Shown: piece after piece, positions 1 through 35,041 of the stretch
How positions within the stretch are numbered: position 1 is the first letter of the stretch
How the letters are laid out: every line of letters starts with the position of its first letter
Assembly (NCBI GenBank): GCA_019233825.1
Contig: JAFAMB010000045.1
Span: forward strand, 1-35,041
Origin: Verrucomicrobiota bacterium
GTDB taxonomy: Bacteria; Verrucomicrobiota; Verrucomicrobiia; Chthoniobacterales; JAFAMB01
DNA length: 35,041 bases
Direction of reading: 5' to 3'
The notes under the pieces: model-generated
The model's database searches: none
Told to the model about the DNA's origin: nothing
Seen by the model: the letters and a program-made list of their open reading frames with translations, nothing else
Translations under genes and position numbers: made by a program

Positions 1-244
1 CAGCATACTGCGGTTGCTTTTTCACTGGGGCGTGCCTGTGAAGAGAATTCTTTTTAAAATCTGATAGCTCCAGGGTCGAGGTCCCGCCCTGAGAATCCTT
101 GAAAGGCGAAATGTTTTCGGCCCGTAGGGCCTCCAGTTCAGGTGCCATCTCGGCCAAACGCTCAGACTGCCACAACGCGGCTTGGAGTAAGCGAGCCGGA
201 TTGTCGCTGTGCCATTGTCTGAGCAGCGCCGCAGCGACCTTCAT
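1..244 (-). CDS. Partial hypothetical protein (3' end off the left edge)
   Basis: This frame is missing from the ORF track because it runs off the window. Reading from ATG at 244 on the minus strand gives about 81 open codons, beginning MKVAAALLRQWHSDNPARLL and continuing through a charged, helix-prone stretch (QSERLAEMAPELEALRAEN). The first half looks like real coding sequence. The second half, after about residue 46, contains the reverse complement of CTGAGAATCCTTGAAAGGC, which recurs at 24122-24140, so the downstream part may derive from repeat insertion. The frame stays open upstream of the ATG for roughly 30 codons without a better start, and no convincing Shine-Dalgarno is seen. I recognise no family. 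It may be a gene fragment rather than an intact gene. Confidence 0.4.
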   Translation of the reverse strand, partial: MKVAAALLRQWHSDNPARLLQAALWQSERLAEMAPELEALRAENISPFKDSQGGTSTLELSDFKKNSLHRHAPVKKQPQYA

Positions 245-677
245 GCGCAGAGCCCGCTCTGGCCTCCCTTGAGGACGCGTTCGCTTTGGGAAAGATCCCA
301 GAGCTCCGCTACGCTCCACCCTGGGCTAAGGTCTGTTGCCACTTCGTGACAAGGATCCATCCAAAATCCGCCCTCTCTTCGCGCTATTCGGCCCGCTGGG
401 TTCTGAGTACTGCGGGATGCTCTCCGCATCGAAGAGCTCAAGCTGGCCGATCGGGGTTGGTGATCAGACAGTGATCATTTTCGAAAGCCTATCTTGGACA
501 CTAGCTACGTTATACAGGCTGGAAGCCTATGCTACGCTACGCAGGCTGGAAGCCTGTGCTACCTTATGCAGGCGGGAAGCCTGTGCTACCTCCGGTAGGG
601 CGAGGCTCGGCCCCGATAGTCGGATTTGGTTAGGTTCCTTTGTTTGCTTGGGAGGGCGCGGTTGGTAGACTCGCTCT
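245..677. other. Intergenic region without a supportable gene
   Basis: Overlapping ORFs on both strands (241-441, 286-474, 336-668) are low-complexity frames with no recognisable domain and no ribosome binding site. The right half holds a hairpin repeat cluster, annotated separately. The left half (about 270-470) looks like decayed or dispersed repeat DNA. I see no RNA gene or promoter here that I can defend. Confidence 0.6.
513..614 (+). repeat. Cluster of CTACC-tailed hairpin repeats (three units plus one inverted)
   Basis: Three tandem units read stem, GGA-type loop, stem, then GCTAC(C): AGGCT-GGA-AGCCT (about 515-535), CAGGCT-GGA-AGCCTG (about 542-563) and CAGGC-GGGAA-GCCTG (about 569-590). 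A unit in the opposite sense, GGTAGGGCGAGGCTC, follows at 594-608. These are members of the dispersed family described in the findings. In-frame reading through them creates the spurious RLEACATL-type peptide of ORF 336-668. Confidence 0.85.
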
Positions 678-944
678 ATGAAAACTCAGGATGCCATCAC
701 TATTCTTGACCATTTCGCATGCACTTTGCTTCCGGTCGCCTTGCAGATGAACAACGGGAACATGAAAGATGCAGTCACGGATTCGTATGAGGTGGCGCTG
801 GAAGTGCTGAAACAACGCCAGAACTTTCATACCCGGGCTTTGCATGAGCTTGAGGCTCACGCGGGTAGACTTGATGCCGCAGAGTTCAATGATCGCGTGG
901 TTCGCTCAAGTGAAAACCTGCGTGCGGGCGAGGAGCGATCGTAA
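678..944 (+). CDS. Small hypothetical protein, 88 aa
   Basis: An ATG-started frame of 88 codons, predicted soluble, with no signal peptide or membrane segment. The sequence is mixed alpha-helical and acidic/basic (for example NMKDAVTDSYEVALEVLKQR), with a composition like a real protein and unlike the repeat-derived frames just upstream. It ends 21 nt before the GH3 gene on the same strand, so the two could be co-transcribed. No Shine-Dalgarno of note precedes the ATG; the DNA just upstream is the hairpin cluster. I do not recognise a family and assign no function. The antisense ORF 630-860 is treated as a shadow. Confidence 0.6.
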   Translation: MKTQDAITILDHFACTLLPVALQMNNGNMKDAVTDSYEVALEVLKQRQNFHTRALHELEAHAGRLDAAEFNDRVVRSSENLRAGEERS

Positions 945-965
945 CGAGGTCTCTCGCAATTATCG

Positions 966-3440
966 ATGAAACCGTTACGCTTGTTCATCGGTCTGTTGAT
1001 CATTCTTTCCATTGTAACCCGCGGATGGACAACGGAATCGGAAGAAACCCGAGTCGAAAAGATTTTGAGCCAAATGATCCTGAAAGAGAAGATCGATTAC
1101 GTCGGCGGGGTCAACGCGATGTCAATCCAACCAATTCCCAGGCTTGGCTTACCGGAGATTCGCATGTCGGACGGCCCCCTCGGAGTCCGGCGGGACACGC
1201 CGAGTACCCGTTATCCGGGCGGGATCGCGCTGGCAGCGAGTTGGAATCGGGCTCTGGCGGCTAAAGAAGGCATATCGATGGGTCGGGATTGCCGGGCTCG
1301 AGGTCTCCATGTCCTGCTTGCTCCCGGCGTAAACATCAACCGCCTCCCGATCTGTGGAAGGAATTTTGAATATGTCGCCGGTGAAGATCCATATTTGGCC
1401 GCACAGCTGGTCGTTCCTTTTATTCGCGGAGTTCAAAGTCAGGGAGTCGTAGCAACCGCGAAACATTTCGCCGCTAATAATCAGGAAATTAATCGCCGGA
1501 GTATCAATGTGGTTGTCAGCGAAAGGGCGTTGCGGGAGATCTATCTACCTGCGTTCGAGGCGGCAGTGCGAATAGCCAGGGTCGGTGCAGTAATGGATGC
1601 GTACAACAAGGTGAATGGGCAGTACTGTACCGAGAACGAGTTTCTGAATGACTGGGTCCTGAAATCGGAATGGGCGTTCGATGGGGTTCTAATGTCGGAT
1701 TGGGGAGCGACCCACAGCGCGTTGGGTGCGGCTCGCCACGGCCTGGACCTGGAAATGCCGACAGGCGAGTGGATGAACTCGAAAAATTTGGTTCCGGCCC
1801 TGCGTGGTGGTGAAATCACCGAAAAACAGATCGATGAAAAGGTGAGGCGAATTTTGCGGATGATCGTCCGGATGGGATTTCTCGATCGTCCACAGATAGA
1901 TCCGTCGATCCCGGAGAATGATCCTGAAAGCGCCAAAACCGCCCTGGCTATTGCTGAAGAGGGAATTGTGCTCCTGAAGAACGACCGAAAAACTTTGCCA
2001 TTGGATGGGGCCGGGGTGAAAAAGATCGCGGTAATCGGGCCGAATGCTCACCCCGGCGTCCCGGCCGGCTGGGGCAGTTCCTATGTCAACCCGTTCTATG
2101 CCGTGAGCGTGCTTGATGGCCTCATGAACAATAAGGGACCGGATTTGCTTGTCGATTACTTCGATGTCGGCGTCGGCAATTTCGGGACTTCGCAATTTGA
2201 ACACGAAGATCGACCTGGGCAATTTTCTGACGGTTTGCGGGCAGAATATTTTTCCAACCTGACGCTTTCAGGTACTGCAATCCTCGATCGAGTCGATCAA
2301 CGGATCAATTTCGACTGGGCGAACGCGAATCCTCCGCGTGGTCGTTTGCCGCCACAATTCAGCGTGCGTTGGACCGGAGTGATTCGGGCCAATGACTCTT
2401 TTCGCCACGTCTTTCGTGCGAGAGCGGACGCGGGTATTCGGGTTTTCCTCAATGACGAGCTGATCATCAACGATTGGATCGATCACGCGGCGCGTCCTGA
2501 CACCGTGACGAGGGTGCTCGAAGCCGGTCGAATCTACAGATTACGGGTGGAATATAAGAATAGCGGTGGAGGAGGTGCCGTAGCACAGTTTGGTTGGGCG
2601 TCATTAAAGGTTCCAGACAGCGTTGGCGGTTACGATGCCGCAATCGTCTGCGTTGGATTTGACAATGGCACCGAAGGAGAAGGCTTTGATCGCACTTTCG
2701 AACTCCCGGATGGGCAAGACGATCTTGTGAGTGGCGTCGCGGAAAAAAATCCGCATACCGTAGTTGTTCTGAACTCGGGCGGGAACGTGGACATGCACCG
2801 CTGGCTCGACAAGGTGCCTGCGCTTCTGCACGCCTGGTATCCAGGTCAGGAAGGAGGTAATGCGCTGGCTAAAATCCTATTTGGTGACATAAGCCCGTCC
2901 GCCAAACTTCCGGTGACTTTTGAAGTCAGCGAAAATGATAACCCGGCATTCAAATCCTATCCTTCCGATAGCAGTGGTGAAAATGTCCGATACGAGGAAG
3001 GAATATTCGTCGGGTACCGCGGATATGATCACTTTGGGATCAAGCCTTTGTTTCCCTTCGGTTTTGGGCTTTCATACACGCAATTTGACTATTCCGATCT
3101 CCGAATTGGCCAGGGTCAGTCTCCGAATCACGAAGAAGCAGAGATTACATTTAAGGTTCGCAATATTGGTGACCGGGCAGGAGCAGAGGTCGCGCAGCTT
3201 TATGTGAAAGAGATGCGGCCGGCAATCGAGCGGCCGGTCAGAGAGCTGAAGGGGTTTGAGAAAGTTTTTCTATCACCTGGGGAATCCAAGATGATAACGA
3301 TCAGGCTCGACCGGAATTCTTTTGCGTACTACGACCCTGCAGCAGGTGAGTGGAAGACGGATCCGGGCGAATACGAGATCTCAATTGGTGCGTCCTCGCG
3401 GGATTTGAGGGTTAAGCAGACTTTAGAGATTTTTCCTTAG
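966..3440 (+). CDS. Secreted GH3 beta-glucosidase with inserted PA14 domain
   Basis: 824 aa glycoside hydrolase family 3 enzyme, expected to release terminal beta-linked glucose (or a related sugar) from oligosaccharides outside the cytoplasm. Residues 1-22 form a Sec signal peptide (MKPLRLFIGLLIILSIVTRG). The N-terminal GH3 barrel follows, with the nucleophile motif VLMSDWGA (Asp about 245). The C-terminal GH3 domain is split by a PA14 carbohydrate-binding insertion at about 422-548 (LRAEYFSN to VAQFGW). The likely acid/base Glu is about 572 in EGEGFDR, the motif used by PA14-bearing GH3 beta-glucosidases. A fibronectin III-like domain closes the protein (about 722-815). Length and order match that subfamily. 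The exact sugar specificity cannot be read from the sequence. No polysaccharide-utilisation partners are adjacent. Confidence 0.93.
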   Translation: MKPLRLFIGLLIILSIVTRGWTTESEETRVEKILSQMILKEKIDYVGGVNAMSIQPIPRLGLPEIRMSDGPLGVRRDTPSTRYPGGIALAASWNRALAAKEGISMGRDCRARGLHVLLAPGVNINRLPICGRNFEYVAGEDPYLAAQLVVPFIRGVQSQGVVATAKHFAANNQEINRRSINVVVSERALREIYLPAFEAAVRIARVGAVMDAYNKVNGQYCTENEFLNDWVLKSEWAFDGVLMSDWGATHSALGAARHGLDLEMPTGEWMNSKNLVPALRGGEITEKQIDEKVRRILRMIVRMGFLDRPQIDPSIPENDPESAKTALAIAEEGIVLLKNDRKTLPLDGAGVKKIAVIGPNAHPGVPAGWGSSYVNPFYAVSVLDGLMNNKGPDLLVDYFDVGVGNFGTSQFEHEDRPGQFSDGLRAEYFSNLTLSGTAILDRVDQRINFDWANANPPRGRLPPQFSVRWTGVIRANDSFRHVFRARADAGIRVFLNDELIINDWIDHAARPDTVTRVLEAGRIYRLRVEYKNSGGGGAVAQFGWASLKVPDSVGGYDAAIVCVGFDNGTEGEGFDRTFELPDGQDDLVSGVAEKNPHTVVVLNSGGNVDMHRWLDKVPALLHAWYPGQEGGNALAKILFGDISPSAKLPVTFEVSENDNPAFKSYPSDSSGENVRYEEGIFVGYRGYDHFGIKPLFPFGFGLSYTQFDYSDLRIGQGQSPNHEEAEITFKVRNIGDRAGAEVAQLYVKEMRPAIERPVRELKGFEKVFLSPGESKMITIRLDRNSFAYYDPAAGEWKTDPGEYEISIGASSRDLRVKQTLEIFP

Positions 3441-3445
3441 AGCCC

Positions 3446-3522
3446 CGGTAGGGCGAGGCTCCTGGTAGGGCGAGGCTCCGTCCGAGCCGCAGGGCGGCGG
3501 TAGGTCGCGCTCCCGCGCGACC
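3446..3522 (+). repeat. GGTAG-headed hairpin repeats, left set
   Basis: Two tandem GGTAGGGCGAGGCTCC units are followed by GGTAG plus a 7-bp stem with TCCC loop (GTCGCGC/GCGCGAC). They lie six bases after the GH3 stop codon. Confidence 0.85.
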
Positions 3523-3802
3523 AGTCCGCGCCGCCCCGGAGGACAGAACACCGCGGGGGCGCGCCTCGAGCGTCTATGCGGCCTTGCAGACGGCAGCTGC
3601 GGCTGCTTCCGGCCGCGGCCCATCGGACCCGCGGCCGGCCTGCCGGAGCAAGCCTAAAGCGATAAATCCCAGGGGGTTCGGGGGACAGAGTCCCCCGATT
3701 GCTCCAATAACACGCGGACCTACATCCCTTTGCAGTTCCCACAGCCTTGCGCCCCCGCAGCGAAATCTTTCAAACACAGTTGCTACCGCCGTCTCCCGCG
3801 GC

Positions 3803-3841
3803 TCGGGCGGAGCCTCGCCCTACCGGGAGCCTCGCCCTACC
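3803..3841 (-). repeat. CTACC-tailed hairpin repeats, right set (inverted)
   Basis: GGGCGGAGCCTCGCCCTACC and GGGAGCCTCGCCCTACC are the reverse complement of the units at 3446-3480. The first can fold as GGGCG/CGCCC. They end 35 nt before the moeA start, so they could lie in its 5' untranslated region. Confidence 0.85.
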
Positions 3842-3876
3842 ATTGCTTCTTCCCCGAGTCTGCATTTTGGTTGGCT

Positions 3877-5052
3877 ATGCTCCTGAACGAACGAGAGACT
3901 TTGGAACGCGTGCTGCAATCGGTGGGACCATTGGGCGTGGAAAATGTATCGATCTGGGATAGTCGAAACAGGGTTCTTGCCCGAGATGTCATTGCTGCTG
4001 TCGCGTTGCCCCGCTTTGATAATTCGACGATGGACGGGTACGCCGTCCGAGCCGAGGACGCGATTCAAGGTGCTCGGTTGGTGGTAGGGGGAGAGCAAGC
4101 CGCCGGCGTGGATGCCGGATTGAGCGTCGGGCAAGGCCAGGCGATTCGCATCTTCACAGGCGCGCCGATACCTCGCCACGCCGATGCCGTGGTTATGCAG
4201 GAGGACGCGGACCTCCGCGACGGCGTAATCTTCTTACGAGAAAGTGTGACTCGGGGGGAAAACATCCGGGTGCGCGGCAATGATCTTTGCGAAGGTCAGG
4301 TGGTAGCGTTTGGGGGAAGCGTACTGACCGGACCGAAACTTGCGGCAATCGCTTCACAGGGTGTTAGCGAGTTGCCGGTCTTTGAGCGTCCACGCGTCGC
4401 GATTCTCGCAACCGGGAGCGAACTGCGGTCACAAGGCGAAACCATCAATGCCGGCCAGATATACGAAACGAACAGGATTATGCTGGCCGAGCTTGTGGCA
4501 AGCTCCGGGTCTCAGGGACAGATTTTCAGTATCGTGCCGGATACCGAGGCCGCTCATTTGGAGAGCTTCGAGCAGGCGCGGGGGTCCGATGTGATCGTCG
4601 TGGCCGGAGGCGTCTCGGTTGGTGAGAAAGATTTGGTCAAGCCGGCCTTGCTAAGACTCGGCGCCAAGCTGGATCTCTGGAGGGTAGCGGTGAAGCCTGG
4701 CAAGCCGTTCATGTTCGGACACTTAGGGCGCACTCTGGTGTTCGGGTTGCCAGGGAACCCGGTTTCAGCGTTTGTGACTTTTTTGCTGTTTGCGCGGCCG
4801 GCACTCTGGAAGCTTGGCGGTCGCTCCTCGTTTGATTTGCCGCGTGCTCGGGCGCGCCTTGCCGAGTCCCTGGTCAATCACGGCGAGCGCCCGCACTACT
4901 TGAGAGGCGTCTATGCAAATGGGATTTTCAAAGCTGTCGGCAGACAAGAATCACACGCCTTGTTTGCGTTGTCTCTGGCAAATGCCCTTTGCAGGTTGGA
5001 ACCGGATCAGACAATCGCGGCAGACACGCTTGTCGACGTGATTCCGCTTTGA
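3877..5052 (+). CDS. moeA: Molybdopterin molybdotransferase MoeA
   Basis: 391 aa from the ATG at 3877 (MLLNERETLERVLQ). The ORF track starts 49 codons earlier, inside the repeat DNA, which is not credible for this family. MoeA inserts molybdate into adenylylated molybdopterin, the last step in molybdenum cofactor synthesis. Hallmarks are NSTMDGYAVRAED near the N-terminus, GGVSVGEKD in the central MogA-like domain, VKPGKPFMFG and GLPGNPVSAFV. A C-terminal MoeA domain IV follows. The length is typical. No other moa/mob gene or molybdoenzyme is in the window, so its partners are elsewhere. A hairpin repeat begins a few bases after the TGA stop. Confidence 0.93.
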   Translation: MLLNERETLERVLQSVGPLGVENVSIWDSRNRVLARDVIAAVALPRFDNSTMDGYAVRAEDAIQGARLVVGGEQAAGVDAGLSVGQGQAIRIFTGAPIPRHADAVVMQEDADLRDGVIFLRESVTRGENIRVRGNDLCEGQVVAFGGSVLTGPKLAAIASQGVSELPVFERPRVAILATGSELRSQGETINAGQIYETNRIMLAELVASSGSQGQIFSIVPDTEAAHLESFEQARGSDVIVVAGGVSVGEKDLVKPALLRLGAKLDLWRVAVKPGKPFMFGHLGRTLVFGLPGNPVSAFVTFLLFARPALWKLGGRSSFDLPRARARLAESLVNHGERPHYLRGVYANGIFKAVGRQESHALFALSLANALCRLEPDQTIAADTLVDVIPL

Positions 5053-5457
5053 GCGCCGGTAGGGTCGCGCTCCCGCGCGACTGGCGTGTGCCGCGTACTA
5101 CCCTTAAATCTAAATTCCGAAATTAAGGAGCCGTCCTCCGTGCTCGTGCTCGTCGTCGTCCTCGCGAGACTCTGGTGCCTCACAGTCAGCCCAGCCGCAA
5201 CAGAACAGTTGTACGGAGATAGGGTCCTCTTCGCGGCGCAGAAGGCCAATCCATCGAGTACGAGGACGACGACGAGCACGAGCACGATCCCCAAAGTTCG
5301 GGATCTAGGTTAGGTTGAATCAGCGGCGACGTCCCGGGTCGCGGCGGGGGGCGTCCTGCCACGCGCGTCCCTACCAACGGACGTCCGGGAGCCCGTCCCT
5401 ACCGGCACTCAAAACCCGGTTGCTAAGAGCAAATCCCAGAATGATATTTTGACGAAG
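5053..5457. other. Intergenic region with repeats, no gene
   Basis: Starts with a GGTAGGGTCGCGC-TCCC-GCGCGACT hairpin unit (5058-5082), contains a 24-bp perfect inverted repeat (annotated separately) and ends with CCCTACC-tailed units around 5365-5404. ORFs 5007-5294, 5086-5313 and 5186-5377 run through these repeats (Ser/Cys/Thr/Val-rich nonsense) and are rejected. No clear sigma-70 promoter for nadA is visible. Confidence 0.65.
5141..5284. repeat. 24-bp perfect inverted repeat with GAC/GAG-rich arms
   Basis: The left arm 5141-5164 (TGCTCGTGCTCGTCG...) and right arm 5261-5284 (...CGACGAGCACGAGCA) are exact reverse complements over 24 bp, with 96 nt between them. Within each arm the sequence is itself a trinucleotide-like run of CGT/CGA. 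The whole could fold into a long stem or be the remnant of a small inverted-repeat element. Confidence 0.85.
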
Positions 5458-6402
5458 ATGGTTGCGCTTAAAGAAGGATACGATCTGGCCGCAGAGGTTC
5501 TAGGTTTAAAGAAGCAGCGTAACGCGATTATTCTCGCTCATAACTACCAAGTGCCGGAAATTCAGGACTTGGCCGATTACGTCGGCGATTCGCTAGGCCT
5601 GAGTTTCAAAGCTAGAGAGACGGATGCGGATGTTATTGTTTTCTGTGGCGTGCATTTCATGGCCGAAACGGCGAAAATCGTGAATCCGGCAAAGACGGTG
5701 ATTCTGCCCGACTTGGATGCGGGTTGTTCGCTCTCAGAATCCTGCCCGGCCGAGCGTCTTGAAGAATTCCTTCAGGAGCACGCTGACAAGAATTACTACG
5801 TCATTGCCTACATTAATTGCAGCGCGGGGGTGAAAGCGCTCTCTGATATCATCTGTACCAGCGGCAACGCGGTGCAGATTGTCGAAAATGCTCCGGCGGA
5901 TCGGAACATTCTTTTCGTTCCCGATCAAAATCTCGGGGCCTGGGTTATGGAAAAAACGGGCCGAAAGATGGATCTCTGGCGGGGAGTTTGTTACGTCCAT
6001 GTAGAATTTACCCGGAACAGCATTGGAGCAATACGGGAACTGCACCCGGGAGCGCCGGTCGTCGCTCATCCGGAATGCACATTCGCGGTCAGACTTTTGG
6101 CAGACGAGGTCTGTTCGACTGAAAAGATGATAAAATATTGCAGGGAGTCGGACGCTGAGTCTTTCATTATCGTGACAGAATCAGGTATGCTCCACCGGTT
6201 GAGGAAAGAGATCCCCGATAAGGCATTTATTGCGGGACCCACGGATCGATGTGCCTGCGCCGATTGCCGATTCATGAAGAGAAATACATTGGAAAAAGTG
6301 CGAGACGCGCTGGCAAATCTTTCGCCGGAAATTCGGATGCCCGAAGCGTTGCGCAAACGGGCAGAGCTGCCTATCATTCGGATGTTAGAACTTAGCCGTT
6401 GA
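5458..6402 (+). CDS. nadA: Quinolinate synthase NadA
   Basis: 314 aa from ATG 5458; a TTG at 5449 is the alternative start used by the ORF track. Neither has a well-spaced Shine-Dalgarno. NadA condenses iminoaspartate with dihydroxyacetone phosphate to quinolinate, the first committed precursor of NAD, using an oxygen-sensitive [4Fe-4S] cluster. The expected cluster cysteines are visible at about C90 (DAGCSLSESC), C178 (LWRGVCYVH) and C270 (ADCRFMKRN). Other family motifs are AHNYQVPEIQDLADYVGDS and FMAETAKIV. Spacing of the three cysteines fits the family. nadB and nadC are not nearby. Its TGA overlaps the TTG start of the next gene, implying translational coupling. Confidence 0.94.
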   Translation: MVALKEGYDLAAEVLGLKKQRNAIILAHNYQVPEIQDLADYVGDSLGLSFKARETDADVIVFCGVHFMAETAKIVNPAKTVILPDLDAGCSLSESCPAERLEEFLQEHADKNYYVIAYINCSAGVKALSDIICTSGNAVQIVENAPADRNILFVPDQNLGAWVMEKTGRKMDLWRGVCYVHVEFTRNSIGAIRELHPGAPVVAHPECTFAVRLLADEVCSTEKMIKYCRESDAESFIIVTESGMLHRLRKEIPDKAFIAGPTDRCACADCRFMKRNTLEKVRDALANLSPEIRMPEALRKRAELPIIRMLELSR

Positions 6403-7583
6403 ACAGTGCCTCTGCTGTTGTCATCGGAGCTGGGCCCGCCGGACTACGGGCCGCGGAAGTAATTGCTCAGAAGGGAATCCGCACAACGATTTTTGAGCAA
6501 AAGGCTTCGCCGGGACGAAAATTTCTCGTCGCCGGCAGAGGCGGCTTGAACATTACTCATTCTGAGCCGCTCGAAGACTTTGCAACGCGGTACGATCTGC
6601 CGGCAAGATGGGGTGGCCTGCTGCGCCGGTTTTCTCCGGACGATCTTCGCGGATGGTTCAAAGAACTTGGCGTGGAAACATTTGTCGGGACCAGCGGTCG
6701 AGTTTTCCCTCGCAACATTCGCACGCCAATGATTCTCGAATTATGGTTGGAACGGCTTGACAGCCTTGGAGTTGACTTCCAAGTGGGGCTGCGGTTTCAC
6801 CAGATGCTCGGCAGCGGGCCCTACGATCTGGTGTTTCAACGGGGTACGAAATACCATCTGGTGACCGCGGATACAGTGGTTTTTGCGCTCGGAGGTGCCT
6901 CCTGGCCTCAGACGGGTTCGGACGCTCTCTGGGTTGAGGAGTTTCGCCGCTTGGGTGTGCCAGTCAATAAGTTTGTGGCCGCCAACGTTGGTTGGGAGCG
7001 CCCGTGGTCCCAGGCGTTTCTAGGCGTCGCCGACGGAAAACCGCTCAAAAACCTCCAGGTGACGTGTTCGGGTCGCAGCGTAAAAGGCGAGCTGATGGTC
7101 ACACAATATGGCCTCGAGGGAGGTGCGCTTTACCAATTGACTCGTGAGCTAAGAAAATCTCCGCAGATAGAGATTGATTTTAAGCCCGGGCTGAGCCGCG
7201 CGCAGCTGGAAGAACGCTGGCGCGCTGATGTGGACCCGAAAGAAGGAGCACTTAAACTTTGGCGGATGAGTGCTGCTGCCGTCGCGCTCATTCAGGAGAT
7301 CGCACAGCCGAAAACTCCGACTCAATGGATCGCAGCGGTCAAACGGTGCCGGATCGTCTTTGAGCGCCCCAGGCCCATTGAGGAGGCCATCTCTAGCGCC
7401 GGAGGCGTGCCGTGGGATCAACTCACCGATGATCTGATGTTGCGCTCTGTTCCTGGTGTGTTTTGCGCCGGCGAAATGATCGATTGGGAGGCTCCGACCG
7501 GAGGATATCTCATGCAAGGCTGTTTTGTGACCGGTACAATTGCCGGCGAGGGAGCCGCGAAGTGGATTGCGAAGGCTCATTAG
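6399..7583 (+). CDS. BaiN/HI0933-type FAD-dependent flavoprotein (TIGR03862-like)
   Basis: 394 aa. A dinucleotide-binding motif lies right at the N-terminus (VVIGAGPAGLRAAE), followed by GRKFLVAGRGGLNITHSE, the signature of the HI0933/BaiN family. Near the C-terminus is the FAD-contacting GVFCAGEMIDWEAPTGGYLMQG. The only in-frame start close enough to the Rossmann motif is TTG at 6399, whose last two bases form the TGA stop of nadA (TTGA overlap). Family members are called NAD(P)/FAD-dependent oxidoreductases; most have no proven substrate, and the bile-acid role of BaiN should not be transferred. Coupling to nadA suggests a link to redox or NAD metabolism, but that is inference only. Confidence 0.85.
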   Translation: MNSASAVVIGAGPAGLRAAEVIAQKGIRTTIFEQKASPGRKFLVAGRGGLNITHSEPLEDFATRYDLPARWGGLLRRFSPDDLRGWFKELGVETFVGTSGRVFPRNIRTPMILELWLERLDSLGVDFQVGLRFHQMLGSGPYDLVFQRGTKYHLVTADTVVFALGGASWPQTGSDALWVEEFRRLGVPVNKFVAANVGWERPWSQAFLGVADGKPLKNLQVTCSGRSVKGELMVTQYGLEGGALYQLTRELRKSPQIEIDFKPGLSRAQLEERWRADVDPKEGALKLWRMSAAAVALIQEIAQPKTPTQWIAAVKRCRIVFERPRPIEEAISSAGGVPWDQLTDDLMLRSVPGVFCAGEMIDWEAPTGGYLMQGCFVTGTIAGEGAAKWIAKAH

Positions 7584-7608
7584 ACGTGACAGCTTTGCGG
7601 GCACAAAC

Positions 7609-8091
7609 ATGACTATGCGACTACAGATTGGTGATCCGGCTCCTGATTTTAAAGCAACCGCGGTCGGCGGCATCTACGGTGGTGGCCAAGAGGTAAAACT
7701 TGCCGACTTCGCAGGTTCAACATTGGTTCTGTATTTTTACCCAAAGGACGATACCCCGGGGTGCACAGCGCAAGCCTGCGACTTGCGCGACTCCTGGCGC
7801 GAACTCCAATCTAAGGTGGAACTCTTCGGCGTCAGCACCGATAGCGTTGAAAGCCACCAGAAGTTTATCAAAAAACATGGTCTTCCATTTCCGCTTCTAA
7901 GCGATCCGCACCAGGAGATTGTGAACGCGTATCAGGTGTGGGTCGAGAAAAGCATGTACGGAAAGAAACACATGGGTACGGAGCGGACTACCTACCTCAT
8001 CGGCCCCGATCAGAAAATAAAAGCTGTCCTCAAGAAGGTGAAGCCTACCGAGCATATGACGCAGCTATTGAAGGCACTTTCTTCCCGGTAG
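7609..8091 (+). CDS. bcp: Thioredoxin-dependent peroxiredoxin, Bcp/PrxQ type
   Basis: 160 aa from ATG 7609 (a second ATG lies at 7615). The ORF track start at 7540 would overlap the previous gene and lacks support. Bcp reduces hydrogen peroxide and lipid hydroperoxides with thioredoxin. YPKDDTPGCTAQACDLRD contains the peroxidatic Cys52 and the resolving Cys57, the CX4C spacing of atypical 2-Cys PrxQ enzymes. Downstream FGVSTDSVESHQKF and the C-terminal strand KHMGTERTTYLIGPD fit the family. It follows the flavoprotein by 25 nt and is probably in the same transcript. Its TAG stop lies in CCCGGTAG, the head of a hairpin repeat. Confidence 0.93.
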   Translation: MTMRLQIGDPAPDFKATAVGGIYGGGQEVKLADFAGSTLVLYFYPKDDTPGCTAQACDLRDSWRELQSKVELFGVSTDSVESHQKFIKKHGLPFPLLSDPHQEIVNAYQVWVEKSMYGKKHMGTERTTYLIGPDQKIKAVLKKVKPTEHMTQLLKALSSR

Positions 8092-8379
8092 ACAAGGGGC
8101 GCGCTCCCGCGCGATCCGGGTATGCACGTCTAAGAAACGTGAACACGGGCTTCCCTAGAGCGCCCAAGTCGAATTGCAGAACCCGAAAAGACGTTTTGAA
8201 ACGTGCACGCCGGGATCGCGCGGGAGCGCGCCGCTACCGACGGGCACGCCCGGGCGTGCGGGAGCGCATCCCTGCCATCGGCCATGGCCGGATCGCGCGG
8301 CCACAAGCAGGATGCTTATGCTACCTTCATGCCGCCGCCATCGTACGCTGTTACCGTCCGAGCGCCTCCTCTACCAGAA
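8092..8379. repeat. Hairpin repeat cluster between bcp and the DUF697 gene
   Basis: Four foldable units are visible: CGCGC-TCCC-GCGCG (8100-8113, behind CGGTAG), CGCGC-GGGA-GCGCG then CCGCTACC (8217-8238), GCACGC-CCGG-GCGTGC (about 8244-8259) and AAGCA-GGA-TGCTT then ATGCTACC (8305-8325). The frames crossing them (7938-8468, 8174-8383 and the first 59 codons of ORF 8203) are rejected as coding. Confidence 0.8.
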
Positions 8380-9537
8380 ATGAATCACCAAACTCTTCTC
8401 TCCATTTACGACAGGCTCGAGGCCATGATCTCCAAACTGCCCGGCCCGTTACAGAACGCGGTCTTTGAGGAGTTGCGACCGATCAAACAGATTTTTCTGT
8501 CGCAAAGGCTCGCAAGAATCATCTTGCTAGGTGACCCGAGCGCGGACGCATCAGCCCTGTTTTCGGGACTTGTTGGCAATGATCTGCAGATGATCGATCC
8601 GCGAAAGACCGGTGGATGGGTCACTTATGAACTGCCCGGAAGAGGCGGATTTCGCATTCTGGATGCACGGCGCTTGCATGAGACCAGCCTGACCTGGAGT
8701 GCCCTGGCAGGTGCCCTTTCTGAACAAAGTCCTGACCTCTTTGTCTTTCTTGCCGATGGGAGCAAGGCACTCGATCTGGGCCTGGAATGCGAGCAAGCGA
8801 TTCGCTTGCTCGGGCTGGCCGAGCAGCGGCATCAGTCAAAACCCGGTCTGGTTGGGGTGATCGATTTTCCGGGTGCGACTTCACCTGGTGAAGTTGAAGC
8901 TCGCCGCCTCGAATTGCAGGCTTGGTTGACCACTGCAGGGAAACTATCCGGACATTTCGTTAAGAGCGTGGCCGTTTGTTCTTTTGTCCGGTTCAGAGTG
9001 GATGGATCGATCGATCCTGAACGCGATGAGCGGCGAAATCTTGACGTCCTAGGTGAGTTGCTCACCCGCGAGCTTCCCGAGGAAGCCCAGGTCGAGATGG
9101 CGCGCCTGGTTGCCGCGAAAAAAATTCAGATGGAAATCGCGCAGCGCTTGCTTCGCTCGGTTACGACCATTTGCGCTGCAGTCGGTGTCCAGCCGATCCC
9201 GTTTGCTGACTTTCCGGTACTTACTGCGCTCCAGTTTGCGATGGTTTCAGGAATCATGCACGTCAGCGGCCGCGAGCTCGGGCTGAAGTCTGCCGCCGAA
9301 TTCTTCGGAGCCTTGGGACTGAACATAGGGGCGGGCATGGTATTCCGGGAAGGGGCGCGAGCTGCGATTAAGCTGCTGCCCGGTTGGGGCAATGCGATCT
9401 CAGGGGGCATAGCCGCCGCCGGCACTTACGCCGTTGGCCGAACCGCCATCGGCTATTTTGTGGAGGGGATCTCAATTTCTGAAGCACGTAAGCTTTTACG
9501 TCGCCAAAAATTGCCGAAATCGCCGAAGGCCAAGTGA
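8380..9537 (+). CDS. DUF697 protein with degenerate GTPase-like domain
   Basis: 385 aa from ATG 8380 (MNHQTLLSIYDRLE); the longer ORF begins inside repeats. Residues about 45-230 resemble an Era/Der-like small GTPase fold, but the P-loop has decayed: LLGDPSADASALFSGLVGN stands where GxxxxGKS is expected, and no DxPG switch is apparent (LDARRL instead). So nucleotide hydrolysis is unlikely. The C-terminal part (about 255-370) is a DUF697 domain with hydrophobic, glycine-rich helices (PIPFADFPVLTALQFAM, GLNIGAGMVFREGARA, GWGNAISGGIAAAGTYAVG), probably membrane-associated. DUF697 is commonly attached to active GTPases; here the G domain seems reduced to a scaffold. The cellular role is unknown. 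Confidence 0.8.
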   Translation: MNHQTLLSIYDRLEAMISKLPGPLQNAVFEELRPIKQIFLSQRLARIILLGDPSADASALFSGLVGNDLQMIDPRKTGGWVTYELPGRGGFRILDARRLHETSLTWSALAGALSEQSPDLFVFLADGSKALDLGLECEQAIRLLGLAEQRHQSKPGLVGVIDFPGATSPGEVEARRLELQAWLTTAGKLSGHFVKSVAVCSFVRFRVDGSIDPERDERRNLDVLGELLTRELPEEAQVEMARLVAAKKIQMEIAQRLLRSVTTICAAVGVQPIPFADFPVLTALQFAMVSGIMHVSGRELGLKSAAEFFGALGLNIGAGMVFREGARAAIKLLPGWGNAISGGIAAAGTYAVGRTAIGYFVEGISISEARKLLRRQKLPKSPKAK

Positions 9538-9578
9538 AATTCCAGGCGCAAAGTCGAGCGCTCGGCAGGAAGAGCTTG

Positions 9579-9601
9579 CTTGTTAACAACATGTCAACAA
9601 G
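9579..9601. promoter_or_regulatory. Imperfect palindrome upstream of rsmA-nudix
   Basis: CTTGTTAACA-ACA-TGTCAACAAG is a 10-bp inverted repeat with one mismatch, 57 nt before the rsmA start codon. Its position suggests an operator or promoter element. No regulator can be assigned. Confidence 0.3.
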
Positions 9602-9657
9602 TCTCTTAATACCGAGAAAAAATTGGCAGCAACTTCGCAGAGCACAAATTTTGCCAA

Positions 9658-11025
9658 ATGAAAATATCTGAAATCATGTCAACTTTGGTTTCGCTCGGCG
9701 CTTCTCCTCGTAAGTCTTTGGGGCAAAACTTTTTACATGATAAGAATCTGGCTTCTTGGATCGTCGGAAAACTAGAAATCGAAGCGGGCGATCACGTGCT
9801 GGAAGTGGGTCCCGGCCTTGGTGCTTTGACCGAAGAAATAATGCGTTGTGGGGTGTCGGCAACTTTGCTGGAAAAGGATCGGGCGTTTGCAAAATACCTC
9901 CGTGAAAGGTTTCAAAACGCACCTGTTGAAGTCATCGAAGGGGACGCTCTGGAATATGACACCCGAATCGAGTTTCTGCGTCGACCGGTCAAAATCATCG
10001 GGAATCTGCCTTACTATTTGTCATCCGCCCTGCTCTTTCATTTCAGTGCGGATCCATGCCCTTTTGAGCGGATGGTCTTCACTGTGCAAAAGGAGATGGC
10101 GGATCGCCTAAGCGCGGCTCCCGGCAACAAGGCGTACGGGAGTCTAAGTGTCATCATTCAGAGAGAATGGCAGGTCAGCAAGTTGAAGACCCTTGCTCCT
10201 TCCGTATTTCTCCCTGAGCCGCAGGTAGATTCGGTAGTTTTATTGCTGAAGCGGCGAGAACCTGGCGATCTCGAGGAGACCGATCCGATAACATTTTCTG
10301 AGGTGGTGAGGGCGGGGTTTTCCGAGCGCCGCAAACAGGTGAGAAAGTTACTGGGCCGGTTCGGGGATTCTGAAACGGTCGAGGCGGCTCTGCGTGCGGT
10401 TCATCTTCCATTAACGGCCAGAGCCGAGGATGTTTCATTGGATCAGTGGATTAAGATCGTAAACGCGCTTCAACCGTCACCCGTCTTTGGTCCCGATCCG
10501 CTCGAACTCCTGGAAACAGTAGATCATAACGATCAGCCCCTCCAGGCGAAGAACCGTGCAACAATTCACCGCGAGAATCTGCTACACCGTGCAGTCCACA
10601 TTTTTATCCTAAACCGGCCCGGCGAACTGCTTTTACAGAAACGCTCCTGCCACAAGGATAATTTCCCGCGCCGTTGGGATTCGAGTGCCGCCGGCCACGT
10701 GAATGCCAGTGAATCGTATAGGAATTGTGCCGAACGTGAACTGAAGGAAGAACTGGGGGTCAGCGCCGCCCTAGTGGCTATGGACAGAATCCCGGCCTCA
10801 GAGGCGACCGGCCATGAATTTATCCAGATTTTCGCGGCTATCCATGACGGGCCTTTCTCCTGGAACCGGTATGAGATCGAAACCGGGGGATTTTTCGAGC
10901 TCGGTATGATTGATGCGTGGATTGGACGGCGTCCTGAGGATTTCGCGTCCGGGTTCGTGGAGTGCTATCGATCCGTGCGAGGTGCGCTGGAAAATCCTTC
11001 TGAGATTTCGGCAAAAGCTGGGTAG
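9658..11025 (+). CDS. rsmA: RsmA (KsgA) 16S rRNA dimethyltransferase fused to a Nudix hydrolase domain
   Basis: 455 aa in one uninterrupted frame. Residues 1 to about 270 are a complete RsmA, which N6,N6-dimethylates A1518 and A1519 of 16S rRNA: GQNFLHD (22-28), SAM motif VLEVGPGLG (47-55), catalytic NLPY (116-119), PEPQVDSVV, GFSERRKQVRKLL and RAEDVSLDQWIKI. RsmA normally ends there. Here a linker leads into a full Nudix domain (about 283-440) of the IPP-isomerase-like/YfcD type: LLHRAVHIFILN, LLLQKRSCHKD, and a perfect Nudix box GHVNASESYRNCAEREL...EELG at 346-365 (GX5EX7REX2EEXG). The ORF start ATG 9658 is preferred; an in-frame ATG lies six codons later. The Nudix substrate is not evident. 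The TAG stop is inside a hairpin repeat. Confidence 0.92.
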   Translation: MKISEIMSTLVSLGASPRKSLGQNFLHDKNLASWIVGKLEIEAGDHVLEVGPGLGALTEEIMRCGVSATLLEKDRAFAKYLRERFQNAPVEVIEGDALEYDTRIEFLRRPVKIIGNLPYYLSSALLFHFSADPCPFERMVFTVQKEMADRLSAAPGNKAYGSLSVIIQREWQVSKLKTLAPSVFLPEPQVDSVVLLLKRREPGDLEETDPITFSEVVRAGFSERRKQVRKLLGRFGDSETVEAALRAVHLPLTARAEDVSLDQWIKIVNALQPSPVFGPDPLELLETVDHNDQPLQAKNRATIHRENLLHRAVHIFILNRPGELLLQKRSCHKDNFPRRWDSSAAGHVNASESYRNCAERELKEELGVSAALVAMDRIPASEATGHEFIQIFAAIHDGPFSWNRYEIETGGFFELGMIDAWIGRRPEDFASGFVECYRSVRGALENPSEISAKAG

Positions 11026-11082
11026 GCGAACCGTCTCGGTTTGCTCGGCTCCGAAAATCGCAAAGCGGGACGCTTCGCCTAC
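11022..11082. terminator. Pair of facing hairpins between convergent genes; possible bidirectional terminator
   Basis: GTAG then GCGAACCG-TCT-CGGTTTGC (11022-11044) faces GCAAAGCG-GGA-CGCTTCGC then CTAC (11060-11082). Each folds with an 8-bp stem including a wobble or mismatch. They lie between the ends of rsmA-nudix and the acyl-CoA oxidase-like gene. The TAG stops of both genes (11023-11025 and, on the minus strand, 11079-11081) are part of the outer GTAG/CTAC ends. No U tract follows, so the termination role is inferred from location only. Confidence 0.5.
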
Positions 11083-13031
11083 AGTGCGATCGGGGCGGCC
11101 AGACAGGAATCCGGAATCCCAAAGGAATCAACTAATTGAACCGCGTCTTGGCGAACTTCCTGGCAAAGCTTATCGACTGTCCGAGTAATGGCCTGTGATT
11201 TCCAACCAGTGAGCGAGCCTTGTTCCAGGTACCATCCCTTATGCAGCTCGATCCGCGATAGAGCAAACAGATCGCACAGCCGCCTGAGAGCCTGTCTAAC
11301 AGCCGAAGACTGAACCGTGCTGATCGTCTGAGCAAATCGCTCGAGGATGACCCGTTCCACGTGCGCATGGGCGAGTTCGAGAAGCTCGCGTTGCATGCGC
11401 GTAAAGGCAACGTAAGGCTCTATTTTCTTTCTGCCGGTCAAACAACGGAATTTTCGTGCGGTGGAGAGCAGCGTGGTCGTTTCCCGGAGCCGCAGCATCA
11501 TCAAGTGGAAACCCGCATCCCGAAGGTGGCCTTCCACGATATTCAAAGTAAACGTCGGAATGCGCTGAGCGATCGCGGTGAGCCTTTGATCAATGAAAAA
11601 CCCCGCCATCTGCGCCGGTCGCATCTCTTTAAGCTTATCCTTGAAATCGCTAAGCAAATTCCTGGCAACCAATTGCATAAGCACAGTGTTATCCCCTTCG
11701 AACGTGGTGCAGATGTCCGTATCGGCTTTCAACGTGCTCAACCGGTTTACGGCCAGATACCCCTCTCCGCCGCAGGCTTCGCGACAGGTCTGGATCGTAT
11801 GAGTGGTATTCCAAGTCGTGAACGCTTTTAATCCTGCCGCCAGCGTTTCGAGCGGGCGTGAACTTCCCGTGCGCACCGTTTCCTTTTGTTCAATCAGATA
11901 TTTGAGAGCGAAATCGAGTGCGAAGACGTTCGCAAGGAGCGGACAAAGCCGCCTTTGGTGAGCAGGATAGTCCAAAAGCAGCGTCTCCTGACTTGCCTTC
12001 GGCGCACCGAACTGTCGCCGGCGAGCGGCATAGCGGATAGCAATTGTCAGCGCGCTCTTGGCGGCACTATTGGCGGCGGAAGCCATGCTGATTCGCCCGC
12101 TCACAAGCGTCCCGATCATCGCGAAGAAACGCACTGTCTGGCTTTGAAATTCGCTCCGATATTGCCCGTGGACCGTCACATTCGCGAATCGATTCAGCAT
12201 TTCGCCGCGCGGCACGCTCACATGGTCGAACCAGATCCGGCCGTTATCAATGCCGTTCAAACCCATCTTCAACCCGTTGTCTTCGATCGTAACTCCCGGG
12301 AACGGATTTCCCTTTTCGTCTCGAATCGGCACCACAAAGGCGTGTACGCCATGTTTTTGGCCACCTACCTCCAGTTGCGCGAACACGGTGGCGAACCGCC
12401 CATCATCGGCCGCGTTTCCGATGAAATTCTTACCCGCAAAGTAAGTTGGGCTATGGAGGATGAAACAATCGCTCGCTCTGTCGTAAACGGCGGTCGTCTC
12501 CAGGGCCTGAACATTTGAACCATGACCGATCTCTGTCATGGCGAAACAACCCATCAACTTTGCGGCCGCGGCACCGGGCAGATATTTCTGGTGGTGGTAT
12601 TCACTGCCAAGCTGTTGAATGCTACCTGCGAACAGACCGAATTGTACGCCCAGCTTTATTACGAGGCTGATATCGTGAAAAGCAAGCGTTTCGAACGCGG
12701 CCATGAACTTTGGAACACTTTCTTCGCCACCGACTGAACGGGGCATAAAGATTCGACCAATTCCGGCGTCCGCAATCCGCTTTGTCCAGTCGACAACCTG
12801 CCTCCTCTGCACAGCCATATCATTCCCGTCGTAATACCGGAATTCGGGCTGAGTTATGAGCTGCTTGACCCAATTTCGGATTTCAACGTGATCCCCATCC
12901 AGAACGCGCTGCAACACCTTGGGATCGAAAGTCGAAGATCTTCTTTCGATGGGCGGATAACTCGGTCCCGCGCCTGCCTGAGAGGCTGTCGCGCCTTCGA
13001 CCTTCAGAGGCTTTTCGAGAATCTCTTTCAT
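11079..13031 (-). CDS. Acyl-CoA dehydrogenase/oxidase (ACOX-like), last gene of beta-oxidation operon
   Basis: 650 aa from ATG at 13031 (MKEILEKPLKVEG), which follows the previous stop by 10 nt and has a GGCGAG-like ribosome site. The ORF track start at 13142 would overlap fadJ by 100 nt. It performs the first, FAD-dependent oxidation of acyl-CoA to trans-2-enoyl-CoA. Sequence features resemble peroxisomal acyl-CoA oxidases more than short acyl-CoA dehydrogenases: MTEIGHGSNVQALETTA, HGVHAFVVPIRD, LKMGLNGIDNGRIWFDHV, FEGDNTV with the probable catalytic Glu, and a long C-terminal domain ending QDAVQLVDSFGIPDSCLAAPI, as in ACOX. Whether electrons go to O2 or to ETF cannot be settled from sequence. 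It completes the operon fadD-fadI-fadJ-this gene. Confidence 0.88.
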   Translation of the reverse strand: MKEILEKPLKVEGATASQAGAGPSYPPIERRSSTFDPKVLQRVLDGDHVEIRNWVKQLITQPEFRYYDGNDMAVQRRQVVDWTKRIADAGIGRIFMPRSVGGEESVPKFMAAFETLAFHDISLVIKLGVQFGLFAGSIQQLGSEYHHQKYLPGAAAAKLMGCFAMTEIGHGSNVQALETTAVYDRASDCFILHSPTYFAGKNFIGNAADDGRFATVFAQLEVGGQKHGVHAFVVPIRDEKGNPFPGVTIEDNGLKMGLNGIDNGRIWFDHVSVPRGEMLNRFANVTVHGQYRSEFQSQTVRFFAMIGTLVSGRISMASAANSAAKSALTIAIRYAARRRQFGAPKASQETLLLDYPAHQRRLCPLLANVFALDFALKYLIEQKETVRTGSSRPLETLAAGLKAFTTWNTTHTIQTCREACGGEGYLAVNRLSTLKADTDICTTFEGDNTVLMQLVARNLLSDFKDKLKEMRPAQMAGFFIDQRLTAIAQRIPTFTLNIVEGHLRDAGFHLMMLRLRETTTLLSTARKFRCLTGRKKIEPYVAFTRMQRELLELAHAHVERVILERFAQTISTVQSSAVRQALRRLCDLFALSRIELHKGWYLEQGSLTGWKSQAITRTVDKLCQEVRQDAVQLVDSFGIPDSCLAAPIAL

Positions 13032-13041
13032 CTCGCCATTT

Positions 13042-15198
13042 TCAAGATTTAGTTTCGGGTAAGGGCGGAAGACCTGTTTTTTTTCCCGGGTAAAAACTTC
13101 CGCCGCGCGTTGCCATATCAGCGAGAAGTGAGCAGGGCTCAAAATATGCCCCGACGCGATCCCGGAGGTTGTTCAATCGGCTGACTACCGTAGGAACGCC
13201 GAGATGATCTGCAAATCGAAGCGGGCCTCCGCGAAAAGGTGCCCAGCCGGTGCCCATGATCATGCCGAAATCGGCATCCTCAGGAGCGTCGACCACTTTC
13301 TCCTCAAGCGTACGCGCGGCTTCGTTGACCATCAACAAAACAAGCCGATCCCGCAGATCGCCTTCGTTCACCACGGCTGGTTCGGCGGGCTGGAAGCCGC
13401 TCAGTTGAGGGTTAATCTTTTCCTTCTCACCGGAGCTGTAGTCATAAAATCCCTTGCCTGATTTTCTTCCGAGCCATGCCTTGTCCATCATCTTTTCGAT
13501 CGTTTCGTCCGGTGGCGGAAGATGCTTTACCCTTTGCACAAGATCCTTTGCCACGTGTTCGGATACATCCAATCCGACTTCGTCGGTCAGCCGCAAGGGG
13601 CCCATCGGCATACCGAAATCGAGCATTACCCGATCGATCTTTTCGACTCGATGACCCTCGGCGAATAACCGCACCGCCTCGATCATATAGGGCAACAAGA
13701 TTCGGTTAACCAGGAATCCAGGACTATCCCTCACCAGGACCGGCAGCTTGCCGATGTCTTTCACGAAACGTAAGGCGGCGGTCAGAGTCGGTCCGTCTGT
13801 TTTTGTACCCCGAACGATCTCCACCAACTGCATGCGGTGCACCGGATTGAAGAAATGAATGCCGACCACCCGTTCAGGATGTGCGAGTGACGCCGCCAGC
13901 GCGTCGATCGAAAGCGCCGATGTGTTCGACGCTAGTATGGTCCCGGGCGACACGCTTGATTCCAGACTCGCGAAGATTTGCTGCTTCAGTTCGAGGTTCT
14001 CGACCGCCGCCTCCATTACGAGATCCACTTCTCGTAACGGGACCTCCTCATAAATCGGAACGATTCGATCATAGGCATTTTGCGCATCGACTTCTGAAAA
14101 CAGATGCCGTTTGACCGCCTCACGGTAAATTTTCGCGATGGACTGCATTCCCTTGCCTAAGGGAGCCGGCCCGATGTCTTTGAGTAGAATACGAATTCCG
14201 CGACTGCTCAACCACTGCGCGATGCCCGCTCCCATCAGGCCGGCGCCAACGACCAAAGCCTTCTTGATCGTTTTGGCGGGTGCGTCCGCCACCGGCTGAA
14301 CGTCCGCCGGAAGCCGGAGTTTCTTGGCCCGCTCTTGAAGGAAAAAGATTCCAATCAGATTTTGCGTGGTCTCGGTGAGAGCCAATTCGACTAAATAGTT
14401 CTTCTCATTAGCGAGTGACTGCTCATGGGACACAGTAAGACTGGCGCACGCCACCTCCAATGCCTTGAGTGGCGCCGGATAATGGCCTCGCGTTTTCGCC
14501 AAAGTCTTTTTCTCAACCTGGGATTTGACGATTTTTGACAAGGGAGACCGGTTCGCGATATGCAGTTTACACGATCGCTTTTTCCCGCGGCTTTCCTGAA
14601 TCATCTTTGCTGCCACTTCCGCCATACGTTGTGGGTGAGCGACCGCATCTACCATCCCAATTTTCAGGGCCTGTTTTGCCGCGTATTGGCGACCGGTCAG
14701 GATGGCCTCCAGTGCATTCGGTAAACCGATAAGTTTTGGCAGCCGGGTCGAGCCTCCCCATGCTGGTAAAAGTCCGAGATTGGTTTCGGGCAGCCCCACT
14801 TTTGTAGCCGAATCCGACGAGGCAACACGGTAATCACAGGCCAATGCGACCTCAAAGCCACCTCCCAGGGCAACACCGTGAATCGTGGCAACCGTCGGGT
14901 AGGGGAGACGCCCAATTCGATCAAAAGTTTTCTGACCGCGTTCGACCGCCATCGCGATCCGCTCTGCCCTGGTATCCTGAGTAAAGCTGTTGAGGTCTGC
15001 GCCCGCTATGAAAATTTTCGGTTTTGCGCTCCGAATAACCAAACCGTTCAGACCTTTTTCCGACTCAAGGAAATCCAGGTGCTCGTTAAGTTCTTCAAGC
15101 GTCCGTTCGTCGAAAATGTTTGCTGCTGAATTCGGCCGGTCAAAAGTAAGGACCGCGATCCCGGATCCGGATACTTCGCGCTGAATATTCTGTTTCAC
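13042..15198 (-). CDS. fadJ: Multifunctional enoyl-CoA hydratase / 3-hydroxyacyl-CoA dehydrogenase (FadJ type)
   Basis: 718 aa with a GTG start at 15198, chosen because a strong AGGAGA lies about 8 nt upstream and the gene begins 15 nt after the thiolase stop. It catalyses hydration of enoyl-CoA and NAD-dependent oxidation of the 3-hydroxy product. The N-terminal crotonase domain (about 1-190) has GGGFEVALACDYRVA and GLPETNLGLLPAWGG, carrying both catalytic Glu residues. The Rossmann domain starts at VVGAGLMGAGIAQWLSSRG, HFFNPVHRMQLVEIV carries the catalytic His, and GFLVNRILLPYM begins the C-terminal dehydrogenase domains. Length and domain order match FadB/FadJ. The 15-nt gap upstream and 10-nt gap downstream indicate one transcript. 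Confidence 0.94.
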   Translation of the reverse strand: MKQNIQREVSGSGIAVLTFDRPNSAANIFDERTLEELNEHLDFLESEKGLNGLVIRSAKPKIFIAGADLNSFTQDTRAERIAMAVERGQKTFDRIGRLPYPTVATIHGVALGGGFEVALACDYRVASSDSATKVGLPETNLGLLPAWGGSTRLPKLIGLPNALEAILTGRQYAAKQALKIGMVDAVAHPQRMAEVAAKMIQESRGKKRSCKLHIANRSPLSKIVKSQVEKKTLAKTRGHYPAPLKALEVACASLTVSHEQSLANEKNYLVELALTETTQNLIGIFFLQERAKKLRLPADVQPVADAPAKTIKKALVVGAGLMGAGIAQWLSSRGIRILLKDIGPAPLGKGMQSIAKIYREAVKRHLFSEVDAQNAYDRIVPIYEEVPLREVDLVMEAAVENLELKQQIFASLESSVSPGTILASNTSALSIDALAASLAHPERVVGIHFFNPVHRMQLVEIVRGTKTDGPTLTAALRFVKDIGKLPVLVRDSPGFLVNRILLPYMIEAVRLFAEGHRVEKIDRVMLDFGMPMGPLRLTDEVGLDVSEHVAKDLVQRVKHLPPPDETIEKMMDKAWLGRKSGKGFYDYSSGEKEKINPQLSGFQPAEPAVVNEGDLRDRLVLLMVNEAARTLEEKVVDAPEDADFGMIMGTGWAPFRGGPLRFADHLGVPTVVSRLNNLRDRVGAYFEPCSLLADMATRGGSFYPGKKTGLPPLPETKS

Positions 15199-15213
15199 TG
15201 CAGCCTTCTCCTC

Positions 15214-16503
15214 TCAATTCCGACTTAACCAGAGCGCGCCACCCTGCCCGCCACCGACGCAGAGTGAAACCAGCGCGCGACCGGCGCTTCGGCGGTGCAG
15301 TTCTTTTAGCGCGGTCAAAACCAGCCGGGACCCGGTGACCCCGACAGGATGTCCGAGGGCAATCGCTCCGCCGTTGAGGTTCAGAATATCATCCGGAATT
15401 TCCCCGAGCACTGTTTCGCGTTGAAGATGCTCCCGGCAATACGTTTCTGATTTTGCCGCTCGCTGACAGGCAATCACCTGCGCGGCGAACGCCTCGTTGA
15501 TTTCGATGATATCGGCATTTTTGAGGCCAAGGCCGGTCTTCCCTTCTGCGCGATGAATTGCGTAGACCGGACCGAGCCCCATGCGTGAAGGGTCCAACCC
15601 GGCATAGGCATAGCCCTCCAGTCGACCGAGCGGAGTCAAGCCCGATTGTTTCAGTGCGCGTTCCGTCATTAAGAGCAAAGCCGCCGCCCCGTCCGTAATC
15701 TGAGAGGAATTACCGGCCGTTACCGTTCCAGTTTGCTGTTCAAAGACGGGTTTCAGCTTACCCAGAGCCTCCATCGTTTGATTTTCCCTGGGACCATTAT
15801 CCTGGTCCATGAAAGGCTGCCCGTTTTTTGACTTGGGTAAATAGACGGGCGTGATCTCCTGTTTCAGCTTTTCCCGAGCCGCGACAGCCTTTTGGTGGGA
15901 TCTCATCGCGAACGCATCCTGCTCTTCGCGCGTGACATTAAAGTCACGGCTGAGGTTCTCCGCTGTTTGGCCCATGTTGCACCCAGACACCGGGTCGGAA
16001 AGTCCGAGCCGGAGACCGATCCGCGGTTGAAAGTCCGTCGGGCGGAAACTGCTCAACACCCCTAGTTTTTGGGAAAGATTCTTGGCTCGTGCGAAGGCTC
16101 CAAATTTCTTTGCTGCCTCCTGCGAATAGAGCATTGGAATCTGCGACATGCTTTCGACCCCGCCTACGACAAAAATGTCGCCTCGCCCAACGAGCATTTT
16201 CTCCGCAGCCTGTGTAACCGCTTCGAACCCTGAAGCGCAATTGCGATGGACCGTGATGGCCGGCACGGACTCTGGTATGCCTGCGCGCAGCGCTATCACT
16301 CGGGCTATGTTTGCGGCGTCGGCCGGTTGGCCTACGCAACCAAATATGACCTCTTCAATGGTTGACGGGTCAATCCCGCTGCGGGCTACCAGCAGCCTGA
16401 CCGCAGTCTTGCCCAACTCGACCGCTTCCGTATCCGCCAAGCTCGTACCCGCTTTCGCAAACGGGGTCCGGACGCCATCGACTATGTAAATCGCTTCTTT
16501 CAT
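15214..16503 (-). CDS. fadI: Acetyl-CoA C-acyltransferase (thiolase, FadI/FadA type)
   Basis: 429 aa from ATG 16503 (MKEAIYIVDGVRTPF); the 15-codon extension in the ORF track lacks thiolase homology. It carries out thiolytic cleavage of 3-ketoacyl-CoA, ending each beta-oxidation cycle. The acyl-accepting Cys89 sits in HRNCASGFEA; the other catalytic elements are NEAFAAQ, GGAIALGHPVGVTG (His) and SLCVGGGQGGA (second Cys). At 429 aa it is closer to FadI than to FadA (about 390 aa), which suits its FadJ-type partner directly downstream. It probably forms a hetero-complex with that protein. 127 nt separate its start from the acyl-CoA synthetase stop; nothing recognisable lies in that gap. Confidence 0.95.
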   Translation of the reverse strand: MKEAIYIVDGVRTPFAKAGTSLADTEAVELGKTAVRLLVARSGIDPSTIEEVIFGCVGQPADAANIARVIALRAGIPESVPAITVHRNCASGFEAVTQAAEKMLVGRGDIFVVGGVESMSQIPMLYSQEAAKKFGAFARAKNLSQKLGVLSSFRPTDFQPRIGLRLGLSDPVSGCNMGQTAENLSRDFNVTREEQDAFAMRSHQKAVAAREKLKQEITPVYLPKSKNGQPFMDQDNGPRENQTMEALGKLKPVFEQQTGTVTAGNSSQITDGAAALLLMTERALKQSGLTPLGRLEGYAYAGLDPSRMGLGPVYAIHRAEGKTGLGLKNADIIEINEAFAAQVIACQRAAKSETYCREHLQRETVLGEIPDDILNLNGGAIALGHPVGVTGSRLVLTALKELHRRSAGRALVSLCVGGGQGGALWLSRN

Positions 16504-16629
16504 AGACGCCTGTTCTGAATTCAAATGTTCCTGTCGTGCGCCACGCAAATGGTAAGTGAGAACTGCTCACGATGCCTTTGTCATATCGATCATGGAGTCT
16601 TTTCTCTTCTGATTCAAATGACCTGGTGA

Positions 16630-18483
16630 TCACCGTACTTTGGGAAAAACCTTTCGCAGGCTCTTGTCATCCAGCATATTGGAGCCTTCCGGCGTTTGCG
16701 TCTCGGCAACATAGAGTGACTCGACCTCTCTTGCGTACTTTTTTAGCAGCTGCCTTCTCTTTAGCTTGAGAGTAGGGGTCAGCTCGCCGCCGGCCAGCGA
16801 CCACTCTTCTTTGAGAAGTACGAATTTCTTGATCTGGGCATACCGCCCTAAACTTTGATTCAACCGTTCGATTTCGGCTCCGATCAGCGCGTTGACTTCA
16901 GGGTGAGCCACCATCTCGCTATTCGAATTCAAGTGAACGCCTCGTTTATCAAAGTGACGTGCGACGACCCTGAATGCGGGCACTACCAGGGCCCCGGGAA
17001 ACTTTCGATTTTCCCCGACCACCATAATTTGGGCGATGTATCTCGATTCCTTCATCTTGTTCTCAACCTGCTGCGGCGCGACGTATTTGCCGCCGGAGGT
17101 TTTGAACATTTCCTTTTTCCGGTCTGTTATTTTCAGGAATTTGCCGTCGAACTCGCCAACATCGCCCGTATGCAGCCAGCCATCCGCATCGATCGTTTCC
17201 GAGGTCAGGTCCGGCCGGTGGTAGTAGCCCATCATGACGTTTGGGCCGCGATATAAAATCTCTCCATCCTCGGCGATTTTGACTTCACCACCAGGAATTA
17301 CCGGACCCACAGTGCCGATTTTATACGATCCCTTCACTGGATAATTCACGGAAATGACTGGGGAAGCCTCCGTTGGTCCGTAGCCTTCATAGACCGGGAT
17401 ACGCGCCGCCCAGAAGACTCTAGCCAGGCGCGGCTGCAGCGCAGCCGAACCCGATATGATCCCCCGAATACGGCCGCCCACCGCTTCTCGCCAACGAGCA
17501 AATACCAGACGATCAGCAACCGCAAATTGCAGACGCTTAGTCCAGCTGATCGGTGCGCCTGGCTCGAATTCTGAGGCCAGGCGGAGCGCCCAAAAGTACA
17601 ACGTCTTCTTCAGCCTCGGCAGCTGGCTTCCTCGAGCGACAATTCTTTCGTAAATTTTTTCGAGAAGCCTCGGTACAGTCGAGAAGATGTTAGGTCGTAC
17701 CTCGCGGAGATCGTCGCCGATGGTATCGAAATTCTGTGCGTAGTAGATAGACGTCCCACAGTAGACATACAGGTTGATAACCGTGCGTTCGTAAATGTGA
17801 CACAAAGGCAGAAACGACAGGGCGCGCTCGCGTGACCCGCTCCGAATTATGGGCGCGCAAGTGACGCAGTTCGCAACTAGATTGGAGTGCGAGAGCATGA
17901 CGCCCTTAGGACTACCGGTCGTTCCGGACGTATAAATCAAGGTCGCGAGATCGTCCGGACTAACCTGCGCCTTGATTTTTTCCAGAACAATTCTGTTGCT
18001 GCGGTCGCTCAGACCATTTTCCCCTGAGGTTTTGATTTGTGTCCATTGCGTGGCCCCGTTAACCGGATCGTACGTGTAAATGTCTCCCAGAGCGGGCAGC
18101 TTCTTCAGTAGCGGCGCTATCAGGTGGTAGAGCCGTTCGCTGGAAACAAAAAGCAGTTTCGCTTCGGAATCGCTGAGGATAAATTCGTATTCTTCGGCGC
18201 TGATATTTGGATAAATGGGCACATGGACAGCGCCGAGGCTCATGACCGCGCCGTCAATAAAATTCCATTCCACGCGGTTGGTCTCAGTCACGTTGGCCAC
18301 CCGATCACCTTTGCGAACGCCCAGGGTGTGCAAACCCCAGGAGACTGCGGCAACGATTTCAAGCGATTCCGCCGTTGAATACGTCTTCCATTGGGAACCA
18401 ACCTTTTGGGCAAATGCGTCGGGCTGGGGAAAGTGCTCCAGTTGGTGCTGAAGCAGATCAAAAACTCGTTGAGGTGTCGGCAT
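16630..18483 (-). CDS. fadD: Long-chain fatty acid-CoA ligase (FadD-like)
   Basis: 617 aa AMP-forming ligase that activates fatty acids to acyl-CoA with ATP. ATG 18483 is used here. A TTG two codons upstream (18489) has a better-spaced GGAG and is a real alternative. Motifs are LIYTSGTTGSPKGVMLSH (phosphate-binding), YGPTEASPV (adenine), GWLHTGDVGEFD, and DRKKEMFKTSGGKYVAPQQVE. It resembles the FAA1/FadD15 subgroup in length. It heads the beta-oxidation operon and is divergent from fadL, so import and activation are encoded back to back. Regulation of both from the shared 250-nt spacer is likely but no clear FadR- or PsrA-type site is seen. Confidence 0.92.
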   Translation of the reverse strand: MPTPQRVFDLLQHQLEHFPQPDAFAQKVGSQWKTYSTAESLEIVAAVSWGLHTLGVRKGDRVANVTETNRVEWNFIDGAVMSLGAVHVPIYPNISAEEYEFILSDSEAKLLFVSSERLYHLIAPLLKKLPALGDIYTYDPVNGATQWTQIKTSGENGLSDRSNRIVLEKIKAQVSPDDLATLIYTSGTTGSPKGVMLSHSNLVANCVTCAPIIRSGSRERALSFLPLCHIYERTVINLYVYCGTSIYYAQNFDTIGDDLREVRPNIFSTVPRLLEKIYERIVARGSQLPRLKKTLYFWALRLASEFEPGAPISWTKRLQFAVADRLVFARWREAVGGRIRGIISGSAALQPRLARVFWAARIPVYEGYGPTEASPVISVNYPVKGSYKIGTVGPVIPGGEVKIAEDGEILYRGPNVMMGYYHRPDLTSETIDADGWLHTGDVGEFDGKFLKITDRKKEMFKTSGGKYVAPQQVENKMKESRYIAQIMVVGENRKFPGALVVPAFRVVARHFDKRGVHLNSNSEMVAHPEVNALIGAEIERLNQSLGRYAQIKKFVLLKEEWSLAGGELTPTLKLKRRQLLKKYAREVESLYVAETQTPEGSNMLDDKSLRKVFPKVR

Positions 18484-18734
18484 GATCAATTCTGCTCCCG
18501 AACAGCGAGGTCATCGAATCTAGCGCGCACAGATCCGCGGAAGTGAATCTGTGCAGCGCTTCGGCCACATTCCAGTCTGAACTTGTCATTTTCAAGAGGT
18601 TTTAGGATTGAGTTCTATTTCCCAGAGAGGTAGCATTTACTAACAAACTCATAAACGGGTTTTGTCCGAGTAATAAGCCAGTCTTTGGCGATCCCCCAGA
18701 CGACTCGTTTTCAATCCAAAAACCTCACCGTCAT
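18484..18734. promoter_or_regulatory. Divergent fadD/fadL promoter region
   Basis: 251 nt between divergent starts must carry promoters for both directions. It is more AT-rich towards fadL (TTTACTAACAAACTCATAAA). An imperfect dyad ACAAAC...GGTTTTGT lies there (about 18640-18664), too weak to call an operator. No -35/-10 pair stands out. Confidence 0.4.
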
Positions 18735-20327
18735 ATGCTGAACGGTAAACAACAACTCAATCGGTTTCTCAGAGGCGGCATTGTGATTGCAGCGGTTACT
18801 TTTTCCGCATTCAATTCTTACCCCTCGAAAGGAGGTAGTTTCGCCATCAACGAGCAGAGCGTGGGCGGCCTGGGCGTGGCCTATGCCGGCGGCGCTGCTC
18901 AGGCGGCGGATGCGTCCACTATCTTTTTTAATCCGGCAGGTATAGCCCTGCTGAAGCAGAGTGAATTCCAACTCGGCGCTCAAGCTATTTTGCCCTCCGC
19001 CACATTTTCCAACCAGGGGTCGCGTTATAATCTGCCAAATACGGCCGTTAATGGATTACCCCTGAGCGGTGGGAATGATGGGGACGGCGGGGTTGATCAT
19101 GTTTTACCCAATCTTTATCTGTCCCTGCCGGTATTGCATAGTCCGCAGTACGGAGACTTGGCCGTTGGCATTGGTCTGAGCGTTCCCTTTGGGTTGGAGA
19201 CGGACTATAGCCCCGGCTGGGTCGGGCGTTATATTTCTTTGCGAACGAAGCTCACCACCTTCGACATCCAGCCGACCATCGCTTACCGCTTGTTCGACCG
19301 GATCTCGGTTGGAGGAAGCCTGGATATTCAGTATGCCTCTGCTCGACTTTCCCAGGCCATCGACTTCGGCTTGGCTGGGGCTCAGGCCCTCGCGCCGTTT
19401 GAACAGGCATTGCCTGCCTTACTGGCCGCTCGCGGAGTTCCCGGCCCAGCCATCCCAGCCATCGTAAGTGCGACCCAACAGGCCTACAATAATGCGGGAT
19501 TTGTCCCAGGTGGCCGCGATGGCATATTCGAAGTCAACGGTAATGACTGGAGCGTCGGGTTTACCCTCGGAGCGATTTTCGAATATTGGAAGGGCGATGA
19601 AAATTCCTTCTTTCAGGACGGCCGGTTCGGGGTGAGCTACCGGTCCGGAATCACCCACACCATAAAAGGGACCGGAAGCTTCCGCGATGTACCGACCATC
19701 GTAGCCCCCGGAGCTCCGGTTCAATTTCCTGAGCCAAACGCATTTCAGGATGTCTTCTTCACACAGGGTGCGACTGCGCAGTTGAACCTCCCGGAGATCT
19801 ACCATTTCAGTCTTTATCAGCGATTTGCACGTCAATTTGCCCTGATGGGCGACATCGCATGGCAGCGCTGGAGCAGGTTGCAAAGCGTCCCGATCGTTTT
19901 CAAAAATCCTGGTACCCCGTCGAACGTACTCCCATTGGACTACCAGGACTCACTCAGGTACGCGGCTGGTTTTGAATGGTATGCTACCAGGAATTTAACC
20001 CTGCGGCTCGGTTTCGCTTACGATGAGACCCCGATTCGAAGCGCCAATTTTCGAACTCCGCGAATTCCGGACGCCAACCGATATTTCCTGGCGGCGGGTC
20101 TCCGATGGTCACCGCTAAGCTTCATGGATATTGATGTCGGATACGCGCATCTATTTGTTGTGGATCCGATCGTAAACGTTACCGATGACGAGGGACATAA
20201 CCTCCGGGGTAGATTTGACGCCGCTATCGACATCGTGAGTGCAGCCGTCACGTTTCGATGGGGCGGTCCTAGAGAAGCGCCTTCGCCGGTGCCCTCAGGC
20301 AAAGAGCCCATCGGTTATCAAAAGTAG
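18735..20327 (+). CDS. fadL: FadL/OmpP1/TodX-family outer-membrane fatty acid transporter
   Basis: 530 aa beta-barrel that lets long-chain fatty acids or other hydrophobic molecules cross the outer membrane. The N-terminus carries a signal segment (about 1-35), followed by the family hallmark SFAINEQSVGGLGVAYAGGAA...FFNPAG, the plug domain with its NPA motif. Later strands show alternating aromatic/polar residues (LPNLYLSLPV, YAAGFEWYATRNLTLRLGF, GYAHLF), and the barrel ends VSAAVTFRWGG. A short proline-rich tail follows. At 530 aa it is somewhat longer than E. coli FadL, with an Ala-rich insertion around 215-260. Location opposite fadD supports fatty acid rather than aromatic hydrocarbon uptake. 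The TAG stop is inside a GTAGC hairpin repeat head. Confidence 0.92.
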   Translation: MLNGKQQLNRFLRGGIVIAAVTFSAFNSYPSKGGSFAINEQSVGGLGVAYAGGAAQAADASTIFFNPAGIALLKQSEFQLGAQAILPSATFSNQGSRYNLPNTAVNGLPLSGGNDGDGGVDHVLPNLYLSLPVLHSPQYGDLAVGIGLSVPFGLETDYSPGWVGRYISLRTKLTTFDIQPTIAYRLFDRISVGGSLDIQYASARLSQAIDFGLAGAQALAPFEQALPALLAARGVPGPAIPAIVSATQQAYNNAGFVPGGRDGIFEVNGNDWSVGFTLGAIFEYWKGDENSFFQDGRFGVSYRSGITHTIKGTGSFRDVPTIVAPGAPVQFPEPNAFQDVFFTQGATAQLNLPEIYHFSLYQRFARQFALMGDIAWQRWSRLQSVPIVFKNPGTPSNVLPLDYQDSLRYAAGFEWYATRNLTLRLGFAYDETPIRSANFRTPRIPDANRYFLAAGLRWSPLSFMDIDVGYAHLFVVDPIVNVTDDEGHNLRGRFDAAIDIVSAAVTFRWGGPREAPSPVPSGKEPIGYQK

Positions 20328-20405
20328 CATTAGGCTTCCAGCCTGTAATCACGTCGCCCAGGCGCCGCCCCCGACAGGCAGGATGCCATGCTACCTTGGC
20401 CTACC
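20324..20405. repeat. Hairpin repeats between convergent fadL and pstA
   Basis: GTAGCATT plus AGGCT-TCC-AGCCT (20324-20344) starts with the fadL stop codon. GGCA-GGA-TGCC then ATGCTACC (20377-20395) is followed by another CTACC (20401-20405) containing the pstA stop on the minus strand. The two units are in opposite orientation. Confidence 0.8.
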
Positions 20406-21294
20406 GCTTCGGTCGGCTGAACACGAGCTGTGCCGTGATGTTTGTGAGTGTAACCAGGGCCACCAGGACTAAAGATGCGGTCCAGGCCATTTGAATCTGG
20501 TAATCGTACGGAAGCGTTGAAAAATTGTATATAAGGACCGACAGCGAACCGGTCGGTTCCATGAGAGATTTCAGCCAGTATTGGTTGAACGCAGCTGTGA
20601 ACAGCACCGGCGCGGTTTCGCCCGCAGCACGCGCCACCGCAAGCATGATCCCGGTCATGATGGCCGGTAGAGCTTCCGGTAGCACGACTCGAAAAATGGT
20701 TTGGAAGTTTGTCGCCCCGAGTCCGTACGAGGCTTCTCGCAACGCCTTGGGAACCCCGAGCAGCGCTTGTTCGGTTGTCAGGAGGATTGTCGGAAGCGTG
20801 AGCACCGCCAAAGCCACGCCCCCGGCGATCGCTGAAGCTGTCCCTGTCGAAAGAACGACAACGGAAAATGCGAATACGCCACAAATGATCGACGGGATTC
20901 CCGTTAAAAGCTTGGCAACGAAGCGGACCGCGTTAGAAAGACGTGCCTTCGGGCTATACTCGTTGATGTAGATTGCTGAGAGAACGCCGAGCGGTGTCGA
21001 AAAGAGCAGCGCGATAAACACCATCACCGCAGTTCCCTGAATCGCATTGCCGAAGCCTCCTCCCGTCAAACCAGGCGCGGGCGGCAACTGGGTGAAAACG
21101 GACGGCTTCAATAGCGGAATGCCCTTCTGCAACACCAAATAAACGATTGAAAACAACGGAATGAGCGTCAGAAACGAAAGCGAAATGCAAAGAAACGTCC
21201 AGAAGTTGTTCCTCAGCATTCTGGCTTTCGAACGAGGGTCGGTTGCTCTGAGAATACCAGTGGCAAATCCGATCGCGAAGGTTGCCGTTGTCAT
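20401..21294 (-). CDS. pstA: Phosphate ABC transporter permease PstA
   Basis: 297 aa inner-membrane permease with about six hydrophobic helices, one of the two channel subunits of the PstSCAB high-affinity phosphate importer. Family signatures are STPLGVLSAIYINEYSPKAR, FVAKLLTGIPSIICGVFAF, and the EAA-like loop ALREASYGLGATNFQTIFRVVLPEALPAI followed by ARAAGETAPVLFTAAFN. ATG 21294 begins 4 nt after the pstC stop, indicating coupling. An in-frame Met at residue 26 is a possible shorter start. pstB, normally the next gene, is absent; fadL converges immediately after. Confidence 0.93.
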   Translation of the reverse strand: MTTATFAIGFATGILRATDPRSKARMLRNNFWTFLCISLSFLTLIPLFSIVYLVLQKGIPLLKPSVFTQLPPAPGLTGGGFGNAIQGTAVMVFIALLFSTPLGVLSAIYINEYSPKARLSNAVRFVAKLLTGIPSIICGVFAFSVVVLSTGTASAIAGGVALAVLTLPTILLTTEQALLGVPKALREASYGLGATNFQTIFRVVLPEALPAIMTGIMLAVARAAGETAPVLFTAAFNQYWLKSLMEPTGSLSVLIYNFSTLPYDYQIQMAWTASLVLVALVTLTNITAQLVFSRPKR

Positions 21295-21298
21295 AGCG

Positions 21299-22258
21299 TC
21301 AGCGAATTCCAGCGGTGGCTTTTTCGGCGCGGCGTAGGACAGCCTCGCCAGTCATGTTTACGAATAAAGTCAGCAGAACGAGAGCCAGCGCAGCGTACAT
21401 GAGTGCGCTGATCTGGAGTCCTTGCGCTTCGCCGAATTGGTTGGCAAGAAGTCCCGCGAGCGTCCCCGCGGGCGAAAGTAGAGACCAACTCAAGCGGGAA
21501 CTGTTTCCGATCAACATAGCTACAGCCATCGTTTCGCCCATCGCGCGGCCGAAGGCCAGAATGGTAGCCGCAACAATTCCAGGTGCGGCCGTCGGCAGGA
21601 GTACGCGAAAGATTGTCTCCCATCGGGTGGCCCCGATGGCGTAGGAGCCTTCGCGCAGGGTGTGCGGGACCACGACCAGAGCGGTCCGCGAAATGGCTGT
21701 AATCGTCGGCAGAACCATGAGCGCCAGGACCAGACTGGCGGTCAACATGCTATTACCAGTGGCTGGTCCGCTGAACAGCGGAATAAAGCCGAGGTATTCG
21801 GAGAGGTATCCACCAAACTGCTGCACGATGGGGATTACCACTGCGATACCCCAGAGTCCGTAGACCACGCTCGGGATCGCTGCTAACAGCTCGACTACAA
21901 ATCTGATCACCTGCCGGATAGCCAAAGGCAGAAAATTTTCGCTCAGAAAGAGGGCGATGAAGATCCCGAGAGGTAACGCAATAATAAGGGCGATCAGCGA
22001 ACTGACGGCCGTCCCGATGACAAACGGCATGGCACCGTACCGGTCCCTGTTGACATCCCAGATCGTGCTTGTGAAGAAGCCCAGACCCGTTTTCTGGATC
22101 GCCGGCCATGCCGGCGTAACGATGCTCTCCAGGATCCAGAGCAAGCTCAAAACCGCAACTGCTGAGGCCAGCCAGGTCAGCACCAGGAAGAGGTCGACCC
22201 TGCGGCGGCTGCCGGTAATCTTCATACCGTCCGGTTTCGTTGTTTCGTTATCTGACAT
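21299..22258 (-). CDS. pstC: Phosphate ABC transporter permease PstC
   Basis: 319 aa from ATG 22258 (MSDNETTKPDGMK), which has GGGAGA 8 nt upstream; the ORF track's 63 extra codons are repeat DNA. Partner permease of PstA. It has a cytoplasmic N-terminus of about 25 residues, then transmembrane segments (LFLVLTWLASAVAVLSLLWI and others), YGLWGIAVVIPI, and the EAA loop LREGSYAIGATRWETIFRVLLPTAAPGIVAA, ending FGRAMGETMAVAML. These match PstC. It is separated from pstS by 242 nt filled with strong hairpins, unusual within a pst operon and a possible point of differential expression. Confidence 0.93.
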   Translation of the reverse strand: MSDNETTKPDGMKITGSRRRVDLFLVLTWLASAVAVLSLLWILESIVTPAWPAIQKTGLGFFTSTIWDVNRDRYGAMPFVIGTAVSSLIALIIALPLGIFIALFLSENFLPLAIRQVIRFVVELLAAIPSVVYGLWGIAVVIPIVQQFGGYLSEYLGFIPLFSGPATGNSMLTASLVLALMVLPTITAISRTALVVVPHTLREGSYAIGATRWETIFRVLLPTAAPGIVAATILAFGRAMGETMAVAMLIGNSSRLSWSLLSPAGTLAGLLANQFGEAQGLQISALMYAALALVLLTLFVNMTGEAVLRRAEKATAGIR

Positions 22259-22279
22259 AACTTTGTTCTCCCGTGTTGC

Positions 22280-22495
22280 TTGTGAAGGGGTTTGGACATT
22301 GCTTGCCTTGGAGGGGCGTCGCTTGCAACAGACTTTGGAGGGGCGTTGCTTGCCACGCCCGTGGTCACGCTCCGGCGTGACCGGGTTGGCATGACCCCCA
22401 AGGCCGGTAGGGTCACGCTCCCGCGTGACCAGGGGCGTTGCTTGCAACGCCCGGGAAGCTGCAAGCAGCTCCCCTCCAACTACCGCTGTTTCTTA
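22280..22495. repeat. Array of strong hairpins between pstS and pstC
   Basis: Several near-perfect stems in a row: GGGCGT/ACGCCC (about 22341-22360), GGTCACGC-TCCG-GCGTGACC (22363-22382), GGTCACGC-TCCC-GCGTGACC behind GGTAG (22411-22430), GGGCGTTGC-TT-GCAACGCCC (22433-22452) and GGGAAGCTGC-AA-GCAGCTCCCC (22453-22474). Two of them are the TCC-loop/GGTAG family; the others have TTG-type loops and a GGAGGGG flank. Transcripts from pstS to pstC must pass through all of them. Confidence 0.85.
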
Positions 22496-22500
22496 CGCGC

Positions 22501-23520
22501 CTACTGCACTGTCTTAAGTCCTTCCATACTTTTGTCGACGATTTCCTTCGGCAAGGGAATGTAGCCAAGTTCTTCGGAAAACTTTTGTCCGTCAGTCAGC
22601 CCAAAATTGACAAACTTCTTCACAGCTTCGCCAATCTGAGAGTTGTCATATTTCTTGTAAAGCAGGAGCCACGTGTAAGTGGCAATCGGGTAGCAATCTT
22701 TGCCATCCGGATCAGAAGGCCAGCCGCGCAGTAGATTGGGTGGAAATTGGGTTGTCGCCAGGGTTGCCAGACCAGAATCGGTTGTTGCCGAGACAAATTC
22801 CCCGGCTTTGTTCTGCAGCGCCGCGAACGTAAGTTTGTTGTTCTTCGCGTATCCGTACTCGACGTAGCCGATCGCTCCTCGGTTCTGCTTGATCAGGGCG
22901 GTAACGCCATCATTGCCTTTGCCGCCAACCCCGACTGGCCAAGTCGCGCTCGTACCAAAGCCGACCTTGTCATTGAATTCCGGGCTGATCGCGCTCAGAT
23001 GTTTCGTAAAAACGAAATTCGTTCCGCTACCATCGGAACGCTCGCATGGTATAATCGGAATATCCGGAAGCTTGACCCCTTCGTTTGTCTTTGCGATTGC
23101 GGGGTCGCTCCACTTGGTGACTTTGCCCAAAAAAATGCCGGCATAGGCTTCTCTTGAGAGCTTAAGGTTATCCACTCCTGGCAGGTTGTACGCCAGCACA
23201 ACGCTGCCGGCCGTTGCTGGAATCAGAACAACGCCCTGTTTTACAGCGGCGATTTCCTTGTCCGTCATTGCTGCATCACTCGCTCCAAAGGAGACCAGGT
23301 TCTGAGTAAATTGTTTGATGCCGGCGCCACTGCCAATCCCTTGATAGTTAATCTGCACGTCCGGATTGTTCTTTGTATACTCTGCGATCCAGCGCTGATA
23401 AAGCGGCGCGGGGAAGGTTGCTCCTGCACCCTGTAACTGCGTAGCTGCAGAGGCCGACCAGGACAAAAGCTGGGTAACCAGGGTGCTGAAGAGTAGAAAC
23501 GACACTTTGGATGTTTTCAT
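22501..23520 (-). CDS. pstS: Phosphate-binding periplasmic protein PstS
   Basis: 339 aa from ATG 23520, with a GGAGGAGGAA ribosome site about 10 nt upstream; the upstream 17 codons in the ORF track are leader. Periplasmic receptor that delivers phosphate to PstCA. A Sec signal peptide ends near SASA-ATQ; there is no lipobox Cys. Phosphate-site motifs are GAGATFPAPLYQRW, YQGIGSGAGIKQF and FGASDAAMTD, with ERSDGSGTNFVFTKHL further on, all typical of PstS. A Pho-box-like site lies 58 nt upstream, so induction by phosphate starvation through PhoB is expected. A truncated paralogue lies 750 nt further upstream. Confidence 0.95.
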   Translation of the reverse strand: MKTSKVSFLLFSTLVTQLLSWSASAATQLQGAGATFPAPLYQRWIAEYTKNNPDVQINYQGIGSGAGIKQFTQNLVSFGASDAAMTDKEIAAVKQGVVLIPATAGSVVLAYNLPGVDNLKLSREAYAGIFLGKVTKWSDPAIAKTNEGVKLPDIPIIPCERSDGSGTNFVFTKHLSAISPEFNDKVGFGTSATWPVGVGGKGNDGVTALIKQNRGAIGYVEYGYAKNNKLTFAALQNKAGEFVSATTDSGLATLATTQFPPNLLRGWPSDPDGKDCYPIATYTWLLLYKKYDNSQIGEAVKKFVNFGLTDGQKFSEELGYIPLPKEIVDKSMEGLKTVQ

Positions 23521-23577
23521 GGGAGTAGCTTTCCTCCTCCACTCCGCAAAATCCTTCCGCTCGGCAATCATTCATTT

Positions 23578-23595
23578 GTTACAATCACGTGACGG
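23578..23595 (-). promoter_or_regulatory. Pho-box-like site upstream of pstS
   Basis: On the minus strand CCGTCAC-GTGA-TTGTAAC fits two 7-nt PhoB half-sites separated by 4 nt (consensus CTGTCAT-N4-CTGTCAT). The closely similar site in front of the broken pstS copy supports selection on it. Confidence 0.65.
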
Positions 23596-23605
23596 TTAAG
23601 AGTAA

Positions 23606-23625
23606 GCGAAGCGTCCACGCTTTGC
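23606..23625 (-). repeat. Hairpin repeat, TCC-loop family
   Basis: GCGAAGCG-TCCA-CGCTTTGC is an 8-bp stem with one wobble, preceded by GAGTAA. It is the same design as 29838-29857, with the innermost stem pair swapped (G-C for C-G). Confidence 0.75.
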
Positions 23626-23637
23626 CTTGCTGTACAG

Positions 23638-23730
23638 CCTTTCTTGATGGCCCATTTCCGGGGCCGGTAGTCTTAACCAGTGCCAGCCGCGATGGCGCTC
23701 ATCTATCCCAGTTCGTGCGCCGTCGAACCT
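23638..23730 (+). pseudogene. Fragment of a lysophospholipid acyltransferase gene
   Basis: Reading + strand gives FLDGPFPGPVVLTSASRDG then AHLSQFVRR, in frame. The intact acyltransferase at 25349 has FLRGRCPGPVV and, about 30 residues later, LTSASRDGAYLSEFVR. The fragment therefore joins two parts of the same protein across an internal deletion and then loses similarity. Both nucleotide and peptide similarity are visible by eye. No start or complete domain remains. Confidence 0.65.
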
Positions 23731-24124
23731 GGTGTAAAGCGTAAAACCCGCGCCACCAGGGTCTTGGAAATGCAGGCTACCCGCGTAGCAGCGACGCCGG
23801 TTGTCCGAATGCCGGGCACTGAGTCCTATGGCGCCCGGACAAACAGATTCTTGCACTCGGCGGCCAGCCATTTCAGGAATCGAAGCGATCCTGGGCCCGG
23901 AATAAATCTGGGCAGAAACAAGCACGAGTCGAAATTGTGGAGACCGTCAGTTCCGGTTGCGACCCGTCAGATGATTCATGGCCCATTGGCGCATCGGCCA
24001 ACAGGGTTCCGCGAGCCCGCGCGTGCTTTCCCAGATCTAGCGAGGCGGCGCCTCAGACCGGCGAGGCGTATCCGGCAGTTCGATCGCGATGGGTGTAGAA
24101 CAGCGGGGTTCAGCCGCCTCGCTG
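23731..24124. other. Unassigned decayed DNA
   Basis: Between the acyltransferase fragment and the 18-bp inverted repeat. Open frames exist on both strands (23680-24135 +, 23596-23925 -), but they do not show consistent protein-like composition or any motif I recognise. Probably eroded remains of a duplicated segment; no function assigned. Confidence 0.5.
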
Positions 24125-24221
24125 AGAATCCTTGAAAGGCAAGACCGACGCGAAGTCAACGGAGAGACGCCGGAATAAAACTTTGACCTGTCTGCAACAT
24201 CTTTTGCCTTTCAAGGATTCT
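24125..24221. repeat. 97-bp element bounded by 18-bp perfect inverted repeats
   Basis: AGAATCCTTGAAAGGCAA (24125-24142) and its exact reverse complement (24204-24221) enclose 61 nt. The element abuts the truncated end of the second pstS copy. One arm also occurs at 89-107 (CTGAGAATCCTTGAAAGGC shared over 19 nt), so the sequence is dispersed. It resembles a miniature non-autonomous element; no target-site duplication is obvious. Confidence 0.7.
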
Positions 24222-24270
24222 AGTCCTGCAGGAACCAAGGGGCAGGTCGAAGAAGAGACCGAAAGCTTTG

Positions 24271-24671
24271 ATTTTGCCTAGAAAAATTCCGAGGTAGGCT
24301 TCCCTCGAGAGCTTGAGGTTTTCCACTCCTGGCAGGTTGTACGCGAGCACAACGCTGCCAGCCGTTGCTGGAATCAGCACAACGCCCTGCTTGACCGCGG
24401 CTATTTCTTTATCCGTCATCGCCGCATCACTTGCTCCAAAGGAGACCAGGTTCCGAGTAAATTGTTTGATCCCGGCGCCGCTCCCGATTCCTTGGTAGTT
24501 AATCTGCACGTCCGGATTGGTCTTTGTATACTCGGCGATCCAGCGCTGATAAAGCGGAGCGGGGAAGGTTGCGCCTGCTCCCTTTAACTGGGTAGCCGCA
24601 AAGGCTGACCAGGAAAAAAACTGAGTAACTAAGGCGCCCAGAAAGAGGAATGACGCTTTGCGAGTTTTCAT
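24271..24671 (-). pseudogene. pstS: Truncated second pstS (phosphate-binding protein)
   Basis: From ATG 24671 (MKTRKASFLFLGALVTQ) about 134 residues are nearly identical to the intact pstS, including the signal peptide, GAGATFPAPLYQRW, YQGIGSGAGIKQF and FGASDAAMTD. Similarity stops after REAYLGIFLGK at about 24271, where the intact copy continues VTKWSDPAIAKTNEG. The open frame runs on to 24156 through unrelated sequence and the inverted-repeat element (ending MLQTGQSFIPASLR), so the translated product would be 171 aa with a foreign tail. More than half of the binding protein is missing, so it cannot be a functional PstS. Ribosome site and Pho-box-like site are preserved, so it may still be expressed. 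Confidence 0.9.
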
Positions 24672-24730
24672 AAGGCAGTGGCTTCCTTCCTCCACTGCGA
24701 AAAATCCGTTGGTTCGGCAACCTTTCAATC

Positions 24731-24748
24731 GTTACAATCCCGTGACAG
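24731..24748 (-). promoter_or_regulatory. Pho-box-like site upstream of truncated pstS
   Basis: On the minus strand CTGTCAC-GGGA-TTGTAAC gives two 7-nt half-sites with a 4-nt spacer, a better match to the PhoB consensus than the site before the intact gene. It lies 60 nt from the ATG, nearly the same distance as in the other copy. Confidence 0.65.
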
Positions 24749-24848
24749 CCAGGACCGTTATTTCCTGGTTGAGGAACCCGGACACCGGTAAAGCTGGTTG
24801 CCGATTCCGTTCCCGGCGATTTTTCTTTCTGCCGGCACCTGCATTATA

Positions 24849-25352
24849 GTGGACGTTCGAATCCAGGTGCGAGCACTCCGAACAGCTCTGCTGCTTGCGT
24901 TGACCGCGACGCTGATCACAGGTGTCGCTCAACTCGCTGATCTCAGCCCGAGGCCGGAGCTTACCCCGGAACAAGTTGTCCAATACCAAATCACCGCCCT
25001 CCAGCGCAACGATGATCCCCAGACTGACGCGGGCATAGAACGCGCATTCCGATTCGCTTCGCCTTCCAACAAGACCACGACGGGACCCTTGGAGAAGTTT
25101 GCGCAGATCGTTAAGAGCGCCGCGTATGCTCCGCTGCTCAATAATATCGCTTCGTCTATCGTCGGGTTGGACGTAGAAGACGCAAAAGCAAGGGTCGCCG
25201 TGAAGGTTTTTGCGGCTTCCGGGCGGCGCTTAACTTATGTTTTCGTTCTGTCTAGACAGAGCGCGGGAGAATTCGCCGACTGTTGGATGACTGATGCCGT
25301 ATTGCCGATAGAAGAAGGTGAAGATTCCCCGGGCCAGGGCCTCACGATTTGA
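24849..25352 (+). CDS. DUF4864-like exported or membrane-anchored protein
   Basis: About 167 aa if started at GTG 24849; the ORF track begins at TTG 24798, and a further GTG lies at 24864. None has a clear Shine-Dalgarno. An N-terminal hydrophobic segment (LRTALLLALTATLITGVAQ) suggests a signal or anchor. The core LTPEQVVQYQITALQRNDDP followed by GIERAFRFASPSNKTTTGP resembles DUF4864, a family of unknown function whose hallmark is an ALQ-ND...ASP-N..TGP pattern. It overlaps the acyltransferase gene by 4 nt, so the two are translationally coupled, perhaps as an envelope-related pair. Confidence 0.7.
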   Translation: MDVRIQVRALRTALLLALTATLITGVAQLADLSPRPELTPEQVVQYQITALQRNDDPQTDAGIERAFRFASPSNKTTTGPLEKFAQIVKSAAYAPLLNNIASSIVGLDVEDAKARVAVKVFAASGRRLTYVFVLSRQSAGEFADCWMTDAVLPIEEGEDSPGQGLTI

Positions 25353-26065
25353 AGTTGACCCGCCATACTCGCGTGGCGATATGGGGCGGGATGCCAGATT
25401 TAGCTCGTTCGACCAAGGTCTACCAACTCCCGTTTCTGACGCGCAGCCTGATTTGGCTTGGCTCGATCCTGGTGAATTTGTTATGCACGACCTTGCGTTT
25501 CAAGATCGTCGATGATGCGGACTTTCTCAGGGGACGGTGCCCGGGACCGGTAGTGATTTTAATTTGGCATAATCGCATCCTGGCTATGCCGGTAGTCTTT
25601 CGCCGGTATTACCCAAAGCGGAAAGGTTTGTTCGTGCTTACAAGTGCAAGCCGGGATGGTGCCTATCTGTCCGAATTCGTGCGCTGTTTCGGCATGCGGG
25701 CTGTCCGCGGATCGACTTCCCGGGGTGGCGCTGCCGCACTCCTCGATCTCGTCCGAAATCTGGAAACTGGATTCGATCTTTGCATTACACCGGACGGACC
25801 GAGAGGTCCCAGGTATAGCCTCGGGCCCGGCGCCATCCTGCTTTCAAAGAAGTGCCGGGTGCCCATCATGCCGCTCCTGATAGAGTATTCCGCATATTGG
25901 CGCTTTAATTCATGGGACGGCTTCGCCGTCCCAAGGCCCTTCTCCCGGGTGACCGTGACCACTCTGCCACTAATCGAAATCGGGCCCACGGAATCGGAAA
26001 TAGAATTTGAAAAAGAACGGAAGCGCGTTGAAATCGCGATGACCGAAAGGCTGTTGATGAGGTGA
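25349..26065 (+). CDS. Lysophospholipid acyltransferase family protein (DUF374 type)
   Basis: 238 aa with a TTG start at 25349 overlapping the preceding TGA (TTGA); ATG 25391 is an alternative. An N-terminal hydrophobic stretch (LIWLGSILVNLLCTTL) anchors it. LIWHNRILAMPVVF holds the His of the acyltransferase site, followed by LFVLTSASRDGAYLSEFVRCFG, RGSTSRGGAAALLDLVR, and CITPDGPRGPRYSLGPGAILLSKK, which are typical of DUF374. Proteins of this class transfer acyl chains to lipid acceptors at the inner membrane; the lipid here is unknown. A decayed copy lies at 23638-23730. The stop codon shares its GA with the first 9-bp unit of the repeat element that follows. Confidence 0.85.
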   Translation: MKLTRHTRVAIWGGMPDLARSTKVYQLPFLTRSLIWLGSILVNLLCTTLRFKIVDDADFLRGRCPGPVVILIWHNRILAMPVVFRRYYPKRKGLFVLTSASRDGAYLSEFVRCFGMRAVRGSTSRGGAAALLDLVRNLETGFDLCITPDGPRGPRYSLGPGAILLSKKCRVPIMPLLIEYSAYWRFNSWDGFAVPRPFSRVTVTTLPLIEIGPTESEIEFEKERKRVEIAMTERLLMR

Positions 26066-26239
26066 AAACGCCGAAAACGCCGAAAACGCCGAGAACGCCC
26101 GAGAACGCCCGAGAACGCCCGAGAGCGGGCGAACGGTTGAATGGCGAGTGCCAAATAATTAACGGCTAAGAATAACAGCTCTGTGCTTTTCCTTTGGCAT
26201 TGCCGTTCCCGTGCGTTCTCGGCGTTCTCGGCGTTTTCC
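26064..26239 (+). repeat. Inverted-repeat element with 9-bp tandem arms, copy 1
   Basis: The left arm is three GAAAACGCC then three GAGAACGCCC units (26064-26120). The right arm is the reverse complement in 9-bp units, GCGTTCTC-GGCGTTCTC-GGCGTTTTC (26213-26239). The core (about 26141-26204, including GCCAAATAATTAACG) is shared, inverted, with the second copy at 28812-28964. ORFs crossing it give the spurious VNYLALAIQPFAR and AFSAFSAFS peptides. It occupies most of the space between the acyltransferase and rmlB. Confidence 0.9.
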
Positions 26240-26287
26240 ACCGGCTCCCCCTTCCACTTTTCATCGAGCCATGATAGAACCCCGGCG

Positions 26288-27268
26288 ATGCGTCTTTTAG
26301 TGACTGGCGGTTGCGGATTCATTGGAAGCAATTTTATCCGGTATGTGCTGGAGCACTACCAGCCCGAGATGATCACAAATGTAGACGCACTGACTTACGC
26401 CGGTTCCCTGGCCTCGACCGCCGATTTGTCGCCCGAGTTCGGGGATCGCTACGAATTCCTGCGCGCAGATATCGCGGACTCAGAAGCGATTGACGATGCC
26501 TTATCTGAGCACAGTTATTTTGCAGTCGTTAACTTTGCCGCCGAGAGTCACGTTGATCGCAGCATCACGTCTCCTGAGAACTTCATACACACCAACATCG
26601 TTGGAGCGAGTAACCTCTTGGATGCCGCCCGACGCCATGGGGTCAAGAGGTTTGTCCAGATTTCCACCGACGAAGTCTATGGCTCTGCCGACGAAACCGG
26701 TGGCTTCACGGAGCGAAGCCCGTTAAACCCAAGTTCGCCTTATTCGGCGAGCAAGGCGGCTGCTGACCTGCTGGTCCTGGCGGCGCACAAAACATTTGGC
26801 CAGGATGTCGTCGTCACTCGCTGCTCAAATAACTATGGACCATATCAATTCCCGGAAAAACTGATTCCTCTTATGATCTTGCAAGCGCTCGCTGACCGGC
26901 CGCTCCCGGTCTATGGAGACGGATTGAATGTCCGAGACTGGATCCACGTCGAGGACCATTGTGCGGCCGTATTTGACGTCCTGATGCAAGGCCGGGCGGG
27001 CGAAATCTATAACGTTGGTGCGAATAGTGAACGGAGAAACCTGGACTTGGTTCGATCGATTTTGTCCCATTTGGGAAAAAGCGAGGAACTGATCCAGTTT
27101 GTTCCCGACAGACCGGGCCACGATCGCAGGTATGCAGTCGACTCAAACAAACTCCGGACAGAGATCGGCTGGAAGCCGCTGCATGATTTCGAACAGGGTC
27201 TCGCGGAGACTATTGAATGGTATCGCCAGAATGAGTCCTGGTGGCGAGAGGTCCAGCGTCCCGAATGA
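26288..27268 (+). CDS. rfbB: dTDP-glucose 4,6-dehydratase RmlB
   Basis: 326 aa from ATG 26288 (MRLLVTGGCGFIGSNF). The longer ORF begins inside the repeat element. It converts dTDP-glucose to dTDP-4-keto-6-deoxyglucose, the second step of dTDP-rhamnose synthesis for O-antigen or other surface glycans. It has the NAD-binding GGCGFIGSNFIRYVL, AAESHVDRSI, catalytic TDEVYGS and YSASKAAADLLV (YxxxK), CSNNYGPYQFPEKLIP and YGDGLNVRDWIHVEDHC, all canonical. The stop overlaps rmlD (ATGA). rmlA and rmlC, usually neighbours, are missing. Confidence 0.95.
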   Translation: MRLLVTGGCGFIGSNFIRYVLEHYQPEMITNVDALTYAGSLASTADLSPEFGDRYEFLRADIADSEAIDDALSEHSYFAVVNFAAESHVDRSITSPENFIHTNIVGASNLLDAARRHGVKRFVQISTDEVYGSADETGGFTERSPLNPSSPYSASKAAADLLVLAAHKTFGQDVVVTRCSNNYGPYQFPEKLIPLMILQALADRPLPVYGDGLNVRDWIHVEDHCAAVFDVLMQGRAGEIYNVGANSERRNLDLVRSILSHLGKSEELIQFVPDRPGHDRRYAVDSNKLRTEIGWKPLHDFEQGLAETIEWYRQNESWWREVQRPE

Positions 27269-28137
27269 AGCAAAGAATTGCAATTCTTGGCAAAAACGGG
27301 CGACTTGGCGCCGCCCTTTGCCGAGACCTCGCCGATAAATACGAGATCCTGGCGCTAGGACGAGCGGAGTTGGACCTGACAAGGCCGATTCGTGAACAGT
27401 TGCAGTGTGTCGAGTTCGATCTGCTGATCAATGCCGCAGCTGCAACAAACGTTGACTGGTGTGAGCGGCACCTGTCCGAGGCGAGCCGCATCAATGCTCG
27501 CTCGGTGTCCGAACTCGGCTCCCTTTGTGTCGAAAGGGGTGTTCGCTGTCTGCACGTAAGCACGGATTACGTCTTCGACGGCTCGGCGACCCGCCCCTAT
27601 CACGAGGAAGACCGAGCCATGCCGATCAGTGTTTATGGGAAAACGAAGCTGCTCGGTGAAGAACTTTTGCTGCGGACATGTGCCGATCACCTCGCAATTC
27701 GAGTCTCCTGGGTGTTCGGGCCGGATAAGTCCGGCTTCGTTGATATGTTGCTTGATCGAGCTATGAACGAAGAATCAGTCGTAGCCATTGATGATAAATT
27801 CGCCGCGCCGACCTATACCGTAGATTTCGCCCAATGGATTCGGCCACTTTTGTTTGACCTGCCCGTGGGTGGCATTCTTCATCTGTGCAATTCCGGGGGA
27901 TGCAGCTGGCGCGAGTACGCCCAATGCGCAGTCGAAGCAGCCCGCCAGGAAAAAGTCCGGCTTAAAGCCCGTGAAGTCCATCCAATCAGCCTCGGTTCCA
28001 TGGAGACTTTTGTTGCCCGTCGCCCGGCTTACACGGTGTTGGCCACCGATAAATTTTCGAAAATCACCGGTTTGTTTCCTCGCCCTTGGCAAGACGCCGT
28101 CACAGAGTTCGTTCAGAAGAAATATTCGAGGGCGTAA
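27265..28137 (+). CDS. rfbD: dTDP-4-dehydrorhamnose reductase RmlD
   Basis: 290 aa from ATG 27265, overlapping the rmlB stop by 4 nt. It reduces dTDP-4-keto-rhamnose to dTDP-L-rhamnose with NAD(P)H. Motifs: N-terminal ILGKNGRLGAALCRDL (Rossmann), INAAAATNVDWCE, VSTDYVFDGS, and YGKTKLLGE with the YxxxK pair, then VSWVFGPDKSGFVDMLL. The family's usual GxxGQLG is GKNGRLG here, still compatible with cofactor binding. Its TAA overlaps the next ATG by one base (TAATG). Confidence 0.93.
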   Translation: MKQRIAILGKNGRLGAALCRDLADKYEILALGRAELDLTRPIREQLQCVEFDLLINAAAATNVDWCERHLSEASRINARSVSELGSLCVERGVRCLHVSTDYVFDGSATRPYHEEDRAMPISVYGKTKLLGEELLLRTCADHLAIRVSWVFGPDKSGFVDMLLDRAMNEESVVAIDDKFAAPTYTVDFAQWIRPLLFDLPVGGILHLCNSGGCSWREYAQCAVEAARQEKVRLKAREVHPISLGSMETFVARRPAYTVLATDKFSKITGLFPRPWQDAVTEFVQKKYSRA

Positions 28138-28811
28138 TGGTTATAAGAAAGTTTCGCTCTGAGAGGGGGTCTTGTCTTGCCGGCTGCCTGATCTTTGCCA
28201 TCGTCATAGCGCTTATCGTCGGAGCGGTCCTTTGGGGAGCCTACTCGACATATCAGGGTATTTATCAGATGACCTCTCCGCAGCCTTACTCGTTTGAACC
28301 GATCCCTTCTGTCGCGGACCAGAACGCGGCGCGCTTGAAATGGCGCACCCTGCTCGATGCCTTGCAGAGAGGCGAGGAGGCAGAATTCAGGTTTTCTGCC
28401 GACGATTTAAACGCCTGGTTCTTTGCCGATGGGAAAAACGCCGATCTCATTCCGCATCTTCGGTTTCGAACTACCGAAGATTGGATTGTGGCCGAAGTGA
28501 GCGTTCCATTGCGTTTCATGGCAGAGATCCCGATGCTGCCCTCATTGCGAGACCGGTTCTTTGACGGCAAAATTGCTGTCCGGCTGGCTGTTGAGCAGGC
28601 AGAGTTGAAGATAAAGGGGCTGGATGTCGAGGGAAACGGCCACAGGCTCCCGTGGTTGTTCACAGGACAAGGATACCGCAATACAGTGCAGCAAACTCTC
28701 GAACAAGCGGTTCGCACCCGCTTACCGGAAGGGGACGCCTTCCTTTCGCGCCTCGAGTCCATCCAGGTCGAGAACGGCCAGATCATCGTTCGGCTCCGAG
28801 CTGGGAAGTAG
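28137..28811 (+). CDS. Membrane-anchored protein of unknown function, 224 aa
   Basis: ATG 28137 overlaps the rmlD stop by one base (TAATG) with GAGGG a few bases upstream, so the start is well supported; the ORF track's 17 extra codons are inside rmlD. One transmembrane helix near the N-terminus (about 13-37, LAGCLIFAIVIALIVGAVLWGAY) is followed by a soluble domain of about 185 residues, probably periplasmic. That domain is of mixed strand/helix type (FRFSADDLNAWFF, LRFRTTEDWIVAEVSVPL, IQVENGQIIVRLR). I recognise no named family. Operon position after rmlBD hints at an envelope role, which is inference only. Confidence 0.8.
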   Translation: MVIRKFRSERGSCLAGCLIFAIVIALIVGAVLWGAYSTYQGIYQMTSPQPYSFEPIPSVADQNAARLKWRTLLDALQRGEEAEFRFSADDLNAWFFADGKNADLIPHLRFRTTEDWIVAEVSVPLRFMAEIPMLPSLRDRFFDGKIAVRLAVEQAELKIKGLDVEGNGHRLPWLFTGQGYRNTVQQTLEQAVRTRLPEGDAFLSRLESIQVENGQIIVRLRAGK

Positions 28812-28964
28812 GGGGAAACGCCGAGAACGTCGAAAACGCCCGAGAACGCCGAGAAGGGCAAATGCAAAAGAAGAAACACCGAACTATTTCTTCTTAGGCG
28901 TTAATTATTTGGCGCTTGCCATCCAGTCATTCGCGCGCGTTCTCGGCGTTCTCGGCGTTTCCCC
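28812..28964 (-). repeat. Inverted-repeat element with 9-bp tandem arms, copy 2 (opposite orientation)
   Basis: The left arm is GGAAACGCC-GAGAACGTC-GAAAACGCCC-GAGAACGCC (28814-28850). The right arm is GCGTTCTC-GGCGTTCTC-GGCGTTTCC (28937-28963). The core read on the minus strand (ATGGCAAGCGCCAAATAATT...) matches the core of copy 1 closely. The element fills the whole gap between the upstream TAG and the pdxY stop codon. Confidence 0.9.
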
Positions 28965-28965
28965 T

Positions 28966-29823
28966 CTACCGGACCTGCACAGCCGAAAAACGGCGCTCCG
29001 GCTTCGCTATCGCCTCCTGCGCATCGATCAAACGAATTTCCCGGGCACCCGAGCCGACGGTCGCTTCAAGTACGCCAAACACGGCGGCGGTAGTCACTTC
29101 CAATGCTTCCTGGATCGATCTGGATCTAAGCCAATGCGCGAAGAACAGGGCTGCGGCCATGTCTCCCGCGCCGTTGACCTCTAATGGCAATCGCGGCGTC
29201 TCGACCAAATACGCCCGGTTTTGTTCCACCGCCAAAATCTCGATCAGATCGCGGTCAGCGTCGGTACGCCGTAGACTTGTCACCAGCGTTACTCTGGGAC
29301 CCATGGCCATGACAATATCGGTCGCCGCGAGTGCTGATTCGAGATCGGTGACGCGACGATTGGCCAGGTATTCGAGTTCGAACTGGTTCGGCGTAACGAT
29401 CGTGGCTGCAGGCAGAGCCTGGCCGCGCATGAATTCCGGGATGCCGGGGCGGACAAAGAATCCTCGGCCCACATCACCCATAACAGGATCGCAGCAATAT
29501 ATGGCCTCAGGATTGGCCCTCTTCACCCGTCTAAAGGCGTCCAGAATGACTTCGCCTAACGAGACGTCCCCCATGTAGCCGCTTAATACACCGGTGCATT
29601 CGGGCAGTACTCCGCGCTCTTCGATGCCTCGGATCACTTCGGCTACACCTTCGACGGGCAGCACCATTCCCCGCCAGGATGCGTATCCGGTATGATTCGA
29701 GAAATGCACGGTATTCACCGGCCAGACCTCGACTCCGATCCGCTGCAGCGGAAAGACTGCGGCGCTGTTTCCAACGTGCCCGTACGCAACGCTGGACTGA
29801 ATCGACAGAATCGTAAGCGACAT
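28966..29823 (-). CDS. pdxY: Pyridoxal kinase PdxY
   Basis: 285 aa from ATG 29823 (MSLTILSIQSSVAYGHVGN); the ORF track's extra 56 codons are upstream repeat DNA. It phosphorylates pyridoxal to pyridoxal 5'-phosphate in the salvage pathway. Evidence: SIQSSVAYGHVGNSAAVFPLQR and VNTVHFSNHTGY at the N-terminus, YCCDPVMGDVGRGFFV, TPNQFELEYL, and the ATP/anion-hole motif NGAGDMAAALFFAHWL carrying the catalytic Asp (usually GTGDL; here GAGDM). Length is normal. It converges on the gene block ending at 28811, separated only by the repeat element. No partner genes are adjacent. Confidence 0.93.
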   Translation of the reverse strand: MSLTILSIQSSVAYGHVGNSAAVFPLQRIGVEVWPVNTVHFSNHTGYASWRGMVLPVEGVAEVIRGIEERGVLPECTGVLSGYMGDVSLGEVILDAFRRVKRANPEAIYCCDPVMGDVGRGFFVRPGIPEFMRGQALPAATIVTPNQFELEYLANRRVTDLESALAATDIVMAMGPRVTLVTSLRRTDADRDLIEILAVEQNRAYLVETPRLPLEVNGAGDMAAALFFAHWLRSRSIQEALEVTTAAVFGVLEATVGSGAREIRLIDAQEAIAKPERRFSAVQVR

Positions 29824-29837
29824 GAGCCTTAAAGTAA

Positions 29838-29857
29838 GCGAAGCCTCCTGGCTTTGC
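29838..29857 (-). repeat. Hairpin repeat in the pdxY upstream region
   Basis: GCGAAGCC-TCCT-GGCTTTGC is preceded by AGTAA; a partial second unit follows (CCTCCCTGCTTTGCC, about 29872-29886). Same family as 23606-23625. It lies 15 nt before the pdxY start codon, so it would be in the pdxY leader. Confidence 0.75.
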
Positions 29858-29935
29858 CTGAATACAAGTAGCCTCCCTGCTTTGCCCGAAGACAAGTAGG
29901 CTCTGATCCCCTCCTCATTTACAAATGACAAAAAT

Positions 29936-29947
29936 TGACAATTGTCA
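29936..29947. promoter_or_regulatory. 12-bp perfect palindrome, candidate operator
   Basis: TGACAATTGTCA is a perfect palindrome containing a -35-like TTGACA, with a further ATGACA half just upstream. It is 24 nt before the aldo/keto reductase start. The TetR-family protein encoded two genes on is a plausible ligand; this is inferred from proximity. Confidence 0.45.
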
Positions 29948-29970
29948 TCAGGCCGCCGACCGTAGGTTCC

Positions 29971-30996
29971 GTGAGCACAAAGCCTATCCAATCAACGATC
30001 CCGGCCCGTACGCTTGGTACCGGCGGACCGACCGTGTCCGCCGTTGGTCTCGGGTGCATGGGAATATCCGATTTTTATGGACCGGCCGACGAATCCGAAA
30101 GCGTGGCCACTATCCATGCCGCCCTGGACGCGGGAATTAATATCCTGGATACCGGTGACTTTTACGGCATGGGCCATAACGAACTGCTGTTATCGCGCGC
30201 CCTTAAAGAGCGCCGAAAAGAAGCGTTCGTCTGTGTCAAATTCGGTGCGCTGCGAACCCCGGACGGTTCTTTTCTTGGGCTCGACCTGCGTCCGGCTGCG
30301 GTCAAAAACTTTCTCGCCTATTCGCTCAAGCGTCTTGGAACGGATTACATCGACCTCTATCAACCTTGTCGGATCGATCGCAGCGTTCCAATTGAAGAAA
30401 CGATCGGCGCCATGGTTGAGCTAAAGGAGCGCGGCTATATCCGTTTTCTTGGCATTTCGGAAGCTGGCCCGGAAATGATTCGCCGTGCTCATGCCGTTCA
30501 TCCCATCTCCGCTCTGCAGATAGAGTATGCAGTTGTGACTCGTTCGATCGAAGAGGCAATTCTGCCCGTTACCCGGGAGCTCGGGATCAGCATCACTGCT
30601 TACGGCGTGTTCTCGCGCGGTTTACTGAGCACGACGACAAAAGTTCCCGATCCATCCAAAGGTGATTATCGCGCCTTTTATCCCAGGTTTCAGCCAGAGA
30701 ACTTTCAAGAGAATCTTCGCTTGATCGACAATCTTCGTTCGATTGCAGCGCGCAAAGGATGCACTCTCGCTCAACTGGCATTGGCCTGGGTTTTGGCGCA
30801 GGGGAATGATATTATCCCTTTGGTTGGCGCTAGAAAAACCGAACGGTTGGCCGAAGCGTTGGGCGCCGTGCCGGTTTTGCTTAGGGCCGATGATTTGGCG
30901 GAAATTGACCGCATTGTCCCGCGCGGTGCGGCGGCGGGCGAAAGATATCCGTTAGAACAAATGGCGATGTTGGACAGTGAACGCTCTTCTCGGTAG
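29971..30996 (+). CDS. Aldo/keto reductase with His-to-Cys change in the catalytic tetrad
   Basis: 341 aa from GTG 29971 (VSTKPIQSTIPARTLG); the ORF track starts at TTG 29935 within the palindrome. NAD(P)H-dependent carbonyl reductase fold. VSAVGLGCMGISDFYGP opens the barrel. The tetrad Asp and Tyr are in DTGDFYGMGHNE and the Lys is in VKFGAL. Where most members have YYQHR, this protein has LYQPCRIDRSVPIEETIGA, so the catalytic His is replaced by Cys; related subgroups carry other residues here. Later EYAVVTRSIE, ITAYGVFSRGLL and the C-terminal NIPLVGARK-like DIIPLVGARKTERLAEAL bind cofactor. The TetR gene follows after 11 nt, so it is probably co-regulated. The substrate is unknown. Confidence 0.9.
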   Translation: MSTKPIQSTIPARTLGTGGPTVSAVGLGCMGISDFYGPADESESVATIHAALDAGINILDTGDFYGMGHNELLLSRALKERRKEAFVCVKFGALRTPDGSFLGLDLRPAAVKNFLAYSLKRLGTDYIDLYQPCRIDRSVPIEETIGAMVELKERGYIRFLGISEAGPEMIRRAHAVHPISALQIEYAVVTRSIEEAILPVTRELGISITAYGVFSRGLLSTTTKVPDPSKGDYRAFYPRFQPENFQENLRLIDNLRSIAARKGCTLAQLALAWVLAQGNDIIPLVGARKTERLAEALGAVPVLLRADDLAEIDRIVPRGAAAGERYPLEQMAMLDSERSSR

Positions 30997-31007
30997 CAGC
31001 TGAGCGA

Positions 31008-31601
31008 ATGGCTGCTGGCGAAGAGAGCCGGGAACGGATCCTTGAGGCGGCGGAAGAACTGCTCCGCCGGTTCGGTCCGGAGAAATTTCGAATCGTTGAC
31101 GTCGCTCAGGCATTGGGCATGAGCCACGGCAACATCTATCGCTACTTTTCTGACAAGGAAGCAATTCTGGACAAGATCGCTCAACGCTGGCTCGCCAAAA
31201 TCACGGGACCATTGCAGGAAATCGTCTCCGGGCGCACTGCCACCGCGGCTACCCGGCTGGAGGAGTGGGTCCTTGCCTTGATGCGGCTTAAACGCCGGAA
31301 GGCAACTGCCGACCCGGAATTGTTTCGCACCTATCAGGCTATCGCGGAAGCCTCGCGCGACGTCGTGGCGGAACATATCCGCCATCTTATCGCTCAACTC
31401 GCTGAGATCATCCGGAACGGTACCGAAGCAGGCGAATGGAATGTGCGGAGCCCGACCAAGGCGGCCGAAGCCATTCTCAACGCCACCACCTTTTTTCATC
31501 ACCCCGCGTTTGTTTCGCGTCCCGGCCCGCAACCAACCGAGGCCAACGCGCTAGACACTCTGAAATTGCTCATTGCCGGATTAAAGTCGGGAGTAGTTTG
31601 A
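31008..31601 (+). CDS. TetR/AcrR-family transcriptional regulator
   Basis: 197 aa from ATG 31008. The N-terminal helix-turn-helix is classical: RERILEAAEELLRRFGPEKFRIVDVAQALGMSHGNIYRYFSDKEAIL, residues about 8-55. The C-terminal ligand-binding domain ends with a C-terminal-like region common in proteobacterial TetR proteins (AEAILNATTFFHHPAF). Most members are repressors released by a small molecule. It lies 11 nt after the aldo/keto reductase and 75 nt before an SDR, so it likely controls these oxidoreductases and its own transcript, possibly through the palindrome at 29936-29947. Confidence 0.93.
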   Translation: MAAGEESRERILEAAEELLRRFGPEKFRIVDVAQALGMSHGNIYRYFSDKEAILDKIAQRWLAKITGPLQEIVSGRTATAATRLEEWVLALMRLKRRKATADPELFRTYQAIAEASRDVVAEHIRHLIAQLAEIIRNGTEAGEWNVRSPTKAAEAILNATTFFHHPAFVSRPGPQPTEANALDTLKLLIAGLKSGVV

Positions 31602-31621
31602 GAAACGCCCGAGGCGTTTTC
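31602..31621 (+). terminator. Hairpin after the TetR gene, possible terminator
   Basis: GAAACGCC-CGA-GGCGTTTTC is a 7-bp stem ending in TTTTC directly after the TetR stop. The arm sequence GAAACGCC is the same unit that builds the elements at 26064 and 28812, so it may be a minimal relative of them. Confidence 0.5.
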
Positions 31622-31676
31622 ACCGCCTCTTTCCGCTTGGATTCTAACTCGCGATGATTTACCAACAAGCATCTCC

Positions 31677-32405
31677 ATGGTCCAATCGCTGAACGGCAAA
31701 ATCGCCATTGTGACTGGAGCGAGCTCCGGCATCGGACGCGCCGTCGCCTACGAGCTTGCCGGTCAGGGCGTTAAGCTGGTCTTGACCGCTCGCTCCGGAG
31801 ATCGGCTTGCCAGGCTTGCGCAGGAGCTTAGTTCGGAATCGGTCGTTGTCCCGGCGGACATGACCAGTCCAAAAGACATCCGCACGATTGTGGAGCGCGC
31901 CATCGATAGATTCGGCCGAATCGATATCCTTCTGGCCAACGCCGGAATCTACATATCCGGCGACGTCGTTGATGGCGAACCGGACGCCTGGGACCAGTTA
32001 ATCAGCACTAATGTCACTGGTGTGTTCCGCCTTGTCCACGCCGTGTTACCCTATCTGTTAGCGCAAAAGAGTGGCGACATTCTCGTGACAAGCTCTATCT
32101 CGGGCCACCAAGCCATCCATTGGGAGCCGGTCTATAGCGCTTCCAAGCACGCGGTACAATCATTCGTTCACGGTCTGCGCCGCCAATTGCTGACCACCGG
32201 TGTCCGCGTCGGAGCCGTTGCTCCCGGCATGGTCCTGAACGAACTCTGGGGGATAACCGACCCCGCGAAAATCGAGCAGAAAGTTAGCCGCGGCGCAGGA
32301 CTTCGTTCTGAAGACGTGGCTGAAGCCATTCTCTTCATGTTGACCCGTCCGCAAAACGTGACGATTCGCGACCTGGTCATGCTCCCGCGAGCCCAGGACT
32401 TGTGA
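31677..32405 (+). CDS. SDR-family NAD(P)-dependent oxidoreductase
   Basis: 242 aa classical short-chain dehydrogenase. Cofactor motif VTGASSGIGRAVAYEL is at about 13-28, with LLANAGIYISG, the conserved Asn in STNVTGVF, and the catalytic SSISGHQ...YSASKHAVQ (Ser and YxxxK). The C-terminal VAPGMVLNELWG forms the substrate lid. Members related to YdfG act on 3-hydroxy acids or general ketones; the substrate cannot be assigned. It sits 75 nt after the TetR gene with a hairpin between, so co-transcription is uncertain. Confidence 0.92.
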   Translation: MVQSLNGKIAIVTGASSGIGRAVAYELAGQGVKLVLTARSGDRLARLAQELSSESVVVPADMTSPKDIRTIVERAIDRFGRIDILLANAGIYISGDVVDGEPDAWDQLISTNVTGVFRLVHAVLPYLLAQKSGDILVTSSISGHQAIHWEPVYSASKHAVQSFVHGLRRQLLTTGVRVGAVAPGMVLNELWGITDPAKIEQKVSRGAGLRSEDVAEAILFMLTRPQNVTIRDLVMLPRAQDL

Positions 32406-32458
32406 CTTTGGCCAGAGTCCCTTCCGCGTTACAGTGATCCGGAATATCACAAAGGCCC

Positions 32459-32477
32459 TTTGCGGGGCACCCGCAAA
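32459..32477. terminator. Hairpin between the SDR gene and the initiator tRNA
   Basis: TTTGCGGG-GCA-CCCGCAAA is a perfect 8-bp stem with a 3-nt loop, 54 nt after the SDR stop. There is no U tract on the plus strand, so a termination role is only probable from position. Confidence 0.45.
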
Positions 32478-32538
32478 AACTTCACAAATCGGGTTGCGCG
32501 TTTGCGAAACAGAGGCAGTTTTAGTTTCCCAACGAAAT

Positions 32539-32616
<78 letters not shown>

Positions 32617-32788
32617 ATTCGATCCGATTTTGGGCGGGGAGCTTCCTATTCGTAAGGCTCTGATTTTATGGGTCTTAAGTTCGAAGTAGCGCCGGATCTA
32701 TAAGCAGAATCTCGGGATTTCGTTCAATGAAAACCACGCTAGAAAAAACGACTATGCTCAACTACAGCGAAGTATTTTGGGCGATTTT

Positions 32789-32830
32789 TAGCTAATTATT
32801 AGCTAATGACCTAGCTAATTTGTGACTAAT
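32789..32830. repeat. Four phased TAGCTAAT repeats
   Basis: TAGCTAAT starts at 32789, 32800 and 32812, with a variant TGACTAAT at 32823. The spacing of 11, 12 and 11 nt is about one helical turn, so all copies lie on the same face of the DNA. Iteron- or arm-site-like; no cognate protein is present. Confidence 0.7.
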
Positions 32831-33015
32831 TTCAGGGAGCTAGCGAGAGTCCAGAGACTCTTCACTCGAATACCAAGGGGGGGTCTCGTCCCGATCAAGT
32901 CACCGTTTTCCGGGCCAAATCATCAAAAAGTTCCACTCAAGTTAGCAGGCAAATTTCGAGATGCCCTTTGGTGACGTTCCAACCCAGACCCAGTTGGCGA
33001 CGGCGCCGCCAACGC

Positions 33016-33349
33016 CTAACGGTTTGTTGTTTGTTCCTCCTGTTGTTTTTGCCGACTTCGTGTCAGCCAGCCTAAGCCACGTAAGCGGTCATAAAAAACC
33101 GAAACGTCCTGGCCGGCTTTTGCCATTTCTTTGGCCAGGGCCTCAACTAAAGCCGGAGCAATTGCCGGCATTGACGCGCCATCATATCGGGGAAGCGGGC
33201 TCGAAATTCTTCAAAAGTTTCTTCGGCGCTTTGGTCAGCCAGCTTTTCGGCAAAACGGTTTCCGCAGTCGAAATGGAGATAAACTGAGCCAAAGAGACAT
33301 GTTCTTCCTTAACAGACGTAAAAACCTTGTGAATCACGTACTCGCGCAC
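33016..33349 (-). pseudogene. Small broken reading frames of unknown origin
   Basis: Minus-strand pieces look protein-like but do not form one frame: FAEKLADQSAEETFEEFRAR then FPDMMARQ in one frame, and after a frame change MPAIAPALVEALAKEMAKAG to SRQKQQEEQTTNR (ORF 33016-33171, 51 aa). An overlapping alternative frame, VREYVIHKVFTSVKEEHVSL to NFEPASPI (33182-33349, 55 aa), is also open. A single frameshifted gene is the simplest reading. No family is recognised. Confidence 0.35.
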
Positions 33350-33456
33350 ATGGAGCGATCCTGTTGTACATCCGGTCTACCTCTTGGCAGGGCGCTACGT
33401 TCGATGCTAACTAGCCGATTGGTGACAAGAAGGGGTCAGCCCTTAGGAGGTTTCCC

Positions 33457-33516
33457 ATGGTAGATCTAAAAGCGGCAATTTCAGGGGCTGCTGATAGACT
33501 CTGTCGCATGTGCTGA
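33457..33516 (+). CDS. 19-codon ORF behind a perfect Shine-Dalgarno
   Basis: AGGAGG is followed by TTTCCC and ATG at 33457, encoding MVDLKAAISGAADRLCRMC before a stop. The ribosome site is the best in the window. The ORF may be a leader peptide or the surviving 5' end of a gene whose remainder was lost when the flanking NACHT pseudogene sequence arrived; its 3' part is antisense to the end of that pseudogene. Confidence 0.3.
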   Translation: MVDLKAAISGAADRLCRMC

Positions 33517-34528
33517 ACGCGACCAAGAAACCATGGCACACGTTTGGATATGAGCGCTCTTTAAGCGCGCGAGGAATCGCTCCCATTGATTGCGATCGGT
33601 CTGCAGCTGGTTTATGTATCCAATTTCGGCGAAATACTCGGCTGCGGGATCGAGGCCGAAGCGCAGCAACGAGATGCCGGCGAATTCTCTGCGCCCCAAA
33701 ATGCAGTTTGCAATCAAACGGTCGATTACTTTGCTGGCCGGCGTGCTTATCGAACTAGGTGTAATAGCACTTTGCCCGTCTTGTTGCCGGAAGTCGCTTG
33801 GAGTGAAGTTGTCGCCCAGGCTGACGATTGCGAGGCAATATGCTGCGGGAATCAGCTGTTCGTTTGATACAATGCTCGTCGCGTCTCCAGTTGTTGGGTT
33901 GAGCCGCTTAAGATAATCCAGGAATACCTCCGGGATTTGGTCCGGCATGGTTGCCAGATCGCCGCCCGCGTCTACCCGGCTGATTGCGCTTCCAACCAAC
34001 AGCGTCGCTAGAAGCGGTGTCACGCTCGTGCTTTGACCGCCAGACTCGAGGAGCGCGAGCACACGCTCGCCTAACTGCACTTGTTGGCGCTCGGAGAAGA
34101 CCTTTTCCAGTTTCCTGCGCCGGAGATACTCGAAAATGAAGGGAATCAGCCGTTCCCCGGTAAGGTTCCGGGCGCAGGCTGGTTCGGTCGACAGCCTTGA
34201 GATCTGGGTCACGGCGAGACGTAATTACCAGCGCGTTGACCGGCCAACCTTGATCATAGAGCGTCTCGATATGACGCTGGGTTGGCGGTTCACGTTCCGA
34301 CAACGCGTCCACGACAATCATAATGCGCTGTTTGCCGAGCAGTCCTCGCAACAAGTCGTCAGGTAGTTCGTCTTCACCCAGCATGCCCCGGAGATTTCGC
34401 GCTAAGGATTCAAACAGGTTAGAGGTTTCCTCAACAATGAAGACGGGCAGCATCTGGTGCGCCATTAGACGTTCCTCGCCCTGAGTAGCCATCGCCCAAC
34501 GGGACAACGCGCAGGCAAGCGTGGACGT
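33481..34528 (-). pseudogene. NACHT/STAND NTPase remnant, frameshifted and lacking the P-loop
   Basis: Two overlapping minus-strand ORFs (33908-34507 and 33481-34212) together make one protein. The first carries TLACALSRWAMATQGEERLM, HQMLPVFIVEE, a Walker B-like RIMIVVDALSE and NALVITSRRDP, then leaves homology after DLKAVDRT. The second picks up in another frame at RLSTEPACARNLTGERLIPF and continues with MPDQIPEVFLDYLKRLNP and RFGLDPAAEYFAEIGYINQL. This order matches the central and C-terminal parts of large NACHT proteins, many linked to phage defence. Upstream, where GxGKTSLA should be, the frame reads stop-SFTSTLA, so the Walker A and all N-terminal domains are gone. It is certainly inactive as an NTPase. 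Confidence 0.8.
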
Positions 34529-34769
34529 AAAGGATTAACGGACGATCAAAGAAGTGTTGAACAGAATTACAAGAAACACAAAAATTTAAAGGCTTTTGAA
34601 AAAGTGCAGGATTTTTGAGGGATGACATGTAATACTCGCAGAACTTCCCATGAACTGAAAACGACATCCAGTGCGTCGAAGAGCGTGCTGAAGTCATTCC
34701 GGGCGACGTCGACGTTGCAGGTGATCAGCTAAAGAATAGTATAGACTGTAGCTGGCTGGAGTCGGGTCT

Positions 34770-35041
34770 GTGATTGAGCTCTCAACATATAGCCTCGAGC
34801 TCGTGCGGAATGATAAAGTGCTTAACCTTTATCGCGCCAGGAGCGAGTACGATGGCTCTCAGATTCTGGTGCTTTCACCCGCGGTAGAGTATCCCGCGCC
34901 GGAAGTTCTCAAACAGCTAGAGCACGAATATTCTCTCAGAGAAGAGCTGGATCCCGCTTGGGCCGTTCGGCCGATTGGAATTACTCATCACAGGGACCGT
35001 ACCGTACTCGTCTTAGAGGATCCGGGCGGTGTTCCTCTCGA
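34770..35041 (+). CDS. N-terminus of a large multi-domain kinase (Ser/Thr kinase-ATPase-histidine kinase type), partial
   Basis: GTG at 34770 with TGGAG about 11 nt upstream opens a frame that runs off the window after 90 codons. IELSTYSLELVRNDKVLNLY, LKQLEHEYSLREELDPAWAV, RPIGITHHRDRTVLVLEDPG and GVPL resemble the N-lobe of the serine/threonine kinase-like domain that begins trifunctional kinase/AAA ATPase/sensor histidine kinase proteins, which are usually 1,700 aa or more. The frame is absent from the ORF track because it is incomplete. Its signal and output cannot be judged from this part. A weak TTGCAG/TAGTAT pair at 34715-34742 could be its promoter. Confidence 0.75.
   Translation, partial: MIELSTYSLELVRNDKVLNLYRARSEYDGSQILVLSPAVEYPAPEVLKQLEHEYSLREELDPAWAVRPIGITHHRDRTVLVLEDPGGVPL

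Follow-up and report, generated by a model that had tools for sequence, protein, structure and literature searches.

The repeats analysed here most closely resemble the GTAG superfamily of REPs, a kind of small non-autonomous repeat that is mobilised by RAYT (TnpA-REP) tyrosine transposases. Di Nocera, De Gregorio and Rocco (2013) found REPs mostly near gene 3' ends, between convergent as well as unidirectional genes, and reported that GTAG REP termini often supply the TAG stop of flanking ORFs, a stop termed opal in that paper, TAG being the amber codon (PMC3733652). Opitutus terrae, a member of the Verrucomicrobia, is rich in such repeats (PMC3733652). The core of the finding presented below is thus already known from this work, with which our repeats have in common a high copy number, an arrangement as inverted dimers, a tag adjoining a short palindrome, sites at 3' ends and TAG used as a stop; what we add is a check of the stop overlap against orthologues and reading frames. 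As far as could be checked, the families described below are new members, the 24 families of PMC3733652 lying outside the sequence comparison.

Two further systems are relevant. The SMAG/REP_Sm repeats of S. maltophilia are paired units of 23 nt in which GTAG is joined to an 8-bp stem with a 3-nt loop (PMC2613905, PMC2817692, PMC8266576), an architecture also found here in a family (family A) that differs from them in stem and loop sequence. In S. maltophilia, a GTAG family has been observed to give way to another at a locus (PMC2613905, PMC2817692, PMC8266576), and in characterised systems the transposase reads the GTAG tag and cleaves at CT (PMC8266576). The REP/BIME elements of E. coli are likewise paired palindromes at 3' ends, for which effects near stops have been reported (PMC12306157); their stem has a conserved bulge (PMC8266576), whereas the family A stem has none.

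The window, i. e. the whole analysed stretch of 35,041 nucleotides, belongs to a soil Verrucomicrobiota MAG (G000; draft contigs, 1.88 Mb, 71%-complete), whose nearest named relatives are Verrucomicrobiota MAGs as well. Two convergent genes and the space between them contain the following features:

9658..11025, + strand: rsmA (RrnaAD) + NUDIX fusion gene (ORF, Pfam)
11022..11082, both strands: family A REP dimer (BIME-like), 61 bp, two inverted GTAG-tagged hairpins
11022..11044, + strand: left REP monomer GTAGGCGAACCGTCTCGGTTTGC, unpaired GTAG, 8-bp stem, 3-nt loop; z -4.0
11023..11025, + strand: TAG stop of rsmA-nudix, within the left tag
11060..11082, - strand: right REP monomer GTAGGCGAAGCGTCCCGCTTTGC, fold like the left monomer; z -3.0
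11079..11081, - strand: TAG stop of the acyl-CoA oxidase gene (CTA on the + strand), within the right tag
11079..13142, - strand: acyl-CoA oxidase (ACOX) gene (ORF, Pfam)

On the + strand, the element reads GTAGGCGAACCG...CGCTTCGCCTAC, a GTAG...CTAC inverted repeat that takes up the entire intergenic space. By folding, the family A monomer comprises 23 nt (unpaired GTAG tag, 8-bp stem and 3-nt loop), and two such units are joined tail-to-tail in a dimer that folds as a 61-nt single strand with -21 kcal/mol (z -5.5). The original prediction that the GTAG/CTAC end of the hairpin holds the stop of both genes is borne out, since TAG at 11023-11025 and CTA at 11079-11081 are read there. An Rfam scan of the window returned nothing beyond a tRNA.

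For statistics, 834 kb of G000 (45% of the assembly, the window included) were sampled. Because the first batch of stretches was picked via family A matches, the sample is partly enriched for repeat-bearing contigs, and the fraction of genes ended by repeats in G000 is approximate; this enrichment should not produce a contrast between TAG and TAA/TGA. A simple home-made codon-pair caller, applied to the draft MAG contigs, gave 670 to 685 genes in the 834 kb, with TGA, TAG and TAA as stops in 293, 230 and 147 cases, respectively. In addition, 421 kb of a sister species (G003) were sampled, and the same-genus relatives G001, G002 and G003 served for orthologue comparison.

Several TAG-ended repeat families are present in the MAG:

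Family A, starting with GTAG: GTAGGCGAA
Family B, starting with GTAG: GTAGGGCGAGG
Family C, starting with GTAG: GTAGCATAGGC
Family D, starting with GTAG: GTAGGG-CGCGC
Family F, starting with CTAG or NTAG: TAGCCTGCATCGC
Family G, starting with CTAG or NTAG: TAGCCCGCAA
Family H, starting with CTAG or NTAG: TAGCGAGGCGG

Family A displays hallmarks of GTAG REPs, with an unpaired tag, a high and dispersed copy number and inverted pairing, and the repeat ends in the sample lie mostly in intergenic DNA near gene 3' ends. The whole assembly contains at least 17 exact-ended family A dimers (GTAGGCGA...TTCGCCTAC) with units in opposite orientation. The 12-nt tag end GTAGGCGAAGCG occurs in 42 copies in G000, 52 in G003 and 0-8 in the other relatives; given this excess over the background seen in 26 other relatives, the spread of family A was recent and lineage-specific. 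In families A to D the whole GTAG is nearly invariant (GT precedes AG in 50 of the 52 family A copies away from stops), while in families F, G and H the preceding base is not fixed as G and the palindromes are longer.

Other repeats were noted in the window as well. A family C-related sequence of 27 nt (GCTAC...AGGCTGGAAGCCT) is present in three head-to-tail copies at 504-584. Repeats of a nine-base unit (GAAAACGCC and variants) stand in tandem immediately after gene stops at both 26064-26128 and 28814-28862, and similar arrays come after other stops in the genome. A family H-related repeat with arms of AGAATCCTTGAAAGGCAA is found at 24125-24221. It may supply the TGA stop of the minus-strand ORF 24156-24728, whose TGA and apparently last residues lie within a sequence that has 13 copies in the sample.

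A candidate for the mobilising enzyme was found beside family C:

G000:C28:14904-18143 (locus L005), 1456-2106 of the locus: RAYT-like ORF, with inverted family C repeats at 1424 and 2140-2215

The gene matches Y1_Tnp (PF01797) and the NCBIfam model REP_Tyr_transpos (8e-15), in the latter case with 54.9 bits and thus under the equivalog cut-off of 80 bits. As in described REPtrons, this Y1_Tnp gene has inverted GTAG repeats on both sides; it departs from them in its sub-cut-off match. The pairing with family C recurs in G002 and, on one side only, in G003. A RAYT gene flanked by inverted REPs was found for family C only: no linked transposase was seen for family A in the part of the genome covered, nor for families F, G and H in the sampled sequence, and a single RAYT mechanism may not account for every family, F, G and H included. 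A PDB search with the RAYT-like protein gave only a spurious weak match and no hit to a solved TnpA-REP structure. At the same locus (1424-2230 for the gene with its flanking repeats), a row of four family C copies stands on one side of the RAYT-like gene, and an aminotransferase-like gene upstream of it likewise ends in the TAG of a repeat.

Both TAG and hairpin repeats are common, and the overlaps could in principle be coincidental or artefacts of gene calling, the more so as the window itself offers few examples, and pstA, one of the five put forward, lies outside its repeat (see below). The wider sample makes this explanation extremely improbable. Among 202 repeat ends in the 834 kb of G000, 31 coincide exactly with an in-frame gene stop, while 35 lie at 1-30 nt from a same-strand stop with at most five at any single distance; of the remaining classes, 40 ends are found 31-300 nt downstream of stops and 19 within genes. 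Only 10 out-of-frame cases were seen, namely four genes that end in the element and six that read through it, so that 31 of 41 are in frame against a chance expectation of one third (p=4e-8), and in G003 the ratio is 17 in frame to 3 out of frame. The proposed tabulation of TAG against TAA/TGA genes gave the enrichment expected from the original prediction in 45% of G000, and the same pattern in G003. A 12-mer of at least five copies starts at the stop in 27 of 230 TAG genes vs 3 of 447 TAA and TGA genes in G000 (odds ratio 19.7, p=1e-10), and in 19 of 112 vs 7 of 202 in the 421 kb of G003 (p=6e-5). Moreover, the cases include clearly real conserved proteins, acyl-CoA oxidase for one. When structure was tested independently of the repeats, by a 7-bp stem that starts at most 2 nt from the stop, the contrast was weak, with 12 of 230 vs 12 of 447 genes in G000 (p=0.12) and p=0.03 in G003, which indicates that the stop signal resides in the repeat sequences and not in short hairpins per se. 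The supply of stop codons by repeats is thus real and non-random, and accounts for about 30 of the 230 TAG stops in the G000 sample.

Three other genes of the window, bcp, fadL and pstA, had been named as examples, and the repeats beside them are as follows:

8095..8235, both strands: family D-like long inverted repeat, arms 8095-8136 and 8194-8235
20324..20346, + strand: degenerate family C REP GTAGCATTAGGCTTCCAGCCTGT, supplying the fadL stop 20325-20327
20373..20394, - strand: a further family C REP in inverted orientation, downstream of pstA; the pstA stop 20401-20403 lies outside

These loci fared differently. For fadL, the assignment stood: its TAG (20325-20327) sits inside a degenerate copy (GTAGCATTAGGCTTCC / GTAGCATAGGCTTCCAGCCTG) of a family other than A, and the corresponding codon in G002 is TAA. 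In the case of bcp, a repeat origin is plausible, as the protein ends in SSR* here and in SS* with TGA in the closest relative G003, i. e. with one extra Arg; yet the TAG (8089-8091) is placed just outside the palindrome, four nucleotides (ACAA) ahead of the hairpin at 8095. The claim was dropped for pstA, whose TAG (20403-20401) lies beyond the repeat, upstream of the GTAG that belongs to the repeat (20394-20391), and is present in G001 and G002, which have no repeat there.

Same-genus orthologues were found for 28 genes with a stop in a repeat. Their C-terminal length is the same as in the orthologues in 18 of 28 and at most one residue apart in 22 of 28, and orthologues without the element carry TAA, TGA or TAG at the corresponding codon. 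TAA or TGA at the same codon was seen in element-free orthologues of ACOX, fadL and genes 4, 11, 17, 21, 23, 26 and 27 (numbering of the comparison). Gene 11, which we take to be DnaA-like from reading its sequence, has TGA in G003, and the ACOX stop is TAG in G003, TGA in G001 and TAA in G002. At one clean empty site (GCT|ATGAATG), a 69-bp insertion changed TGA to TAG and kept the last residue. This was the only clean site in an automated empty-site search, most loci pointing to replacement or decay and not to simple insertion. At 11022, for example, the complete intergenic stretch differs between the window and its relatives, the rsmA-nudix product ending in AKAG* here and in AKAQA* in the nearest relative. 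In one relative (locus L008, 5369-5480), another inverted repeat, TAAACCACAGATTACACAGATT...AATCTGTGGTTTA, gives rsmA-nudix a TAA stop. Taken together, the element-free orthologues with TAA or TGA and the empty site support the earlier proposal that insertions at gene ends have repeatedly replaced native stops.

The proposal had further held that such insertions trim or extend C-termini, which proved accurate in part. Among 109 orthologue pairs of G000 and G003, the length is the same in 17 of 27 element pairs vs 72 of 82 controls (nominal p=0.008, small numbers), and the stop codon differs in 14 of 27 vs 22 of 82 (nominal p=0.02, small numbers). Length changes are thus commoner than in controls but usually amount to nil or one residue; as judged from these comparisons, repeat-supplied stops appear nearly harmless to the proteins. 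Copies of families B and D carry CGG ahead of TAG, and 7 of 10 genes ended by them have the Arg codon CGG last, compared to 15% of other genes ending in Arg. Hence, genes so ended tend to acquire or retain arginine at the C-terminus.

These observations are very probably explained by GTAG-tagged REPs, mostly in inverted pairs, of the type mobilised by RAYT, whose insertions survive where they leave a clean stop; that RAYT moves them and that purifying selection acts as the filter is what we infer from the anatomy, dispersal and frame preference described above. The GTAG would be retained as a recognition tag of the transposase and not as a stop codon, and in an inverted pair the tag would present TAG on the strand that enters the pair, whichever the side. 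A copy whose TAG comes into frame on insertion at a native stop, or directly ahead of one, would give a clean gene end, with the C-terminus the same or changed by one to a few residues, and would survive, while copies entered in other frames would let the protein run into the repeat and would mostly be purged. As the TAG would be present for the transposase, it most likely serves as a stop only as a side effect, which selection then filters.

Alternatively, the elements could be a stop-plus-terminator or mRNA-stabilising module, as the original prediction had also considered, in which TAG and an immediate hairpin improve the end of translation or transcription or the stability of the message and are kept for this reason. 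The elements do adjoin gene 3' ends, convergent pairs included, with strong hairpins, and in E. coli mRNA is stabilised by REPs, while those at most 15 nt from a stop affect translation (summarised in PMC12306157). However, the intrinsic-terminator pattern of a G+C hairpin and a T run is absent at the named hairpins, there being no terminator-like U-tract at 11022-11082, at 20324-20405 or after bcp; most element ends lie away from stops, the downstream and intragenic ones counted above included; element-free orthologues are common, and families swap at one site. A module of this kind is therefore unlikely, and the terminator version of the claim finds no footing at these hairpins, although the elements may influence how stable the mRNA is or bring about termination in some other way.

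Somewhat less unlikely, if still doubtful, is an insertion targeted to stop codons, in which a core beginning with AG inserts after T (often CT), so that T|AA, T|GA and T|AG would all become TAG and leave the protein unchanged. In 17 genes, the invariant family F core (AGCC...) begins at the second base of the stop (host T + AG = TAG), and in four at the third (TG + A = TGA). Away from stops, 31 of the 64 F copies have T before AG (p=1e-6 against a background of 0.21), with CT in 19 and TG in 13, and CT is the published TnpA-REP cleavage dinucleotide (PMC8266576). There may thus be a genuine preference of the element for a T or CT target, which stop codons provide. The C-termini, too, are mostly the same as in the orthologues. 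Yet the nearly invariant GTAG of families A to D makes the T part of the element, not every element sits at a stop, and purifying selection by itself would enrich such outcomes as well. A pre-existing TAG as the required target is ruled out, since in many cases that codon is TAA or TGA in relatives without the element.

A related and rather improbable extension is that several unrelated palindromic families insert in or at stops using the stop's T (or TG), each rebuilding T|AG or TG|A. Some stops carry family F in one species and family G in the other. If the extension were true, one stop codon could be used again and again as a landing site, by one family after another in different species.

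With mobile repeats filtered at gene ends as the preferred reading, the general phenomenon is one already reported, and the gain lies mostly in the test and in the new families from uncultured Verrucomicrobiota. The frame statistics and the orthologues show that the supply of stops by GTAG repeats is no coincidence of overlap. They also show that the insertion of a repeat can turn TAA or TGA into TAG and adjust the C-terminal residues of conserved proteins.
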